Shown: piece after piece, positions 1 through 64,000 of the stretch | Layout: the number at the start of each line of letters is the position of its first letter | Position numbering within the stretch: the stretch's first letter is position 1 | NCBI GenBank assembly: GCA_022482495.1 | Contig: JAKVPA010000001.1 | Location: forward strand, 248,001 to 312,000 | DNA: 64,000 nt | Source: Sphaerochaeta sp. | GTDB taxonomy: Bacteria > Spirochaetota > Spirochaetia > Sphaerochaetales > Sphaerochaetaceae | Direction: 5' to 3' | Program-made: the position numbers and the translations under genes | The notes under the pieces: model-generated | Databases searched by the model: none | Told to the model about the DNA's origin: nothing | Seen by the model: the letters and a program-made list of their open reading frames with translations, nothing else

Positions 1-582
1 CGTCTCATCAAACCCGTTGAACAGTTTCAGCTTCGGGTTGAGCTCCATGAACCGCTCCAGCTGGTAGACCACCTCATTGGTGTGCTTCACTCCTTCGATG
101 GCCTCGCTTTGGAACAAGGCGCGGTAATCGGGGTTCTCAAGGTCAAACTCCCGTTTGGTATTGCCGGGAAAGTTATAGACGATCACCGGGAGTCCGACCT
201 GGTTTGCAATATCATAATAATAGGAACAGACTTCCTTGGGGCTGAAGCCATAGTACAACGGAGGCGTGGCGGCAATGTGCTCGTAGCCCATTGCCTTGGC
301 TTCCCTTCCGTACTGCACCGCCTCCTTGGTGGAAAGAGAACCAATATGGGCGATCAGCTCGGTGCGTCCTTTGAACGCGATGGCCGTCTCAAACGCCTGG
401 AGCCGTTCCTTGTGGGACAGGAGGAAGCACTCGGCGCTGGACCCTCCCAGGAAAAAGCCGCTCGCCCCTTCCTGCAGGTTCCGTTCCATCAGCGCGGTGA
501 GCGCCTTTGGACTGAACTGATCATCAGAGGTGAACGGCGTCACCGACGCAACGTAAATCCCCAGTCGTTTCGCATTCATCAT
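1..582 (-). CDS. DapA/N-acetylneuraminate lyase-family aldolase, 3' end cut by window edge
   Basis: The reverse strand reads MMNAKRLGIYVASVTPF from ATG at 582, preceded by GGAG five bases upstream, and runs off the window with no stop. The fold signature of class I Schiff-base aldolases is clear: the TPF strand, the catalytic tyrosine in IVYNFPG, and a GVKHTN segment carrying the candidate Schiff-base lysine. The usual GTTGE loop reads GGSSAEC here, so the substrate is probably not aspartate semialdehyde; a 2-keto sugar acid or sialic-acid-type substrate is likelier. It lies divergent to a sugar isomerase, which fits a carbohydrate role. The family is secure, the substrate unknown. Confidence 0.85.
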   Translation of the reverse strand, partial: MMNAKRLGIYVASVTPFTSDDQFSPKALTALMERNLQEGASGFFLGGSSAECFLLSHKERLQAFETAIAFKGRTELIAHIGSLSTKEAVQYGREAKAMGYEHIAATPPLYYGFSPKEVCSYYYDIANQVGLPVIVYNFPGNTKREFDLENPDYRALFQSEAIEGVKHTNEVVYQLERFMELNPKLKLFNGFDET

Positions 583-685
583 TGTTTCTCCATCCCTTGT
601 TGCCCATCGTAGCCCTCCCATCGGCAGGCTGTCAATGAAGGTTTACGCTCTTGCCCAAACCAGCTTGTTGCCCTACCATGCAGGC

Positions 686-1520
686 ATGCGTATCGCAACC
701 AGCACCAATCTGGTCAGTTTTCGTCCGGATGGCTCCAAAACGGAGATGCACCATCTGCTTCCCTTGTACAAGCAGGGTGGCTTTTCCGTCTTGGATCTGA
801 ACTTTTGTGAGATGATGAACCCTTCCTCCATCTGGCGTACCGATCGGTACATGGAGCGGGTCGAACGCATCCAGTCATCAAAGGACTCGTTGTCCTTGAC
901 GTTCAACCAGAGCCATGCGCCGTATGCCCGGGACCGCTTCTCCCTTCTCCGTTGAGGATGGGAAGTCGGAAGACGCGTTGATCCATCGTGCCATCCATGT
1001 CAGCTCTCTCCTTGGCGTCGATGTGGTGGTGATCCACCCCGCACCGGCGGATGAAAACCGCCTTTCACAAAACGTCGCCTACCTCTCGCCGTTTGTTGAA
1101 CAGGCAGAGAAAGAAGGAATGCATATCGCTTTGGAGAATCTGGATGGCCAGAGGGAGATCCAAAGCTCTGGGGAACTCTGCGCGTTGGTGGATCTCTTTT
1201 CCTCGTCAACGGTCGGTGTCTGCCTGGATTTCGGGCACGCCCACATGCATGGGCTGGATCTTCCCAAAGAGATCCGTACCTATGGGAAACGGCTGATCGC
1301 CACCCATGTGGCGGACAACCACGGAACTGCGGATGAACATCTTCTGCCGTTCTACGGCACGATCGATTGGAAGGCTTGCATGAAGGCGCTCCGGGAATGC
1401 GGATACCGGGGAGACCTGACCTACGAATGCATGAAGCAGAACCAGTACCTCCCCGAGGCGCTCAAGCCGATGGCCATCCGCCAAGCGAAGGAAATCGGGG
1501 ATTTCCTCCTCAGCCTATGA
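686..1520 (+). CDS. Sugar phosphate isomerase/epimerase (xylose isomerase-like TIM barrel), one +1 frameshift
   Basis: The protein starts MRIATSTNLVSF at 686. A longer in-frame start at 635 exists but adds residues atypical for the family. The reading frame continues to about 940, then must shift by +1 to give VEDGKSEDALIHRA and the rest of the barrel. Metal-ligand segments are visible: ALENLDG, VCLDFGHAH, HVADNHG and TYECMK. These match AP endonuclease family 2 sugar isomerases, about 275 residues after repair. The stop overlaps the next start (ATGA). The break is probably a sequencing error, because both halves are well conserved. Confidence 0.8.
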
Positions 1521-1939
1521 ACAAAGAATTCCTAAGAACCATCAAGTACACCCTCGTCGCCGCATCGGCAGGGCTGATCCAGGCCGTCACCGACACGATC
1601 TGTTTCCAACTGTTGGGAATGAGCGCATGGAGCAGCTACCTGATCGCCCTGATCCTCTCCGTCATCTGGAACTTCGCCATCAACCGGGCGTACACGTTCC
1701 GCTCCAACGCCAACGTATTGGCCTCGCTGGCATTGGTCGCGTTGTACTACGCCGTCTTCACCCCGTTGTCCACCTGGTGGACAAAATTGTTCGTCGACCA
1801 GTGGGGCTGGAACAACTATCTGGTGCTGGCCGCCACCATGCTGGTCAATTTCGTCACCGAATTCTGCTGGCAACGGCTGGTTATCTACCGGGGCAAGGTG
1901 GACACCAAAGCGGGTGACGAATCTATGAAAAAAGTATGA
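1517..1939 (+). CDS. GtrA-like small membrane protein
   Basis: A 140-residue protein starts at ATG 1517, overlapping the upstream stop by four bases. It has four hydrophobic segments, roughly residues 8-28, 35-55, 68-88 and 98-118, with the WNFAINRAYTFR motif between the second and third that typifies GtrA/DPMS-like proteins. GtrA proteins are thought to move or anchor polyprenyl-linked sugars in glycan modification. Coupling to the upstream sugar isomerase suggests surface-glycan or carbohydrate work, which is inference. The basic tail DTKAGDESMKKV is cytoplasmic in the likely topology. Confidence 0.75.
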   Translation: MNKEFLRTIKYTLVAASAGLIQAVTDTICFQLLGMSAWSSYLIALILSVIWNFAINRAYTFRSNANVLASLALVALYYAVFTPLSTWWTKLFVDQWGWNNYLVLAATMLVNFVTEFCWQRLVIYRGKVDTKAGDESMKKV

Positions 1940-1988
1940 AACAGCCAGTCAACTCTTGTGTCATGGAGCTTTTTCCAGTAGCGTGAAC

Positions 1989-2684
1989 ATGGATATGGCG
2001 CACCTTTTGGTTGTAGAAGATGATGATGATATCGCTACGCTTCTCGCCTATCAGCTGGAGAAGCTCGGGTTCACTGTAAGCCGCGCCCGTGACGGGCAGG
2101 AAGCGGTGGACAATCTTTCCTCCGGATCGTTCGATCTGGTGCTGCTGGACATCATGCTCCCCAAACTGGACGGACTGGAAGTGCTGAAGACGATGCGTTA
2201 CCGACTTGGCCTGACCACTCCGGTGATCGTCGAGAGCGCCAAGGGCGAGGAGGCGGACATCGTCACCGCCCTGGAAATCGGCGCGGATGACTATGTCACC
2301 AAACCGTTCAGCATCAACGTGCTGATGGCCAAGATCAAATCGTTGCTCCGGCGTACCAAGGAACACACCTCGGAAGCAACCCCAGAGACGGTGACCACCC
2401 AGCACTTGCTTTTGGACAGCAGAAGCCACACCTGCACCGTCGATGGCGAACTCGTTCCGTTGACGGCGACGGAGTTCTCAATCCTTTGGACCTTGGCCTC
2501 AGACAGCGGACGGGTGTTTACACGCACCCAGTTGATCTCCGCCACCAAAGGGGACGACTACCCGGTGACGGAACGCTCCATTGACGTGCAAATCGCCACC
2601 ATCCGGCATAAGATCAAGAAAGCAGGTCCGTTTCTCAAGACCGTCTGGGGAGTCGGTTACAAGTATCTGGAGGAGCAGTCATGA
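1989..2684 (+). CDS. phoB: PhoB-type response regulator
   Basis: An OmpR/PhoB-family regulator of 231 residues if ATG 1989 is used (GTG 1983 and ATG 1995 are alternatives). The receiver domain shows the acidic pocket VVEDDDD, the phospho-acceptor aspartate in LVLLDIMLP and the conserved lysine in VTKPFS. The C-terminal winged helix ends with VWGVGYKYL, typical of the family. It overlaps the kinase gene by four bases (ATGA) and faces the pst-phoU operon, so it very probably controls phosphate-starvation genes. The regulatory target sites are likely those before pstS. Confidence 0.9.
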   Translation: MDMAHLLVVEDDDDIATLLAYQLEKLGFTVSRARDGQEAVDNLSSGSFDLVLLDIMLPKLDGLEVLKTMRYRLGLTTPVIVESAKGEEADIVTALEIGADDYVTKPFSINVLMAKIKSLLRRTKEHTSEATPETVTTQHLLLDSRSHTCTVDGELVPLTATEFSILWTLASDSGRVFTRTQLISATKGDDYPVTERSIDVQIATIRHKIKKAGPFLKTVWGVGYKYLEEQS

Positions 2685-4459
2685 AACTGCGGGGCCAGCA
2701 AGCCATCATCGTCGCATCGCTCCTGCTCCTTGCCGGCCTTCTCGCATTCATTACGGCGGACCAATCATTCCGCTATGTCACCGACCGTCTCAGTGAGGAA
2801 AACCTTCACCGCCACAGCGCATACCTGAAAGAAAGCATCGAAGCTTCCAACGCCTGGGATCCCGCGGAACTGAATCGCTATGCGTCATCCCACCAGGTAC
2901 GCCTTACCGTAATCGATCCCGACGGAACCGTACAGTACGACAGTCAGGAAAATCCTCAGGCGATGGACAATCACGCCTACCGCACCGAGGTCAAGGCAGC
3001 ATTGGAGACAGGAAGCGGGGAAGACCGAAGAACCTCCGCCACCAGCGGGAAATCCACCCTGTACCAGGCACAGCTCCTGGCCCTCTCCCCTCCGGTCATC
3101 CTCCGGGTCGGTCTGGAACAACAGAGCGTTTCCGTCTGGAGGCGGGTGTTCGTATCGCGGTTCACCCCGATTCTGCTCGCCGCCCTGATCTTCTCCCTGG
3201 CCGTCTCGTTGATTCTGATGGACGGCATCAGCAAGCCGCTGACCCATATCGCCGAGGTGGCAAAAGCGTACGGAAACGGACAACTGGACCGACGCATTTG
3301 GATCGACGGACCGGATGAGGTGAAGATGGTGGGGTCCACCCTGCAGTCCATGGCGGAACAGCTCTCAACCCAGATGAACCGTCTGGAGACGGACCGCAGC
3401 CGCTTTTCCACCATTCTGGAGACGATGACCGAAGCGGTGATTCTGGTCGATCCGAAGAAACAGGTCATCCTGTCCAACGGAGAGGCGAAACGACGGTTCG
3501 GGACGGGAAAGACGTTGATGGAGATGATTCCTGACTCCGACCTGCTCTCCCTCTGCGGCGACACGCTGGAATCCAACCGGACGGGCAGCTGTACGGTGAA
3601 GAACGAGAAGGCGATCTTCCAGGCGAGCATCGCCCCGATCCACATGGAGGGGCTGGTCACCGGAGCGGTCATCACGCTGTCGGACATCACCAACCTGAAG
3701 CACCTGGAACAGGTACGAAAAGATTTTGTCGCAAACGTCTCCCACGAGCTGAAAAGTCCGCTTACTTCCATCCTGGGATTCTCCGACATCCTTACCTCAA
3801 AGGATCTCAGCGAGGAGGAGCGCATCAAGTTCGCCAGCATCGTCAAGGCGAACAGCGAGCGGATGATGGGCATCATCCAGGATCTGCTCACCCTGGCGTC
3901 GCTGGAACGGGACGAAACGACTATTCCGATGCAACCCTCCCCGCTTGGGGTGATCATCGAAGAGACGCTGACCGGCGCCACGTACAAGGCGGACCGAAAG
4001 TCTATCACGTTGAAAGTGGACAACCCGCTTCCCGCCGATACCCAGGTGTACGGCTCCCAATCGCTGTTGGTCCAGGCGCTCCTCAATCTGGTGATCAACG
4101 CCATCTTGTACTCTCCGGAACACACCACCGTCACGCTACAGGTCAGAAAAGAGGGACGAATGATCTCCTTTGCCATCATCGATCATGGAGTCGGCATCGC
4201 AAAAGAAGACCAGGAACGGATTTTCGAACGGTTCTACCGGGTGGACAAAGCAAGGTCCCGTTCCGTCGGAGGAACGGGACTGGGATTGTCCATCGTGCGC
4301 CACGTGGCGATGATCCACAAAGGAACGGTGACGGTCCAGAGCAAGCTCGGTGAGGGCTCCACCTTCACGTTCACCATCCCGTTGGAAGGGAAGATCGGGG
4401 AACTGCAGGAGAAAAGCGACCGGATGCTGGAGCCCCGCTTCAGTTCAGGTCGGGCTTGA
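2681..4459 (+). CDS. phoR: PhoR-type sensor histidine kinase
   Basis: A 592-residue membrane kinase. Transmembrane helix 1 is about residues 8-28, followed by an extracytoplasmic sensor region of about 130 residues, helix 2 near 160-182, a HAMP linker (GISKPLTHIAEVAKAYGNG), and a PAS domain around 240-345. The HisKA domain has the phospho-accepting histidine in VSHELKSPL near residue 354. The ATPase shows the N box NLVINAI, DHGVGI and GGTGLGLSI. It is translationally coupled to phoB. Its 3' end overlaps the convergent phoU gene by 20 bases. Confidence 0.92.
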   Translation: MKLRGQQAIIVASLLLLAGLLAFITADQSFRYVTDRLSEENLHRHSAYLKESIEASNAWDPAELNRYASSHQVRLTVIDPDGTVQYDSQENPQAMDNHAYRTEVKAALETGSGEDRRTSATSGKSTLYQAQLLALSPPVILRVGLEQQSVSVWRRVFVSRFTPILLAALIFSLAVSLILMDGISKPLTHIAEVAKAYGNGQLDRRIWIDGPDEVKMVGSTLQSMAEQLSTQMNRLETDRSRFSTILETMTEAVILVDPKKQVILSNGEAKRRFGTGKTLMEMIPDSDLLSLCGDTLESNRTGSCTVKNEKAIFQASIAPIHMEGLVTGAVITLSDITNLKHLEQVRKDFVANVSHELKSPLTSILGFSDILTSKDLSEEERIKFASIVKANSERMMGIIQDLLTLASLERDETTIPMQPSPLGVIIEETLTGATYKADRKSITLKVDNPLPADTQVYGSQSLLVQALLNLVINAILYSPEHTTVTLQVRKEGRMISFAIIDHGVGIAKEDQERIFERFYRVDKARSRSVGGTGLGLSIVRHVAMIHKGTVTVQSKLGEGSTFTFTIPLEGKIGELQEKSDRMLEPRFSSGRA

Positions 4460-5099
4460 CGCCCTCGGCCATATAGACGATCCAGGCACAGATATTGGTG
4501 ACGTGGTCCCCAAAGCGTTCCAGTTCTTTGGACACGTAGTGGTAATCGAACAGGTTTTCCCGCTCCGCCACATCCGCGGCGTCCACGGCGATGATCATCT
4601 TCCCCGCCTTGGCGTTCAGCCGGTCCACCTCATCGTCCATCTTGGCGATCTCCCTGGCTTTCTGGGAATCCATTCTTACCAACGCGTCGATCACCTCGGC
4701 GGCCATGTGATGGTCCGCCTCAGCCATCTCGGCGATCACCGCGGCGATATCCTGGTGTTTCCTCGGCGTCATCGGCATGACGGCCAGTGCGGCCAGATGG
4801 CAGGCATGGTCACCCATCCGTTCCAGGCTGGTGACGATCTTCATGCCGGCGATCACCTGGCGCATGTACTGGCCGTACGGCGCTTCGCTGATCAGAATCC
4901 GCACGCCGTCGCTTTCGATCAAATCGCGCATCTGGTCGATGAAGTAATCATCTCCCTTGACCTTTTCGGACAGTTTGACGTCTTCCTTTTCGAACGCTTC
5001 CCGGGCAAGCGCGATGGATTCCTCCACCCTGCTTGCCATCTGTACCAGCAGTTCATGGTAGAACTGCAGTTTGTCATCCAATTGATATTTCTTTTCCAT
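4440..5099 (-). CDS. phoU: Phosphate transport regulator PhoU
   Basis: A 219-residue all-helical protein with two PhoU repeats, each marked by a conserved metal-binding helix: LERMGDHACHLAA near residue 90 and LERFGDHVTNICAW near 190. PhoU links PstSCAB to the PhoR kinase, restraining the regulon when phosphate is plentiful. It is the last gene of the pstSCAB-phoU operon, 15 bases after pstB, with a purine-rich ribosome site (GAAAGGGGGACGG). Its C-terminal codons overlap the end of phoR on the other strand. Confidence 0.93.
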   Translation of the reverse strand: MEKKYQLDDKLQFYHELLVQMASRVEESIALAREAFEKEDVKLSEKVKGDDYFIDQMRDLIESDGVRILISEAPYGQYMRQVIAGMKIVTSLERMGDHACHLAALAVMPMTPRKHQDIAAVIAEMAEADHHMAAEVIDALVRMDSQKAREIAKMDDEVDRLNAKAGKMIIAVDAADVAERENLFDYHYVSKELERFGDHVTNICAWIVYMAEGVKPDLN

Positions 5100-5114
5100 T
5101 CCGTCCCCCTTTCA

Positions 5115-5879
5115 TCAACCGAATTTTCCGCTGATGTAATCTTCGGTGCGTTTGTCCTTCGGCTTGAAGAAGATCTGGCTGGTGTCTCCGCTCTCCACCA
5201 GATATCCGCACCGGTCTGAGTCAATCAAGAAGAAGCAGGTCTTGTCGGAGACACGGCTGGCCTGCTGCATGTTGTGGGTCACCACCACGATGGTGTACCG
5301 TTCCTTCAGCTGGGTCATCAGTTCCTCGATGTGCCCGGTGGCGATGGGATCCAACGCCGAGGTGGGCTCATCCATCAGGATCACACGAGGCTGGATTGCC
5401 AGCGTCCGTGCGATGCATAGTCGCTGCTGCTGGCCTCCGGAGAGGGAAAGTGCGCTTTTCTGAAGGCGGTCCTTCACCTCATCCCACAGCGCCGCCTGGC
5501 GCAGGGAGCGCTCAACGATCTCCATCAGCTGGTCTTTGGAAAGCCTTCCGTACAGACGGGGCCCGTAAGCCACATTGTCCAAAATGCTCATGGGGAACGG
5601 ATTGGGCCGTTGAAACACCATGCCCACTTCCTTGCGAAGCGCCATGGCGTCATATTCGGTGAAGATGTCCTTCCCTTCGAATTTCACTTCTCCGGTGATC
5701 TTCACGCCGTCGATCAGATCGTTCATTCTGTCCAGCGTCCTGAGGAACGTCGACTTGCCGCATCCGGACGGTCCGATGCAGGCAGTGATGGCGTGTTCCG
5801 GGATGTCCAACGAGACATCCTTCAGGGCGTGTACCGCACCGTACCAAAGGTGCAGGTTCCGTATGGTGAACGCAGGCAT
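5115..5879 (-). CDS. pstB: Phosphate ABC transporter ATP-binding protein PstB
   Basis: A 254-residue ABC ATPase starting [14 protein letters not shown]. Walker A is GPSGCGKST (about 33-41), the signature is LSGGQQQR, and Walker B is [12 protein letters not shown], followed by the switch histidine in VVTHNM. The Q-loop stretch [11 protein letters not shown] is the usual PstB form. It powers phosphate import through PstC and PstA at the inner membrane. Two bases separate it from pstA and 15 from phoU. Confidence 0.95.
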
Positions 5880-5881
5880 GC

Positions 5882-7321
5882 TTACCGCCTCCTTGTATGA
5901 ATCAATCGGTTGGCCACCGTGTTGATGACCAGCACCAGGACGATCAGCACCAGAGCGGAGGCGAACGCCTTGTCCGTCGACTGCCCTTCGGTGATCGTCA
6001 GGAAGATGTGCATCGCCAACACACGGCTGGACGATGTCAGGCTGTGGGCGATATCCGTCCCACTGCCGATGGTATAGATCAATGCGGCCGTCTCACCGAT
6101 GGCCCGGCCGATGGCCAGAATCATGCCGGTGATGATGCCACGTTTGGAACTGGGCAGCACCACACGGAGGATCGTCTCGATCTTGGTGGCTCCCAGGGCC
6201 AGGCTCGCCTCGCTCAGGCTGCGGTCCACACTGGCGATCGCCTCCTGGCTGGTGCGGATGATGGTGGGGAGCACCATCAGGCTGACGGTCAGCGTGCCGC
6301 TGATCAGCGAGAAACCCCAGTGGAACAGCTGGACGAACACCAACAGCCCGAACAGGCCGAAGATGATGGAGGGAAGCGCGGAGAGAATATCGATGCCACT
6401 CTGGATCATCGATTTCATCTTCCCTTCCTTGGCGTACTCGCACAGCCACAGGGCCGCGGCGACACCGATGGGAAGGGAGAACAAAATGGTCAGCATTACC
6501 ATGAAGAACGTGTTGACGATGATCGTCCCGATGCCGCCGTACTTGCCGGACTCCACCGTTTTTTCCGTCATGTAATCCCAGGTGAGGTTCACCCCGGATT
6601 CAATGCCCACCACCTGCAGGCTGGTGATGGCATGCCCTGCATCTTTTGCGTCCTGCCACTGGGCGGCGTCAACGACCAGGTAGGAACCCTCGGTGGATTC
6701 CACTTCATCCAGCGTGGAGACGTTCCTGACCGGCATGTCCGGTCCTCCCAGTTCTTTCCAGGAACGCACCGACCCTTCCTGCAGGTGCACCCATTGGATC
6801 GGCTCCACCATGGCGATGCGGTTGTTGCCGTACAGCGCCGCCACGGTGGGGTTGACGGCAAGCACCTCATCATACAATGGGATTTTCTTCAGATTCTTGC
6901 CTTTCTTCGAGGAGATGACGATCCCTCCCCGCTCCACGTGATCGGGAATGCGATTCTGGTACACCACCTTGTCTTTGGAAAGATCCATGTGGGAGAGAAA
7001 GGCGGGAAGCACATCATCGGTGATGTACAGCGTCACCGGCGAATCGACGCCGCTGAGGTTGCGAAGGCTGTAGATCTTTCCTTGGGCGATATTCCTGAGC
7101 GTGAACCAGGAAAGGTCAGACAACTGGTTGGATGCCGGCGCCGAAATGACGAAACCTTTTTCTTCCTGGGAAAGGGGAACCACATCCCGGATCACCCGGG
7201 TCTGTTTCCAGATTCCACGGAATGCGATATATCCGATGATCGCCACCAGCAAGATGATCGTCGTGACGGAGAGGATCCGCACCACGGCAAGCGCGATGGC
7301 ATTGGTGGTCTTCCGGTTCAT
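5882..7321 (-). CDS. pstA: Phosphate ABC permease PstA with a large extracytoplasmic insertion
   Basis: The C-terminal part (about residues 260-479) is a normal PstA permease with five to six helices and the cytoplasmic EAA loop ([20 protein letters not shown]). Between the first helix (about 10-30) and this core lie roughly 220 extra residues that face the periplasm in the predicted topology; ordinary PstA is near 280-300 residues in all. Part of the insert, [10 protein letters not shown] through [16 protein letters not shown], resembles the WKEVGG region of the PstS encoded in the same operon, so it may be a periplasmic-binding-protein-like module. The gene overlaps pstC by four bases. Confidence 0.9.
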
Positions 7322-8187
7322 TTCTCCCTCCTATGGGTGGCGTGGATGACAAACAGGTTCAGCGCCAGAATAAAGAAGAACAACAGCATCGCCGTGGCGA
7401 ACAGCGCCGACATATGGACGCCCTCGGCGTAGCTCATGTCGGTGACGATGTTCATCGTCAGCGTGCGTCCCATGGAGACCGGGCTCTTGGGGAAAAGCGG
7501 CGCATTGCCTCCAACGAGGAGCACGGCGGTCGTCTCACCTACGGCACGCCCCAACGCCATCACCAGGGAAGCGACGATCCCGCTTCGCGCGCTGGGAAGG
7601 ATCACCCTGCTGATCGTCTGCCAGGTCGTCGCGCCCAAGGCGACGGAGGCTTCCTTCAGACTCGGTGATACGGCAGAGATGGATACTTCACTGATGTTGA
7701 TGATCGTCGGCAGAATCATGATGGCGAGGATCAACGCCGCGGAGAGCAGGCTGTATCCGTTGCCCCCGAACACATTGCGGACGAACGGCACCACCACGGC
7801 GATGCCGAACAGGCCATAGATGATGGACGGAATGCCGGACAGAAGCTCGATGCTCTCCCTGAGGATCGCCGCCTTCCGTCCTTTGGCGAACAACGCCAGG
7901 TAGACGGCGGTCGCCAGGGAGATCGGCGTGGCGAAGAGCAAGGAAAGTCCGGTGACGATGAAACTCGCCACGATAAAGGAAAGCACCCCGTAATGGGGGT
8001 CGGCTGCCGACGGGCTCCAGTTTGTGGAGAACAGGAATTCCGTAAGGGGGACGTCACGGAACGTCGGTATTCCCTGGGCGAAGATGAAGATGGTGATCAA
8101 CGCCACGGTGGCCACACAAACCAAAGCGGAGGCGAGCAGGATCACCCTGCCGCCCCGCTCAATCCGTTTTCTCGAACGAATGTCCAT
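7318..8187 (-). CDS. pstC: Phosphate ABC permease PstC
   Basis: A 289-residue inner-membrane permease with about six helices. The cytoplasmic coupling loop reads KEASVALGATTWQTISRVILP, and the segment GIPSIIYGLFG is typical of PstC/PstA. It follows pstS after four bases and overlaps pstA by four, so it is translated as part of one operon. It pairs with the enlarged PstA to form the phosphate channel. Confidence 0.93.
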   Translation of the reverse strand: MDIRSRKRIERGGRVILLASALVCVATVALITIFIFAQGIPTFRDVPLTEFLFSTNWSPSAADPHYGVLSFIVASFIVTGLSLLFATPISLATAVYLALFAKGRKAAILRESIELLSGIPSIIYGLFGIAVVVPFVRNVFGGNGYSLLSAALILAIMILPTIINISEVSISAVSPSLKEASVALGATTWQTISRVILPSARSGIVASLVMALGRAVGETTAVLLVGGNAPLFPKSPVSMGRTLTMNIVTDMSYAEGVHMSALFATAMLLFFFILALNLFVIHATHRREK

Positions 8188-8191
8188 CGCG

Positions 8192-9019
8192 TTAGTTCAA
8201 CGGGATGAATCCGGAGTCAAGAACGATCGCCTGACCCTTGGTCCCCAAGAGGAAGTCGACGAACTGCTTTCCGACACCTTCGAGCTGTCCCTTGCTCACC
8301 ATGTACAGGCTGCGGGAGATCGGATACTTTCCATCCTTGACGTTCTCGGCGTTCGGCTCGACACCTTCGATGGTCAGCACTCTGCCGCCCGCTTCGGTGA
8401 CGATCTTTCCGAAGGCCATTCCGATGTACCCGATGGCACCCGGCGTGGAAGCGATCTTCGTGGCGACCTCACCGTTTTCCTTGGCGACGATGGCGTTCTT
8501 GGAGAGCTCTTTCTTCGCTTTGTCCAGAACGATTTCCTTGAAGGAACCGTAGGTGCCGCTGGTCTCGTCCCTGACGACCAGCTGGATCGTCTCATTGGCT
8601 CCACCGACTTCCTTCCAGTTGGTCACATCCCCGGCGAAGATCGAGGCGAGCTGCGCCATGGTCAGGTTGCTGATGCCCACATCCTTGTTGACCGCCACGG
8701 AAAGTCCGTCCAGAGCGATGGTCGTCGGGATCAAGCCGGCGTCCAGCTCGGACTGCTTCAGCTCTCTGCTGGAACCAGCCAGGGAAAGCGTTCCTTCCTG
8801 CAGCTGCTTGATGCCTACGGAAGAACCGAGTGTCTCATAGGTGATGGCCACCGATGGATTTTCCGCTTCGAATGCCGGAATCGCCGTATTGGCGATCGGC
8901 GCCACGGTGGAAGACCCACCGAACGTATAACTTGTCTTTGTTGTTTCTTTGGACCCCTGGGCGAACAGACCACCTGCGATCAGCGCCACGATAAGGAGTG
9001 CTACGAATTGCTTTTTCAT
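8192..9019 (-). CDS. pstS: Phosphate-binding protein PstS
   Basis: A 275-residue secreted binding protein. ATG 9019 has a strong ribosome site (GGAGGAAAAGAA). A signal peptide of about 20 residues ends in LFAQGSKE, the style seen in Sphaerochaeta-type exported proteins. The mature protein has phosphate-pocket motifs: GGSSTVAPI near the N terminus, AGSSRELK in the middle and RDETSGTYGSF further on. It captures phosphate for PstCAB. It is the first gene of the operon, preceded by a candidate Pho box. Confidence 0.94.
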   Translation of the reverse strand: MKKQFVALLIVALIAGGLFAQGSKETTKTSYTFGGSSTVAPIANTAIPAFEAENPSVAITYETLGSSVGIKQLQEGTLSLAGSSRELKQSELDAGLIPTTIALDGLSVAVNKDVGISNLTMAQLASIFAGDVTNWKEVGGANETIQLVVRDETSGTYGSFKEIVLDKAKKELSKNAIVAKENGEVATKIASTPGAIGYIGMAFGKIVTEAGGRVLTIEGVEPNAENVKDGKYPISRSLYMVSKGQLEGVGKQFVDFLLGTKGQAIVLDSGFIPLN

Positions 9020-9080
9020 TTCTTTTCCTCCAACGTTTGACCCAACCTTACTGAAGGGGTATGGGGAAACTGCGAGGAAA

Positions 9081-9100
9081 GTATGAAAAAACCATGAAAA
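9081..9100 (-). promoter_or_regulatory. Candidate Pho box before pstS
   Basis: On the minus strand, two copies of TTTCAT are spaced exactly 11 bases apart (ATGAAA at 9083 and 9094 on the plus strand). They lie 60-80 bases upstream of the pstS start. PhoB-type regulators bind 11-bp direct repeats, so spacing and place fit. The site is also only a few bases beyond the stop of the upstream MATE gene. It is inferred from two repeats only, and no clear -35 was recognised. Confidence 0.5.
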
Positions 9101-9105
9101 ACAGC

Positions 9106-10437
9106 TCAGGAATGTCTTCGACCTGCAAAAAACCTTCCCATACAGAGAAGAATCTGCACAAAAGACGAGGATGGAGTTGCCAGGCCGACGGTGAACAGCG
9201 AAGCTCCGGCAAGCCCGCTGAAGACAAACGACAGGGGAATCCGCACACCGAAGGAGCCGACGATCCCCTGGACCATGACGAACTTCGTCCATCCCCTTCC
9301 ATTGAAGTATCCCAGGAAGCAGAACAGGAACGACGTGAAGATGCAGTCAATGCCGTACGCTTTCAGGTAGTCCCCCGAGGCGGCGGCAACCGCCGTATCG
9401 GTGGTGAACAGCAGAGAGAGCCGAACGCCATGGAAGAAGGCAAGGACGAACATGCATACGCCGACGGCCAAGCTGGTCAGCATGCCGTACCAAAGCGCCT
9501 TGTCCGCCCGTTCCGTCCGTCCCGAGCCGACATTCTGGGCTACGAACGCGCTCATCGCCTGCATGAAGCTGGAAGGCACCAGCATCAAAAAGCCACACAC
9601 CTTCTCCGCGATCCCCACCCCTGCGGAAGCCGTAAGCCCCATCCGGTTGATGATCGCCGCGATGACCAGAAAGGACAGGGAGACAAGCAGGTCCTGGAAG
9701 GAAAGCGGCAGCCCGATACGAAAGATGGCGCCGCACAACGACCGGTTCCACCGGATATGTTTCCGCGAGAACGGGAACGGGAACCGTTTTCCTCTGCAGA
9801 ACGCCAGGGAAACGGCGACGCTGACACCTTGGGAAAGGACCGTGGCGATGGCCGCTCCCGCCACGCCCATCCCCAACACTCCGACAAGAAGAAGATCGCC
9901 GGCGATGTTGCACGCCGTGGCCAACGCGACGGAAAACAAGGGGAGCCGGGAGTTTCCCATGCCACGGAACACGGCGCCCAGCACGTTGTATGCGACGATG
10001 AGCAGCATGCCCGCCGAACATATCCTGACATACGCCGTCGCCTTGGCCTGGGCGGGGACCGGCGTGCGAAGAATCCGGATGACCACCCCGGAGAAGGGTT
10101 CCATCACCGCCATGGCCAGCATGCCAAGCACGACGAACAACGTGATCGTCGCGCCGATCACCCGCCCCACCTCCGTATCCTTCCCTTCCCCGATGTTCCG
10201 GGCGATCAAAACGGTCGAGCCCATGGCGATGTCCGACAGGACGAAGGTGACCGTCTGCATCACCATCGCCCCCAGGGAAACAGCGCTGACGTCCGACGCG
10301 TCACCGAACCGGCCGATGACCAGCATGTCCACCGCGCCATAGGCCGCCTGGAGGAACAAGGCAAGAAACACCGGGAAGGAGAAACGGATCAAAGGTCGGT
10401 AGATGGGGCCTTCGGTAAAACGCATGCTTCCCGTCAT
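9106..10437 (-). CDS. MATE-family efflux transporter
   Basis: A 443-residue protein with about twelve transmembrane helices. The first helix region reads RPLIRFSFPVFLALFLQAAYGAVD and the loop DMLVIGRFGDASDVSAVSLG is typical of MATE/MurJ-like exporters. MATE proteins expel cationic drugs or metabolites using sodium or proton gradients; the substrate here is unknown. Its start overlaps the end of a second MATE gene by four bases, so the two are made together. The stop lies just before the pstS regulatory site. Confidence 0.88.
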   Translation of the reverse strand: MTGSMRFTEGPIYRPLIRFSFPVFLALFLQAAYGAVDMLVIGRFGDASDVSAVSLGAMVMQTVTFVLSDIAMGSTVLIARNIGEGKDTEVGRVIGATITLFVVLGMLAMAVMEPFSGVVIRILRTPVPAQAKATAYVRICSAGMLLIVAYNVLGAVFRGMGNSRLPLFSVALATACNIAGDLLLVGVLGMGVAGAAIATVLSQGVSVAVSLAFCRGKRFPFPFSRKHIRWNRSLCGAIFRIGLPLSFQDLLVSLSFLVIAAIINRMGLTASAGVGIAEKVCGFLMLVPSSFMQAMSAFVAQNVGSGRTERADKALWYGMLTSLAVGVCMFVLAFFHGVRLSLLFTTDTAVAAASGDYLKAYGIDCIFTSFLFCFLGYFNGRGWTKFVMVQGIVGSFGVRIPLSFVFSGLAGASLFTVGLATPSSSFVQILLCMGRFFAGRRHS

Positions 10438-11816
10438 TGCGTCTCCTTCGGTCCATGGGGAGCCGGTTGATCCTCACGGGGAAGCCGGGAAAAGAACTGG
10501 AGAACGAACGGTATGGTCAGGATGAACGTGGCGACATCGGCAAGCGGCTGGGCAAGCTGGATGCCCCGAAGCCCCATTGTCCGCGTCAGCACCAGCAGCA
10601 ACGGAATGAAGCACAAGCCGCTGCGCATCAGCGCGAGGATCGTCGCCACCAGACTCTTTCCGATGGACTGGAACAGCATGTTGCTCGCCACGGTGAAGCC
10701 CAGGCATACCATTGTGGCGCACTGGGCCCGCAGGGCGAACGCGCCGATGGCGACCACCTGGGGATCATCACGGAGCAGACGCACCAACGACGGGGCGAAG
10801 ATGAATCCCAGCACGGCAAAGTCGGAGAGCAGGACGGTGCCGAACAGCACGGTGAACCGGTAGGCGTCCCGCACCCTGCGATAGGCGCGCGCCCCGTAGT
10901 TGAACGCGCTGACCGGCTGGAACCCCTGGCCGATGCCTAGTCCTACGCACCACAGGAAGTTGATGATCCGGGCGCAGATCGACATGGCGGCGACAGCGGC
11001 GTCTCCGTACGGGCCGCAGCTGATGTTCAGCACCATGGTGGAAAGCGCCGTCAAACCTTGGCGGATCATCGAGGGGAACCCTACGGTGATGATGTTCTTC
11101 AGCATCAACGGCTTGGTACTGATGTACTTCGGATGGAACGAGCTCTGCGTCCGTCCGGTGTGGAACATGAAAAACAGCACGATTGCGCTGAGGTACTGGC
11201 TGATCGTCGTGGAAAGCCCTGCGCCCAGAATCCCCAGATGGAACGCTCCAAACATCAACAGCCAGTCGCCAAAGATGTTCACCACCCCGCCGAGGGTCAG
11301 CCCGATCATGGCAAGCGTCGCCATCCCCTCATAGCGGAGAATGTTGTTCATCACGCAACTGGTCGTCATGGCGGGTCCCGCAATGAGGATGCAGGCGGCG
11401 TAGATCCGGGCATAGGGAAGAATCGTTTCGGTGGAGCCCAACAGGCGGCACAATCCATCCAGATTGCACAACCCGATGACCATGATCACCACACCGGCTG
11501 CGAGCGCCAGATAGAAACTGGTCGACGCGTACCGTTTGGCGTCCTCCACCTCCTGGGCTCCCAGATGGCGGGCGATGTTGCTTCCCGCGCCGTGGCCCAG
11601 CATGAAGCCGAATGCCTGAAGGATGGCCATCAGGCCGAAGACCACGCCGACAGCACCGCTGGCGCTGGTGCCGAGTTGCCCGACGAACGAAGTGTCCGCC
11701 ACGTTGTAGATGTTGGTGACCAGCATGCTCACCGTGGTAGGCAGACCCAACCGGATGACCAGGACACGGACCGGCGTCTTGGTCATCGTGTCATATTGGC
11801 TGAGAGGAGAACGCAT
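10434..11816 (-). CDS. MATE-family efflux transporter
   Basis: A 460-residue paralogue of the downstream gene, again with about twelve helices. The N-terminal signature VTNIYNVADTSFVGQLG and the matching repeat half at mid-protein are standard for the family. The four-base overlap with the next MATE gene shows a bicistronic unit. Tandem MATE genes may act separately or as a pair; nothing in the sequence decides this. About 30 bases separate its start from the stop of the deaminase gene behind it, which is read in the same direction. Confidence 0.88.
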   Translation of the reverse strand: MRSPLSQYDTMTKTPVRVLVIRLGLPTTVSMLVTNIYNVADTSFVGQLGTSASGAVGVVFGLMAILQAFGFMLGHGAGSNIARHLGAQEVEDAKRYASTSFYLALAAGVVIMVIGLCNLDGLCRLLGSTETILPYARIYAACILIAGPAMTTSCVMNNILRYEGMATLAMIGLTLGGVVNIFGDWLLMFGAFHLGILGAGLSTTISQYLSAIVLFFMFHTGRTQSSFHPKYISTKPLMLKNIITVGFPSMIRQGLTALSTMVLNISCGPYGDAAVAAMSICARIINFLWCVGLGIGQGFQPVSAFNYGARAYRRVRDAYRFTVLFGTVLLSDFAVLGFIFAPSLVRLLRDDPQVVAIGAFALRAQCATMVCLGFTVASNMLFQSIGKSLVATILALMRSGLCFIPLLLVLTRTMGLRGIQLAQPLADVATFILTIPFVLQFFSRLPREDQPAPHGPKETQ

Positions 11817-11847
11817 GGGGGGAGTATACCCCTTTCGCCAACATTAA

Positions 11848-13212
11848 TCAGTACGTTTTACACAACAATTGTTCCGCCACTTCATTGGCATGCCGTGCCA
11901 GTTCCTCTTCATCCACGCCAAGCACCTTTCCTTTGCGTACCACAATCTTGCCGTTGATGATCGTCATGTCGGCGATATGGCTGTCCCCGCAGAACACCAA
12001 GCTGGCAACCGGGTCGGCTTGAGCGCCGGCATAGGCGATGTCATCCACGTTGAACAAGGCGATGTCGGCGGCCCATCCCGGGTACAGGCGCCCTACCTTT
12101 GTGTAGCCCAGCATGGCCGCGCCGTTTTCCGTCCCCATGCGCATCACCTCCCCCACGGTAAGCGCCGAGGCGCCGTAGCGGACCCGTTGCAGCAACATGG
12201 CCATCCGAAGCTCCCCCAGCATGTCGCTGCTGTCGTTGGACGCCGATCCATCCACACCGATGCCGACGTTGATGCCCAGATCCAGCATCTCCCGCACCCG
12301 GCAGATGCCCGAGCCCAGCCGCATGTTGCTGGAAGGACAGTGGGCGATGGAACACCCCGCTTTTGCCAGAGCCCGGAGCTCTTCGTCATTGAAATGGATG
12401 CCATGGGCGTAAAACACATCCGGCCCGAACAGACCGCACTCCTCCATCAACGCCAGGGGGCGGACGCCGTACATCCGCATGCAGGTCTCCTCCTCGTCCT
12501 TCGTCTCGCACAGGTGGGTGTGGAGCCGCACGCCGTAGGAACGGGCAAGACGCGCGCTCTCCTCCATGCACTCCTTGGTGACGGAGAACGGGGAACAGGG
12601 AGCCAGGACGATCCGGTGCATGGAGAGGGGGGATGGATCATGGAACGAACGGATGCACCGCTCGCTGTCGGAAAGAATCTCCTCTTCCGTCTGGACCACC
12701 GAGTCCGGGGGAAGCCCCCCGTCTTTTTTTGACAGGCTCATCGACCCCCGGGTCGGGGAGAACCGCATGCCGATCTGGTCGGCCGCCTGGAACTGCAGCG
12801 CCATGATGTCCCCGTCGAACCCTTTGGGGTACAGGTAGTGATGATCCGTCGTCGTGGTACATCCGGTGCGGACCAGCTCGCTCATCGCAAGCAGGCTGCT
12901 GGTCGTCACCGCATCGGTGTCGATGCCCTTCCACACCTCGTACAGGCTGGTCAGCCAGTCGAACAGTTTGGCGTTCTGCACGGAAGGAAGCGCACGGGTC
13001 AGTGTCTGGTAGAAATGGTGGTGGGTGTTGACCAGCCCGGGGATGGCCACATCGTGGCGGCAATCGATCACCTGGGTGTCCGAGGGTACGGGAAGGTCCT
13101 TCCCTACCTGTTTGATCCGGTTCCCTTCGATCACAAGATCTGCGTCACGGAGGCTTTCCTTCCCTCCTTCCTGCAACAACGCTTTGATCCCTTTCAGCAT
13201 GATGGTTTTCAT
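11848..13212 (-). CDS. 8-oxoguanine deaminase-type amidohydrolase
   Basis: A 454-residue amidohydrolase from ATG 13212 (GGGAG about ten bases upstream). Metal-binding and catalytic motifs: NTHHHFYQTLTRA near residue 65, LHTHLCE near 240, YAHGIHF near 275, and GVDGSASND near 320. The HHHFYQTLTRA stretch and FDWL region are close to 8-oxoguanine deaminases and hydroxychloroatrazine-type hydrolases (the TrzN/AtzB group). The likely reaction is release of ammonia from 8-oxoguanine or a related purine. It ends 31 bases before the MATE pair in the same direction and may share their transcript. Confidence 0.8.
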   Translation of the reverse strand: MKTIMLKGIKALLQEGGKESLRDADLVIEGNRIKQVGKDLPVPSDTQVIDCRHDVAIPGLVNTHHHFYQTLTRALPSVQNAKLFDWLTSLYEVWKGIDTDAVTTSSLLAMSELVRTGCTTTTDHHYLYPKGFDGDIMALQFQAADQIGMRFSPTRGSMSLSKKDGGLPPDSVVQTEEEILSDSERCIRSFHDPSPLSMHRIVLAPCSPFSVTKECMEESARLARSYGVRLHTHLCETKDEEETCMRMYGVRPLALMEECGLFGPDVFYAHGIHFNDEELRALAKAGCSIAHCPSSNMRLGSGICRVREMLDLGINVGIGVDGSASNDSSDMLGELRMAMLLQRVRYGASALTVGEVMRMGTENGAAMLGYTKVGRLYPGWAADIALFNVDDIAYAGAQADPVASLVFCGDSHIADMTIINGKIVVRKGKVLGVDEEELARHANEVAEQLLCKTY

Positions 13213-13307
13213 CTGTGGCAATCTCCCGCAACGCATTGTAGCACGGTTTTCCCTTTTCTCCTTCCCCATTTTTGACTATACTCCTCACAAGAGGGAAAGA
13301 AAAACCG

Positions 13308-13631
13308 ATGTTGACGTTCAATACGGATTGTAAAGCGAAGGATCTTGGCGGAGGGGTCACCCGGAAGGTGCTCTCCTATGATGAGACGATGATGGTCTGC
13401 GAGTTGACGTTCAAGAAAGGCTCGGTGGGCAGCCTGCATCATCATCCGCATCACCAGATCGGATATGTGATCAGCGGCTCGTTCGAAGTGACCTGCGAAG
13501 GAGAGAAGAAAATCCTCAAGGCGGGGGACAGCTATCTGATCAAACCAGACCAGATCCACGGGGTGGTGGCGTTGGAGGATTCCAAACTGCTTGACGTATT
13601 CACCCCAATGCGGGAAGATTTCATCCGCTGA
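13308..13631 (+). CDS. Small cupin-fold protein
   Basis: A 107-residue single-domain cupin starting at ATG 13308 with GAGGG as ribosome site. The first cupin motif, GSLHHHPHHQIGYVISGSFEV, supplies several candidate metal-binding histidines, and the second, AGDSYLIKPDQIHGVVAL, supplies the last one. Such proteins act as small isomerases, dioxygenases or sugar-binding sensors; the substrate cannot be told. It is divergent from the deaminase gene with a 95-base shared promoter region that contains TATACT at 13277. Confidence 0.8.
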   Translation: MLTFNTDCKAKDLGGGVTRKVLSYDETMMVCELTFKKGSVGSLHHHPHHQIGYVISGSFEVTCEGEKKILKAGDSYLIKPDQIHGVVALEDSKLLDVFTPMREDFIR

Positions 13632-13676
13632 GCAAAAATCGGTCTTGCCGCACCACATGGGGAGTGGCCGTTCGCG

Positions 13677-13701
13677 CCTGTTTTGTATTATAGTAAACAG
13701 G
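13677..13701 (+). promoter_or_regulatory. Palindrome over the -10 region of the tig-clpPX operon
   Basis: An inverted repeat CCTGTTT-N11-AAACAGG whose inner bases also partly mirror each other (TAT and ATA), so ten of twelve positions per arm match. The centre holds TATTAT/TATAGT, a plausible -10 element, about 75 bases before the tig start. A repressor bound here would block RNA polymerase. It is not the CIRCE element. No strong -35 box was found. Confidence 0.45.
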
Positions 13702-13766
13702 TTGAGGCTTTATGCCCCTGCCGTTATGATATCGAAGTCTCCCACGGGAGGCGAAAGGAAATTGAG

Positions 13767-15137
13767 ATGAGTGAAGAGAAGAACATCAAGGAGTTGGAGA
13801 ACTCCAGCGTCGCGTTGACGCTTACCGTGCCGTCCGACAGGATTGAGGCGGACTACAAGAAGACCTTGGACAAATATGTGAAGAACATCCAGATCAAAGG
13901 GTTCCGCAAGGGCCACGTCCCCGTATCCGTACTGGAGGCCAAGTATGGTGAGTCTCTCCGCGCCGAGAGCACGTTCGACACAATGGAAGCGTTCCTGAAG
14001 GAAAACATTGACAAACTCGATCCGAAGGACAAGCCGCTTCCCTACAGCACACCGGAGCTCCAGGACGAAGAGAAGCTGTTGCCGTTCAAACCGAATACCG
14101 ACGTCACCTTCACGGTGAAATACGATGTCATGCCGGTCTTCGAGCTTCCCCCGTACAAAGGACTCACCTTCACCCTGCCCAAGGTAGTGGTCAGTGACGA
14201 CGACGTGAACAAGGAAATCGACCACCTGCGCGAGCAGAACGCCATGGTCGTTGACAAGAAAGGTGTCGCCGAGGATGGGGACATCGTCAACATCGACTAT
14301 GTCGAGCTGGATGACAAGGGTCAGGAAGTCGCCTCCACCGCACGGAAGGATTTCACCTTCACCGTGGGCAGTGGATACAACTACTACGAGATCGACAAGG
14401 ACGTCCTGGGAATGAAGGCCGGGGACGAGAAGACGTTCCAGAAGAGCTATCCCGCGGAATTCAAGACCTCCGATCTGGCTGGCAAGACCATCACGCTGAA
14501 AGTGGCGATGAAGAGCGTCAAGCACAAGGATATCCCGGCACTGGATGATGATTTCGCCCAGGATGTCAAGGAAGAGTACAAGACCGTCGCCGATCTGGTC
14601 AAAGCCACCCGTGAGAAGCTGGAAGGCCAGGTGAAGCAGAAGCGGGATGACGAGAAGTTCAACAAGCTGGCCGACCAGCTTGCCCAGAACGTCAAGGTCG
14701 CGCTTCCCACGAGCATGGTGGACTTCGAGCTTGATCGTGACTGGAAGAACTACATCCGCCAGAGCGGCCTGAGCGAAGAGCAGATCACAAAGTTCCTGGA
14801 CTACCAGAAGAAGAGCAAGGAAGACCTGCTGAATGAATGGAGACCGGAAGCGGAGAAAGCGCTGAAGGTCCAGCTTGTCATGGACAAGATCAAGGACACG
14901 GAGAAGTTCGAAGTGTCCAAGGAAGAATTGGACAAGGCGTGCGATGAGCAGCTGAAGGACGTCACCGACGAAAGCCAGAAGGCGTACTACCGCACGATGA
15001 TCGAAGACGATCTGAGATTCCGGAAAGTCAGCGAATTCCTGGAGAAGAACAATACGTTCGCCGACGGGCCGGAAAAGAGCTTCGAAGCCTACATGAACGA
15101 TGAGGAAGAAGCGAAGACCGAACAAGCAGGAGCGTAA
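13767..15137 (+). CDS. tig: Trigger factor
   Basis: A 456-residue ribosome-associated chaperone and prolyl isomerase. ATG 13767 is chosen because GGAGGCGAAAGGAA lies just upstream and the protein then begins [13 protein letters not shown]. The ribosome-binding signature GFRKGHVP is near residue 45. The central FKBP-like domain (around residues 160-245) contains [11 protein letters not shown], and a helical C-terminal arm follows. It heads the tig-clpP-clpX cluster, an order conserved in many bacteria. The acidic C-terminal tail is typical. Confidence 0.95.
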
Positions 15138-15736
15138 TGATGGAACGGATGCAATCGTTCATTCCGATGGTGGTCGAACAGAACGGGGTCAGGGAGCGGT
15201 CGTATGACATTTTCTCCCGCCTGCTCAAGGACCGTATCGTATTTCTGGACGGCGAGATCAACGACGGCACGGCGGACCTGGTGGTGGCCCAGATGCTGTT
15301 CCTCGAGTCGGAAGACCCGAAGAAGGACATCAGCCTGTACATCAACAGCCCCGGTGGAAGCGTCACGGCGGGACTGGCCGTCTACGACACGATGCAGTAC
15401 CTCGCCTCTCCCGTGCAGACCATCTGCATGGGTCAGGCGGCAAGCATGGCGGCGGTGCTGCTGTGCGGTGGCTCCAAAGGAAAACGGTTCATCCTTCCGT
15501 CGGCACGGGTGATGATCCACCAGCCGTGGGGAAATGTCGAAGGTCAGGAGACGGACATCCGCATCCAGGCCAAAGAGCTGGAGCGGATCAAGCAATTGAC
15601 CATCGACATTCTGGTACGGCATACCGGACGGAGCCGGGATGAGATCATCGCCGACACGGAACGTGATTTCTTCCTCACCGCTCCGGACGCAGTGAACTAT
15701 GGGATTGTTGACTCCGTGATGCAAAGGAGAGGATAG
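15137..15736 (+). CDS. clpP: ATP-dependent Clp protease proteolytic subunit
   Basis: A 199-residue serine protease subunit. The nucleophile serine is in [11 protein letters not shown], the histidine in MIHQPWG, and the aspartate follows in the C-terminal third, completing the catalytic triad. The N terminus [15 protein letters not shown] is the usual axial-loop form. Its start overlaps the tig stop (TAATGATG), so ATG 15137 and ATG 15140 are both possible. It forms the barrel protease fed by ClpX, encoded two bases downstream. Confidence 0.96.
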
Positions 15737-15738
15737 GA

Positions 15739-17002
15739 ATGGCACGAATCGCACAAACCTGCTCGTTCTGCGGAAAAAGCGCGAACGAGGTGAAACGCCT
15801 GATCAACGGACCAGGCGTGGCCATCTGCGACGAATGCGTCAAGGTCTGCGAGGAGATGCTGAAGGATGACCCTGCCATGCAGGAGGATACGACGGACATG
15901 CTGCCCGACGTCATCCCCACCCCGCAGGAGATCAAGGAGTTCATGGACCAGTACGTCATCGGTCAGGATGACGCCAAGCGGATCCTCGCCGTCGCAGTAT
16001 ACAACCATTACAAGCGGGTGAAGTTCGGCAAGAAGATGAACACCGAGATGGAGAAATCCAACATCCTGATGATCGGACCGACCGGAACAGGAAAGACACT
16101 TCTCGCACGGACGCTTGCCCGCAAGCTGAAGGTTCCGTTCGCCATCGCCGATGCCACGACGCTCACCGAGGCGGGATACGTGGGCGAGGATGTGGAGAAC
16201 ATATTGCTGAAGCTGATCCAGAACGCCGATGACAACGTCAGCGCGGCGGAACACGGCATCATCTTCATCGATGAGATCGACAAGATCGCCAAGAAGGAAG
16301 GGGAAAACCCGTCCATCACCCGTGATGTGTCCGGAGAAGGCGTCCAGCAGGGACTGCTCAAGATCATTGAGGGAACGGTTGCCTCCGTCCCGCCCCAAGG
16401 CGGCAGGAAGCACCCCAACCAGGAGATGATCCGCATCAACACCAAGGACATCCTGTTCATCTGCGGCGGCGCGTTCGTCGGGCTGGACAAGGTGATCGAG
16501 AAACGGGTCTCCAGCCATTCGATGGGATTCGGCGCCAATGTGGAGGAGCCGGGAGCCAGGGATCTGAAATCGCTGTATTCCCAGCTGATGCCGGATGATC
16601 TGATCAAATTCGGCCTGATCCCTGAGTTCATCGGACGTCTCCCCATTCATGTAACGCTGGGGAACCTCAGCAAGGATGAGCTGAAACGGATCATCACCGA
16701 ACCGAAGAACTCCGTGCTGAAGCAGTACCAGGAGAGTTTCGCGCTGGACAACATCAAGCTGACCTTCACCGACGATGCCATTGACGCAATCGCCCAGAAG
16801 GCCATCGAGCAGAACACCGGAGCCCGTGGCATCCGCTCCATCGTCGAATCGATGATGATGAACATCATGTACACCATCCCGTCGATGTCCCGGTGTGAAG
16901 GAAGTGATCGTGGACAAGAAGGCGGTCCAGGAAAACAAGGATCCCCAGATCCTCTTTGGAGATGAGCATGGAACTCCCAACGTACCCAGCGACCATTCTT
17001 GA
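15739..17002 (+). CDS. clpX: ClpX unfoldase, C-terminal +1 frameshift
   Basis: The protein has an N-terminal zinc-binding domain (CSFCGKS with CDECV), Walker A GPTGTGKT, Walker [11 protein letters not shown], and the GYVGEDVE and [10 protein letters not shown] segments of the pore-forming AAA+ module. The frame breaks near 16888. Removing one T there restores [16 protein letters not shown] and a tail ending at TGA 17000-17002; unrepaired, the frame ends at 16965 with a nonsense tail. The repaired length (about 420) matches ClpX. The repaired end overlaps the next gene by 35 bases. Confidence 0.9.
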
Positions 17003-17945
17003 GCTGATCACCCAACGCAAAAGCGTGATCATCGTCGGTCACGTCAACCCGGACGGGGATTGTCTGTCCAGCGAGATTTCGCTGGGCAAACTGCTCTCCG
17101 GCATGGGCAAGAAGGTGGTTCTAGCCAACGCCGGCCCGTTCGAGCGGACGGAGATCGCCAAATGGAAGAAATACTTCGTCCAGGAGGTCACCGCAGAGAT
17201 GCACGCCGATGATCCTCTGTTGATCGTCACCGACTGCTCCACCTCCGACCGGATCGGTACGCTGTACCAGCAGACCAAGGGGCTGAAGACGGTGGTCATC
17301 GACCATCACGCCTCAGGCGACCCGTTCGGCGACGAACGATACATCGTCCCCTCCTCCCCTTCCACCACCCTGTTGATCCAGCATCTGTACCATGCGCTGC
17401 AACAGCCGATCAGCAAGGACGCCGCGTCGTTCATCTTTTTCGGATTCGCCACGGATACCGGCTATTTCCGGTTCATCAACGCAGGCCAGGGTTTCGCGCT
17501 GGACTACGTCTCCGAACTGGTCGATCTTGGGGTCTCACCCAACGCCGTCTACATGACGATGACCGGAGGCAAATCGCTTCCGTACATCCACTACCTTGGA
17601 GCTTTGATCCAACGCAGCGAACCGTTTCTGGATGGCAAGGTGATGTGTTCCTTCTGCTACCAGAAAGACAAGGAAATGTACGGGGAGGATCGTCCCAGTG
17701 ACCTGTTCTACTCCCAGATGCTTTCCGTGGAAGGCGTCCAGGTGGTGATGCTGTTCAAGGAATTACCGGAGGGGAATACGGAAGTCGGATTCCGTTCCAG
17801 TCATGACAGCGCCGTGGATGTCGGCATTCTTGCCGCGACCTATGGTGGCGGTGGACACAAGCATGCAAGCGGAGTAACGGTGGCGCGTCCCATCGAGGAA
17901 ATCCGCGGCATGCTTCTGAAGGACCTGACCCGCCAGCTTTCCTGA
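16968..17945 (+). CDS. nrnA: DHH-family oligoribonuclease / pAp phosphatase
   Basis: A 325-residue DHH/DHHA1 protein. ATG 16968 follows GGAG at a six-base distance; ATG 16962 and TTG 16956 are alternatives. Motifs: VGHVNPDGDCLSSE (DHH motif I), VTDCSTSDR, and VIDHHASGD (the DHH itself), then the DHHA1 domain with GGGGHKHASG. Such NrnA proteins degrade two- to four-base RNAs and dephosphorylate pAp. It follows clpX closely and likely shares its transcript. Confidence 0.88.
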   Translation: MELPTYPATILELITQRKSVIIVGHVNPDGDCLSSEISLGKLLSGMGKKVVLANAGPFERTEIAKWKKYFVQEVTAEMHADDPLLIVTDCSTSDRIGTLYQQTKGLKTVVIDHHASGDPFGDERYIVPSSPSTTLLIQHLYHALQQPISKDAASFIFFGFATDTGYFRFINAGQGFALDYVSELVDLGVSPNAVYMTMTGGKSLPYIHYLGALIQRSEPFLDGKVMCSFCYQKDKEMYGEDRPSDLFYSQMLSVEGVQVVMLFKELPEGNTEVGFRSSHDSAVDVGILAATYGGGGHKHASGVTVARPIEEIRGMLLKDLTRQLS

Positions 17946-17955
17946 CCATTTTATC

Positions 17956-17971
17956 TGGCACACAACTTGCA
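17956..17971 (+). promoter_or_regulatory. Sigma-54 (-24/-12) promoter
   Basis: The sequence TGGCAC-N5-TTGCA matches the RpoN consensus, with GG at 17957-17958 and GC at 17969-17970 separated by exactly ten bases. It sits 30 bases before the start at 18001, leaving room for a transcription start near 17982 and the ribosome site AAAAGGAG. Transcription from such a promoter needs RpoN and an AAA+ activator; neither gene is in the window and no upstream activator site was recognised. Confidence 0.8.
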
Positions 17972-18000
17972 TTCCATAGAGGTCTGAAAAGGAGACCTTT

Positions 18001-18954
18001 ATGGAAGAAGTTACTGCGTCCACCCAAATCATTCTGGCGTGGAAACACGATCCTGATGCATCCCAACGGCATGATGCGGCCCGCAAGGAGGCGATGCGCC
18101 TTCTGTATCTGACACCCAAAAAGCTGCACCTGCTCCCCGAAGAGGCATGTTCCGACTTTCTGCTGTACTGCATGCCGTCCATCGACCGTTACCTGGAGAT
18201 ATACGATCCATCCCGGCTTCCCTTCGAGCAGTTCATCGAAGGGATCGTCCGCCGAAGAGCGCCGGCACTTGAGATGCGCCGGCGGCGTCAGGAACAATGG
18301 AGGGATGCCGTCACCCAGTTTCCGCTTTTGGTGCTCCCCGAAACGGTTGAGGAGACGCAACCGGAGTATCATCCCCGCAGCCGGGTCCTGCCGTTGTCGG
18401 CAATGCCACGTCAGTTCCAGGCGTTATGCCAGATCCGGCAAAGCCGCATTCCTTCCCCCACCCCGCCCATTGCCCGACTCGCGGAAAAACTTGCCATCCC
18501 ATGGATACGCAAAGGTTTTATGTTGCTTTTGACCACCGCTCCAGGGTACTGCCTCGCCACGTTTCCCCAAAGCATGGCGTTGCTGCTTGGTGTCCCTGAG
18601 GCATCGCTCCAATCCTACCTGCTCACCGCCGAGAGCGTGCTCGCACCGCTTCGGGAAAAACGTACACGCCTGTTGGAATCGGTCAACTTCCACTACCGCA
18701 GGATGATCCAGTGCCAATGGGAAAGCCAGTACGCCATGGCGCGGGAACTGCATCTCTTGCGTATGGCCGAGCATAACCGGAAGTTGCTGCACCGCAGAGT
18801 CGAGGAGCTGCAGCATCAGTCGTTCTGTCTATCCCATACCGAGGTCAGCAGACTGGTAGGCATCGCCCGGGGGACGGTCAATTCCGGAACCTACTGCGCC
18901 AGAGCGGTCATTCGGGAATGTCTGGACGATGAAGCGGCAAAGAAGTATGGTTGA
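18001..18954 (+). CDS. Unrecognised protein with sigma-like segment and C-terminal HTH
   Basis: A 317-residue protein I cannot assign to a named family. Residues about 61-86 read IDRYLEIYDPSRLPFEQFIEG followed by VRRR, which recalls sigma-70 region 2 (the YDPSRG...F motif). Near residues 277-296, LSHTEVSRLVGIARGTVNSG looks like a helix-turn-helix with the recognition helix at GIARGTVNS. The middle is rich in Arg, Pro and Leu. No signal peptide or membrane helix is seen. It is preceded by a sigma-54 promoter and followed four bases later by rdgB. It could be a divergent sigma factor, a lineage-specific regulator or a degraded paralogue of one; the DNA-binding role is inference. Confidence 0.6.
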   Translation: MEEVTASTQIILAWKHDPDASQRHDAARKEAMRLLYLTPKKLHLLPEEACSDFLLYCMPSIDRYLEIYDPSRLPFEQFIEGIVRRRAPALEMRRRRQEQWRDAVTQFPLLVLPETVEETQPEYHPRSRVLPLSAMPRQFQALCQIRQSRIPSPTPPIARLAEKLAIPWIRKGFMLLLTTAPGYCLATFPQSMALLLGVPEASLQSYLLTAESVLAPLREKRTRLLESVNFHYRRMIQCQWESQYAMARELHLLRMAEHNRKLLHRRVEELQHQSFCLSHTEVSRLVGIARGTVNSGTYCARAVIRECLDDEAAKKYG

Positions 18955-18958
18955 AGGT

Positions 18959-19552
18959 ATGAAAATCCTTTTGGCAAGTTCCAATACCCATAAAAAAACG
19001 GAGATCGCGCGGATGCTCAAGCAGCACGAGGTGTTGCTGCCCTCCGACCTTGGCATCACCTTCTCGTGCGATGAGACGGGGAAGACGTTCATCGAGAATG
19101 CCATGCTGAAAGCCAACGCCTTGCATGCGGCCGCGCCGAAGGGTGTGGTGATCATGGCCGACGACAGCGGGCTGTGTGTCGACGCGTTGGGCGGCAGGCC
19201 CGGCATCTATTCGGCGCGCTATGGCATGAAGGGCGGGATCGAGCTTTCCGCGGCAGAGAAGAACGCGCTGCTCCTTTCCGAACTGAGCGCCTTCCCCCAG
19301 TGGAAGGACCGGACGGCCCATTTCGTCTGCGCCCTGGTGGTGCGTCTGGACGACCACCGGATCTTCGTCTTCCAGGAAGCGGTGGATGGACACATCATGG
19401 ACAAGCCATCCGGCACGGCGGGATTCGGCTATGACCCTGTCTTCTTCATCGACCAGGCCGGATGTGGGATGGCGGAGCTTCCCGAAGGGGAAAAAGACAA
19501 TTTCAGCCACCGGGGACGGGCCATCCGTGATTTTCTCAAGGAGATGCAATAA
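18959..19552 (+). CDS. rdgB: Non-canonical purine NTP pyrophosphatase (RdgB/HAM1)
   Basis: A 197-residue house-cleaning nucleotidase removing dITP, XTP and similar. The start MKILLASSNTHKKTEI carries the family SNTHKK motif; FIENAMLKANAL and ADDSGLCVDALGG are the other signatures, with SGTAGFGYDPVF near the C terminus. ATG 18959 is preferred (AAGG upstream), with ATG 18947 as alternative. It lies in the sigma-54-linked unit between the HTH protein and pepF; its stop overlaps the pepF start. Confidence 0.93.
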   Translation: MKILLASSNTHKKTEIARMLKQHEVLLPSDLGITFSCDETGKTFIENAMLKANALHAAAPKGVVIMADDSGLCVDALGGRPGIYSARYGMKGGIELSAAEKNALLLSELSAFPQWKDRTAHFVCALVVRLDDHRIFVFQEAVDGHIMDKPSGTAGFGYDPVFFIDQAGCGMAELPEGEKDNFSHRGRAIRDFLKEMQ

Positions 19553-21336
19553 TGGAAACCAAGAAACGTGCTGACGTGGATATCCACGACCAATGGGATC
19601 TTTCCAGCCTGTTCGCCTCGGAAGCGGATTGGGAGCAGGGAGTGCTTCGGCTGAAGGAATACACCAAGGAAGCGCCCACATGGAAAGCGAAGATGAGGGA
19701 AGGCAAACAAGGGCTTTTGGATACGCTTGCCTGGTATGGAGAGCTTTCCATTCTTTCCGAACGGGTCGGATGCTACGCCATGCTGCGCTACAGCGCCGAC
19801 GCCTCCGATCCCAAGGACGTCCGGATGTACGGATTGGCAAGCCAGACGCTTTCCGAACTGGGCTCGGCCCTCTCCTGGTTCGAGCCACAGTTGCTTGCGC
19901 TGGACGACCAGACGCTTCGGGGGTATCTGGATGACACATCCTTTGCCCCATACCGGATCTGGCTCTCCAAGGAACTCAGGGCAAAACAGCACGTCCTTTC
20001 CGAACCGGAGGAACGGCTCCTCGCCATGCAGTCGGAGTGCGCCCAGACGCCGCATCTTGCCTTCTCCGACCTCACCAATGTGGATCTTGATTTCGGCTCC
20101 ATCGACGGCAAACCGCTGACGCAGAGCACCTACGCCACGTTCATGACCAATCCCGACCGGATGATCCGCAAAATGGCGTACGACCAGCTCTACCATGCGT
20201 TCGAGGTACACCAGCACACCATCGCCCGTCTGTACGAGGGATCGGTGAATGAGGATATCTTCCACGCGCGGGCACGCTCGTTCGATTCCTCGCGTCAACG
20301 GGCCTTGTTCCCTGACGCCATCAGCGACCAGGTGTACGAATCACTGGTGGATACCGTCCACCAGGCGTTCGGCTCACTGCACCGCTACTATGAGCTGAAG
20401 CGGAAAGTACTGGGGCTTGACCGTCTCGGCCACTGGGATGTGTACGTCCCGTTGGTCAAAGGCGTCTCGTTCAAGAGCACCTACGATGATGCGGTACAGA
20501 CGGTGTGCAAAGCGCTCAAGCCACTGGGCGAATCCTATGTGAGGACGATCCACGCAGGCCTCACCACCGAAGGATGGGTGGACCGGTATGAGAACAAAGG
20601 GAAGCGCAGCGGCGCGTTCTCCAGCGGGTGCTACACCAGCAAGCCGTACATTCTTCTGAACTTCACCGGAGAAGAGATCAACGACCTGTTCACCATGATC
20701 CACGAAGGCGGGCATTCCATGCACAGCTACTACAGCAAACGGAACAACCCGTTCTTCTGCTACGACTACACGATCTTCGAGGCGGAAGTCGCTTCCACGT
20801 TCAACGAACAGCTGTTGTTCCACTACCTGTACGATCACGCGGAATCCAAGGAACAGAAAGCGTTCCTGCTGGGCAAACAGCTGGATGACATTGTCGCCAC
20901 GCTGTTCCGGCAGGTGATGTTCGCTGAGTTCGAGGATGGCGTGCATCGCCAGGTGGAAGGGGGAGAACCTCTCACCGTGGAAAGCCTCAGGGAACGGTAC
21001 CGCAACCTGCTGGAAGCGTACTTCGGAGACCAGGTGGAATTCACCCCCCAGAGTGATCTGGAAGGACTTCGCATCCCCCACTTCTACACGGCCTACTACG
21101 TGTACAAGTACGCCACCGGCATCAGCGCGGCCATCGCGTTGTCCCAGCGGGTTCTGGGCGGCGGGGAAGCGGAACGGGACGATTATCTGTCCTTCCTGAA
21201 GAGCGGAGGCTCTCGTTTCCCGATGGATTCCCTGCGCCTTGCCGGCGTGGACATGGCCGATGGTTCGGCGGTGAGGGCTGCGACGAAACGATTCTCTGAG
21301 CTCCTGGACGCGTTCGAGTCCCAGATGCTCAGCTGA
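19552..21336 (+). CDS. pepF: Oligoendopeptidase F (M3 metallopeptidase)
   Basis: A 594-residue M3B-family zinc peptidase. The zinc site is the HExxH motif in MIHEGGHSMHS near residue 385, with the third ligand glutamate in FEAEVASTFNE about 25 residues later. It cleaves short peptides in the cytoplasm. ATG 19552 overlaps the rdgB stop (TAATGG). The last eight bases overlap the end of the convergent acyltransferase gene. Confidence 0.93.
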   Translation: METKKRADVDIHDQWDLSSLFASEADWEQGVLRLKEYTKEAPTWKAKMREGKQGLLDTLAWYGELSILSERVGCYAMLRYSADASDPKDVRMYGLASQTLSELGSALSWFEPQLLALDDQTLRGYLDDTSFAPYRIWLSKELRAKQHVLSEPEERLLAMQSECAQTPHLAFSDLTNVDLDFGSIDGKPLTQSTYATFMTNPDRMIRKMAYDQLYHAFEVHQHTIARLYEGSVNEDIFHARARSFDSSRQRALFPDAISDQVYESLVDTVHQAFGSLHRYYELKRKVLGLDRLGHWDVYVPLVKGVSFKSTYDDAVQTVCKALKPLGESYVRTIHAGLTTEGWVDRYENKGKRSGAFSSGCYTSKPYILLNFTGEEINDLFTMIHEGGHSMHSYYSKRNNPFFCYDYTIFEAEVASTFNEQLLFHYLYDHAESKEQKAFLLGKQLDDIVATLFRQVMFAEFEDGVHRQVEGGEPLTVESLRERYRNLLEAYFGDQVEFTPQSDLEGLRIPHFYTAYYVYKYATGISAAIALSQRVLGGGEAERDDYLSFLKSGGSRFPMDSLRLAGVDMADGSAVRAATKRFSELLDAFESQMLS

Positions 21337-22553
21337 AATCCCTCTCCCGGTAACGGGGGAGCGGGATCCCCTTCAACCAGGCGCTGGCGACGTACCACTG
21401 GGAACACATGCGTTTTTCGTCAGGGCGGAAGATGAAACATTCCGCCTTGTCGTTGTATGACACCCAGTTCTTTCCCGCCCCGAACGGCAGGACGTACATC
21501 CCGTCCAACGGAAAGGAGAGATGGACGTCCGTTCCATCCTGGGTGCCTTGGTAGGAAAGGCCGTTCTTGTCCAGCACGCATACCCCTCGTCCCGCGACTC
21601 GTTGCCCTTGCTTGTTCTTGTGGGTCAGGAGTGCCGAGGGTAACCGGTGAGGTCAGCTGATACCCCTCCCCTTCCTTGTCCGCCTCGGCGTACAGACGGT
21701 CCACCGCATTGTCGTACCAGCCTTGAGCGGTGGCAGGGCCATCGGAAAGGCCATAGCGGTCATCCATCGTCGCGGAGAGTCCGCATGCGGTACAGTGGAT
21801 GTGATTTCCATCGCTTTCCAACGTATACTTCGCACCACACTTCGGACAGGACCAGACGGCATATTCCAGATGCTCAGCCGGCTTCTCAACCCGATAATGG
21901 ATCTCGGGATGATCGGCAAGGAACTGAAAGTCATCAAACCACAGGTCTTGGTACAGCGCGTCCCGCACCGCATCCAACGAAGTTCCCTTGATCTCTTCTG
22001 CAGTAAACAGTTGTCGGGCGGACACTTCGACCAAGGCACCGTCACGGCGAGCGCCCCATTTGGGATTCATCAAAGACGCGCCGTCGATGTGGACGCTGTA
22101 GACGGGCAGCCCCAAGCGTTTGATCATCACGATGTTCTCTTGGGGGATTGACTCCAGCCGCCCGCTCACCCCAAGCCTGGCTTCGGGAAATACGGCGAGC
22201 ACCCCACCCCGACGGAGGGCGCGCATCGACGCGATGGCCGAGGCGTTGTCATGGGCGAAGACCGCCTTGGGGATCACGCCGCCATGACGAAGCAGCGTAT
22301 CAAACCATTTCACTCCCAGGAAATACCTGCCCATCACCATGTGGAGCGCTGTATGGGGAAGCGCACGGGTGATGAAATACCAATCGAACATCGAGACATG
22401 GTTGCTTACCACAATGGCCGGTCCTTTGATGGCATGGGAGAACGGGCGCGCATGGATCGTGTCGCCCTTGAGCATCACGCCACCACCCAACCGCGCCAGA
22501 GCCCACAAGAAGCCCATCGACCGGTATGGCAGACCATAATTCCGCGTTTTCAT
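21329..22553 (-). CDS. 1-acyl-sn-glycerol-3-phosphate acyltransferase-like protein with zinc ribbon, +1 frameshift
   Basis: From ATG 22553 the protein begins MKTRNYGLPYRSM. The PlsC catalytic motif is NHVSMFDWYF (the H-x4-D form), followed by FPEARLG. After about residue 245 a four-cysteine zinc ribbon appears (CPKC and CTAC, about 18 residues apart), which is an unusual addition. Near 21640 the frame must shift by +1 to read LLTHKNKQGQRV and onward to the C terminus at 21329. The repaired protein has about 407 residues. It likely acylates lysophosphatidate at the membrane. The 3' end overlaps pepF. Confidence 0.75.
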
Positions 22554-22872
22554 AGCACCCAGTATACACCAAAAAAGTCCTGTTCGTTGGCGTTTCCTCT
22601 GTTCTTGTATGGGGAAAAAAGAAATATCTGATTCTGTTGATATTGATCCTTGATTCTCTTTATTTTTCAAATTCAAATCTGTTAATTTCAAATTCTTCAC
22701 ATTTAGCTTCTACAAACAATCCTATATTGTTTATTATTTTAGACAGATTCCATGAATATATCAAAATGCATCGGCGATTGGCCCATTCTTATTTGTGAAA
22801 ACATTTGTTTTCGGAGAAAAAGTATAACCATCTTTGAGTTTTATGATATACTCTTCCTAGAAGGAATGTTGC
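22554..22872 (+). other. AT-rich intergenic region with the iclR promoter
   Basis: This 319-base gap has no credible gene. It is far richer in A and T than the flanks, with short direct repeats of TTTCAAATTC around 22675-22697. A -10-like TATACT lies at 22847-22852, 20 bases before the regulator start, without a clear -35. It marks the left edge of the AT-richer glucarate island. Confidence 0.6.
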
Positions 22873-23667
22873 ATGAATAAAGAAACGTCTTCCGATCGTT
22901 ACAACATCAAAGGTGCAGAACGTTGTTTCCAGATCCTCGATCTGGCTATCAAACTCGACCGTTCCATTTCGATCGCCGATGTGATGCAGACCTTTGGCGT
23001 GAACACCAACATGGCGTTTCGCCTGTTGTCCACGGTCGTCTCCAGCGGATACATGGAGAAGAACGAACAGACGGGCCAGTATTCCATCTCCCTGAAAAGC
23101 CTGCAACTGTCAAAGAACGCATTATTGTCCCTGGAAATCCGAAGATTGACCATGCCGTACCTTGAATTGGTCTGGACGCAATACAAAAAAGCGAACCTGA
23201 ACCTTGCCGTCATGTATGACAAAGACATTGTCGTCGTTGATCGAATCGACAGTCTCACCCTACCCCGTACCTATTTCACCCCTGGAAAGACGCTCCCATT
23301 CCATGCATCCGGTTTGGGGAAAATACTGGTAAGTGAGATTCCTGATGACCAGCTGGAACAGTTGATCACGGCAAAGGGATTGAAGAGTTATACGGAAAAC
23401 ACCATTACGACCACTGAGGCGCTTCATGCCGAACTTGCAAAAGTCCGGAAAGAGCAGGTTGCACGGGATCGTCAGGAATTCGTGGTTGACGACAACTGCA
23501 ATGCCGTACCCATCAGGGACAAGACAGGAAAAATCGTCGCCGCCATCAGTCTCTCAGCATTACAGAGCAACATGAGTGTTGAAGAGGTGGAATCAACCAT
23601 CCCCATGCTGCAGGAGACTTCCAAGAAGATCAGCTACATGCTTGGATATAATGGAGCGCTTGCGTAA
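22873..23667 (+). CDS. IclR-family transcriptional regulator
   Basis: A 264-residue regulator. The N-terminal winged helix-turn-helix spans about residues 13-75 (GAERCFQILDLAI through GVNTNMAFRLLSTV). The ligand-binding domain shows the IclR pattern FHASGLGKIL and the C-terminal AAISLSAL. Proteins of this family sense small carboxylates or sugar acids. It is followed 13 bases later by glycerate kinase and faces the glucarate operon, so it probably controls glucarate catabolism. The ribosome site is AAGGA. A shared motif at two glucarate promoters is a candidate binding site. Confidence 0.88.
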   Translation: MNKETSSDRYNIKGAERCFQILDLAIKLDRSISIADVMQTFGVNTNMAFRLLSTVVSSGYMEKNEQTGQYSISLKSLQLSKNALLSLEIRRLTMPYLELVWTQYKKANLNLAVMYDKDIVVVDRIDSLTLPRTYFTPGKTLPFHASGLGKILVSEIPDDQLEQLITAKGLKSYTENTITTTEALHAELAKVRKEQVARDRQEFVVDDNCNAVPIRDKTGKIVAAISLSALQSNMSVEEVESTIPMLQETSKKISYMLGYNGALA

Positions 23668-23680
23668 CAAAGGAGTTCAC

Positions 23681-24817
23681 ATGCATCATTTCGTTTTGAT
23701 TCCCGATAAATTCAAAGGGACCATGAGTTCGTCTGAAATCTGCACGATCATGAAACGTTCGATCCTTCGTTTCTATCCGGACGCGGACGTCAAAAGCATC
23801 CCCGTGGCCGATGGCGGCGAAGGAAGCGTGGAAGCATTCCTCCAGGCCGTAGGCGGAGAGCGGATCACCGTCCCTGGAGTCAAGGGACCGTATGGCAAAC
23901 CGATGGAAGGCTTTTATGGCATTCTCCCCGACGGGACCGCCGTCTTGGAGATGGCAGCCACAGCCGGGTTCGCCTTGGTGGGGGATGACAAGCATCCTGA
24001 CCACACCACCACCTATGGCGTCGGACAACTCATGCTGGATGCTGCGAAACGAGGCTGCAGAAAGATGATCATTGGTCTGGGAGGGTCCTCCACCAATGAC
24101 GCGGGATGCGGGTGCGCCGCAGCTTGTGGCGTGACGTTCCGTGATGCCGAGGGCAATCCGTTTGTCCCGGTTGGTGGTTCGTTGGACAGAGTCCATTCCA
24201 TTGACCTTTCCACGATGAATCCTGTGATGCATGGGGTCCAAATCGTCGCCATGTGTGACATTGATAATCCGTTCTATGGTCTAAATGGAGCAGCGTACAT
24301 CTTCGCGCCCCAGAAAGGAGCTGACCCGTTGCTTGTCAAAGTGCTCGATCAGAATCTGATGTCACTCGCTTCCGTAATCAAAAAAGAACGGGATATCGAT
24401 ATCCAATCCGTTCCGGGAAGCGGTGCCGCTGGTGGAATGGGTGGCGGCATGAAGGCGTTCTTTGGCGCTACGCTTCAGATGGGCATTGAGACGATTCTGG
24501 ATGCGGTACATTTCGACCAGTTGATGGAACACTCCGACATGGTGTTCACCGGGGAAGGAAAAATCGACGGCCAGTCGCTCCGCGGAAAAGTGGTCATTGG
24601 CGTCGCACGCGCAGCAAAACGCCACAACGTCCCGGTGATCGCGATCGTCGGGGATATCGCCGATGACGTGGAAGGCGCATATGAGGAAGGAGTAACAGGT
24701 ATCTTCTCAATCAACCGATTAGCTATTCCGTATTCGGAATCTAAACTTCGTGCAAAAGGTGATCTCGAAAAAACAATGGATAATTTACTGCATTGTTTGA
24801 CTGTTCTGCAGAAATAA
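23681..24817 (+). CDS. garK: Glycerate 2-kinase (GarK/GlxK family)
   Basis: A 378-residue kinase starting MHHFVLIPDKFKGTMSS, with AAAGGAG just upstream. The family signatures are PDKFKGT, PVADGGEGS, GLGGSSTNDAGCG and FTGEGKIDGQS. It phosphorylates glycerate, normally to 2-phosphoglycerate in this family, the last step of glucarate and galactarate breakdown. It is in an operon with the IclR regulator. Its stop lies 22 bases before the 3' end of the group II intron. Confidence 0.92.
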   Translation: MHHFVLIPDKFKGTMSSSEICTIMKRSILRFYPDADVKSIPVADGGEGSVEAFLQAVGGERITVPGVKGPYGKPMEGFYGILPDGTAVLEMAATAGFALVGDDKHPDHTTTYGVGQLMLDAAKRGCRKMIIGLGGSSTNDAGCGCAAACGVTFRDAEGNPFVPVGGSLDRVHSIDLSTMNPVMHGVQIVAMCDIDNPFYGLNGAAYIFAPQKGADPLLVKVLDQNLMSLASVIKKERDIDIQSVPGSGAAGGMGGGMKAFFGATLQMGIETILDAVHFDQLMEHSDMVFTGEGKIDGQSLRGKVVIGVARAAKRHNVPVIAIVGDIADDVEGAYEEGVTGIFSINRLAIPYSESKLRAKGDLEKTMDNLLHCLTVLQK

Positions 24818-24839
24818 ATGGGAAATGGCAGAGCAGGAA

Positions 24840-24911
24840 ATCGAGTAGGAGGGAGCCGCCAGGCTCCTTCCTCTCACACCACCGGACGTGCCGTTCGGCA
24901 TACGGCGGTTC
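24840..24911 (-). ncRNA. Intron domains V and VI
   Basis: On the minus strand, GAACCGCCGTATGCCGAACG at 24911 opens the domain V hairpin, with the CGC triad typical of class C. Domain VI follows as a long GGAGCC...GGCTCC stem with a likely branch-point adenosine in CCTACTC, ending TCGAT. The maturase stop at 24910-24912 touches the start of domain V, as is usual. Confidence 0.8.
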
Positions 24912-26271
24912 AAACGAATAGACTGTGATACCTTAATTCCAGCATCACCCGGTCTTTCATCATGCGTTGGGCATGAATCTTGGCATAATGGGCTACGGCA
25001 TCCACCAACCCGAATCTTTCTTCGAGAATCTTGTTTGTGAGGGCCCTGTTCATGGGCCCGCCGGACATGCTCCAGTATGAGTTGCTCGCAAAATTGCATT
25101 TGCCGAAGACCCATTCCGGCACCCCCAGTTGCCTTAGCTTGTGGCAACGGTTCCGGCCGTTCTTCCACTGCTTGTAGAGAACCTGCCTCACCCGTCTCCT
25201 GACCCACGGCATCAGTTCCTCGTTCAGGTACGACTTCATGTTCCCCCTTGCAAAGTAGGATATCCACCCCCTGAGAGTCGCGTTCAGTTCCCTTATGACA
25301 GTCTCTATCCTGACGCCACGGCTTCGTGCCGTTATCTCACGGATTCTGTCCTCCAGTTTCCTCACTTTCTTCTCTGTGGGCTTGAGCTTGCCGAGCGTCT
25401 CCTTTTCCCCGTTGGTGATGAATTCGAACCCGAGGAACTTCGACCCTACGGTCTTCCTCGCCTCTGTCTTCTCCATGTTCACCTTCAGCTTGAGCTTGCG
25501 CCCAAGATAGGAAATCACCCTGTCCCTCACCCTGTAGGATGCCATCATCGACTTCACGAAGATGTTGCAGTCATCCGCATACCTGACGAATTTGAGCCCC
25601 CTGCGTTCAAGCTCCTTGTCGTATGGGGTCAGATAAATGTTGCTCAGCATCGGGCTCAGGGGGCCGCCTTGTGGCGTGCCTTGTGCCGTGGCCATCATGC
25701 ATCCGTTCGTCAGAACCCCGCTTTCAAGAAACGAGAATATGAGTCTCCTGATGTCCTTGTCCGGCATGTACTTGTCGACCAGTCCCATGAGGATGTCATG
25801 GTCCACCGTGTCGAAGAACTTCGACAGGTCTAGGTCTACCACATGCTTGTATCCCTCGGACATGTAGGTCTGTGCCAATCTCACCGCATCCTCCGCACTC
25901 CTGTCCGGGCGGAACCCGAAACTGTAGTCGGAGAACGTCGGCTCGAACACCGGCGTCAGCACCTGCACAATGGCCTGCTGGATTACCCTGTCCACTACGG
26001 TGGGCACTCCCAGAAGACGCACCCCGCCGTTGTCCTTGGGTATCTCCACCCTTCGGACAGGCATCGGCCTGTACGTCCTTGCAAGAATTCTTGACCGGAT
26101 ATCACCGAAATGCCTCGCGAAGTGCTCGTCCAGCATGGCCACGTCCATGCCGTCGACTCCGCACGCACCCTTGTTCGCCTTCACTTTCTTGATGGCGCTG
26201 GTGATGTTCCCGACCGAGACCAGCTCCCTGCACAGCCCAGTGTTCGGCACTGTCCTGTCTTCCCCTCTCAT
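24910..26271 (-). CDS. Group II intron reverse transcriptase/maturase
   Basis: A 453-residue RT. The catalytic YADD motif is in FVRYADDCNIF, and other RT blocks are visible: PKDNGGVRLLGVPTVVDRVI, DYSFGFRPDRSAEDAV, DLSKFFDTVDHD and QGTPQGGPLSP. The maturase (GIIM) domain follows with LRGWISYFARG. There is no HNH endonuclease domain, typical of class C. It starts about 490 bases inside the intron, in domain IV. It both splices the intron RNA and copies it during retrohoming. Confidence 0.95.
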   Translation of the reverse strand: MRGEDRTVPNTGLCRELVSVGNITSAIKKVKANKGACGVDGMDVAMLDEHFARHFGDIRSRILARTYRPMPVRRVEIPKDNGGVRLLGVPTVVDRVIQQAIVQVLTPVFEPTFSDYSFGFRPDRSAEDAVRLAQTYMSEGYKHVVDLDLSKFFDTVDHDILMGLVDKYMPDKDIRRLIFSFLESGVLTNGCMMATAQGTPQGGPLSPMLSNIYLTPYDKELERRGLKFVRYADDCNIFVKSMMASYRVRDRVISYLGRKLKLKVNMEKTEARKTVGSKFLGFEFITNGEKETLGKLKPTEKKVRKLEDRIREITARSRGVRIETVIRELNATLRGWISYFARGNMKSYLNEELMPWVRRRVRQVLYKQWKNGRNRCHKLRQLGVPEWVFGKCNFASNSYWSMSGGPMNRALTNKILEERFGLVDAVAHYAKIHAQRMMKDRVMLELRYHSLFV

Positions 26272-26763
26272 GAGGTACCTCCTTTCCGCATCGCGTTCGC
26301 GTTAAGGCTCTCGCCTTTTCCACGCTGGCGGATTGGCCTTCTCTTCTTCGAAGGCATTCATTCGTTCAGCCCTTCGCAGAGTCCCTCTCTGCTACTATGG
26401 CTTCTGCTGACTCCTCCCCATTCGTTGTTACTGCACCGTCATACGGCGATATTGCAGCCTAAGGCGCTGGAGAGGCCTCGCACGGTAATCCACTATTCTT
26501 TCCTCGTTTACCTGTCTGATTTACAACCAAAGGCTCGATACCTTTCGGAGCTTGACTGTTCTTTGCCAGCTTGTCCCCTTTGGGTGCCTTGTATCAGCCA
26601 CTCGGGCATCTCTGTCCGGGTTACCTGTTCGTCAGGCCACGATTTCGCTATTGCTTCTTTCGCCTCATGCCTCACGACATGGAGCTTGCAAGTCGCTATC
26701 GGGTTCGTCGGTATCTACGCCCCTTAGGACTTTCACCTTAGAATAATGTCATGCGTGTCACAC

Positions 26764-26795
26764 AAAGAAACACCGCACCAAAGAAGGTGCGGTGT
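26764..26795 (-). terminator. Rho-independent terminator of the glucarate operon, target of the intron
   Basis: A ten-base-pair GC-rich stem, ACACCGCACC at 26770-26779 and GGTGCGGTGT at 26786-26795, with a six-base loop. On the minus strand the stem is followed by TTTCTT and then the intron start GTGTG. It lies 20 bases beyond the stop of the aldolase gene at 26816. Confidence 0.85.
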
Positions 26796-26815
26796 TCTTG
26801 TAACGGAAACCGGTG

Positions 26816-27715
26816 TTATTTCAGATAACACGCAGAAAGTAGCTGGGCTTTCAACCCTTCCATCTGCCGTTCATTGGACGGCAACGTCGGAAGAATCGGA
26901 TCGCCCACCGGGATGGAAAGCAGATTGGCATAGTCCTTCGTGGCGACAGGAAACGTTGATTTGTCCATCTGCAGGCGTATCGGATTGAGCTTGTATTGTG
27001 CTTCCAGCGCACCTTTCAGATCTCCTTCAACATACCGGTCATAAATGGAGCACACCAACGCGGGTACAAAATTTGCCGTGGAACAGACGGCTCCGCAGCA
27101 TCCTACGGCAAGACCGGCATACACCAGCGTATCCTTGCCGCACAGTACCTTGAAGCCTACATCCTGGTTCCTGCGGATGAACTCCTCCGTCTGGGTGAGA
27201 TCCCCGGAGCTGTCCTTCATGCCGACAATGTTCGGCACCTCATGGGATAGCACGGAGACCAGATCCTGACTCATTCCATATCCCGTTCGGCCCGGGTTGT
27301 TGTACAACAACACCGGAAGTTCAGGGACACTCTGGGCGATCGTCGCGAAGTGACGCTTCAGCTCTTCCTCATTGGGTTTGATGAACATCGGTTGCAGGAT
27401 GGAGATCCCCTGGACTCCCCGTTTCTGGGCCATCCGGGCGATGCGTACACAGGTTGACGTACGAATGGCGCCGATGCCCATGAACACAGGAATCCTCCCA
27501 CCAACCTGGTCGAGGACGATGGACAGAACCTGTTCCATCTCATCCTCCCCAAGCATATAGAACTCGCCGTTCGAACCACAGACGAGAACGCCCGAAATTC
27601 CTCCATCGATCATGAAATCTACTTGTCGGCGGAGATTCTTCTCGTCAATCTTCTCGTCCTTGGTCACCGGCGTTACGATAGGTGGTACGATCCCCTTGAT
27701 GAAATCGGTGTTCAT
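26816..27715 (-). CDS. DapA-family aldolase, probable 5-keto-4-deoxyglucarate aldolase or dehydratase
   Basis: A 299-residue class I aldolase fold starting MNTDFIKGIVPPIVTPV. The loop GSNGEFYML replaces the GTTGE of DapA, the catalytic tyrosine is in VLLYNNPGRTG, and the Schiff-base lysine in GMKDSSGD. Placement after tartronate semialdehyde reductase in a glucarate locus suggests cleavage of 5-keto-4-deoxyglucarate to pyruvate and tartronate semialdehyde. This is inference from context: the usual GarL is of another family, and KdgD-type dehydratases also have this fold. It is the last gene before the terminator. Confidence 0.85.
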   Translation of the reverse strand: MNTDFIKGIVPPIVTPVTKDEKIDEKNLRRQVDFMIDGGISGVLVCGSNGEFYMLGEDEMEQVLSIVLDQVGGRIPVFMGIGAIRTSTCVRIARMAQKRGVQGISILQPMFIKPNEEELKRHFATIAQSVPELPVLLYNNPGRTGYGMSQDLVSVLSHEVPNIVGMKDSSGDLTQTEEFIRRNQDVGFKVLCGKDTLVYAGLAVGCCGAVCSTANFVPALVCSIYDRYVEGDLKGALEAQYKLNPIRLQMDKSTFPVATKDYANLLSIPVGDPILPTLPSNERQMEGLKAQLLSACYLK

Positions 27716-27725
27716 GTCGCTCTTC

Positions 27726-28610
27726 TCACTTTCCGATCTTCGTTCCCGAGACTTTGGCGTAATACTTCGCCAGAGCGCTGTGGTCGTCCGAACCGCATCC
27801 GTCGGCGTGCAGCGTCTCAAACATCTCCTGGACTTCCGCAGTCAAGGGAAGCGGAGATCCCACCTCGTGTCCGGTGGACAAGGCGTTGTTCAGGTCCTTG
27901 ATGTGCAGGTCGATGCGGAATCCCGGCTTGAAGTCGGAAGCCATCATCATCGGTACCTTGGCGTTCATCACCGTGCTGCCGGCCAGCCCGCCTTTGATCG
28001 CCTGGAACACCAGGTCGGGATCCAGCCCCGCCTTCTTCACCATGGTGAACGCCTCGGCGCAGGCCGCGATGTTCACCGCCACGATGATCTGGTTGGCAAG
28101 CTTCGTCGTGTTTCCCGCTCCGATCGAACCGCAATACACCGCGGTCGCGCCCATCTGCAGCAGGAGCGGCTTGTACTCATCATACAGCGCCTTCTCGCCG
28201 CCCACCATGATGGCCAGCGTCCCATCTACCGCTTTTGGCTCGCCACCGGAAACCGGGGCGTCCAGCATCTTCACGCCCTTCTGGGCGCAAGCCGCACACA
28301 CCTTCTGGCTGGCCGCAGGCGCGATGGAACTCATGTCGATCAATACAGAACCGGATTTGGCGTGCTCCAGAAGACCATCCTTGCCCAACACCACCGCCTC
28401 GACCTGCGGAGAATTGGGAAGCATCGTGATGATCACCGGGCATTTCTCCACGATGTCAGCGTTGCTGGCACCTTCCTTCGCCCCATCCTTGGTCACCGCT
28501 TCGATGTTTTCCCTTCTCAGGTCATACACCCACACTTCGTTGCCGTGTTTCAGCAAATTGCGGACCATGGGCTTCCCCATGACTCCAAGACCGATAAACG
28601 CAATCTTCAT
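27726..28610 (-). CDS. garR: Tartronate semialdehyde reductase (2-hydroxy-3-oxopropionate reductase)
   Basis: A 294-residue beta-hydroxyacid dehydrogenase. The NAD(P) site is IGLGVMGKPM at the N terminus, the substrate-binding segment DAPVSGGEPKA is at about 118, and the catalytic lysine is in GNTTKLANQ near 170. It reduces tartronate semialdehyde to glycerate, the substrate of GarK. The start has GGAGGAGCAAC upstream. Ten bases separate it from the aldolase gene. An IS110-family element lies directly upstream, so its original link to the rest of the operon is broken. Confidence 0.88.
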   Translation of the reverse strand: MKIAFIGLGVMGKPMVRNLLKHGNEVWVYDLRRENIEAVTKDGAKEGASNADIVEKCPVIITMLPNSPQVEAVVLGKDGLLEHAKSGSVLIDMSSIAPAASQKVCAACAQKGVKMLDAPVSGGEPKAVDGTLAIMVGGEKALYDEYKPLLLQMGATAVYCGSIGAGNTTKLANQIIVAVNIAACAEAFTMVKKAGLDPDLVFQAIKGGLAGSTVMNAKVPMMMASDFKPGFRIDLHIKDLNNALSTGHEVGSPLPLTAEVQEMFETLHADGCGSDDHSALAKYYAKVSGTKIGK

Positions 28611-28689
28611 GTTGCTCCTCCTATAAAAAGTCAACAGTAAAGTTAGGAAACTGCTAACCTTTGTTTGTTTTACTATAGGAGCTGTCAAG

Positions 28690-29823
28690 TCAAGCCCCTA
28701 TGACCTCCTCGACGGTGAACAGACACTTGTCCCTCACCATCAAGGCTGGATTGAACGGTTCCCTGTTGTGGAGCATGGCAAAGATGATTCTCGCCAATTT
28801 CCTGGTCGTTGCAATGATTGACTTGCCGGAACCCTTGCCCGTCTTCATTGCCCGGTAATCGGTCATCAGCCTCCATTCACCGGTTATCTTGGAGAGCCGT
28901 ATCATGCCCATTGTGGCCTGCACGAGTGCTGTTCTCAGCTCCTGCGGGCCGTGCTTGGTTATCCTGCCCATGTGCACCGTCTCGTTGGAGTTGTGCACCG
29001 AGGGCACGATGCCCACGTACGAGGCGAACCGCTTGAAATCCCCGCAGAACCTCTTGTCCAGGTCCTTGGTGTAGGCGGCGATTGCGCTGGCCGTCAGGAA
29101 CCCGACACCCGGGATGGTCATCAGCAGCTGCACATCCTCGTCGTCCCTGGTCATCTCCCGAAGGCGCTTCTCCAGGACCTTGATTTGCTCCTGCACACCT
29201 TCTATAATGCCAAGTATCACCTCGAGTGATGCGGCGGCCTCTGTAAAACCTTGATCCGCGAGATCTTTAACCAGGGCCTGCCGCTTTTTATTGCTCTGCA
29301 GCTGGGCTGCCTTGGTCGTGATCCCGTAGCCGAGCAGCATCCCGTGGATCTGGTTCTTCATCTTCACCGTGCTGCTCACCAAAAGGCTCCTGCACTTGAT
29401 CATCCTCCTGAGCTCCTCGCTGCTCTGGTCCGCCAGGTGGCTTTCCGGCAGCATGTCCTTGCCCAGGTAGTAGGCCAGCGTTGCAGCATCCCCTCTGTCG
29501 TTCTTCTTGGTGCTCTGGCTGATCACCTTGAACTTGTTGGTGTTCACCACAACCACGGAGAACCCCTCGCCTTCCATCCGGTTCTTGAAGTACCGTGCAT
29601 TGCCGGTGGTCTCCACCGCCATGGCGACCGAGCATCCCCGCTCGTCCTCCCACTCATGCATCCTCTGCACAAATGCCTGGTAGCCCTCCGTCGTGGTCCG
29701 GTACATCCCTTCCTGCAACAGCTCCCCGTCCTCTCCCATCACACAGATGGTGAGCTGGCTCTTGTGCAGGTCGACCCCTACGCTCAACTGTTCAATCTTC
29801 TCTTCTCGCTGCTTGTTGCCCAT
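28690..29823 (-). CDS. IS110-family transposase/recombinase
   Basis: A 377-residue DEDD recombinase from ATG 29823 with GGAGG seven bases upstream. The RuvC-like N-terminal domain has acidic residues in SVGVDLHKSQ, AVETTGNARYF and KKNDRGDAATLA. A coiled-coil segment follows around residues 165-210. The C-terminal Transposase_20 domain has the helix-hairpin TIPGVGFLTASAI and SNETVHMGRITKHG, the region with the catalytic serine. It appears intact. Members use a bridge RNA from their noncoding end to choose target and donor sites. Confidence 0.93.
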   Translation of the reverse strand: MGNKQREEKIEQLSVGVDLHKSQLTICVMGEDGELLQEGMYRTTTEGYQAFVQRMHEWEDERGCSVAMAVETTGNARYFKNRMEGEGFSVVVVNTNKFKVISQSTKKNDRGDAATLAYYLGKDMLPESHLADQSSEELRRMIKCRSLLVSSTVKMKNQIHGMLLGYGITTKAAQLQSNKKRQALVKDLADQGFTEAAASLEVILGIIEGVQEQIKVLEKRLREMTRDDEDVQLLMTIPGVGFLTASAIAAYTKDLDKRFCGDFKRFASYVGIVPSVHNSNETVHMGRITKHGPQELRTALVQATMGMIRLSKITGEWRLMTDYRAMKTGKGSGKSIIATTRKLARIIFAMLHNREPFNPALMVRDKCLFTVEEVIGA

Positions 29824-29997
29824 CTCAAGGCCTCCTTGTGCTTTGGTCGGCAAGACAGCTTCCGTTCGGTGATTCCGTCCAATCTCCTATCCGGCCTATC
29901 CGCCATCGCTGACGGTGACCATTGAATGATTCGGTACAAACTCTTCATTCTCCTAATCGGCCTCTTACGACCATCAAACATGTCGAACTTGCACCTA

Positions 29998-30045
29998 CTC
30001 TGTCTTCCAACCTTGTATCTATAATGATACACCCTTCAGACAGAG
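29998..30045 (-). ncRNA. Candidate bridge RNA stem-loop of the IS110 element
   Basis: An outer stem pairs CTCTGTCT (29998-30005) with AGACAGAG (30038-30045). An inner stem pairs GTATC (30015-30019) with GATAC (30026-30030). Between the two stems are unpaired strands of seven and nine bases, forming an internal loop. This resembles the guide loops of IS110-group bridge RNAs, which also lie in the 5' noncoding end of the element. It is 175-220 bases upstream of the transposase start. RNA expression and full length are unknown; positions may be off by one. Confidence 0.5.
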
Positions 30046-30099
30046 CCTCAGTAACCACCTACTGACTTTTTATCATTCCTCCTAACCAAATAGGTTTCA

Positions 30100-31434
30100 T
30101 TAACGAACCATGCAGGGCTTTTTCGAGTCGAACTTCCAACCCGGAATCAAGAACTGCATGTACTTCGCGTCATTCCGGTCTCCGCTGCCCAGTTTCCGGT
30201 ACAGCTCATTGGCCTTCATGACCGCGTCCATATCAAGCTCCAAACCAAAGCCTGGGGCATCCGATACAGGAATCTTTCCATCCTTGATCTGGTACGGATT
30301 CTTCGTCAGATACTGTCCGTCCTGCCAGATCCAATGGGTATCAAGCGCCGTGATGTTCCCCGGAGCGGCTGCCGCGCACTGAGCGAAAATCGCCAAGGAA
30401 ATGTCAAAGTGGTTGTTGGAATGGGATCCCCAGGTAAGATTCCAATCATTCAGCACCTGACCGATACGCACCGACCCCGCCATTCCCCAGAAGTGAGGAT
30501 CAGCCAGGACGATATCCACCGATTTTTCCACCACCGCGTGACGGAACTGACGCCAATCCGTAGCGATCATATTGGTCGCTGTCGGGATGCCTGTCGCTTC
30601 CTTGAACTCCGCCATCGTCTCTCTGCCGCTATATCCCGCTTCCGTGCCGCAGGGATCTTCCGCGTAGGTCAACGCGCTCCCCTTGCATAACCGTATCGCG
30701 TCGGAAAGACTCCAGGAACCGTTGGGATCGATGTTGATCCGTGCGTCCGGGAAGTTCTTTGCAAGCAACGCGATGGTCTCCATTTCCGTCTCACCATCAA
30801 GGACACCACCTTTCAGTTTGAAATCCTTGAAGCCATAGTGCGCTTTCAACGCCTTAGCCTGTCGAAGGATAGCCTGGGGGTCCATCGCCGGTTTACGCCG
30901 GATGGCAAACCACGGATTTTCATCACTAGTATCATCCCGATAGGGCAGGCCATACGGGCGATAATCGGCCTCATAAAACAGATATCCGAGGATCACGACA
31001 TCTTCACGCTGTCTTCCTTCTCCCAGCAATTCACATACCGGCACACCGAGAAACTGACCCATAAGGTCAAGCATTGCAGCCTCGATGGCCGTCTCGGCAT
31101 GCACCACATCCTTCAGCTTGGAAAGGTCCAGATTCTGCAACCCATCACTTCCCTTCGCCTTGGCATTATGCATATCCTTCAGTTTCCCGATGACATTCCG
31201 ATATGCTCCGATCGGTTGCCCCACCACCAATGGGATGGCATCCTCAAGCGATTTGAGGATCGCTTCACCACCATGCACCTCCCCCACGCCGGTATGGCCG
31301 GAGGAATCTTTTAAAACAACGATGTTTCGCGTGAACAATGGTGCGTGAGCGCCACTGAGGGACAGCAACATGCTGTCATATCCCGCCACCGGGATGGCCT
31401 GCATTTCCGTAATAACGGGCGTCTGATACCCCAT
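30100..31434 (-). CDS. Glucarate dehydratase paralogue (GudX-like)
   Basis: A 444-residue enolase-superfamily protein starting [12 protein letters not shown]. Catalytic features of glucarate dehydratase are kept: the KxK motif in FKDFKLKGG, metal ligands in [15 protein letters not shown] and TNMIATDW, and the catalytic histidine in SHSNNHFD. It therefore looks active, unlike many GudX proteins. It would convert D-glucarate or an epimer to 5-keto-4-deoxyglucarate. It sits 11 bases after the dehydrogenase gene, and the IS110 element follows it. Confidence 0.88.
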
Positions 31435-31445
31435 ATTCCTCCCCC

Positions 31446-32417
31446 TTACGTTTCCGAACCCATCCGGGGATGCGCTGGATGGTTGACTGCGAAACGTGGC
31501 TTCTTCTGCGCCAACATCACATCCTTGACACAAGCGCCCATGTCTTCACTGCATCGATGGAACGACTCAGCGGTGGCAGATGCGTTATGTGGCGTCATCA
31601 CGACATTGTCCAATCCATACAGTTCATTGGTAAGCGGAAGCGGCTCGGAAGAAAAACAATCCAGACCAGCCCCATACAACTTTCCGCTTTTCAGGGCTGC
31701 GATCAGATCATCCTCCACTACTTCTTTTCCTCGGGCTGCATTGATGAAAATCGAACCATCCTTCATTGCATCAAAGAATGCCTTTCCCACCGAGCCTTGC
31801 GTCTGTGGCGTAAGCGGAAGATGCAACGACACCACATCCGCTCTGCCAAGCAATTCGTCCCGATTATCCACCCAGGTCACATACTCGGGAATTTGGCAGG
31901 CGCACAGGTACGGGTCATACGCCAAAATCCGCATATCAAGACCAAAATGGCATTTCTTCGCCACCATTTGCCCGATCCGGCCAAAACCAATCACTCCGAG
32001 CACTTTATCCTGCAGTTCCATACCCAAAAGCGAACGAATGCCAAAGTTTCCATTTCGCATTTCTTTGTCACACAATCGCATGTGTCGGGCTGTGGCCAGC
32101 ATCAGCAACATGACGCTTTCCGCGACCGCATTGGTCAATGCAGAGGGAGTGTTGGTTACCCAAATCCCTAGGTCATCCGCAGCCTGAAGGTCAATTTTTT
32201 CAAATCCAACGCCATACCGAGCAATGATTTTCAACTGTTTTGCTTGTTCCAACACCCTGCGAGAATATATTTCCGTACGTGCCAGAACCACATCACAATC
32301 ACGAATTGCTTCGATCAACGAATTCTCATCCGTTTTGCATCGTACAATCTCCGCTCCGTTATCAATCAAGGACTGCACTCCATCCAGAATAACATCTTGG
32401 GGAACCAGTATTTTCAT
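31446..32417 (-). CDS. D-2-hydroxyacid dehydrogenase
   Basis: A 323-residue NAD-dependent dehydrogenase of the SerA/GyaR group. The nucleotide site is [12 protein letters not shown] near residue 145. The catalytic triad is Arg in [10 protein letters not shown], Glu in CFSSEPLP and His in MTPHNASAT. It may reduce hydroxypyruvate or a keto sugar acid in the glucarate pathway; the substrate is unproven. It lies between tctA and the dehydratase gene with short gaps, so it is in the same operon. MKILVP at 32417 is the chosen start. Confidence 0.85.
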
Positions 32418-32435
32418 TCGTTTTCTCCTTCTCAC

Positions 32436-33947
32436 TCAGCACTGCTTCTCTTTCTTGTTGAATTTCGTAAGAAACAGAACAAAAAAGACCGTCAGCAAAA
32501 GAAACGCAAGACTATCCGGTTCCAGGAAAATGGCAAGGTTATTCTTGGAAATGGAGAGGCTCCTGCGGAAATACCCTTCAAACATCGGGCCAAGCAATGC
32601 GCCAAGGATCAACGTCACGGCTGGATATTTTTCCTTGCGCATGAAATAGACGATGATGCCAATCACCACCGCAACCACGATCTGAAAAATTGAACTGGTG
32701 GCGGCATACGCGCCAATAATGGCGATCAACGCGATTGAAGAATACAACACGATTCGGTTGATCCGAACGATCTTGATGTAATACGGGCCAAACAGCATCA
32801 AGGAAACAGGAATCAAGACACACGCCGCAATGAGCAATGCCGCATACATCGGGGTGACCAAGTGCATTTGCCGGGTCAAGATATCCGGACCGGGGACAAT
32901 TCCATAGACCATCAACACCCCGAGCACCACAGCAGTGACACCATCACCGGGAATGCCAAACGCAAGCATGGGGACCATTGCGCCTCCACACACTGCGTTG
33001 TTTGAGGATTCAGACGCTGCGATTCCTTCCAATGCACCGCTCCCGAATCGTTCCGGATGTTTCGAAGAACGTTGCGCTTCGGCATACGAGACAAACGAGG
33101 CCAATGATCCGCCAGCTCCAGGAAGGACACCAATAAAGAACCCGATCAATGAGCTTTTTATATAGGTTACTATCCCGATTTCCTTCAGGTCGGACCATCG
33201 AGGCAAGAAATCCTTCCTGTTGATCTTCATGTCTTTTACAGAATCACTGACCTTCTGGTATTCCCGATTCAACATTTCGCTTTGCGTAAGCACCTCGCTG
33301 ATGGCAAACGAACCGATAACCACCGGGATGAATTCAATGCCTTCCATTAATACGACGGATCCAAACGTAAATCGCGCAGTAGGACTGAGCACCCCCATGC
33401 CGATCGTAGAGGAAACCATTCCGATGATGGTCATCACCAATGCTTTCTTCCAACCCTTCCCCTGCATGGCGCAGATGACAATGAACGCAAAGAGAACCAA
33501 TGACGCTTTCCCTGGGGTTTTCACCAGCAATGCGGCTTTTACGGCGATCGGAGAAATTAAGATCAACAATAACACCCCGATCGTCCCACCAATCGCGGAA
33601 GCAAAGGATGCATGGCCAATTGCCATGGCACCTTTCCCTTGTCGCATCAACTGGTAGCCTTCCAACCCCGTCATACAGCTGGATGGAGCACCTGGAATAT
33701 TAATCGTAATCGCTGTAATGCTGCCACCATACATCCCCGCCATATAAATGCCCATACACATACACAATGCAGTATTCATCTGCATGCTGTAGGTCATTGG
33801 CAGCAATAAAACGATGGCAAGCGTCGCCGTCAATCCAGGAATGATGGCGAAAATCAGTCCAATGAAGAACCCAAGGACCAACGCCAAAAAATTCTGCAAC
33901 TGAAACAACACGGCGAATCCAGAGAATATTTGACCAAACGTGGACAT
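32436..33947 (-). CDS. tctA: Tripartite tricarboxylate transporter large membrane subunit TctA
   Basis: A 503-residue integral membrane protein with about twelve helices. The family signature GLIFAIIPGLTATLAI is near the N terminus, with PGAPSSCMTG and FGIPGDGVTAVVLG further on. It forms the channel of a sodium-coupled, binding-protein-dependent carboxylate importer. In this locus it probably carries glucarate or galactarate. It follows tctB after 11 bases; the ribosome site is AAGGAGGGCTGC. Confidence 0.92.
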   Translation of the reverse strand: MSTFGQIFSGFAVLFQLQNFLALVLGFFIGLIFAIIPGLTATLAIVLLLPMTYSMQMNTALCMCMGIYMAGMYGGSITAITINIPGAPSSCMTGLEGYQLMRQGKGAMAIGHASFASAIGGTIGVLLLILISPIAVKAALLVKTPGKASLVLFAFIVICAMQGKGWKKALVMTIIGMVSSTIGMGVLSPTARFTFGSVVLMEGIEFIPVVIGSFAISEVLTQSEMLNREYQKVSDSVKDMKINRKDFLPRWSDLKEIGIVTYIKSSLIGFFIGVLPGAGGSLASFVSYAEAQRSSKHPERFGSGALEGIAASESSNNAVCGGAMVPMLAFGIPGDGVTAVVLGVLMVYGIVPGPDILTRQMHLVTPMYAALLIAACVLIPVSLMLFGPYYIKIVRINRIVLYSSIALIAIIGAYAATSSIFQIVVAVVIGIIVYFMRKEKYPAVTLILGALLGPMFEGYFRRSLSISKNNLAIFLEPDSLAFLLLTVFFVLFLTKFNKKEKQC

Positions 33948-33958
33948 TGCAGCCCTCC

Positions 33959-34426
33959 TTAAAAGTGAACGCCGAACACGATGGCGTACAGGACGTAGAC
34001 GATTGCCGTGATGATTGCTGACAGCAAAAGCTTCTTTCCTACATGACAAATGGAATCATCAAAGAAAATCATGAAGATTGACGTGAAAATGAAGGAAGCG
34101 GGAATAATGCCAACCCAATAATACAAAAGGATAAAAAGAAACAGATCGGCGATCAGAATAGCTTGCTTTGCGGAAAACCGCCCACCTTTCTTCTCTTCAG
34201 GACCATGTTTACCTTCTTCCGTCCGCTTCAATTCATCCCGCATGATGCTTGCACAGAGCAGGATTCCCCCGGTCGAGATGATGACAGGAATAAAATTCTC
34301 ATTGGTCAATCCACTGTCCAGCAGAAGCGGCCCCATGGAAAGGGCCACCCCAAGGTAGCCCAACAAGAACACCATACAACACAAGGGGATCAAGACCGAC
34401 CGCTTGGTGAAATCATGCATGCGCAT
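33959..34426 (-). CDS. tctB: Tripartite tricarboxylate transporter small membrane subunit TctB
   Basis: A 155-residue protein with four hydrophobic helices, the usual TctB pattern, and a charged middle loop (KRTEEGKHGPEEKKGG). ATG 34426 is preferred because GAAGGAAAG precedes it; a TTG at 34447 would add seven residues. It is between tctC and tctA with short gaps. TctB proteins vary widely in sequence, so the call rests on size, topology and neighbours. Confidence 0.85.
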   Translation of the reverse strand: MRMHDFTKRSVLIPLCCMVFLLGYLGVALSMGPLLLDSGLTNENFIPVIISTGGILLCASIMRDELKRTEEGKHGPEEKKGGRFSAKQAILIADLFLFILLYYWVGIIPASFIFTSIFMIFFDDSICHVGKKLLLSAIITAIVYVLYAIVFGVHF

Positions 34427-34450
34427 ACAGCTTTCCTTCTTTTTCAACGA

Positions 34451-35434
34451 TTACAGTTTCAGAGACCCGTTCGCCACTGCAGCATCCAACAATTTGAACG
34501 CATTTCCTTGCACTTCCTTGACATACTGCTTGGTTTCATCAGCACCCTTCCAAACAGGAGACACGCCAATGGAAACAATCCAATCCTGAAATTCCTTGGA
34601 ACTCTGAGCTTCCTTGTAAAGGCTTTCCAAGGTACTTACCACCTCAGGAGGAGTTCCGGCAGGAGCGCACATGATGATGAATGAGGCACACTGGAGTTCA
34701 GGATATCCCAGAGATGCACTTGTGGGCACATCAGGATATGCTTTGTTCTGCGTTTTGGAAAATTCTACCAGTCCTCTTACCTGACCGGAAGCAATGACGG
34801 AAGCCAAATCCCCAAGACTGGTGATGATGGCATCAACCTCACCGTTCAGCAACGCTTCACGTTGTGTGGAAGAACCAATGTACTGCACTTCATTGAAATC
34901 AACGCCAAAGACCGATTCCATCTGCGAAATCAACAGCGAAGTCCGTGAACCCGCATTGGCACCACCGATGCGAATCTTCCCTGGATTGGCCTTTGCGGCA
35001 TCAATCACTTGAGCGAACGTTTTGAAGGGAGAATCCGCTCTCACCATCAAGGCATCCGATTCTTGGGTGACCATACAGAACATGTTGAGCTTGTCAAGGT
35101 CATATTGAGGGATCAACTTGAAATATACGGATCCCACAACACTTCCGTACGTCATCGCACCGATGCGATATCCATCCGGTTTTGCTGTCATTACCTGATA
35201 GGGGCCATTGGCCTCCGTTGCACCATTATTGGTTACGTACAAGGTGACACCTTTGTGATTCTTCTCAATAATGGAAATCAATTTGCGGTTGATCGTATCC
35301 GTACCACCACCAGCCTCAGCAGGAACAATCACTTCGACGTCTCGTGTGGGATACGTTTTCTCACTTCCTCCTTGGGCAAACAACGTCGAAACCATAAGCA
35401 TCGACACGAGGCACAACCAAAAAAACTTTTTCAT
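34451..35434 (-). CDS. tctC: Tripartite tricarboxylate transporter substrate-binding protein TctC
   Basis: A 327-residue secreted binding protein of the Bug family. The signal peptide ends LFAQGGSEK. The mature part begins YPTRDVEVIVPAEAGGGTDT, the typical N-terminal motif, and NAGSRTSLLISQME contributes to the ligand pocket. It captures a dicarboxylate, plausibly glucarate, for TctAB. It is the first gene of the operon that runs through tctB, tctA, dehydrogenase, dehydratase, garR and the aldolase. Its promoter carries the 17-bp motif shared with gudD. Confidence 0.93.
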   Translation of the reverse strand: MKKFFWLCLVSMLMVSTLFAQGGSEKTYPTRDVEVIVPAEAGGGTDTINRKLISIIEKNHKGVTLYVTNNGATEANGPYQVMTAKPDGYRIGAMTYGSVVGSVYFKLIPQYDLDKLNMFCMVTQESDALMVRADSPFKTFAQVIDAAKANPGKIRIGGANAGSRTSLLISQMESVFGVDFNEVQYIGSSTQREALLNGEVDAIITSLGDLASVIASGQVRGLVEFSKTQNKAYPDVPTSASLGYPELQCASFIIMCAPAGTPPEVVSTLESLYKEAQSSKEFQDWIVSIGVSPVWKGADETKQYVKEVQGNAFKLLDAAVANGSLKL

Positions 35435-35476
35435 AACTCCTCTCCTTCTCGTTACGTTTTATATGCGTATACCACT

Positions 35477-35516
35477 ATCGTATCCTTAATCTGTAATTTG
35501 TCAATTTATATTTGAT
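35477..35516 (-). promoter_or_regulatory. tctC operon promoter with shared 17-bp motif
   Basis: On the minus strand, TTGACA (35499-35504) and TACGAT (35477-35482) form a -35/-10 pair with a 16-base spacer. The motif ATCAAATATAAATTGAC (35500-35516) overlaps the -35 box and is identical to one before gudD. Its ends form a partial palindrome, TCAA...TTGA. The rest of the 279-base gap to the EamA gene (up to 35713) is very AT-rich and holds no gene I can support. Confidence 0.65.
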
Positions 35517-35713
35517 TTTTTATAATAATATTTTATTTTCTATAAATATCATATAATTTTAACTTATTCTGTTTGATTTTACTTAATGATGGTAAAATGA
35601 AAGAAGAGTTGTTTTGATGTGATACGGTAAATTCAAATAAACCCATTTTCACATTATGGTATTCATTCACCGTGTATGTTGTATAAAAAGATTTTTATTA
35701 TTCTGTTTGGAGT

Positions 35714-36613
35714 TTATTGTACCTGCGTTGGTTGTTGAGAACGATTCATCGTAAACATCACGACCCCAACACCGATGATTATCACGTATCCAATCAAAGA
35801 AAGCACATCAGGTACCTGGCCGAACACAAGAACCCCCAAAATGGCAGAAAACAACACTTGGCTGTAATCATACACTCCGATTTCCCGTGCCGGCGCATAG
35901 CGGTAGGCTGCGGTGACACAGAACTGACCCATGCAGCCAAAGGCTCCTGCCATCATCAGACAAAACCATTCCCTACCATGCATCGGATAATAGGAGAACA
36001 GAAGGAACGGCAATGTCACCAATGTGGTGAACAGCGAGAAAAACCAGATGATCACATTCCCGTCTGTCCCTTCTTTGCCAAGGCTTCGGACCACGGTATA
36101 TGCCGCACCCGCTCCCATCCCCCCAATGAACCCCACGATTCCCGGCACCAACAGCATATTGGAAAAGGATGGTTTGACGACCAACAAACTCCCCAGAAAA
36201 GCGGTCACCAGACAGATAATCTGGGATCCCCGTACCTTTTCCTTAAGAAACAGCGCGGAGAACACCACAGTAAAGAACGGTGCCATTTTGTTGAGCATTG
36301 AGGCATCACTGAGAAGCAGATGGTCAACGGCAAAGAAATTGCCGATCATCCCAACGGTGCCGCAGGATGCGCGCAACAGGAGTTTCCCCCAGTGCTGGCG
36401 TACCTGGAGCCCCACATACCGTGGACCTTTCCCCTTCACCAACAACAGAACGGTGGTGAACACCAAGGCTACGATGTTCCGGAAAAACAATTTCTGTAGG
36501 AACGGGACCGGTCCGGCAAGGCGAACGAACAGGTTCAGCAGGCCAAACCCCAGACTGGTCAACAAGATCAGGATCGTACCCTTGCGCAGATTGTATGTTT
36601 CCGTTCCCATCAT
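35714..36613 (-). CDS. EamA/DMT-superfamily transporter
   Basis: A 299-residue protein with ten predicted helices in two EamA repeats. The first repeat begins LLTSLGFGLLNLFVRL and includes LLSDASMLNKMAPFFTVVFSALFLKE; the second contains CVTAAYRYAPAREIGVYDYSQVLFSAILG. Members move small metabolites such as amino acids or sugar acids. It follows gudD by 11 bases and is likely co-transcribed, so it may export or import an intermediate of glucarate use. ATG 36613 or GTG 36616 is the start. Confidence 0.85.
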   Translation of the reverse strand: MMGTETYNLRKGTILILLTSLGFGLLNLFVRLAGPVPFLQKLFFRNIVALVFTTVLLLVKGKGPRYVGLQVRQHWGKLLLRASCGTVGMIGNFFAVDHLLLSDASMLNKMAPFFTVVFSALFLKEKVRGSQIICLVTAFLGSLLVVKPSFSNMLLVPGIVGFIGGMGAGAAYTVVRSLGKEGTDGNVIIWFFSLFTTLVTLPFLLFSYYPMHGREWFCLMMAGAFGCMGQFCVTAAYRYAPAREIGVYDYSQVLFSAILGVLVFGQVPDVLSLIGYVIIIGVGVVMFTMNRSQQPTQVQ

Positions 36614-36624
36614 CACCCCATCAC

Positions 36625-37953
36625 TCAGCGTACCATTGAGGGCCGTTTCGGGTCAAACTTCCAACCGGGGATCAAGAATTGCATCGCCAGAGCATCATTC
36701 CGTGCTCCCAGACAATGCTCCGTGTACAGCCGATTGGCCTCTTTGATACGATCCATATCCGGTTCGATTCCCAATCCAGGTTTGTCAGGCAATTCAATAT
36801 ACCCATCCCTGACCTGCATCGGTTCTTTGGTCAACCGTTCCATCCCTTCCTGCCAGATCCAGTGGGTATCCAACGCGGTGGGATTGCCGGGAGCGGCAGC
36901 CCCTACCTGCGCCATGATGGCAAGCGAAATGTCAAAATGGTTGTTGGAATGGGACCCCCACGTCAAACCGAACTCATCACACAGCTGAGCCACTCGGACC
37001 GAACCTTCCATCGTCCAGAAGTGGGGATCCGCCAATGGGATATCCACTGACTGCAACTCCAAGGAATGGCAGAGTTGCCGCCAATCCGTAGCGATCATGT
37101 TGGTCGCTGTGGGAAGCCCCACCCTGCGCCGGAATTCACTCATGATCTCACGACCGGAATATCCATTTTCCGCGCCACAGGGATCTTCACAATAGGTGAG
37201 AATCCCTTTCATCGGGGAACAAAGCCGGACCGCTTCTTGCAATGACCAGCATCCGTTGGGATCCAGCGTGATGCGCGCGTCAGGAAACGCCTCCTTCAGC
37301 GCACGGATACACTGCATTTCTTCATCTCCAGGGAGTACACCGCCTTTCAACTTGAAATCATGAAATCCATAGACTGCTCTGCTGGCTTTGGCAAGCCGGA
37401 CGATGGCATCCGGGGTCATCGCCTTCTCATGACGAATCCGATACCATTCCACCGGGCTGTCCGCTTCCGTCGCATATGGCAAATCCGTTTTGGTCCTGTC
37501 CTGTACGAAAAACAGATATCCGAGGATTTTCACACGGTCCCGTTGTTTTCCTTCCCCAAGCAGGGAAGCGACAGGCAATCCAAGATATTTTCCCAACAAA
37601 TCAAGCAACGGGGCTTCCAAAGCGGTAAGAACATGCACACCAGTACGAAGATCGAACGTTTGCTGCCCCCGCTGGTCAGTTTCAGAATCCAAAGAGCATT
37701 TCACATGGCGAAGGGTATCCTTGTACGCTCCGATCTCCGTTCCGATGACCATTTGCTTGCGATTTTCAAGCGCTTGGGTGATCTTCCCCCCTCCCGGTAC
37801 TTCCCCGACCCCTACGGTGCCCGTTTCATCCGTCAGGATCACTACATTCCGCGTGAAAAAAGGCCCATGGGCTCCACTGAGATTCATCAACATCGAATCA
37901 TGTCCCGCTACAGGATAGACCTGCATATCCACAATTTTTGGTGTTTTTGACAT
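36625..37953 (-). CDS. gudD: Glucarate dehydratase
   Basis: A 442-residue enolase-superfamily enzyme, close to the usual 446. It starts [17 protein letters not shown]. Active-site elements: the KxK in FHDFKLKGG, metal ligands in [15 protein letters not shown] and TNMIATDW, and the histidine in SHSNNHFDI. It dehydrates D-glucarate to 5-keto-4-deoxyglucarate. The paralogue at 30100 shares this layout but differs in many positions. It leads a two-gene operon with the EamA transporter. Confidence 0.92.
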
Positions 37954-37984
37954 AACAAACCTCTCTTTCCAATTATATTTGAAG

Positions 37985-38025
37985 AGTGTAGGTCTGCTTA
38001 TAAGTAAAGTCAATTTATATTTGAT
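37985..38025 (-). promoter_or_regulatory. gudD promoter with shared 17-bp motif
   Basis: On the minus strand, TTGACT (38008-38013) and TACACT (37985-37990) have a 17-base spacer. The sequence ATCAAATATAAATTGAC occupies 38009-38025, identical to that at 35500-35516 and again overlapping the -35 box. The start codon is 32 bases beyond the -10 box. Confidence 0.65.
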
Positions 38026-38069
38026 ATTTTAATTATTTCTTGCAGTATTTACAAAACAATGATGCGCAA

Positions 38070-39212
38070 TTACGCCAAATGCATAGGTCTTGAGATATCT
38101 TCACGCACCATCATCCGCTCCTGCTTGTTCTGGTACAACCGGCCATCCACCATCTTCTGGAACGCTTCGGCGCTCATGGCGGAATCCGGATCATACACGC
38201 CTACCCCGATGCTGAACGTGAGGGCGTATTCCAGCCCGCTTTCCGCGTTGAAATCAGCGACGGTCACGTCAAGCAGCAACAATTTCCCATCCAGTTCAGC
38301 CGATGTCATGGATGGCAGGAACACACAGAACTCATCTCCGCCATAGCGGGCGATCAGGGCATTCTTGGGAAAGCACCGAAGCAGGATGCGCATGGTATCC
38401 TGGAGTGCCGCGTCCCCGGCGGCATGTCCATAGGTGTCGTTGATTCGTTTGAAATGGTCCAGGTCGATCATGATCTCCGCGAACCGTTTCCGTTCCCTGA
38501 CCAGTTCCTGCAACGTGAAGTCCAGTTTTCTGCGGTTGAACGCTCCGGTAAGGTAGTCGATGTTGACGTCCCGATCCTGCAGAAACACATAGATGACAAC
38601 AAGAGACATGGTGGTTCCGGCGTATTCCAGCGCGAATCCGTAGATCAGCGCCTGGAGAATTCCACAGAGCAGCGGGACCAGGGAAAACACCACCAGTGTC
38701 GGGATGTATCTGCCGCTGATCTTCCCCCTCTGGGTGAGAACGTATACTTCGGAATAAACCATCGTGGTGATGAAGAGGATAGCCCGAAGGCCAAAACCGG
38801 GACCGCGATGGTACCGCCCCTGGGTGTCAAACCAATAGTACCATCCCGTCACTTGGGACAGGAGCAAAATGAGGAAGTTCAGGAGGACGAACAGCAGAAC
38901 GGGAAACATCCAACGCTTCTTCTGCGCTTCGCTGATCTCAATCCAATTGCCCAGGTACCGCATCCACAAAAAGACGATCAACGGATCAAACCCATAGGTA
39001 AGGAAATTCCCCACTTCCGCAAAGAGAATCGGATACCCCGGCGTCGAACCAAGCCGGGCGAAAGAATCAGCGACGGTAAGAGCCATCAGCAAGACGGCCA
39101 TGGCGGTAAAGGAACGGCGGCGATTGGAGAGGGGTTCGTGATACCGGTGGTTGAGCAGCAGAAGGACCACCAGTGAGACGAACGAGTACCCATTCAATGC
39201 CAACCACCCCAT
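38070..39212 (-). CDS. Membrane diguanylate cyclase (GGDEF)
   Basis: ATG 39212 follows AAGGAG at six bases and gives 380 residues. About seven hydrophobic helices fill the first 205 residues (a 7TM-like sensor), then a GGDEF domain with the active-site motif in ARYGGDEFCVFLP. The upstream segment IDYLTGAFNRRKLD is the usual start of the domain, and IMIDLDHFKRINDTYGH binds metal and GTP. No RxxD inhibitory site is obvious. It probably makes cyclic di-GMP in response to an unknown membrane signal. Confidence 0.9.
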   Translation of the reverse strand: MGWLALNGYSFVSLVVLLLLNHRYHEPLSNRRRSFTAMAVLLMALTVADSFARLGSTPGYPILFAEVGNFLTYGFDPLIVFLWMRYLGNWIEISEAQKKRWMFPVLLFVLLNFLILLLSQVTGWYYWFDTQGRYHRGPGFGLRAILFITTMVYSEVYVLTQRGKISGRYIPTLVVFSLVPLLCGILQALIYGFALEYAGTTMSLVVIYVFLQDRDVNIDYLTGAFNRRKLDFTLQELVRERKRFAEIMIDLDHFKRINDTYGHAAGDAALQDTMRILLRCFPKNALIARYGGDEFCVFLPSMTSAELDGKLLLLDVTVADFNAESGLEYALTFSIGVGVYDPDSAMSAEAFQKMVDGRLYQNKQERMMVREDISRPMHLA

Positions 39213-39345
39213 CAAAGCTCCTTGTATGTTTCCTGCAATTTTCCATCTATGAGTCGCAATCGTCAACGGTTTTTGACGACGAATATTCCATCCGTACGGA
39301 CAACTTCTGTCATATTCGGCCCAATGTACACTCCCAAGGAAACCG

Positions 39346-39373
39346 AAAAAAAGCGATCGGATGCATTCCGACC
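39346..39373 (-). terminator. Terminator after tRNA-Leu
   Basis: On the minus strand, a short stem pairs TCGGA and TCCGA around ATGCA, close to a run of seven T residues (39346-39352 on the plus strand reads as A). It lies about 25 bases beyond the tRNA 3' end. Confidence 0.6.
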
Positions 39374-39396
39374 GCCTCTTACGTCAATTTTTTGAA

Positions 39397-39480
39397 TGCG
39401 GCAGAAAGGACTTGAACCTTCACGAAGTTTCCCCCACAAGCACCTCAAGCTTGCACGTCTACCAATTCCGCCACTGCCGC
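39397..39480 (-). tRNA. tRNA-Leu (anticodon GAG)
   Basis: The minus strand folds as a class II tRNA of 84 bases. The acceptor stem pairs GCGGCAG with CTGCCGC, with discriminator A. The anticodon stem-loop is CAAGC-TTGAGGT-GCTTG, giving anticodon GAG, which reads CUC/CUU. The variable arm is long, as in leucine tRNAs (GTGGGGGAAACTTC). The T-loop reads GGTTCAAGTCC. CCA is not encoded. Confidence 0.95.
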
Positions 39481-39497
39481 AACACTGGTACGGAAAG

Positions 39498-39527
39498 ACA
39501 GTACACCAACTCTCGCGTCCACGTCAA
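39498..39527 (-). promoter_or_regulatory. Promoter of tRNA-Leu
   Basis: On the minus strand, TTGACG (39522-39527) and TACTGT (39498-39503) lie 18 bases apart, with TG two bases before the -10 box. The tRNA begins 18 bases beyond it. Confidence 0.6.
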
Positions 39528-39534
39528 GTATGAA

Positions 39535-40299
39535 TTACATCCACTGGATGGCAGGCAGAATCAACCGTTCCCAGTAGTCCCAGGTATGCGCTCCCGGCCC
39601 CTGGGACCAGGTCACATCATAGCCCAATCCTTGCAGCTTTTTCCGAAATTGTTCGTTCGGCGGGAACAATGCGTCTTCTGTCCCGCAGGCAAGGAAAAAC
39701 CTCGGTTTTTCCGTGTTTCCCGCCACGTTTTCCGCCAATGCATCGTAGTCGTTCTCCGAACCGGAAAACGAGCGGATATCCTCCAGACCAAACATCGCCT
39801 GATATTCCGTCCTGCTGAATTTTCCGTCAGACGAAGGATTTGTTGAGGAAAGCACCCGCTGTTTGATCAGCGCCGAGGAGAGCCCGATCACCCCACCGAA
39901 GGTTTCGGGATGGCGCAGTCCGTTGGTAATGGCTCCGAAGCCTCCCATGGATAGTCCCCCGATGAAGGTATCCTCACGCCGCATCGAGAGAGGAAACGTC
40001 TTTCGGGTGAACGATACCAGTTCCTGGCTGACGAAGGTACCGTACCGGTTCCCGGTGATGGCACTGTCCGCATAGAACATGTTCTCCCCATTGGGAAGAA
40101 ACAGGCAGATCCCTTTCTCCCGGGCATAGAACGCGACCCGGGAGTTGACCAGCCAGCTGGTCATGTCCCCGTGGAGTCCGTGGAGCAGATACAGGCTGCG
40201 CAGCGGCCCTTCCTTTCCCATATCCGTCGGCAGATACGCCACAAATCCGACATTCCGTTTCAGCGTCTCAGACGCGAAATCAACCAGCATGCAGGCCAT
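39535..40299 (-). CDS. Alpha/beta-hydrolase esterase (S-formylglutathione hydrolase/antigen 85 family)
   Basis: ATG 40299 follows GAGGAG and gives 254 residues. The nucleophile serine is in GGLSMGGFGAI near residue 120, with YLLHGLHGDMTSW forming the oxyanion region. The aspartate is likely in ACGTEDALFP and the histidine in GAHTWDYW, completing the triad. Related enzymes release acetyl or feruloyl groups from sugars or act on formylglutathione. No signal peptide is seen, so it is cytoplasmic. It is divergent from the NFACT gene. Confidence 0.87.
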   Translation of the reverse strand: MACMLVDFASETLKRNVGFVAYLPTDMGKEGPLRSLYLLHGLHGDMTSWLVNSRVAFYAREKGICLFLPNGENMFYADSAITGNRYGTFVSQELVSFTRKTFPLSMRREDTFIGGLSMGGFGAITNGLRHPETFGGVIGLSSALIKQRVLSSTNPSSDGKFSRTEYQAMFGLEDIRSFSGSENDYDALAENVAGNTEKPRFFLACGTEDALFPPNEQFRKKLQGLGYDVTWSQGPGAHTWDYWERLILPAIQWM

Positions 40300-40375
40300 A
40301 GGAACTCCTCGCTGGAATGGTAGCCGCTCTTTCCCCGTTGTGCAACGGCGGGAAATGACATACCCTTTGGTGGTG

Positions 40376-41816
40376 ATGTCACTGAATTGGAAAGAATTTG
40401 GATTGCTGCTCTCCGAGTTGCCGCTGGAAGGATCCTCCATCCAGGCGGTGGTGCAGCATGATTTCCACTGCCTGAGCTGGCAGATGTACCGACCGGATGT
40501 CGGACGGTGGATCCTGTACACCGAAGTCGGGACCCCCAACGCACGCATGCACCTGCTCTCCAGTCCCATCGCCGCCACCCAAGGAATGAAAACGCTCAAG
40601 CTGCAACGGTTCGTCCAGTTCTGCCGGCGCCACGTGGAAGGCTCGCTGGTGAAGAGCGCCCATCAGGTGCCGTTCGACCGGATGATCATCCTGGATCTGG
40701 ACAACCATGGGGTTCTGATGCACCTGTATTTCCGGTTTTACAGCGGCAGCCAGGCGAACATCATCGTCACCGACCAGGACAACATCATCTTGGACCTGCT
40801 GTTCCGTCGTCCGGGGCGGGATGAGATCAGCGGAAAGCCGTTGGTCCTTCCTCCGGTGAAGGAGGCTCCGGAAAAGGAGTTCACCATCCGTCCACGGACA
40901 GAGGGCTCGTTCAACCGCCAGATCGAACAGGAATATGGGGAAAAGAGCAACGAGGAATCCCTGGATAGCCTGACGCAACGGGTCATCCAACGACGGGACA
41001 GGGAACTGAAACGGCTCGAGACCACCGTCCAGAACCTTGCCGCAAAAGCCAGGGAAAACGCCCGCTACGGCACGTACAAACTGTATGGCGATCTCCTGTC
41101 CTGCAATAGTTCCATGATCACTCCCGGCTCCTCTTCCGTCACGGTGGATGACTACACCACCGGAAAACCCTGCACCATCGCGCTGGATCCCCGCCTCTCT
41201 TTCAACGGGAACATCCAGGCGTACTACGAACGGTACCAGAAAGCGAAAGGGACCTGGGAGAACAGCAAGGCCGAATATGAGAACGCCCAGGCAAAACTCC
41301 AGGCGGAGACGGAACGGTACAAGAAACTGCTGGAACCAACGGAGGACCCCAAGGTGATGATCCGCCGCCTGCAGAAGGAACTCTCCGAACTGACGGCGGA
41401 CAAGCCGACGGAAAAGGAAATTCCCTGGCCTGCAGTTCAAAAGCGGTTCATTCTCCCTGATCGTCGGCCGGAGCGCCAAAGAAAATGATGAACTCCTCCG
41501 CCACTTTGTCAAAGGATACGATTGGTGGATGCATACCCGGGACTACCCCGGAGGCTACGTGTTCATCAAAGGAATGAAGGGAAAGAGCGTCCCCCTGGAT
41601 GTCCTGCTGGACGCGGCGAACCTCGCCGTGGTGTTCAGCAAGGCGAAGGGACAGAAGCATGTCGACCTGTACTACACCCAGGTGAAGTACCTCCGCAGGG
41701 CCAAAGACGGCCCGTTGGGGCTGGTGCTTCCCACCCAGGAAAAAAACTTTCCCGTAACCGTGGACGATACCCGTCTGAAACGAGTACTTTCTACAGGAGA
41801 GGATGCGCATGCATGA
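40376..41816 (+). CDS. NFACT/RqcH-like protein, one +1 frameshift
   Basis: The protein begins MSLNWKEFGLLLSELPLEG, the NFACT-N domain, with a coiled-coil of about 60 residues in the middle (from AYYERYQKAKG to LSELTADK). Near 41430 the frame shifts by +1; dropping one C restores EIPGLQFKSGSFSLIVGRSA. The NFACT-R domain follows with HTRDYPGGYVFIKG. The repaired protein is near 480 residues, shorter than Bacillus RqcH. RqcH binds the stalled 50S subunit and adds alanine tails in ribosome rescue. The assignment is by domain; activity is inferred. Confidence 0.82.
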
Positions 41817-42631
41817 GGGCAATTTTTCATTGATCTTCTATCCACAGACGTTGGAGGGACCTCGTCCTGATGACGGGAAACCGAGCTTCCCGATGGCGTT
41901 GCTCCTTCCCCATGCAGCCTATCAATGGGTCGGGAAGGAACTGGAAGAGGCGTACCACCGGGTTGGTGGCTCAAACCCCGACCGCGTCGTCATTTTGGCG
42001 CCCCTGCATCAGGACAGACGCCCGTCGATGCAGGACCATTGGCTGTTTGCCCCTTCCGATGTTGGCATCCGCATGGGGAGCATGACGGCTTCCTACGAAA
42101 CTTCATTGATCCAATCGGTAATCTTCCCGCTTTCCCCAGACCATCCAGACGGATGATTCCGTCTTTCTGGAAGAACCGGGTTGGGAGCTGCACGCAGCAC
42201 TCTCGGCATCCCACTTCCCTTCCGTCCCCTTGGTGCCGCTCCTTTGCGAAGGATCATTGGACTCCGCCCGAGTGCGGATATTGACCACGATCCTGGGAAA
42301 TCTTGTCGGGCCACGGACCCTGTTGATCGTCACCAGCAACGCCTCGTCGCTCCTTGCGGCGAAACCGGCATGGGAACAGGCATCGGCGTTCGCCACCGCC
42401 CTGATCCAGGGCGAACCACTGTTGGACAAAGGGCACAAAGGCATCATCGGAGCGTGCGGCTACGCGTTGGTTGAGGCGGTCGGACGCCTGCCCTGGTTCA
42501 CCGGACGATGGACCATCACCGGCGCATCGGTCAATGATGCGCGTTTTTCCGCGGTACCCCCCAGCGTGGTACCGTTTGAAGGGGATGGCGTATGGCATCT
42601 GTGCGCCGAAGCCCAGAGGATGCAAACATGA
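41803..42631 (+). CDS. MEMO-family protein (AmmeMemoRadiSam protein B), one +1 frameshift
   Basis: Starts MRMHEGN at 41803, overlapping the previous gene by 14 bases. The MEMO signature is present: LLPHAAYQWVG with a metal-binding histidine, then RVVILAPLH. The frame shifts near 42145; dropping one base gives DIQTDDSVFLEEPGWELHAA and a tail with GACGYALVEAV. The repaired protein is about 275 residues. The family is of unknown enzymatic function and usually sits with AMMECR1 and radical-SAM genes, which are not seen here. Confidence 0.75.
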
Positions 42632-44094
42632 ACCGTTTGGAGATTTTTTCCACCATCATCGAGGGAAAGCCCTCCACCTGCCTGGTGTTGGGCGGGAAGG
42701 ATACGGAACTTCCCGGCTACCTGCTCCAGGGGGAGAAGGCGTATGGGTACGTCTACCGGGACGGACAGCTCCGTTCCTGGTTGTGGAGCGGGTTGACCAT
42801 CGCGGAAGGAAAACGGTGCATTTATTTCGATCCGTTGCCGATCTTCTCCCTGTGGGATCTCGCAGGAAAACAGCGGAACGCGGCAAAACAGGTCATTCTG
42901 GATCTCTGCCGGGCGTTGCCGTTGGTGGATGACGCGTTCCTCGACCTGTCCAGCGGCATCATCCCGCTGTGGCGGATCTACGGCATCCAGGGAGGCGGCG
43001 TGTTGCTGCTTCCCCAGAGCCTTGGTGATTTGATCGCATCCTGCGCCGATGAAGAAGAACGGACACAGAACATCGCCACATGGGTGCACCATGACATCCA
43101 TCCGGCGTTCAGCCTGTGTGACCAGATGGCACAGCTGTTGTACCTCGCCGTGGCGGGATTCCCGCCCTATCAGGATCCCGACACCAGGGAGGACGCATTC
43201 CGCGCCGTCCCGCTTTCCGGGATGCAAAGCTCTGTCCCGATGGAGACGTTGCGGTTCATCGACCAGACGCTTTCCCTGTCGTTGACCAAACAGCGGGACA
43301 TCGCCGGAAACGGGCCTGCCCAGAAAATCGTGGGGACGTGGATGGCATCACGGGTCTCGCAGCTCGCATGGCCGGATGTGGTGACCACAAAGGTTGAGAC
43401 TCCGGAGACAACAACGTTCCGCCAAGGGCAGAAAAAGCGGGCAGACCGGAAGGTGTTCTGGCGTAAGAAAGGGTGGATCGTCCTGTCCGTTGTCGCGGCC
43501 GTCGCCATCATCGGAGGCATCGTGGGAAGCCGGGTGAAACAGGCGCTCACCCCACCGTATACCTTTGGTATGAATGATGTGCAAATCCTCCAGGAGTACT
43601 TTGCCGGGCAATCCGAACTGAACATCGAGAAGATGGACGCGTCCTTGGCCAAACATGTGAAGAGCCCGGCGGAACTGGAAGTAACCAACCTGTACGTCAA
43701 CCGGCAGACCCGCAAGGCGTATGAAGCCATTGACGCCATCATCGACGCGAGAGCGTGGATCGCGGACGGCAAGCCTGCCATCATGGAAGGAACCAACGTC
43801 TACGGAGTGACCAACATCGCCATCACCCAGACAGACACGGACGCCTACCGGGTGACCAGCGAGATATGGACCCCCTATCCGTACGCCGACGAGGACCAGA
43901 CGGAAGCGCAAGCAAACCATGCCGTCGTCTACCATTACCAGCAGACGCAGGATTTCACCTTCACGACGAACAAGCGCGATTGGCGCTTGATCACCTCCAT
44001 CACCAACGTGTCCTATACGTTCCTGGAAGCGGAACAGATCCCACTTACGCCAAATACGCGTTCAACAGCCGGACAAACCGTTCCCGCTCAGTAG
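42628..44094 (+). CDS. Membrane protein with a kinase-like N-terminal half
   Basis: A 488-residue protein whose start overlaps the MEMO stop. Residues 1 to about 270 are cytoplasmic and faintly kinase-like: a lid-like LYLAVAGFPPYQDP recalls the YELLTGRPPF stretch of protein kinases, but no GxGxxG loop, HRD or DFG motif is visible. One transmembrane helix spans about residues 281-303. The last 185 residues are extracytoplasmic and rich in Tyr, Thr and Asp. I do not recognise the family. A scaffold or pseudokinase sensor is a guess. Its end overlaps miaA by 50 bases on the other strand. Confidence 0.6.
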   Translation: MNRLEIFSTIIEGKPSTCLVLGGKDTELPGYLLQGEKAYGYVYRDGQLRSWLWSGLTIAEGKRCIYFDPLPIFSLWDLAGKQRNAAKQVILDLCRALPLVDDAFLDLSSGIIPLWRIYGIQGGGVLLLPQSLGDLIASCADEEERTQNIATWVHHDIHPAFSLCDQMAQLLYLAVAGFPPYQDPDTREDAFRAVPLSGMQSSVPMETLRFIDQTLSLSLTKQRDIAGNGPAQKIVGTWMASRVSQLAWPDVVTTKVETPETTTFRQGQKKRADRKVFWRKKGWIVLSVVAAVAIIGGIVGSRVKQALTPPYTFGMNDVQILQEYFAGQSELNIEKMDASLAKHVKSPAELEVTNLYVNRQTRKAYEAIDAIIDARAWIADGKPAIMEGTNVYGVTNIAITQTDTDAYRVTSEIWTPYPYADEDQTEAQANHAVVYHYQQTQDFTFTTNKRDWRLITSITNVSYTFLEAEQIPLTPNTRSTAGQTVPAQ

Positions 44095-44995
44095 GGGATA
44101 TCCAGGAGACTTCGGCGAAACTTCGGAAGAAGGTCATCTGCCGCTTGGCGTACAACCGGCTGTCCCGGATGATCTTTCCTTTCAATGAAGAAAGTGAATC
44201 TTCCCCGGAGCGCATCGCGTCGAAGAATTCCCGGTATCCGATGCCCTGCATGCCAGGCCACTCGGCATTGGCTCCGTTTGCGGCCAGGGAGCGAACCTCT
44301 TCCAGCAATCCCTGGCGAAACATCTCATCCACTCGTTCGGTGATCCGCTGGTACAGCTCCTCATTGTCACGGCACAGTCCGATGCACAGGGGATGCATTC
44401 CGTACCGTGGGGTGCTGGACGGCTCGAAGGAAGAAAGCGGTTTCCCACTGACCTCCCACACTTCCAGGGCGCGGGTGATGCGATAGGAGTCATGTTCCTT
44501 GATCCGTGCCGCGCTCTTCGGGTCCACCTCGGAGAGGCGCCGATAGGCCCACTCCAGCCCTTTTTCCTCCACCTGACGGAACACACGCTCCCGCACCACC
44601 GGATCACTTGCCGGCGCCTGGGAGAGCCCATACAGGAAATGCTTGAAATAGAATGCCGTTCCGCCACAGATGACGGGGATTTTGCCTTGGGACGCGATGT
44701 CACGGCATGCCGCGTCGGCCAGCTGGATGAAACGGGCAACGGTGAACTGGTTCCACGGGTCCTCTACATCCACCAGATAATGGGGGATCCGCTGTCGTTC
44801 CTCCTCCGTTGCCTTTGCCGAGCCGATGTCCAATCCACGATACACTTGGATGGAATCGGCGTTCACCACGGAAAAACGGGAAGGATCCAGCGACAAAAGA
44901 AGACTCGTCTTCCCGACCCCGGTGGGGCCGAACAGAAAGACGAGTTTGGAAAACGGATTACTGCTGGTTGGATGGGGTGAAGGAGATTTCACCAT
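44045..44995 (-). CDS. miaA: tRNA dimethylallyltransferase
   Basis: A 316-residue enzyme that puts a dimethylallyl group on A37 of tRNAs reading U-starting codons. The P-loop is FLFGPTGVGKTSLL; ADSIQVYRGLDIGSAK and ICGGTAFYFKHFL are family motifs, with DSYRITRALEV later. The start at 44995 lies inside rpoZ, an overlap of 38 bases, and has no clear ribosome site. Translational coupling to rpoZ is likely. The 3' end overlaps the preceding gene on the opposite strand. Confidence 0.92.
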   Translation of the reverse strand: MVKSPSPHPTSSNPFSKLVFLFGPTGVGKTSLLLSLDPSRFSVVNADSIQVYRGLDIGSAKATEEERQRIPHYLVDVEDPWNQFTVARFIQLADAACRDIASQGKIPVICGGTAFYFKHFLYGLSQAPASDPVVRERVFRQVEEKGLEWAYRRLSEVDPKSAARIKEHDSYRITRALEVWEVSGKPLSSFEPSSTPRYGMHPLCIGLCRDNEELYQRITERVDEMFRQGLLEEVRSLAANGANAEWPGMQGIGYREFFDAMRSGEDSLSSLKGKIIRDSRLYAKRQMTFFRSFAEVSWISPTERERFVRLLNAYLA

Positions 44996-45161
44996 TCATC
45001 GCTTTGGTAAGGACGACGGAGACGATCTTTTCATTCTTCTCTTCGATCTCCTTGCCGCCACATCCCGGTTCGGAAAGGATTTCGGCTTCCTTGATCGCCG
45101 CGCACGTAATCTGGTAAATGTTCCCTTGGTAATCCTCCAAGGCCTTCAATGGAATGCTCAC
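44958..45161 (-). CDS. rpoZ: RNA polymerase omega subunit
   Basis: A 67-residue protein from GTG 45161 (GGAG six bases upstream). The segment YQITCAAIKEAEIL and the later KIVSVVLTKAMNGEISF resemble spirochaete omega proteins. Omega helps assemble and stabilise RNA polymerase. It has its own promoter and overlaps miaA. The call is by similarity to small spirochaete RpoZ proteins, which diverge from the E. coli form. Confidence 0.75.
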   Translation of the reverse strand: MSIPLKALEDYQGNIYQITCAAIKEAEILSEPGCGGKEIEEKNEKIVSVVLTKAMNGEISFTPSNQQ

Positions 45162-45198
45162 GCTGCTCTCCTTGTACCCGAAGAGGTACCGTTGTGTA

Positions 45199-45227
45199 AG
45201 TATAGTGAAATCGAAAAAAGATGTACA
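45199..45227 (-). promoter_or_regulatory. Promoter of rpoZ-miaA
   Basis: On the minus strand, TGTACA (45222-45227) and TATACT (45199-45204) are 17 bases apart, 40 bases before the GTG start. The 5' leader forms a small hairpin, GTACC-TCTTCG-GGTAC, just before the ribosome site. Confidence 0.55.
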
Positions 45228-45229
45228 GC

Positions 45230-45751
45230 CTATGCAGACATTGACGTGGCTTTTTCGATGATGATCTTGGCGACGTCCTCTGCGCTCTTGTCCGTCGTGT
45301 CGATCACCAGGTCGGCCACGGAGGTGTCATTGTTGTCAATGCCATACAACCGCTCGTAGCGGGCGCTGTCATGGGCGTCCCGCTGGGTGGTCTCGCGAAG
45401 CCGTTGCTCGAACGTCCCCCCTTCCCGTTTCTGCACCCGCCGGGCGCGCTCTTCGGTGGTCGCCGTAAGGTAGACCTTCAGGTCGGCTTCCTTCAGCATC
45501 CAGATGGCCAGACGGGAACCAAGAACGCAATCTTTCTGGCTGAGGGCCATGCGCACCTGCCGGCTGTCCACCTCACGGTCCGGTTCATCACTCTGTTCGG
45601 CCAGACGGCAGAAATCCCAGAACTCAATGCCCCGTTCCTTGCTGAGATTGCGGAAGGTAAAGTTGATCATCGGATAGCCCAACGCCTTGCTGACCAGCGT
45701 GGTCACCGTGGTGTTGCCGCATCCGCTCTTTCCACTGATGGCGATCCTCAT
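45230..45751 (-). CDS. cmk: Cytidylate kinase, archaeal-like short form
   Basis: A 173-residue P-loop kinase. The nucleotide loop reads ISGKSGCGNTTVTTLV, and TTEERARRVQKREGG with TQRDAHDSARY supplies the lid and CMP-binding residues. It phosphorylates CMP or dCMP. The G-x4-GN-T P-loop is like that of the short cytidylate kinases of archaea and spirochaetes. It overlaps yicC by four bases and lies in the murC-yicC-cmk run. Confidence 0.85.
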   Translation of the reverse strand: MRIAISGKSGCGNTTVTTLVSKALGYPMINFTFRNLSKERGIEFWDFCRLAEQSDEPDREVDSRQVRMALSQKDCVLGSRLAIWMLKEADLKVYLTATTEERARRVQKREGGTFEQRLRETTQRDAHDSARYERLYGIDNNDTSVADLVIDTTDKSAEDVAKIIIEKATSMSA

Positions 45752-46613
45752 TCGATGTTCCTTATCTGCTCACGGATGTTTTCCAATCCGTCCTTCATCC
45801 GCACCACCTGCAGGTTCATGTCGGCGATCTGGCTCTTGCTGCCGATCGTGTTGATCTCCCGGTTCATCTCCTGGCAGAGGAAATCCAACCGTTTGCCCAC
45901 CGGCTCATCCAGTTCCAACAGATGGTCGTACGCCTTCAGATGGGTCTCAAGGCGCTTGACCTCCTCATTGACCGAGAAGCGGACCAGCATGACGGCCACT
46001 TCGGTGAGGATGCGGTTTTCGTCGTAGTTCTGATCCCCCAGCATCTCATGAATCCGCTGGATCAGATTCTGCTTGATCAACGCTTCCAGTTCGGCGGCAT
46101 GCTGCTGGATGACGGCAAGGCCTTCCTTCACCTGGCCTCCCAGGCGGACCAAGTCCTTCTTGGTGCTCTCCCCTTCGCGGATCTTTGACGCGGAGAATTG
46201 CTCCAGCGCCGTCTGCAACGCCTGGAACAGGGGTTTGCGGTACCGTTCGCTGTCGTCCTCCCGAAGGTTGGTCACCACCCCTTCGGCGGAAAGATAATCG
46301 GCCAACGTCGGTTTCAACGCTTTTCCGCTGAACGTGGAGATCTGGCCGAACGCGTCGGTGTATCGCTGTACGGCGTCCTTGTCCACCATGATCTGCAAGT
46401 CGCTGCGGAGGTTCTTCACCCGGACGGTCACCTCGACATGACCCCGGGACGATACCTGTTCGATCGCCTTGTCCAGATCGATCTCAAACGGTGCCAGATA
46501 AAACGGCATGGTGTGTTCGATATCCAGATATCGGTTATTGTACGATTTCACTTCAACGGCCAACTGGAAGGATTCGGTGCTCACCGTCGCCTGTCCATAG
46601 CCTGTCATGCTTT

Positions 46614-46617
<4 letters not shown>
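45748..46617 (-). CDS. yicC: YicC-family endoribonuclease
   Basis: A 289-residue protein starting MKSMTGYGQATVS, the classic YicC N terminus. The C-terminal DUF1732 region shows DENRILTEVAVMLVRFSVNEE and FLCQEMNREINTIGSKS. YicC proteins cleave RNA and help degrade some small RNAs. ATG 46617 is chosen for its GGAGAAAGGG site; it overlaps the murC stop. Confidence 0.93.
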
Positions 46618-48083
<1,466 letters not shown>

Positions 48084-48098
48084 GCCTCCCCCTTGGTA

Positions 48099-48126
48099 CA
48101 AAAAGACCCTCTGTCGCCAGAGGGTT
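48099..48126 (-). terminator. Rho-independent terminator between zinc-ribbon gene and murC
   Basis: On the minus strand, stem ACCCTCTG and CAGAGGGT (48118-48125 and 48106-48113) with a four-base loop, followed by CTTTTTGT. It is 21 bases past the stop of the small gene at 48147 and directly before the murC ribosome site, so it may act as an attenuator. Confidence 0.85.
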
Positions 48127-48146
48127 CTCGCCATTCGGAAATCAGC

Positions 48147-48380
48147 TTACTCGGCTGCAGGCGCAGGGGCGGCTGCCGGAGCAGCGGCTTTGGCTGCCTT
48201 GTTGGCTTTCGCCGCGACGTTCTTCATGTGGGCGTTGCAGACTTTGCAGATCTTCACCTTGTTGCCGTCGATGGTCTGTTCATACATCAGTTTGACCTCG
48301 GTGCGTTTGCAAACCGGGCAGGTGCCCCGTCCATGATTCGCTTCCTTGACGATTCCAGCCCCTCTATGTGCTTTGGACAT
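48147..48380 (-). CDS. Small zinc-ribbon protein
   Basis: A 77-residue basic protein starting MSKAHRGAGIVKEANHGRG. Four cysteines form a likely zinc ribbon (CPVC and CKVC, about 18 residues apart). The tail is Ala/Pro-rich with lysines, suggesting disorder. Similar small proteins occur in other spirochaetes without known role; RNA or ribosome binding is a guess from charge. It has its own terminator. Confidence 0.7.
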   Translation of the reverse strand: MSKAHRGAGIVKEANHGRGTCPVCKRTEVKLMYEQTIDGNKVKICKVCNAHMKNVAAKANKAAKAAAPAAAPAPAAE

Positions 48381-48458
48381 ACTTATCTCCTTACGTTTTC
48401 AAAATCCAACAAAACAGACTATACCGGATTGCTGTTTTGACTGTCAAGGTTCGCCCGC

Positions 48459-49491
48459 TCATTTCACATAGCCAAAGACCAGGGAGAATGGTATGGAAGA
48501 GACCTCCTCACCAAGGTACAAGGTGATGGGAATGTCCGTACTGAGGTTCAACCGGAAATCGCCCAACCGGACCCCCACTCCGAAACTGTTGTACGCTGTC
48601 TGGAGATTCAGGTTCTGGACCCCGTTTCCATCCTTGGTGTCATGATACCCGGTACGCAGGGATACCTGGTACTCGGGAAGCAACTGGAACGTGAGATCCA
48701 ATCCTGCACGGGTTTGCGCCTCGTCGGGATCCCCCGCATTGAGCAGCTCCGCGGAGAAGGTCGCTTTGATCAAATGCAACTGGCTGTCCGGCGCATAGGT
48801 CGGGGTGGAGAGCGCGAAGCCCAGCCCCGAACGAGCGGTACAGATCCATGAAACTGAAGCTGATCGTCCCGTCGGTGGTAGCCAAGGCGAACTGGTTGCT
48901 GACGATTCCGATGGTCAGCCAGTCATTGTCGTAATACAGACCGAAGCCTGCCGTAAGGCTGGTCGCCCCGTACACCTGCTCATACCGTTCGAAGAACGCC
49001 TGGACGATATAGTCTGAGATCCGCTGTCCGTTGTTGATCGTCGCCGGCGACAGCTGCATCGATGTGGTGGTCTTGAATGACAGGCCGACGGAGAAACGGG
49101 AGAACGAATATCCCCAATCCAACTGGAGCCGGGTATACGCCGTCGCCTTGTACTGGTCTCCGTCACTGACCGTCTGCCGCTCATCCATCACATTGTGCAT
49201 TTCCATGGTGAAGGCGAGGTTGTTGCCGCGGAACGACGCCAAGACGCTGGACGACGGTGTGTTGATCACCGTCCGCCCCGCTTCATAGCTGTCGTTGAAT
49301 CGGCTCATCAGGGAAAAAGTACCGGCTCCTCCCGTTAATGTTGCGGGATTGGCGAACATGCCGCCATAGCCACCGCCCAGGGCGATGCCGCTGACCCCCA
49401 TTCCCTGCAACTGGTCGTCCGTTCCATCGTACGCCGTGGCGTACAACAAGACGGGGAGAAGCAGGATGGAGAGCAGCAGGCGGCGTTTCAC
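48459..49491 (-). CDS. Outer-membrane beta-barrel protein, one +1 frameshift
   Basis: A signal peptide (MKRRLLLSILLLPVLLYATA) leads a protein with alternating hydrophobic strands and Gly/Tyr-rich turns (GGGYGGMFANPATLTGG), typical of the PorV/UPF0164-type barrels. Near 48825 the frame shifts by +1; the restored part reads LGFALSTPTYAPDSQLHLIK and ends FSLVFGYVK, a classic C-terminal strand. The repaired protein is about 343 residues. Role: outer-membrane channel or carrier, unspecified. Confidence 0.75.
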
Positions 49492-49733
49492 GAAAGGTGC
49501 CTCAACGCTTTTGAAAGTTGGTCAGGACAACTGGTGGGACGTCTGCCGCAGGTCGTTCCGTCCAGCAGGGTGGCCACTTCGTCCACCTTCCGGCCTTTGA
49601 CCAGCCGTTCAATGCCGGCATGGTTGCCTTCGCAACCACCGTCAAAATGGACGTCGGCGATGGTGTCTCCGTCGACCGTTATGGTAATTTTCCTGGCACA
49701 CACGCCATGGGGGGTATACGTTATGGTCTTCAT
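49488..49733 (-). CDS. TSCPD-domain protein
   Basis: An 81-residue protein starting MKTITYTPHGVCARK. The FDGGCEGNHAGIERLVKGR region and the TSCPDQLSKAL motif near the C terminus define this small family, which shares a domain with the C terminus of some ribonucleotide reductases. Five cysteines suggest metal binding. It overlaps the start of the barrel gene by four bases. Divergent from murE with a 47-base gap. Confidence 0.85.
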   Translation of the reverse strand: MKTITYTPHGVCARKITITVDGDTIADVHFDGGCEGNHAGIERLVKGRKVDEVATLLDGTTCGRRPTSCPDQLSKALRHLS

Positions 49734-49780
49734 GCCGCAAAGCATAGCAAAAAACGGCGGCAAATGGTAGCATAGCAGGC

Positions 49781-51223
49781 GTGAAACATCTTGTGGAACT
49801 GGTACAAGCGGCAGGACTTGCCACCTCTGGAATGGAAGATCGCTCCATCACCCAGCTGGACTATGATTCCCGCAGTTGCGTTGCGGGTTCGTTGTTCTTC
49901 GCCTTCCCCGGCCTGCACAGCCAGGGGGCTGACCACGCCCAGGACGCCATGGCGCACGGCGCGGTGGCCGTCGTCGCCGATCATCCGCTTGCCTGCATCC
50001 CGACGGTGGTATCCGGTGAGGTGCACAAAACGTACGCCTTGATGTGCGCTGCCTTTTTTGACCATCCAGAGAAACACCTCTCCTTGATCGGCGTGACCGG
50101 AACGGATGGAAAAAGCACCACCTGTGACGATGTGAAACAACTGTTGGAAGCCAAGGGAATCCGCTGTGGCATTCTGGGAACGGTATACATGGATGACGGC
50201 AGTGGCAAGAAGGACAGCCCGTACCGCCAAAGCACCCCGGAGGCATGGTATCTGTACCAGTTCCTGTCCCGATGTGTCCAAAACGGATGTTCGGTGGTGG
50301 CGTTGGAATGCACCAGCCATGCGCTCAGTGACCAGACGGCCAGGCTTCAGGGCATCCGGTACGCCATGGCCATCGTGACCAACGTTACCAGCGAACATTT
50401 GGAATTTCACAAGACCATCGCTTCCTACGTGGACGCAAAATGCAATCTGGTCCGCCGTCTGGTCCCCGGCGGGACGTTCGTCAGCACAACGGACAACGGA
50501 CACCTTTCGGAATTCCTCGCCGTCCTCCCCTGTGGGTGCGACGCGGTGATCCTCCACCGGGATGTGGACATCAAGATCGACGGAGGTGATGGGGCAATCT
50601 ACCAAGGCACGCGGTATCCTATCGCGTCGACGGGACTGCCGGTGCTTTGCTCAAACGCGCTCCTTGCCGCCGTTGCGTGCGGAAGGTACACCCATACCCC
50701 GATCGAACAGATTCTTCCTCTTCTGTCCCGGCTTACCCCGGTGGAAGGCAGAATGGAGGTGATCCCCAACCGGCTGGGCCTGAGGATCATCATCGATTTC
50801 GCCCACACGGCTGACGCGTACCACCAGGTGATGGGGTTCCTTTCCCAAAGCAAGGGGGAAGGACGGATGCTGGCATTGTTCGGAGCGGCGGGAGAACGGG
50901 ACACCTCCAAGCGGGCGCCGATGGGTCGTGAGGCCAGCACGTACTGCGACGCGCTGTTCCTCACCGATGAGGATCCACGGATGGAGGCGAGCGCCGCCAT
51001 CGACGAGGATATCGAGCGGGGCATGGTGCGTCCCATCCCGGTCTATCGCATCGACGACCGCAGGGAGGCGATCCGGGCCATGTTCTCCTACGCAGAGCGA
51101 GGGGACACCCTGCTGTTCCTTGGCAAAGGGCATGAGCACTCCCTGGAGAAGAAAGGGGTCAAATACCCATGGAACGAAAAGGAAACCGTCCTGGCCATGC
51201 TGAAGGAAGCGGAGGAAACATGA
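49781..51223 (+). CDS. murE: UDP-MurNAc-tripeptide synthetase MurE
   Basis: A 480-residue Mur ligase from GTG 49781. The ATP loop is GVTGTDGKSTT, the central motif ECTSHALSDQTARLQGI is typical of MurE, and the C-terminal site around DEDPRMEASAAI occupies the place of the DNPR motif that selects diaminopimelate. This change agrees with spirochaetes that use ornithine or lysine as the third residue, but substrate choice is inference. It overlaps ddl by four bases. Confidence 0.9.
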   Translation: MKHLVELVQAAGLATSGMEDRSITQLDYDSRSCVAGSLFFAFPGLHSQGADHAQDAMAHGAVAVVADHPLACIPTVVSGEVHKTYALMCAAFFDHPEKHLSLIGVTGTDGKSTTCDDVKQLLEAKGIRCGILGTVYMDDGSGKKDSPYRQSTPEAWYLYQFLSRCVQNGCSVVALECTSHALSDQTARLQGIRYAMAIVTNVTSEHLEFHKTIASYVDAKCNLVRRLVPGGTFVSTTDNGHLSEFLAVLPCGCDAVILHRDVDIKIDGGDGAIYQGTRYPIASTGLPVLCSNALLAAVACGRYTHTPIEQILPLLSRLTPVEGRMEVIPNRLGLRIIIDFAHTADAYHQVMGFLSQSKGEGRMLALFGAAGERDTSKRAPMGREASTYCDALFLTDEDPRMEASAAIDEDIERGMVRPIPVYRIDDRREAIRAMFSYAERGDTLLFLGKGHEHSLEKKGVKYPWNEKETVLAMLKEAEET

Positions 51224-52312
51224 ACGTCGCGTTATTGTATGGCGGTCCATCGGCTGAACACACCGTTTCCATCCACAGCGCCATGAACGTGGAGCGGATC
51301 CTGGACAAGCTGGGGCATACGCATCATCCCCATTGCCATTGACCTGAACGGGCATTGGTTGCTGCAGGATCGTCCGGTCCGGGAGGTGTTCGCTACGGAT
51401 CGGGAGATCACCCTCCACCCCGGCGAAGGGGTGTTTGTCGGAGATCACAAGGCTGGAGATCGACGTTGCCTTCCCGGTGACCCACGGACACGGAGGTGAG
51501 GACGGGCAACTGCAGGGGCTCTGCGCCCTGTGCGGCATTCCGTTGGCATCCACCGACACGCTCTCCTCGGCGGTGATGATGTACAAGGCGGTTGCCCAGG
51601 ATCTGTTCCGCCAGGCGGGAATCCCCACCATCCCGACGTACATCATCCAGGAAGAAACGGTGGCCGAATGCATCAGCGAGGATGACTGGCCCACCCTTCT
51701 GGACAAAGTCCGCACGGTCTGCGGGCCTTCGCTTCTGGTCAAGCCGGAGGACGGGGGCTCGTCCATCGGCGTCACCCCGCTTTCCCAGCCGGATCCTGCA
51801 TCGTTCGCCGATGCCGTGCTGCTTGCCCGCCGCTATGGGGAACGGATTCTCGCCCAGCAGTTGATCACCCCGATGGAAGAGGTGGAATGCGCCCTGCTGG
51901 AAGATCCTTCTGGGGGCTTGTCGCCTCTCCTCCAGGGCTGGTCGTCGACCCGGGCAAAGACCAGGCGAAGTTCCTCACCTACCAAATCAAATACGCCAAA
52001 GCCGGCGGAGACCACCTGATCTGCCCCGCCCCGATGCCGGTTGAGGATTTGAACACCATCATGCGGTACGCCAAGACGGCGTTCGTCGCCGCCAAGTGCC
52101 ACCTGTACGCACGGGCGGACTTCTTCTACCACGAAGGAACGATCTGGATCAATGAAGTGAACACGCTTCCCGGATTGACGGAGACCAGCCACTACCCGGT
52201 GTTGATCGCCCAGAACGGCTATACGATGGAGGACGTGGTCTCCATCCTTCTTGAAGACGCGCTGGATCGATACCGGAAGACGCTGGAGAAATGGTACGTA
52301 CCGCCCACATGA
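51220..52312 (+). pseudogene. ddl: D-alanine-D-alanine ligase, broken by three frameshifts
   Basis: The start MNVALLYGGPSAEHTVS at 51220 is the ATP-grasp ligase N terminus. Frame breaks occur near 51318 (+1), 51447 (+1) and 51910 (-1). Reading across them gives RIIPIAIDLNGHWLLQ, then RLEIDVAFPVTHGHGGEDGQ with the substrate loop, VKPEDGGSSIGV for ATP, then ARADFFYHEGTIWINEVNTL with the metal ligands. Net length matches a Ddl of about 363 residues. Ddl is normally essential and no second copy is here, so sequencing error is more likely than decay. It overlaps murE and dinB. Confidence 0.8.
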
Positions 52313-53475
52313 GTCCGCTGTTCTTCCACGTTGACATGGATGCGTTCTTCGCCAATGTCGAGATCCGGGACAACCCGGAACTGAACGGGGCCTGCGTGCT
52401 GATCGGGCGCAAAGGAAAGCGGTGCGTCGTCGCCACGGCAAGCTATGAGGCAAGAAAATTCGGATGCCACTCGGCAATGCCGATGCAGGAAGCGCTGCGC
52501 AGGTGTCCCCAGGCAATTGTCATCCCGCCACGGTTCGACCGGTACAGCGAAGTGAGCAGACAAATCATGGGCATCTTCTCCCAGTATTCCGACCAGGTGA
52601 CCCAGATTTCCATCGACGAAGCGTTTCTGGACATGCATGGCATGGAGCGGTTGTACCCCAGCGCCAAGGATGCCGCCATGAAACTCAAGCGGCAGGTCAA
52701 GGAGGAGACGGGACTTACCATCAGCGTCGGGATCGCCTCCAGCAGATACATCGCCAAGATGGCAAGCGACTACGACAAACCGGATGGACTGTGCCGGGTA
52801 GCTCCGGGAAATGAACTGAAGTTCGTCGATGCCGTCGGGCTGAAGAAGCTCTGGGGCGTGGGGAGCGTCACCCAAGCCCAGCTTGCACGCCATCACATCC
52901 TCACCACTTCCGATCTCCGTTGTTACACGGAAGAAAGCCTGAAGACATTGTTCGGCCGTTCGATGGGCTCGTTCCTGTACCTCGCCTGCCGTGGCATCGA
53001 CCCGGGCATCTACCAAGGAGAGGCGAAAAGCCACAGCATCAGCACAGAGACGACGTTCATCGAGGATGTGACCACTTCCGATGTCCTGGAGCAGACGCTC
53101 CTTTCCATGAGCCACGAGGTGATGTTCCGCTGCCTCTCCGAGCATCAGATGGCGCGGACGGTCAGTCTGAAACTCCGCTGGCCCGATTTCTCCCTGCATG
53201 AAAGCCAAATGACCCCCACGGAAAACATCCTGAACGCCGAGCAGGTCTACGGCTACGCCCGGGAACTCCTCTCATCCCACTGGAAGGAAGGGACGCCGAT
53301 CCGGTTGATCGGCCTCTGCCTGGGCAACCTGTACCAGGGGGAGAAGCCACTGCAACCGGAGCTGTTCTCCGACGGACAGGAAAAGAAGCGGAAACTGGAA
53401 CTGACCATCCTGAAAATGCAGGAGAAAGGCCAGAAGGTGATCAAAGCCGCCACGTTGAAGGATGATCAAACGTGA
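52309..53475 (+). CDS. dinB: DNA polymerase IV (Y family)
   Basis: A 388-residue lesion-bypass polymerase starting MSPLFFHVDMDAFFANVE. The catalytic acidic residues are in DMDAFFA and SIDEAFLD; SVGIASSRYIAKMASDYDKPDG is the conserved palm/thumb stretch. ATG 52309 overlaps the ddl stop; ATG 52291 is an in-frame alternative. The C-terminal QPELFSD lies close to a beta-clamp-binding motif. The end overlaps uppP by ten bases on the other strand. Confidence 0.93.
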   Translation: MSPLFFHVDMDAFFANVEIRDNPELNGACVLIGRKGKRCVVATASYEARKFGCHSAMPMQEALRRCPQAIVIPPRFDRYSEVSRQIMGIFSQYSDQVTQISIDEAFLDMHGMERLYPSAKDAAMKLKRQVKEETGLTISVGIASSRYIAKMASDYDKPDGLCRVAPGNELKFVDAVGLKKLWGVGSVTQAQLARHHILTTSDLRCYTEESLKTLFGRSMGSFLYLACRGIDPGIYQGEAKSHSISTETTFIEDVTTSDVLEQTLLSMSHEVMFRCLSEHQMARTVSLKLRWPDFSLHESQMTPTENILNAEQVYGYARELLSSHWKEGTPIRLIGLCLGNLYQGEKPLQPELFSDGQEKKRKLELTILKMQEKGQKVIKAATLKDDQT

Positions 53476-54287
53476 GCGGTCGAGAGGAAAAAGGCAGTCA
53501 CCACGATGGCCAGGACGATCCGGTACCAGCCAAAGACGGAAAAATCATGTGACCGCACGTAGGAGACCAGAAAGCGGAGGGCGAAGAGCGAGACGACGAA
53601 CGCAGTCACCGTCCCGACGGCGACGATCCCCCACTCCTGCCCGCTCAAGCCAAAGCCCAGTTTGGTGAGTTTCAGAAGGGATGCCCCGAACATCGGAGGG
53701 ATGGCCATGAAGAAGCTGAACTGGCTGGCCACGGGACGATCCATGCCAAGGACCATGCCTCCAAGGATGGTGGAGCCGCTGCGGCTGGTTCCCGGTACGA
53801 TTGCCAGCGCCTGGAAACAACCGGTGAGGAACGCTGTTTTCCAGTTGATCTGTCCGATCGCCCCAATCCGGGCTTCCCTCTTCTGGTTGTACCGTTCCCA
53901 GACAATGTACAGCACGCCGTAGACGAAAAGCGCCACGACGATCACCTGCCAGCCGTGGAGATATTGGTCCACCGCTTCGTCAGCCAGGTATCCGATGACG
54001 GCCACCGGGATGGACGCTACGGCCACCTTGCCCCAGAGCAGCCAGGTTGCCTGTTTCTCCTGGTGGTTTTTCTTCGGGGAGAACGGATTGAGCGTATGCC
54101 AGTACAGGACGATCACGGCGAGGATCGAGCCCAGTTGGACGACGACGAGGAACAGGTTCCTGCAGGCGTCGGAGACCTTCATCGGAAGCAACGCGTCAAC
54201 CAACAGCATATGTCCGGTGGAGCTCACCGGAAGCCATTCCGTGATCCCTTGGATCACCCCAAGGAGCAACGCTTTGAAGAATTCCAT
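53466..54287 (-). CDS. uppP: Undecaprenyl-diphosphatase
   Basis: A 273-residue membrane protein with about eight helices. The two catalytic motifs are EWLPVSSTGHMLL near residue 18 and PGTSRSGSTILGG near residue 165. It recycles the lipid carrier of peptidoglycan and confers bacitracin tolerance. ATG 54287 is chosen because the protein then begins MEFFKALLLGVIQGITE. It lies near murE and ddl but is read convergently. Confidence 0.95.
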   Translation of the reverse strand: MEFFKALLLGVIQGITEWLPVSSTGHMLLVDALLPMKVSDACRNLFLVVVQLGSILAVIVLYWHTLNPFSPKKNHQEKQATWLLWGKVAVASIPVAVIGYLADEAVDQYLHGWQVIVVALFVYGVLYIVWERYNQKREARIGAIGQINWKTAFLTGCFQALAIVPGTSRSGSTILGGMVLGMDRPVASQFSFFMAIPPMFGASLLKLTKLGFGLSGQEWGIVAVGTVTAFVVSLFALRFLVSYVRSHDFSVFGWYRIVLAIVVTAFFLSTAHV

Positions 54288-54360
54288 GCGGTGATCATAC
54301 CACAGCGGAACACGTATACAAAGAGGGGCGAAACGACTACACTCTCCGTAAGGAGAAATC

Positions 54361-54861
54361 ATGGGTCTGAACATCGTGCTGTTCCAACCGGAGATACCGC
54401 AGAATACGGGGAACATCGCCCGCACCTGCGCCGCCGTCGGAGCAACACTGCATCTGGTCGACCCCCTGGGTTTCTCCCTGTCCGACCGGTATCTGAAACG
54501 GGCCGGACTGGACTACTGGCCGCTGGTCGGGATCCGCGAATGGGAAAATGACGAAGCTTTCTTTGAAGAACACCAGGGAGACAACCTGTTTTTCTTCACC
54601 AAGAAGGCACATCTGTGCTACGCTTCCCTCACGTACCCTGAGGATGTGTATCTGATCTTCGGACGGGAGAGCGTCGGACTGGAGGATTCCCTTCTCCGCA
54701 CCTGGAAGGATCGTTGCGTGCGTATCCCGATGCGCCGTGAAGCACGGTGCCTGAACCTGTCCAACAGCGTCGCCATCGTCACCTACGAATATATGCGCCA
54801 GCGGAATTTTCAAGGTCTTGCCGTCCAGGACGACACCTTTGATTGGGAGGAGCAGCAATGA
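54361..54861 (+). CDS. trmL: tRNA (cytidine(34)-2'-O)-methyltransferase
   Basis: A 166-residue SPOUT methylase. NIVLFQPEIPQNTGNIAR at the N terminus, FGRESVGLE in the middle and RCLNLSNSVAIVTYEYMRQ near the C terminus form the knotted SAM site. It methylates the wobble base of tRNA-Leu species. ATG 54361 has AAGGAG upstream, and a -10-like TACACT lies about 25 bases earlier. Confidence 0.93.
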   Translation: MGLNIVLFQPEIPQNTGNIARTCAAVGATLHLVDPLGFSLSDRYLKRAGLDYWPLVGIREWENDEAFFEEHQGDNLFFFTKKAHLCYASLTYPEDVYLIFGRESVGLEDSLLRTWKDRCVRIPMRREARCLNLSNSVAIVTYEYMRQRNFQGLAVQDDTFDWEEQQ

Positions 54862-55613
54862 ACATCGGCATCATCGGATGCGGGAATATGGGTGGGGCCA
54901 TCGCCACGGCGTTGGTCAAGGGAGGATTCTCCGTCATGGCGACGGACCATTCCCAAGAAAAAGTCACGAAAACCGGAGCTCAATTCGGGTCGGAAGACCA
55001 AGTGCTTGCTGGCTCGGATCTGATCATTCTTGCCGTCAAACCGCAAACCATGCCGACGCTCCTTCCCACATTGGAAGGTGCCAGCAAGAAGTGGATCAGC
55101 GTGGTGACCGGCTACAGCCTTGAGGTGCTCTCCCAGAAACTGGGAACCACCGAGGTGGTGCGGTACATGCCCAACATCGCCGCCAAGGCGGGAGCCAGCG
55201 TGACGGCAGTCTGTCCGCATCCCCAGTGCTCGGAGCGTCTCCGCCAGGAGGCGATGGACATCGCCGGCACGTTCGGTTCGGCGTTTCTGCTCTCTGAAGA
55301 CAAGATGCCGGCGTTCATCGGACTGTCCGGCAGCGGCATCGCCTATGTGTTCCAGTTCCTCCACGCCATGGCGCTGGGTGGGACGAAGGAAGGGATTCCG
55401 TACCAGCGGTCGCTGGAGATCGCCCGGGACACGCTGCTTTCCGCGGCGGCGTTGCAGAAGGAAAGCGGGGCCAACCCGGTTGACCTGTTGACCGGCGTCT
55501 GCTCGGCGGGAGGAACGACCATCGAAGGGGTCGCGGCGCTGGCCGAACATCACTTTGACCACGCGGTGATCGAAGCAGTCGTCCAGGCGGCTGAAAAATC
55601 GAAACGTTTGTAA
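54858..55613 (+). CDS. proC: Pyrroline-5-carboxylate reductase
   Basis: A 251-residue NADPH-dependent enzyme, last step of proline synthesis. The nucleotide loop is IGIIGCGNMGGAIA; VVRYMPNIAAKAGASVTAV and GLSGSGIAYVFQF are family motifs. ATG 54858 overlaps trmL by four bases and has GGGAGGAGC upstream. proB and proA lie at the other end of the window. Confidence 0.93.
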   Translation: MNIGIIGCGNMGGAIATALVKGGFSVMATDHSQEKVTKTGAQFGSEDQVLAGSDLIILAVKPQTMPTLLPTLEGASKKWISVVTGYSLEVLSQKLGTTEVVRYMPNIAAKAGASVTAVCPHPQCSERLRQEAMDIAGTFGSAFLLSEDKMPAFIGLSGSGIAYVFQFLHAMALGGTKEGIPYQRSLEIARDTLLSAAALQKESGANPVDLLTGVCSAGGTTIEGVAALAEHHFDHAVIEAVVQAAEKSKRL

Positions 55614-55628
55614 GGTGGGAGGAAAGAT

Positions 55629-56909
55629 ATGATTGACTTGAAGGAGCTGAAGAGCAGGCATGACGAGATCGCCGCCAACATCAAGGCGAGAAACATGCAG
55701 GTTGACTTGGATGCCATCATCGCGCTGGCGGACAAGAGGTCCGCCGTGATGAAGGAAGCGGATGACATGCGCCAGAAACGGAACGAGAACGCCCAGAAGA
55801 TGAAGGGCAAACTCTCCTCTGAGGAGCGCGCTTCCCTGATCGAGGAAGGAAAGATTATCAAGGAACGGATCGCCGTCCTGGAGAAGGAAGCGGCCCAGCT
55901 GGATGCTGATTTCCAGATTCAGGCACGGACCATCCCCAACTACGCCAACCCCAAAGCCCCGATCGGCAAGGAAGACAAGGACAGCACGGCAATCAAATAC
56001 GTCGGAGAGCCGCCCAAATTCACCTTCAAGCCGCTGGACCATGTGCAGATCGGCGAAAAGCTTGATCTGATCGACTTCGACACCGCCACGGCGGTGGCTG
56101 GTCCGAAGTTCTACTATCTGAAGAACCAGGCGGTGGTGCTGCAGATGGCCTTGGAGCGATATGCCATGGACATCGTGCTGAAGCATGGCTTCACCCCGTT
56201 CATCACCCCGGATGTCGCCAAGGAAGAGATTCTTGCCGGCATCGGATTCAATCCGCGGGGAGCGGAGAGCAACATCTACACGGTGGAAGGCACCGGCATG
56301 GCGTTGGTCGGCACGGCGGAGATTACGCTGGGCGGCTATTACGCCGGCAAGATTCTTGAGAAGAAGGATCTTCCCATCAAGATGACCGGGCTTTCCCACT
56401 GCTTCCGAAGGGAAGCCGGTGGCGCAGGGCAGTATTCCAAAGGTCTGTACCGTGTCCATCAGTTCTCCAAGCTGGAGATGTTCATCTACTGTCTGCCGGA
56501 AGAATCGGACAAGTGGCATGACTACCTGCTGTCGGTGGAGGAAGAGATCTACCAGGGACTGGGGCTGGCCTACCGGGTGGTGGACACCTGCACCGGGGAT
56601 CTGGGAGCGCCTGCCTATCGGAAGTTCGACATCGAGGCGTGGATGCCCGGTCGCGGGGATGCCGGCGAGTACGGGGAAGTGACCTCCACCTCCAACTGCA
56701 CCGACTATCAGGCACGCAGTCTGTCCATTCGCTATCGTGACGATGATGGGAAGCTGAAGTTCGTCCACATGCTCAACGGCACGGCAGTGGCCCTCTCCCG
56801 CACCATGGTGGCGGTTCTGGAGAACTACCAGCAGGAGGATGGCTCCATCGCCATCCCGAAGAACCTGGTCCCCTACGTCGGATTCGACAAGATTCCGGCG
56901 AAGGGCTGA
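55629..56909 (+). CDS. serS: Seryl-tRNA synthetase
   Basis: A 426-residue class II synthetase. A long coiled-coil arm covers about residues 25-100 and binds tRNA-Ser. Class II motif 2 reads GLSHCFRREAG and motif 3 is in MLNGTAVALSRTMVAVLEN; TSTSNCTDYQARSLSIRYR lines the active site. It sits 15 bases after proC with GTGGGAGGAAAG as ribosome site. Confidence 0.96.
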   Translation: MIDLKELKSRHDEIAANIKARNMQVDLDAIIALADKRSAVMKEADDMRQKRNENAQKMKGKLSSEERASLIEEGKIIKERIAVLEKEAAQLDADFQIQARTIPNYANPKAPIGKEDKDSTAIKYVGEPPKFTFKPLDHVQIGEKLDLIDFDTATAVAGPKFYYLKNQAVVLQMALERYAMDIVLKHGFTPFITPDVAKEEILAGIGFNPRGAESNIYTVEGTGMALVGTAEITLGGYYAGKILEKKDLPIKMTGLSHCFRREAGGAGQYSKGLYRVHQFSKLEMFIYCLPEESDKWHDYLLSVEEEIYQGLGLAYRVVDTCTGDLGAPAYRKFDIEAWMPGRGDAGEYGEVTSTSNCTDYQARSLSIRYRDDDGKLKFVHMLNGTAVALSRTMVAVLENYQQEDGSIAIPKNLVPYVGFDKIPAKG

Positions 56910-56922
56910 GGGGGACGGAGGG

Positions 56923-58377
56923 ATGCACGTCAGCGCGCTGGTCACCGATTACTATGAACTTTGCATGATGCAAGGGTATTTCGCCACCGGGCACAATCCT
57001 GACGTGGTGTTTGACATGTTCTATCGGAACAACCCGTTCAACGGAGGATACGCCGTCTTCACCGGACTGAACGAGTTGGTCGACAAGCTGGAGGATTTTT
57101 CCTTCAGCCAGGAGGACATCGGGTACCTGAGGAGTCTGGGGACGTTTACCGAACCATTCCTCTCTTATCTGTCCGACTGGCGGTTCACCGGTGATTTGTA
57201 CGCCTTTCCCGAGGGATCGGTGGTCTTCCCCGGAGAACCGCTGGTGCGGGTCCACACCTCGTTGATCGAAGCGCAGTTGATCGAAGGCATTCTTCTTAAC
57301 ACGTTGAATTTCCAGACGTTGATCGCCACCAAGGCCGCACGGATGACGGAAGCAAGCGGCCGGGGGACGATCATGGAGTTCGGCCTCAGGCGGGCCCAGG
57401 GCGAAGACGGCGCGCTCTCCGCAAGCCGAGCGGCGTTCATCGGTGGCTGCAAGGTCACCAGCAACGTCCTTGCCGGGAAGCAGTACGACATCCCGGTCGC
57501 AGGGACGATGGCCCACAGCTGGATCATGAGTTTCGACAACGAACTGGACGCGTTCCGCTCGTTCGCCCAGCTGTATCCGGACAACGCAGTCCTGTTGATC
57601 GACACGTACGACACACTGCACTCCGGCATTGACAACGCCATCATCGTGGGGTTGGAGCAGAAAGCCAAGGGAAAGAAGATCGGCGTGCGGATCGACAGCG
57701 GAGACCTCTCCTACCTTCCCCGGGTGATCCGAGGGCGTCTGGACGACGCGGGACTTTCTGACGCGACGATCTGCGTCTCCAACGACCTGACGGAAGAGAT
57801 CATCCAGACGCTGGTCACCGACCACGTGCCCATTGACACCTGGGGCATCGGAACCCACCTGGTCACCGGTGGAACGCAGAGTTCGCTGAACGGCGTATAC
57901 AAACTGGCGGCGAAGAAGGAAAACGGCATCTACGTTCCGACGATGAAGATCTCCAATACGTTCGAGAAGACGACCAATCCGGGCATCAAGCAGGTGTATC
58001 GGTTCGCCGACGCTTCCGGAGGTTCCTTGGCCGATCTGATCACCCTCTCTGACGAGAAGGTGACCACCGGACGCTCCTATACGTTTTACCATCCGTTCGC
58101 TGAAGGAGACTTTTTCGTCATGAAGCCGGAGGGATATGCATCCTGCACCCCGATGCTCCATCGTTGCATGCAGGGGGGCAAACGGTGCGGGGAAAAACCG
58201 ACGCTCCGGGAGCTTCAAAGCGAAGTGCAGAAAAATCTCGACCGGTTCCATCCGTCGTATCTCAGGCAGATCAACCCGCACATCTACAAAGTGAGTCTTT
58301 CCTCCCGACTGAAGAAACTGAAAATGCAACTGACGCTCCAGCAACGGAAATTGGGGATGGACGGACAAGAGGACTGA
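56923..58377 (+). CDS. pncB: Nicotinate phosphoribosyltransferase
   Basis: A 484-residue enzyme of NAD salvage. It starts MHVSALVTDYYELCMMQGYF, with TDYYELCM being the family N terminus. FGLRRAQGEDGALSASRAAF, the catalytic histidine in GTMAHSWIMSF, and GVRIDSGDLSY are the conserved active-site motifs. ATG 56923 has GGAGGG immediately before it. It lies 13 bases after serS and six before a MATE gene. Confidence 0.93.
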   Translation: MHVSALVTDYYELCMMQGYFATGHNPDVVFDMFYRNNPFNGGYAVFTGLNELVDKLEDFSFSQEDIGYLRSLGTFTEPFLSYLSDWRFTGDLYAFPEGSVVFPGEPLVRVHTSLIEAQLIEGILLNTLNFQTLIATKAARMTEASGRGTIMEFGLRRAQGEDGALSASRAAFIGGCKVTSNVLAGKQYDIPVAGTMAHSWIMSFDNELDAFRSFAQLYPDNAVLLIDTYDTLHSGIDNAIIVGLEQKAKGKKIGVRIDSGDLSYLPRVIRGRLDDAGLSDATICVSNDLTEEIIQTLVTDHVPIDTWGIGTHLVTGGTQSSLNGVYKLAAKKENGIYVPTMKISNTFEKTTNPGIKQVYRFADASGGSLADLITLSDEKVTTGRSYTFYHPFAEGDFFVMKPEGYASCTPMLHRCMQGGKRCGEKPTLRELQSEVQKNLDRFHPSYLRQINPHIYKVSLSSRLKKLKMQLTLQQRKLGMDGQED

Positions 58378-58383
58378 AGCGGA

Positions 58384-59748
58384 ATGCACACATCCAAGGA
58401 AGTGTTCGAGGACCTGCCGGTCTGGCGGGCATTGCTTTCCCTATCCATCCCCACCATCATCAGCCAGCTGGTCACGTTGGTCTACAATCTTGCCGACACG
58501 TTCTTCATCGGACGGACGGGAAACCCGTACATGGTGGCTGGTTCCTCGCTGGTTCTGCCGGTGTACATGCTCTGCGTCGCCGTCTCCAACCTGGTGGGAA
58601 CCGGTGGCGGCACCTTGATCTCCCGGCTTCTGGGAAGCGGCAGGGAGGATGAGGCGAAAAAGGTGGCCGCATACGGCGTGTACCTCGCCTTGGCGCTCGG
58701 CGCCTGCTACAGTCTGCTCTGCTTCCTGTTCCTCCATCCGTTGCTTACCGCGCTTGGGGCCAGCGACCACACCCGCTCCTATGCGGCTTCCTATGCGCTG
58801 TACATCATCATTCTGGGAGGGGTGCCCAACATCCTCTCGTTGACGCTGGCAAATTTTCTCCGCAGCGTCGGATGTGCCAAAGAGTCGGGATTCGGCGTCA
58901 GTATGGGAGGCGTGCTGAACATCGGGTTGGATCCGCTGTTCATGTTCGTTCTGCTTCCCGAAGGCATGGAGGTTACCGGAGCGGGAATGGCGACGCTCTT
59001 GTCCAATCTGGTCGTCCTCGCCTACTTCATCGTGGTGATCATCCGCTTTTCCGGACGTACCGTCCTTGGGTTCAGCCCCCGATTGGGCATGCCGCTCTCC
59101 ACCTCACGCAAGGCGATCATCTCCGTCGGTGTTCCCGCCGCGTTGACGACGTTCCTGTACAACCTGGTCAATATTTTGATCAACCGGCTCTCCTCCCAGT
59201 ACGGCGACATCGCCGTGGCTGCCATCGGCATTGTACTGAAGGCGGAACGGCTTCCGTTGAACGCCGGCCTGGGGCTCTGCCAGGGTATGATGCCCCTTGC
59301 CGCCTACGCGTTTGCCAAAGGTGATTTCGGACGGATGAGGCGTGCGCTCCGGGACACCCGGATCGCGGGATTGGCGTTCGCCGCGCTGTCCATCATCCTG
59401 TATGAGACCTTTGCGGGCCCGGTGATGCGCTTCTTTATTGATGACGCCCAGACCATTGCGCTCGGCACCCATTTCCTCCGTGCCCGCTGCATCGCGACCC
59501 CGTTCATGTTCCTCTGTTTCAGCTACGTGATGTTCTTCCAGGCCATCGGCATGGGTAACATGTCCCTTTCCCTGGCCATTCTCCGGCAAGTGGTGTGCAA
59601 CATCCCCATTTTGCTGGTGCTTGACCACTTCTTCCAGATGAATGGCATTATCTGGACACAGTTCACCGCGGACGCCCTGACGGCGTTCCTCTCCTTCCTG
59701 GTGTTCCAATCATTGGTGAAAAAAGGGAAGATTCAGACAGCCAGCTGA
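58384..59748 (+). CDS. MATE-family efflux transporter
   Basis: A 454-residue protein with about twelve helices. The motif QLVTLVYNLADTFFIGRTG and the loop SNLVGTGGGTLISRLLG are typical. It is the third MATE in the window and follows pncB by six bases, so it is probably co-transcribed with it. Substrate unknown. Its end overlaps the convergent acetyltransferase by 16 bases. Confidence 0.88.
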   Translation: MHTSKEVFEDLPVWRALLSLSIPTIISQLVTLVYNLADTFFIGRTGNPYMVAGSSLVLPVYMLCVAVSNLVGTGGGTLISRLLGSGREDEAKKVAAYGVYLALALGACYSLLCFLFLHPLLTALGASDHTRSYAASYALYIIILGGVPNILSLTLANFLRSVGCAKESGFGVSMGGVLNIGLDPLFMFVLLPEGMEVTGAGMATLLSNLVVLAYFIVVIIRFSGRTVLGFSPRLGMPLSTSRKAIISVGVPAALTTFLYNLVNILINRLSSQYGDIAVAAIGIVLKAERLPLNAGLGLCQGMMPLAAYAFAKGDFGRMRRALRDTRIAGLAFAALSIILYETFAGPVMRFFIDDAQTIALGTHFLRARCIATPFMFLCFSYVMFFQAIGMGNMSLSLAILRQVVCNIPILLVLDHFFQMNGIIWTQFTADALTAFLSFLVFQSLVKKGKIQTAS

Positions 59749-60221
59749 AAGGCGATGCGGTCCGTTCCATCATCCAGCGTAATGATCCCACAAGGTGTGA
59801 AGCCAGCCTTCACCAAGAGACGGCGCATTGTCACGTTGTCCCGATGGGTGTCGGCGCGCAGGTTTGAGATTTGGGACAGGCAGAATTGGACACAGGATGC
59901 AAACACCCCGCTGACCGTCCCGTCACTCGCAAGCCGATGGATCGTCCCGTACGGAGCGTCATTCAACCATGCGCCTTCCCGAATCTCCCGGTAGGAAGGA
60001 TCCAACCCGATGGAAAAAACGAAGGAAGCATGCACCACGCCATCATCCCCCAAACCGACATACAACCGGCCCAAGGAAATATCTTCCGTCAAAAGCTCCA
60101 GCGAGGGATACGTCGTTCCCCACTGGGTGGGATTGCCATGGCTTGCCATGAACGAACGCGCTTCTGCGTAGACGGCGAGCACCGCCTCCAAATCCTTTCC
60201 TACCGCTTTCCTGATGGTCAT
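59733..60221 (-). CDS. GNAT-family N-acetyltransferase
   Basis: A 162-residue acetyltransferase starting MTIRKAVGKDLEAVLAVY. The acetyl-CoA pyrophosphate loop is not a textbook QxxGxG, but the strand order, the central REIREGAWLNDAPYGTIHRLASD and the later NVTMRRLLVKAGFTPCGII fit GNAT. It overlaps the amidase stop by four bases. The acceptor is unknown. Confidence 0.8.
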   Translation of the reverse strand: MTIRKAVGKDLEAVLAVYAEARSFMASHGNPTQWGTTYPSLELLTEDISLGRLYVGLGDDGVVHASFVFSIGLDPSYREIREGAWLNDAPYGTIHRLASDGTVSGVFASCVQFCLSQISNLRADTHRDNVTMRRLLVKAGFTPCGIITLDDGTDRIAFQLAV

Positions 60222-60976
60222 GATTCCTCCTGTGCGCACGCTTGGATGGCGGCGACGATGGCATTGGCCATCTCCTGCCGCCATGCGGGAGCGAGCAGAT
60301 GCGTCGCGTCGTTCTTGTTGGAAATGAACCCTACCTCCACCAGGACGGCAGGCATTCGGGAGATGTTCAGCACCCGGACGTTCTGTTGTTTGATCCCCCG
60401 GCTTCGGGAAAGGGGCATGTGCTCGGAAATGGCCGTCTCAAACCGGGTCGCGACCTCTTTGTTCCGTTGGTTGAGCAGATCATTCAGTTCCATCTCGGTA
60501 AATGGAGCAAACAAGCTGATGTTTTCCTTTGGGGTCTGCTCATCAAGGAGGGTCACACGGAGGGACGGTATCTTGGTCAGGATCTCGAACCCTTCCGCCT
60601 CATCGTTCGTCGCGCTGTTCACATGGATGGAAACAAACAACGCGCTGGTCTTCCGGGGAATAACCGTCCGGTAGGCGATGGCTGCGCGGTCATCCAGCGC
60701 GATGAACGTGTCATCCGCACGGGTCATGACGATGTTCCATTGGGGTTGGGCCACGGCAAGCAAGTCTGCGACGCGCTTGGCGATGTCAAGAATAAAATCC
60801 TTTTCCTGGATGGTGCCTCCGGCGAAACTCCACGCAGAGGAAGCCCCCCCATCCTTTCCTCCATGACCGGCGTCCAGCACCACGGTACGAAGCGGATAGG
60901 AGAACGGATCCGTCCGGGCAAAACAGAAGGAGACGGCCACACAGAAAAGCACCGCCACAAGCAGGCAACGCTTCAC
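60218..60976 (-). CDS. N-acetylmuramoyl-L-alanine amidase
   Basis: A 252-residue zinc amidase of the Amidase_3 family from GTG 60976. A signal peptide (MKRCLLVAVLFCVAVSFCFA) precedes the catalytic domain. Zinc ligands are in VVLDAGHGGKDGGA, a glutamate just after the TIQEKDF segment, and SIHVNS; the catalytic glutamate is in VLVEVGFISNK near the C terminus. It cuts the peptide from glycan strands during cell separation. The start overlaps the upstream stop. Confidence 0.92.
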   Translation of the reverse strand: MKRCLLVAVLFCVAVSFCFARTDPFSYPLRTVVLDAGHGGKDGGASSAWSFAGGTIQEKDFILDIAKRVADLLAVAQPQWNIVMTRADDTFIALDDRAAIAYRTVIPRKTSALFVSIHVNSATNDEAEGFEILTKIPSLRVTLLDEQTPKENISLFAPFTEMELNDLLNQRNKEVATRFETAISEHMPLSRSRGIKQQNVRVLNISRMPAVLVEVGFISNKNDATHLLAPAWRQEMANAIVAAIQACAQEES

Positions 60977-61899
60977 TTCTTCGTCTCCCCTCCCGCCCAG
61001 CAGGTGACCAGGTGGGTGTAGTCCTGTTTGACCAGCCATACCAGGCGGGTCTTCACTTCATCGCGGAACGCGTCCTTGTCGTAATCCGTCTTTGGTTTAC
61101 GGACGGTGTTTTTGCCCCGAAGGTCCTGCACCACGCCCAACGCCTTGGTGCAGCAACGCCGGTACCCCTCCATTTCGGTGATGTCTTCGATCACGGAAAG
61201 GCGGTCGGGGAACTGGATCAACAACGTCTGGGTCAGATACAAAGGATGTCCCAGCTCCCAGCAACGGATTCCCCAGTCCAACGCCTGCCAGTACTCGCTG
61301 TGGATCGCCTCGTCAAAACCCCTGAGCCGTTGGAACAGCGCCCGGTCGTACAAGCCCATCCCCATCACCGGGTACAGCGTATCCACCTTGGTGTCATCCA
61401 GCATGTTGGGGAAGTCACACCCATGGGAAAGCCGGCCATCGACAAGGGTGGGGATGCGGACCGTAGGGATGATCTCCTTCTGGGAATTGGCCAGCACCGG
61501 CACCACCATGGCGGGATGCTCTTTGGCTTCCATCATGGCGAACAGCTTTTCGCCGTCAAAACGGATCAACTCGGCGTCACTGCGGACGATCAGGAACGAG
61601 TTGGTCTTGCAGGTGGAGGCGAACGCGTTGATCTTCTCCCCGCTGAACCCACGGGAAGTGAAGACGATGAACGAGACGGAGGGGAACGTCTCCTGAAGTG
61701 TCTTGATGTCCCGCTGGTCATCCATCGTCAGCACATGGATGTCATAGTCCAGATTGGCCACGTACCAGGAAAGCGCCGATTCCAATTGCTCGGAAGAACC
61801 CACATCGAGAAGCCCGACGGCCAGGAGTGGGTTGTCATGTAACGAACGGATGCGGCTGCCCACATCCTGTTTGCTCTGGTAAATCCGATAGTCGTTCAC
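60973..61899 (-). CDS. Glycosyltransferase-like (GT-A fold) protein
   Basis: A 308-residue protein from GTG 61899, with a GTG at 61917 as alternative. The N-terminal half resembles a family 2 nucleotide-sugar fold (FLIVRSDAELIRFDGEKLF, the place of a DxD motif) and MGMGLYDRALFQRLRGFDEAI is like the acceptor loop GF(D/R)E. The C terminus is charged. No membrane helix is seen. The family call is moderate and the sugar unknown. It is coupled to the amidase gene, which hints at surface or wall glycan work. Confidence 0.6.
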   Translation of the reverse strand: MNDYRIYQSKQDVGSRIRSLHDNPLLAVGLLDVGSSEQLESALSWYVANLDYDIHVLTMDDQRDIKTLQETFPSVSFIVFTSRGFSGEKINAFASTCKTNSFLIVRSDAELIRFDGEKLFAMMEAKEHPAMVVPVLANSQKEIIPTVRIPTLVDGRLSHGCDFPNMLDDTKVDTLYPVMGMGLYDRALFQRLRGFDEAIHSEYWQALDWGIRCWELGHPLYLTQTLLIQFPDRLSVIEDITEMEGYRRCCTKALGVVQDLRGKNTVRKPKTDYDKDAFRDEVKTRLVWLVKQDYTHLVTCWAGGETKK

Positions 61900-61944
61900 G
61901 AGCCCCTCTCTTTGCACGCATTGTATCCCGCGGGAACCGTGTCT

Positions 61945-62430
61945 TCAAGCCACCGGCGTTTTTTCCTTGGGTTTGCGGACACTCTTTCGCGAGGAAGAGG
62001 CACGCGGCGTCGTCCTGCCACGGGTTCCTTTGGACGCATTCCGCTTGTCCCTGCGGTCCAGCCAACCGGCGATGTATTCCGGACTCCAGTACACCCGGTC
62101 TTTGGGAATGAGTCCCTTCTCCGGCCGGTAGCGCTCCACTCCCAGATAATCGGCAAGCGGTTTCACCCGTGCATCCATTTCGTGATACTGCTGGATGCCG
62201 AACGCCCAGTCCCGCCCCTGGGCCATGTCAATGACGGCCAACAGGTGCGACTTCCGCGCCGGTTTGCACTTGTAGTTGAAAAACGATCCATCCTGTTCCT
62301 GCACATTGCCCACCACCTCCACCGGAATGGTCAGTTCCATGTGGAATCCGTGTCCCTCCAGAAACGCGACGGCGTCCTGAAGGGAAACAAACAAGGTGTC
62401 ATTGCAGGTGGTCAAAGCATGCGTGCCCAT
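61945..62430 (-). CDS. Unrecognised protein with basic tail
   Basis: A 161-residue protein starting MGTHALTTCNDTLFVSLQDAV. The first 120 residues look folded with many Tyr, Trp and charged residues (WAFGIQQYHEMDARVKPLADYL). The last 35 residues are rich in Arg, Lys, Ser and Thr and are likely disordered and nucleic-acid binding. I do not recognise a family. It lies between the glycosyltransferase-like gene and proB with 45- and 52-base gaps. Confidence 0.6.
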   Translation of the reverse strand: MGTHALTTCNDTLFVSLQDAVAFLEGHGFHMELTIPVEVVGNVQEQDGSFFNYKCKPARKSHLLAVIDMAQGRDWAFGIQQYHEMDARVKPLADYLGVERYRPEKGLIPKDRVYWSPEYIAGWLDRRDKRNASKGTRGRTTPRASSSRKSVRKPKEKTPVA

Positions 62431-62482
62431 ACCAAAACCTTCCCCTGTATTGTAGGGAAACGACGTCGGAGGCTCAACCCAT

Positions 62483-63604
62483 TTATTCGACGGAAGAAAG
62501 GATTACCATGTCTTCCGGCCGGAAGATCACATCCTTGTGCCCTTTACCCAGGAATGAGTCGATCTCCGTGTTGGTATGCCCGGCCATGAACGCCACTTCG
62601 GTGCTGTTGTAGTAGGGAACAGCCTTGGCGAACGCCACGCCGGATCTATCCACCACCTGCACCACATCCCCTTCCCCGAAATCCCCTTGGACGGAGACGA
62701 CCCCTTTGGGAAGCAGGCTCTTGTGGGACAGCAAGGCCGCCTTCGCGCCCTCATCCACCACGATGGCCCCTTGATGGGAGTTGTTCAGGATCCACCGCTC
62801 CTTTTGGGAGAGCCGTTTCTTCGGATGGATGAAGGAGCCTACATCCTCCCCATCCAGAATCCGGATCAACGCGTCCTTCCCATAGCCGGAAGCGATCACC
62901 GTCCCGCAACCGGCGATGGTGGCGATCTTCGCGGCAAGCAACTTGGTCTTCATCCCGCCGACGGCGAACGCGCTGCCCGCCCCTCCGGCGTAGGAGAAGG
63001 TCTGTTCATCCAGCGAGGGAATGTCGGTGAGCAACGTGGCCTCGGGATGTTTCTTGGGATCGGCGGTGTACAGACCTTCGATGTCGGAGAGGATCACCAA
63101 AAGGTCGGCGTCAATCTTCGATGCGACCATGGCGCTCATCCGGTCGTTATCCCCGAACGCAGAACCAATCTCCGCCGTACTGACCACGTCGTTCTCGTTG
63201 AACACCGGCACGACATCCAGATCCAACAACGTGAAGATGGAGTTGCGCAGGTTGACGTACGTCTTGCGGTTGTTCAAGTCACTGCGGGTCAACAGGATCT
63301 GGGAGCAGATCAAGCCATTCTCGGCGAACGCCTTGCGGTAACTGTCCATCAACATCGGTTGCCCGATGGACGCGCACGCCTGGCGCATCGTCACCTGTTT
63401 CACCGCTTCCTTCAGCTTCAGTTCCTTGGCACCCATCCCGACGGCGCCGGAGGAGACCAGGAGCATCTGCAACCCACACTTCTTCAGTGTGGATATCTGC
63501 CGGGCGATATCCTGGATACGGGAGATGTCAATGCCGTTGGGCGCGGAGAGCAGATTGGTGCCCACCTTCACCACGATGCGACGGATATGAGAAAAATCCC
63601 TCAT
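62483..63604 (-). CDS. proB: Glutamate 5-kinase
   Basis: A 373-residue amino-acid kinase with a C-terminal PUA domain. The kinase begins [48 protein letters not shown] and [14 protein letters not shown] are active-site motifs. The PUA part starts after about residue 270. It makes glutamyl-5-phosphate, the first step of proline synthesis. It overlaps proA by four bases. Confidence 0.93.
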
Positions 63605-64000
63605 ACCAGTTCCTTGTGGGTGAACGGTTTGGCATGAGGCCCCATGTAGGTGGCAACCACCTGCCCCTGTCCGTCAAGCAACCATTTGGTCGTCATCAGG
63701 CCGGAGAGCCCCACCGGTCCCCGGGCATGGATCTTGCTGGTGGAAATACCCACTTCAGCTCCCAGTCCGTAGCGGTACCCGTCGGCAAAGCGGGTACTGC
63801 AGTTGACGAACACATCGGCGGAATCCACCCGATGCTGGAAATCCACGGCAGGGGATGCATCCTGCGTGATGATGGCGTCGGTGTGGTGGGAACCGTGGGT
63901 ATTGATGAACGAAACCGCTTCCCCTTCATCGGCCACCACGTGGATGTTGATCTCCAAGGCAAGGTATTCCTTGTCCCAATCCCCTTCCTTGAACGGGACG
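63601..64000 (-). CDS. proA: Gamma-glutamyl phosphate reductase, 3' part
   Basis: The last 132 residues of ProA, entering from the right edge. [34 protein letters not shown] is split across the two signature blocks of the family; ends [19 protein letters not shown]. Translationally coupled to proB. The active-site cysteine lies outside the window. It makes glutamate-5-semialdehyde, which cyclises and is reduced by ProC. Confidence 0.93.

What the first reader, a model, noticed from the sequence alone, without database searches (positions are those of the whole stretch)
17956..18954. Near-perfect sigma-54 promoter drives a sigma-like protein of unknown family
TGGCAC-N5-TTGCA has the strict GG-N10-GC spacing and lies 30 bases before the gene. 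The protein has a YDPSR segment recalling sigma-70 region 2 and a C-terminal HTH. An RpoN-controlled alternative sigma or regulator leading a transcript with rdgB and pepF would be a new regulatory cascade.
Basis: partly seen in the sequence, partly recalled or inferred. Interest (0 to 1): 0.7.

Follow-up and report, generated by a model that had tools for sequence, protein, structure and literature searches.

The report
RpoN-controlled divergent sigma-like spirochaete protein
In spirochaetes related to Sphaerochaeta, a fast-evolving relative of RNA-polymerase sigma factors has kept the same sigma-54 'on-switch' in front of it across much of the bacterial class, which points to an old, apparently undescribed chain of command in which one sigma factor turns on another.

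Summary
TGGCACACAACTTGCA (17956-17971) is an exact sigma-54 -24/-12 element, 29 bp before the ATG of a 317-aa ORF (18001-18954). As a lone motif it proves little; comparison makes it strong. 48 of 77 homologues, from 12 families of the class, carry a GG-N10-GC site (>=9/11 consensus) upstream, against about 2% in shuffles and 3/77 on the reverse strand, although the proteins are mostly 14-27% identical and the flanking DNA is random. The locus (nrnA - gene - rdgB) is conserved and nearly all relatives have RpoN. Pfam has no family for the protein, but its profile aligns to ECF sigma factors at region 2 and region 4.2, one homologue matches NCBI's sigma70-ECF model at 4e-11 over both, and AlphaFold/Foldseek place residues 1-110 with sigma region 2. 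About 165 residues (helical domain plus coiled coil) separate the two regions. Most likely this is a divergent ECF-like sigma factor expressed by RpoN plus an unidentified activator: a cascade like Borrelia RpoN-RpoS or Pseudomonas RpoN-HrpL with a new effector. Sigma activity, regulon and activator are not shown. In passing: a group-2 sigma gene with the same promoter in 28/28 orthologues, and a sigma-54-dependent candidate sRNA family.

The parts
17956..17971 (+). sigma-54 promoter element, -24 (TGGCAC) and -12 (TTGCA), GG-N10-GC
   Evidence: exact sequence; conserved before homologues; RpoN in the genome
17972..18000 (+). predicted transcription start (about 17982, inferred from the -12 position) and ribosome-binding site AAAAGGAGA
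   Evidence: sequence; start site inferred, not mapped
18001..18954 (+). sigma-70-like protein, 317 aa
   Evidence: ORF; family profile; ECF sigma homology; purifying selection in a relative pair
18061..18318 (+). region-2-like domain, residues 21-106 (includes YDPSR, residues 68-72)
   Evidence: profile alignment to ECF region 2; AlphaFold pLDDT 94.3 and Foldseek top eight hits all sigma factors
18463..18636 (+). inserted helical domain, residues 155-212, weakly similar to sigma region 4
   Evidence: AlphaFold helices; hhalign score 21.7 against shuffled maximum 12.7; suggestive only
18643..18816 (+). long helical hairpin, residues 215-272
   Evidence: AlphaFold helices 215-244 and 246-272
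18817..18930 (+). region-4.2-like HTH, residues 273-310
   Evidence: hhalign prob 96.7, score 52.8 against shuffled maximum 12.9; PDB profile hits to ECF sigma region 4
16956..17945 (+). nrnA-like DHH/DHHA1 phosphoesterase, conserved upstream neighbour
   Evidence: Pfam DHH and DHHA1; synteny
18959..19552 (+). rdgB (Ham1-like), conserved downstream neighbour, probably co-transcribed
   Evidence: Pfam Ham1p_like; synteny; spacing
19552..21336 (+). pepF (peptidase family M3), next gene
   Evidence: Pfam Peptidase_M3 and M3_N; synteny

Best explanation
The gene encodes a divergent, ECF-like member of the sigma-70 family whose expression is switched on by RpoN (sigma-54) holoenzyme and an enhancer-binding protein. 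Once made, the protein would bind core RNA polymerase through its region-2 domain, contact -35 DNA through its C-terminal region-4.2 HTH, and direct a secondary set of promoters; the inserted helical domain and coiled coil would set domain spacing or regulate activity. Shown by comparison or prediction: the -24/-12 element and its conservation, RpoN and activators in the genome, sigma region 2 and region 4.2 homology, conserved synteny. Inferred: that the site is used, core binding, sigma activity, the target genes, and which activator acts.
For: Site conserved in 48/77 homologues of 12 families against about 2% by chance, with random flanks and unselected consensus positions reappearing. RpoN in 60 of 61 relatives; four sigma-54 activators in the genome. 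hhalign to 29 ECF sigmas: region 2 prob 94.7, region 4.2 prob 96.7, shuffled controls far lower. L092 matches TIGR02937 at 4.1e-11 over both regions; 11 of 18 members match it, best 1.1e-5. AlphaFold and Foldseek. Synteny. dN/dS about 0.07 for one pair.
Against: The window protein itself has no Pfam hit, and its only NCBIfam hits are weak and C-terminal; even L092 is 0.1 bit under the TIGR02937 cut-off. No Foldseek hit is significant by E-value. The protein evolves unusually fast for a core-binding factor (24-26% within the genus). Some orthologues, including several in the same family, lack the site. No activator-binding site was found.
Confidence: 0.65

Rival explanations
1. A sigma-derived regulator that has lost promoter-opening function: it descends from an ECF sigma and is RpoN-controlled, but acts as a DNA-binding transcription factor or as a competitor for core polymerase, not as a sigma factor.
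For: Fast divergence and low conservation of region 2 (mean 34% most-common residue); large insertion between regions 2 and 4.2; curated sigma cut-offs not reached.
Against: Both region 2 and region 4.2 are kept together in order across the family, and the core pattern of region 2 (E47, E/D48, F53, Y/F68, F/Y75, Y78, L79) is the best conserved part of the N-terminal half.
Confidence: 0.27
2. A protein unrelated to sigma factors with a common HTH at its C terminus, under RpoN control.
For: Generic HTH families also match some members weakly; the PDB profile search finds only the C-terminal part.
Against: The N-terminal profile aligns to ECF region 2 (score 30.8 against at most 12.9 for shuffled columns), L092 matches TIGR02937 over both regions, and the top eight structural hits of the N-terminal domain are all sigma factors.
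Confidence: 0.06
3. The promoter match is a coincidence and the gene is read from the clpX/nrnA operon.
For: Motif counts alone are not above chance in the window, and only 6 against 3 control in the genome; some orthologues lack the site; upstream read-through is possible in addition.
Against: Conservation across homologues far above all controls.
Confidence: 0.02

Closest known systems
Borrelia burgdorferi Rrp2-RpoN-RpoS cascade
   Same: A spirochaete in which RpoN and an enhancer-binding protein switch on a sigma-70-family gene (PMC3037356).
   Different: The effector there is a group-2 sigma (RpoS). Here the effector is ECF-like, does not align with the group-2 sigma of the same genome in its N-terminal domain, and sits at a different conserved locus. 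The RpoS-like gene of this genome has its own RpoN site.
Pseudomonas/Pantoea HrpS-RpoN-HrpL cascade
   Same: An RpoN-dependent activator turns on an ECF sigma gene (PMC8103513).
   Different: HrpL is a compact ECF sigma of plant pathogens tied to type III secretion (own knowledge). This protein has about 165 extra residues between regions 2 and 4.2 and lies between nrnA and rdgB in spirochaetes.
ECF (group 4) sigma factors, TIGR02937
   Same: Region 2 and region 4.2 in order; one homologue scores 42.8 bits against a cut-off of 42.9.
   Different: Far longer spacing between the two regions, high divergence, curated cut-offs not reached by the members scanned.
ECF41 sigma factors with a fused regulatory domain
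   Same: ECF core with an added domain (PMC3426412).
   Different: In ECF41 the extra domain is at the C terminus (own knowledge); here the extra part is inserted between regions 2 and 4.2.

Membership tests
Sigma-54-dependent promoter | -24/-12 element with GG-N10-GC | tested here: met
   exact element at 17956-17971, conserved before homologues
Sigma-54-dependent promoter | RpoN and at least one AAA+ enhancer-binding protein in the genome | tested here: met
Sigma-54-dependent promoter | upstream activator-binding sites | tested here: inconclusive
   no convincing shared repeat
Sigma-54-dependent promoter | RpoN-dependent transcript from this site | not testable with these tools
   needs 5'-end mapping
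Sigma-70 family (ECF, group 4) | region 2 domain | tested here: met
   family-level: hhalign, AlphaFold/Foldseek, L092 to TIGR02937; the single sequence is not recognised by Pfam
Sigma-70 family (ECF, group 4) | region 4.2 HTH at the C terminus | tested here: met
   hhalign prob 96.7; PDB profile hits to ECF sigmas
Sigma-70 family (ECF, group 4) | regions 2 and 4 joined by a short linker, about 170-200 aa in all | tested here: not met
   317 aa with about 165 residues between the regions
Sigma-70 family (ECF, group 4) | curated model cut-offs reached | tested here: not met
   no Pfam hit; weak NCBIfam hits; L092 42.8 against 42.9 bits
Sigma-70 family (ECF, group 4) | binds core polymerase and directs promoter-specific transcription | not testable with these tools
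   needs biochemistry
Group-2 sigma (RpoS-like) | regions 1.2, 2, 3 and 4 similar to RpoD/RpoS | tested here: not met
   N-terminal profile does not align to 28 group-2 orthologues (score 11.4, below the shuffled maximum 15.9)

The most novel reading that the evidence does not exclude
An undescribed subfamily of sigma-70-type factors, built as region 2 - extra helical (HTH-like) domain - coiled coil - region 4.2, is the effector of an ancestral RpoN-to-sigma cascade kept across much of the class of spirochaetes. It would run beside a second conserved RpoN-to-group-2-sigma branch and RpoN-driven small RNAs, so that RpoN heads a branched stress or envelope programme in these bacteria.
Probability: 0.5. 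Interest if true: 0.82.

Novelty: new variant of a known kind. Interest (0 to 1): 0.68.

Why it matters
RpoN-to-sigma cascades are known in a few pathogens, and in Borrelia the cascade is studied as part of its host-adaptation programme. A conserved -24/-12 site before a sigma-like gene across much of the class suggests that such relays are old in spirochaetes, well beyond Borrelia. It also gives a name and a test to a protein family that Pfam does not cover, and simple experiments (rpoN deletion, 5'-end mapping, in vitro transcription) would settle it. The drift of the protein while its promoter stays fixed is itself a question worth asking.

Tried and rejected
Single-sequence Pfam search: no hit. 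Motif counts in window and genome alone: not decisive. The search for related loci with the 18-member alignment: no stretch conserved enough; a three-sequence alignment gave six Sphaerochaeta-related MAG loci. Search for activator-binding repeats shared by the RpoN sites of the genome: nothing convincing. Idea that the N-terminal domain is RpoS-like: rejected. The apparent match between the middle and C-terminal slices was only the overlap of the two slices, so no internal duplication is claimed. Homologues outside the class (families f36, f37, f42, f45, f55, f64) had no site and were left out of the larger alignment; the count of 77 includes them, so 48/77 is conservative. The ECF reference set was first contaminated by five reverse-strand ORFs, removed before the result quoted. 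One paper on AtcR promoters in Treponema denticola (PMC4165817) is not held. No paper found described this family or an RpoN-to-sigma cascade in spirochaetes other than Borrelia; absence from that open-access library is not proof of novelty.

Full report
What is there. The window comes from an unnamed spirochaete genome of 2.25 Mb in 14 contigs; the named records closest to the relatives' genes are Sphaerochaeta and Spirochaetales MAGs. At 17956-17971 lies TGGCACACAACTTGCA, an exact match to the sigma-54 consensus with GG-N10-GC spacing, 11 bp after the nrnA stop and 29 bp before the ATG of a 317-aa ORF at 18001-18954 that has its own Shine-Dalgarno sequence. rdgB starts 4 nt after the stop and pepF overlaps the rdgB stop.

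Is the motif more than chance? Alone, hardly: 17 matches within two mismatches in the window against 20.3 expected, and six strict matches in the genome against three for the reversed pattern. The comparative test decides. Homologues were found in 19 of 61 genomes with the single sequence and in 183 of 393 phylum genomes with the family profile. Of 77 homologue upstream regions (150 bp), 48 carry a site with at least 9 of 11 consensus bases and GG-N10-GC (GG-N10-TC also allowed), and 43 have at least 10 of 11. Markov shuffles give 2.1% and 0.3%, the opposite strand 3/77 and 0/77, and coding windows 4/424 and 1/424. The sites come from 12 families of the class. In 44 non-redundant sites the flanks are random (28% pairwise identity) while consensus positions that were not used for selection reappear: T before TGG in 34 and G after TGGCAY in 26. 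The distance to the ATG is mostly 39-56 bp. The further MAG loci L166-L171 all have the site.

Regulatory machinery. RpoN is present in the own genome and in 60 of 61 genomes. The own genome has four sigma-54 activators: two with receiver domains, one PspF-like, and one without a recognised C-terminal HTH. Which of them acts here is unknown, and no binding site was found.

The protein. Pfam gives nothing for the window protein. As a family it is a sigma-70 relative. TIGR02937 is matched by 11 of 18 members at E <= 1, best 1.1e-5, and by L092 at 4.1e-11 over residues 18-279, both regions, 0.1 bit below cut-off. Against a profile of 29 spirochaete ECF sigmas, the 66-member family profile aligns at region 2 (residues 24-99, prob 94.7) and region 4.2 (residues 272-311, prob 96.7 for the C-terminal slice). 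The N-terminal slice scores 30.8 against at most 12.9 for shuffled columns. AlphaFold gives pLDDT 88.6 for the whole protein and 94.3 for residues 1-110. Foldseek's best hit in both cases is 9a7s_A, labelled RPSD, which I read as B. subtilis sigma-D from its 254 residues. For the domain, the top eight hits are all sigma factors (ShbA, sigma-E region 2, RpoS region 2, SigK and others), but no E-value is significant on its own. The conserved positions (E47, E/D48, F53, Y/F68, F/Y75, Y/F78, L79, R/K84) fit the core of region 2; 'YDPSR' starts at the Y/F68 position. Between region 2 and region 4.2 lie about 165 residues: a linker, a helical domain weakly like region 4, and a long helical hairpin. 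The protein is constrained (dN 0.12, dS 1.82 for one pair of relatives), yet the two same-genus homologues are only 24-26% identical to it.

Locus. nrnA upstream and rdgB downstream are kept across the window's own family, and one or both in many other families of the class, so these are orthologues in place and not scattered paralogues.

How it most likely works. RpoN holoenzyme waits at the promoter; an activator responding to an unknown cue opens it; the sigma-like protein is made, perhaps together with RdgB and PepF; it then redirects core polymerase to a second set of promoters. The first part rests on comparative evidence; the second is inference from homology. The main rival is a sigma-derived regulator that no longer opens promoters.

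Comparison with the known. The logic is that of Borrelia RpoN-RpoS (PMC3037356) and of RpoN-HrpS-HrpL (PMC8103513). The effector is neither: it is ECF-like in region 2, does not align there with the group-2 sigma of the same genome, and has an insertion that ordinary ECF sigmas lack. Hence 'new variant of a known kind'.

Side findings. The genome's group-2 sigma gene (C10:43297) also has an RpoN site, and so do all 28 orthologues that could be read, across the class. Two tandem RpoN sites at C2:195.1-195.4 kb precede no ORF but head candidate small RNAs with a conserved anti-Shine-Dalgarno core, found at 15 places in 11 of 31 genomes with none for the reversed pattern. An RpoN site also lies before a pspA-like gene.

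Noticed in passing
Own genome C10:43256-44172 (loci L132, L134, L172); orthologues L173-L201: A 292-aa group-2 (RpoD/RpoS-like) sigma gene has a perfect RpoN site 41 bp before its ATG, and all 28 orthologues that could be read, from many families of the class, have one too (>=10/11). This suggests that an RpoN-to-RpoS-like cascade, known from Borrelia, is widespread in spirochaetes.
   Followed up: partly
Own genome C2:195123-195188 and C2:195342-195409, minus strand (L203, L211, L219); L206-L220 in relatives: Two tandem RpoN sites head candidate small RNAs without ORFs, each with a CCTCCTT anti-Shine-Dalgarno stretch and a terminator-like hairpin. Relatives share the core CAGAGCAACAGTTTTTTTCATACCTCCTT: 15 places in 11 of 31 genomes, none for the reversed pattern, no Rfam match.
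   Followed up: partly
Own genome loci L221-L233: The complement of the small-RNA core reads AAGGAGGTATGAAAAAAACTGTTGCTCTG, a ribosome-binding site plus a Met-Lys-Lys signal-peptide start. Of 12 other own-genome sites AGGAGG-N1-9-ATGAARAAA most begin signal peptides resembling solute-binding proteins, though the MKK pattern itself favours these. A GcvB-like silencing role is possible.
   Followed up: partly
Own genome C2:239458 (L130, L054): An RpoN site before a pspA-like gene followed by a PspC-like ORF, divergent from a PspF-like activator: a probable phage-shock-type operon.
   Followed up: no
Own genome C2:79137 (L055, L204): A sigma-54 activator of 378 aa with no Pfam receiver and no C-terminal HTH found, so it may act without binding DNA.
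   Followed up: no
L065, L072, L083-L086, L088-L090, L095, L100-L102: Homologues without a recognisable RpoN site although relatives nearly all keep RpoN; three (L083-L085) show TTYCMCCTYYCTTGC-like sequence at the same position, possibly a decayed or altered promoter.
   Followed up: no
L019 (G011:C58): A homologue of more than 560 aa with internal repeats (GSKNTAGQAVSVGKQAESLTVK) between the sigma-like regions and no RpoN site.
   Followed up: no

What the first reader, a model, noticed from the sequence alone, without database searches (positions are those of the whole stretch)
29824..30070. Candidate bridge RNA in the 5' noncoding end of an IS110-family element
The recombinase is intact, and the noncoding stretch upstream holds a two-level hairpin with an internal loop: CTCTGTCT/AGACAGAG outside and GTATC/GATAC inside. 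IS110-group elements encode a guide RNA here whose internal loops specify target and donor. If the loop bases match the insertion junction, this would define a new programmable element.
Basis: partly seen in the sequence, partly recalled or inferred. Interest (0 to 1): 0.65.

Follow-up and report, generated by a model that had tools for sequence, protein, structure and literature searches.

The report
Jumping gene aimed at gene starts
A small mobile DNA element in spirochaete bacteria carries a guide RNA whose two guide segments match the ribosome-binding site and the start codon of genes, which would explain why its copies sit exactly at gene starts and leave a ribosome-binding site in front of the gene.

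Summary
Two identical copies fix the element at window 28618-30083 (minus strand). Its target loop lies at 29933-29995: one strand reads CAU+NNN, the other NNN+GGAG. In 43 of 44 right junctions (21 lineages) the element sits inside GGAG, 5-7 nt before an ATG; in the window 25 of 180 AGGAG sites have such an ATG. The left guide matches the three target bases before GGAG in 40, 37 and 32 of 42 copies, far above guides swapped between lineages (p=2e-5), with no signal further out. The right guide matches the three bases before ATG (p=6e-5), but only when anchored on the ATG. So this RNA appears to read a Shine-Dalgarno sequence plus a start codon across a flexible gap. The donor loop covaries with the element's own ends. 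Layout is mixed: RNA upstream (IS110-like), subterminal repeats and guide order IS1111-like. IS900 was already known to insert at translation starts, so the target type is not new; a guide RNA explaining it was not found in the held literature. No experiment was possible.

The parts
28618..30083 (-). whole element, counted with AGGAG at both ends (one GGAG belongs to the target)
   Evidence: identical 1,466-bp stretch shared with a second copy at G000:C1:344679-346144; flanks differ on both sides
28690..29823 (-). IS110-family DEDD recombinase, 377 aa, intact
   Evidence: NCBIfam NF033542 226.7 bits, cut-off 140
29824..29837 (-). recombinase's own Shine-Dalgarno AAGGAGG and spacer
   Evidence: sequence
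30072..30083 (-). left end AGGAGGAATGAT; GAATGAT is the donor stretch matched by the RNA's AAUCAUUC
30063..30073 (-). left subterminal inverted repeat ATAAAAAGTCA
   Evidence: 11-bp inverted match to the right end
28618..28634 (-). right end TTGACTTTTTATAGGAG: right subterminal repeat TGACTTTTTAT (28623-28633) plus the GGAG in front of the downstream gene
   Evidence: folds here and as a stem in relatives; loops do not match targets
29974..29982 (-). right target guide CAUGUUUGA (CAU complements ATG, next bases complement the nt before ATG)
   Evidence: CAU in 47 of 47 loci with the RNA; n1-n3 covary with targets, p=0.00006
29958..29973 (-). target-loop hairpin UGGUC...GGCCG
   Evidence: 4 of 5 pairs with changes on both sides
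29950..29956 (-). left target guide UUAGGAG (same sense as the Shine-Dalgarno, would pair the opposite strand)
   Evidence: covaries with 3 target bases before GGAG, p=0.00002
29924..29931 (-). donor guide, 5' strand AAUCAUUC (reverse complement of the left-end stretch GAATGAT)
29892..29921 (-). donor-loop hairpin UGGUC...GGCCG
   Evidence: 4 of 5 pairs with changes on both sides
29884..29890 (-). donor guide, 3' strand AUAGGAG (same as the right end TATAGGAG)
   Evidence: last 7 nt equal the right end in 19 of 20 lineages with a right end in the listing
28608..28610 (-). start codon of the target gene (2-hydroxy-3-oxopropionate reductase), 7 nt after the restored AGGAG

Best explanation
This is an IS110-family element whose upstream noncoding end encodes a bridge RNA programmed for translation-start sites. 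In the target loop the 5' strand (CAU plus three variable bases) pairs with NNN-ATG on the coding strand, and the 3' strand (three variable bases plus GGAG) pairs with the strand opposite NNN-GGAG, the Shine-Dalgarno sequence. The two half-sites are read across a flexible 5-7 nt gap. In the donor loop, AUCAUUC and AUAGGAG pair in the same way with the abutted ends of the circular element. Recombination within GGAG inserts the element with its recombinase co-directional with the target gene, and the right end supplies GGAG again, so the gene keeps a Shine-Dalgarno. Shown by sequence: ends, insertion sites, guide/target and guide/donor covariation, RNA stems. Inferred: that the RNA is made and bound by the recombinase, that pairing drives insertion, the circular intermediate and its junction promoter (TTGACT-17-TAAAAA), and that the downstream gene stays translated.
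For: Ends from two identical copies. Right junctions: ATG 5-7 nt after GGAG in 43 of 44 (16 at 5, 20 at 6, 7 at 7), against 61 of 761 GGAG and 25 of 180 AGGAG sites in the window; 40 of 43 of these ATGs open 70 codons or more within the DNA held. Left guide: matches at the three bases before GGAG in 40, 37 and 32 of 42 copies, 10 and 7 of 42 at the next two; swapped guides p=0.00002 with merged lineages and again in a stricter set of 16 lineages. Right guide: CAU in 47 of 47 loci with the RNA (pattern allowing 2 mismatches); n1-n3 covary with the bases before ATG, p=0.00006, 0.0004 in the strict set. Donor: complement of a left-end 5-mer inside the RNA in 13 of 21 lineages vs 4.6 expected from swaps, p=6e-5; RNAalifold by itself paired the left-end DNA columns with the donor guide, 95.5% of cells paired, 0 of 500 shuffles reach the covariation score. 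RNA stems: 95.2% of 418 cells paired, 0 of 500 shuffles reach the covariation score. Related unoccupied site: G100 has the same upstream gene end and a single TAGGAG before its reductase homologue.
Against: No expression, binding or transposition data. Only 26 of 42 copies match all seven left-guide bases; at n1-n3 8 of 43 match fully and 2 match none. One of 44 junctions has no ATG (L013), and G107's L056, outside the 44, has it at 12 nt unless a repeated GGAG is used. Two shift controls were not flat: left guide shift +3 p=0.03, right guide shift -2 p=0.02. Guides and targets were located with patterns fitted on this family, and relatives with other ends (L061-L066, L068-L070) were left out. 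The slid-register control leans towards a structure derived from the same alignment. Fixed-geometry pairing of the right guide finds no clear support, unlike IS621.
Confidence: 0.85

Rival explanations
1. No start-site guide: the element recombines wherever GGAG matches its own end, and only insertions at Shine-Dalgarno sites survive because they spare coding sequence and restore the site.
For: The right end carries GGAG, so insertion at a Shine-Dalgarno is nearly silent; IS900 is reported to lie rarely inside coding sequence (PMC8141618 abstract). GGAG itself never varies, so it gives no covariation.
Against: Left guide covaries with three bases upstream of GGAG that come from the target; right guide covaries with bases before ATG and its CAU does not vary. 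Selection may still sharpen the pattern.
Confidence: 0.08
2. One reading: the two internal-loop strands of the CTCTGTCT hairpin (GAAGGGU, AAGGUUGGA) are the guides.
For: The hairpin with an internal loop is real in the elements closest to this one.
Against: Loops match junctions no better than shuffles (p=0.59, 0.43) and are absent in many relatives with the same target type.
Confidence: 0.02
3. The structured leader is only a cis-acting control region of the recombinase mRNA; target choice is made by the protein.
For: The leader directly precedes the recombinase start and would be transcribed with it (sequence).
Against: Covariation with both target and donor DNA and a layout like that of proven bridge/seek RNAs (PMC11208160, PMC11187229).
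Confidence: 0.04

Closest known systems
IS621 and IS110-group bridge RNA (Durrant et al. 2024, PMC11208160; sections 5, 6, 7, 12 and part of the extended-data legends read)
   Same: DEDD recombinase with C-terminal serine domain, RNA in the upstream noncoding end, two loops matching target and donor, promoter formed at the circle junction (here by sequence only)
   Different: In IS621 the 5' strand of each loop pairs with the bottom strand and the 3' strand with the top; here the order is reversed relative to the recombinase strand. The target half-sites are separated by a variable gap and no core read by both guides was seen. Serine followed by N (or D), not G.
IS1111-group seekRNA (Siddiquee et al. 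2024, PMC11187229; abstract and sections 6, 12, 13 read, other passages searched)
   Same: Subterminal inverted repeats (6-11 bp exact here) and top-strand complement before bottom-strand match
   Different: RNA is upstream of the recombinase, open frames are about 375-430 aa in most relatives against 330-350 in that paper, targets are translation starts
IS900 of Mycobacterium avium paratuberculosis (motif CATGNNNNNNTCTCCTT in PMC8141618, passages read; Doran et al. 1997 seen only as a title in its reference list)
   Same: IS110 family, target is a start codon plus Shine-Dalgarno
   Different: If that motif is printed in the transposase's orientation, IS900 lies antiparallel to the target gene, while here the two are co-directional (not verified for IS900). 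No guide RNA for IS900 was found in the held library (0 papers each). IS900's sequence was not examined here.

Membership tests
IS110 family | DEDD RuvC-like domain PF01548 and C-terminal PF02371 with conserved serine | tested here: met
   serine followed by N (D in G454), not G
IS110 family | related to a solved bridge recombinase | tested here: met
   ISCro4 9t56 E 3.7e-17, IS621 8wt6 E 1.2e-15, C-terminal region
IS110 bridge-RNA elements | structured RNA in the noncoding end with guides that covary with target and donor | tested here: met
IS110 bridge-RNA elements | RNA expressed and bound by the recombinase; RNA-dependent recombination | not testable with these tools
   needs bench work
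IS110 group (as opposed to IS1111) | noncoding RNA upstream of the recombinase | tested here: met
IS110 group (as opposed to IS1111) | bottom-strand match precedes top-strand complement in the RNA; subterminal repeats absent or short and imperfect | tested here: not met
   order reversed; subterminal repeats present
IS1111 group | subterminal inverted repeats of 7-17 bp | tested here: met
   7-11 bp exact in 20 of 22 lineages with a right end, 6 bp in two; A/T-rich, so chance is not negligible for the shortest
IS1111 group | RNA downstream of the recombinase | tested here: not met
   upstream in all 23 lineages used
IS900-like (translation-start targeting) | insertion at Shine-Dalgarno plus start codon | tested here: met
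   43 of 44 right junctions
IS900-like (translation-start targeting) | common descent and same orientation as IS900 | not tested

The most novel reading that the evidence does not exclude
A bridge RNA can read a two-part target across a gap of variable length, anchored on the start codon, so one guide set fits many genes of a genome; the element thereby makes gene starts a renewable landing pad, leaves the gene its Shine-Dalgarno, and places its recombinase and RNA in the host gene's transcript. Short derivatives of about 157 bp carrying only the ends spread the same portable Shine-Dalgarno in Treponema-like genomes.
Probability: 0.5. Interest if true: 0.8.

Novelty: new variant of a known kind. 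Interest (0 to 1): 0.66.

Why it matters
It gives a guide-RNA explanation for translation-start targeting, a behaviour reported for IS900 since 1997, and offers natural bridge RNAs whose target is a function (where translation begins) rather than one locus. Gapped, start-codon-anchored reading would extend what bridge RNAs are known to do, and the mixed IS110/IS1111 layout bears on how the two groups are related. It is directly testable in E. coli.

Tried and rejected
Fixed-distance pairing of the right guide: not supported. Rfam: nothing. Viral contigs: no encoded relative; four contigs hold the right-end motif and were not read. Plasmids: two records, Thiospirochaeta perfilievii at 51% and Tardibacter chloracetimidivorans at 35% identity. 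Relatives mostly of genus g21 (L061-L066, L068-L070) carry related RNAs, some downstream of the recombinase, with other end sequences; ends not resolved, left out of all counts. An internal stem GAAUGA/UCAUUC next to the left guide was considered and dropped, because UCAUUC follows the left-end DNA instead. A later set of right-end motifs gave only one new guide (G143), so it could not serve as an independent test of guides. No covariance model, structure prediction or tree was made. Rows dropped before counts: G107 (3 right ends, no RNA); L012 and L015, judged duplicates of L054 and L055; G112; G112, G281, G400b, G404; one junction without ATG (L013) in ATG-anchored tests.

Full report
Where it is. 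The window is G000:C1:248001-312000 of a 2.25-Mb draft genome. A DNA search of that genome finds the stretch twice. Aligning both copies gives an identical 1,466-bp segment, window 28618-30083 on the minus strand, with different flanks.

The protein. The 377-aa product has both IS110 domains, matches NCBI's RNA-guided IS110 transposase model, resembles ISCro4 and IS621 in its C-terminal part, and keeps D, E, DxxD and S in 21 aligned sequences, the serine followed by N or D rather than G.

Insertion sites. In G000 (2 copies), G110 (3), G112, G092 and G107 (3 right ends), the right end finishes in GGAG and an ATG follows within a few bases; the seven left ends seen read AGGAGG. Relatives at 45-64% identity behave alike. 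Over 44 right junctions from 21 lineages, ATG follows GGAG after 5, 6 or 7 nt in 16, 20 and 7 cases; one has none. In the window only 61 of 761 GGAG sites and 25 of 180 AGGAG sites have ATG at that distance (binomial P about 5e-36 at the AGGAG rate, which ignores relatedness). Of the 43 ATGs, 40 open at least 70 codons; three open 39, 14 and 3. The target in this window is a 2-hydroxy-3-oxopropionate reductase gene; the gene on the other side matches glucarate dehydratase below that model's cut-off. In G100 the same upstream gene end is followed by one TAGGAG and the reductase homologue, without the element; G082 and G083 have AGGAAGGAG before their homologues. The base before GGAG differs between the left (target) and right (donor) side in 14 of 41 copies, so exchange lies within GGAG.

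The RNA. The leader folds with z -5.9. A 22-sequence alignment A1 gives a consensus with a target module and a donor module. For the three helices, 95.2% of 418 cells pair, 14 of 19 pairs show changes on both sides, and 0 of 500 shuffles reach the covariation score.

Target guides. The 3' strand of the target loop is NNNGGAG. Against the DNA left of the insertion, the three variable bases match in 40, 37 and 32 of 42 copies, the next two in 10 and 7. Swapping guides between lineages gives p=0.00002 for the three together with G000 and G110 merged and G112 dropped (19 lineages), and the same with 16 lineages after dropping near-duplicates and G281, where some left flanks look like a neighbouring miniature element's end. 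The 5' strand reads UUCGNCAU or close to it; CAU is there in 47 of 47 loci that have the RNA. The next three bases match the three before ATG in 26, 25 and 21 of 42 copies, p=0.00006 (18 lineages), p=0.0004 in the strict set. At fixed distances from GGAG no assumed spacer gives a consistent signal (best single position p=0.014). The best single case is G000's second copy: guide CAUGUUUGA and target TCAAACATG. Shift controls are clearly weaker, two reaching p 0.02-0.03.

Donor guides. The complement of five left-end bases occurs in the RNA in 13 of 21 lineages against 4.6 expected from swaps (p=6e-5), and the donor 3' strand equals the last seven right-end bases in 19 of 20 lineages, including the A-to-G change shared by guide and end in Treponema-like elements. 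Five DNA-RNA columns pair in 95.5% of cells; 0 of 500 shuffles reach the score.

Layout. The ends carry 6-11 bp subterminal inverted repeats, and a TTGAC(T/C)-17-TAAAA(A/T/G) pair would form at the circle junction in all 22 lineages with a right end. The RNA lies upstream as in the IS110 group, but repeats and guide order are those given for IS1111 (PMC11187229). That paper itself reports a few exceptions in the position of the noncoding region.

Literature. IS900's published motif CATGNNNNNNTCTCCTT (PMC8141618) is a start codon plus Shine-Dalgarno read on the other strand, and the 1997 title by Doran et al. says it targets translation initiation signals (title only). Searches for Shine-Dalgarno, ribosome binding site or start codon with IS110 or bridge RNA and IS900 with translation initiation, bridge RNA or seekRNA showed no guide RNA for such a target; passages of PMC7823733, PMC3196728 and PMC7288454 were checked, the other listed papers only as listings. 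The library lacks most subscription papers and holds no bioRxiv preprints.

Spread. The right-end motif TTGACTTTTTATRGGAG occurs in 48 of 394 sampled genomes of the class, with its reversed control nearly absent. Among 80 further right junctions, 59 have ATG at 5-7 nt, against 16 of 308 [AG]GGAG sites in loci L150-L209. Many are not full elements: 16 short left-right pairs of 150-291 bp were found, and others look like right-end remnants.

Noticed in passing
L153, L155, L160, L178, L180, L184 and others: Miniature elements of about 157 bp with the family's left and right ends and internal hairpins, most of them just upstream of start codons, in Treponema-like genomes, several per genome.
   Followed up: partly
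L116, L119, L120, L124, L137: Solo right ends with at most the last codons of the recombinase remain, most of them in front of an ATG; possibly relics or kept ribosome-binding sites.
   Followed up: partly
L061-L065, L069, L070: Related elements carry similar RNAs with a TTGGAG segment; in some the RNA is downstream of the recombinase, and several right flanks read ATATAGGAAG followed by the ATG of similar signal-peptide genes.
   Followed up: no
L054 about 1597-4687: The G112 copy is interrupted inside the recombinase gene by about 3.1 kb of other DNA.
   Followed up: no
L079: In G281 a second left-end motif lies 165 bp upstream of the element, so an element seems to have inserted at the right end of a miniature element.
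   Followed up: partly
G000:C2:176951-177856, C5:84802-85707, C6 and C4: The genome holds other, distant IS110-type genes, one present as two copies; their RNAs were not examined.
   Followed up: no
window 29824-29837: The recombinase's own start (AAGGAGG-N7-ATG) resembles the target; self-insertion was not looked for.
   Followed up: no
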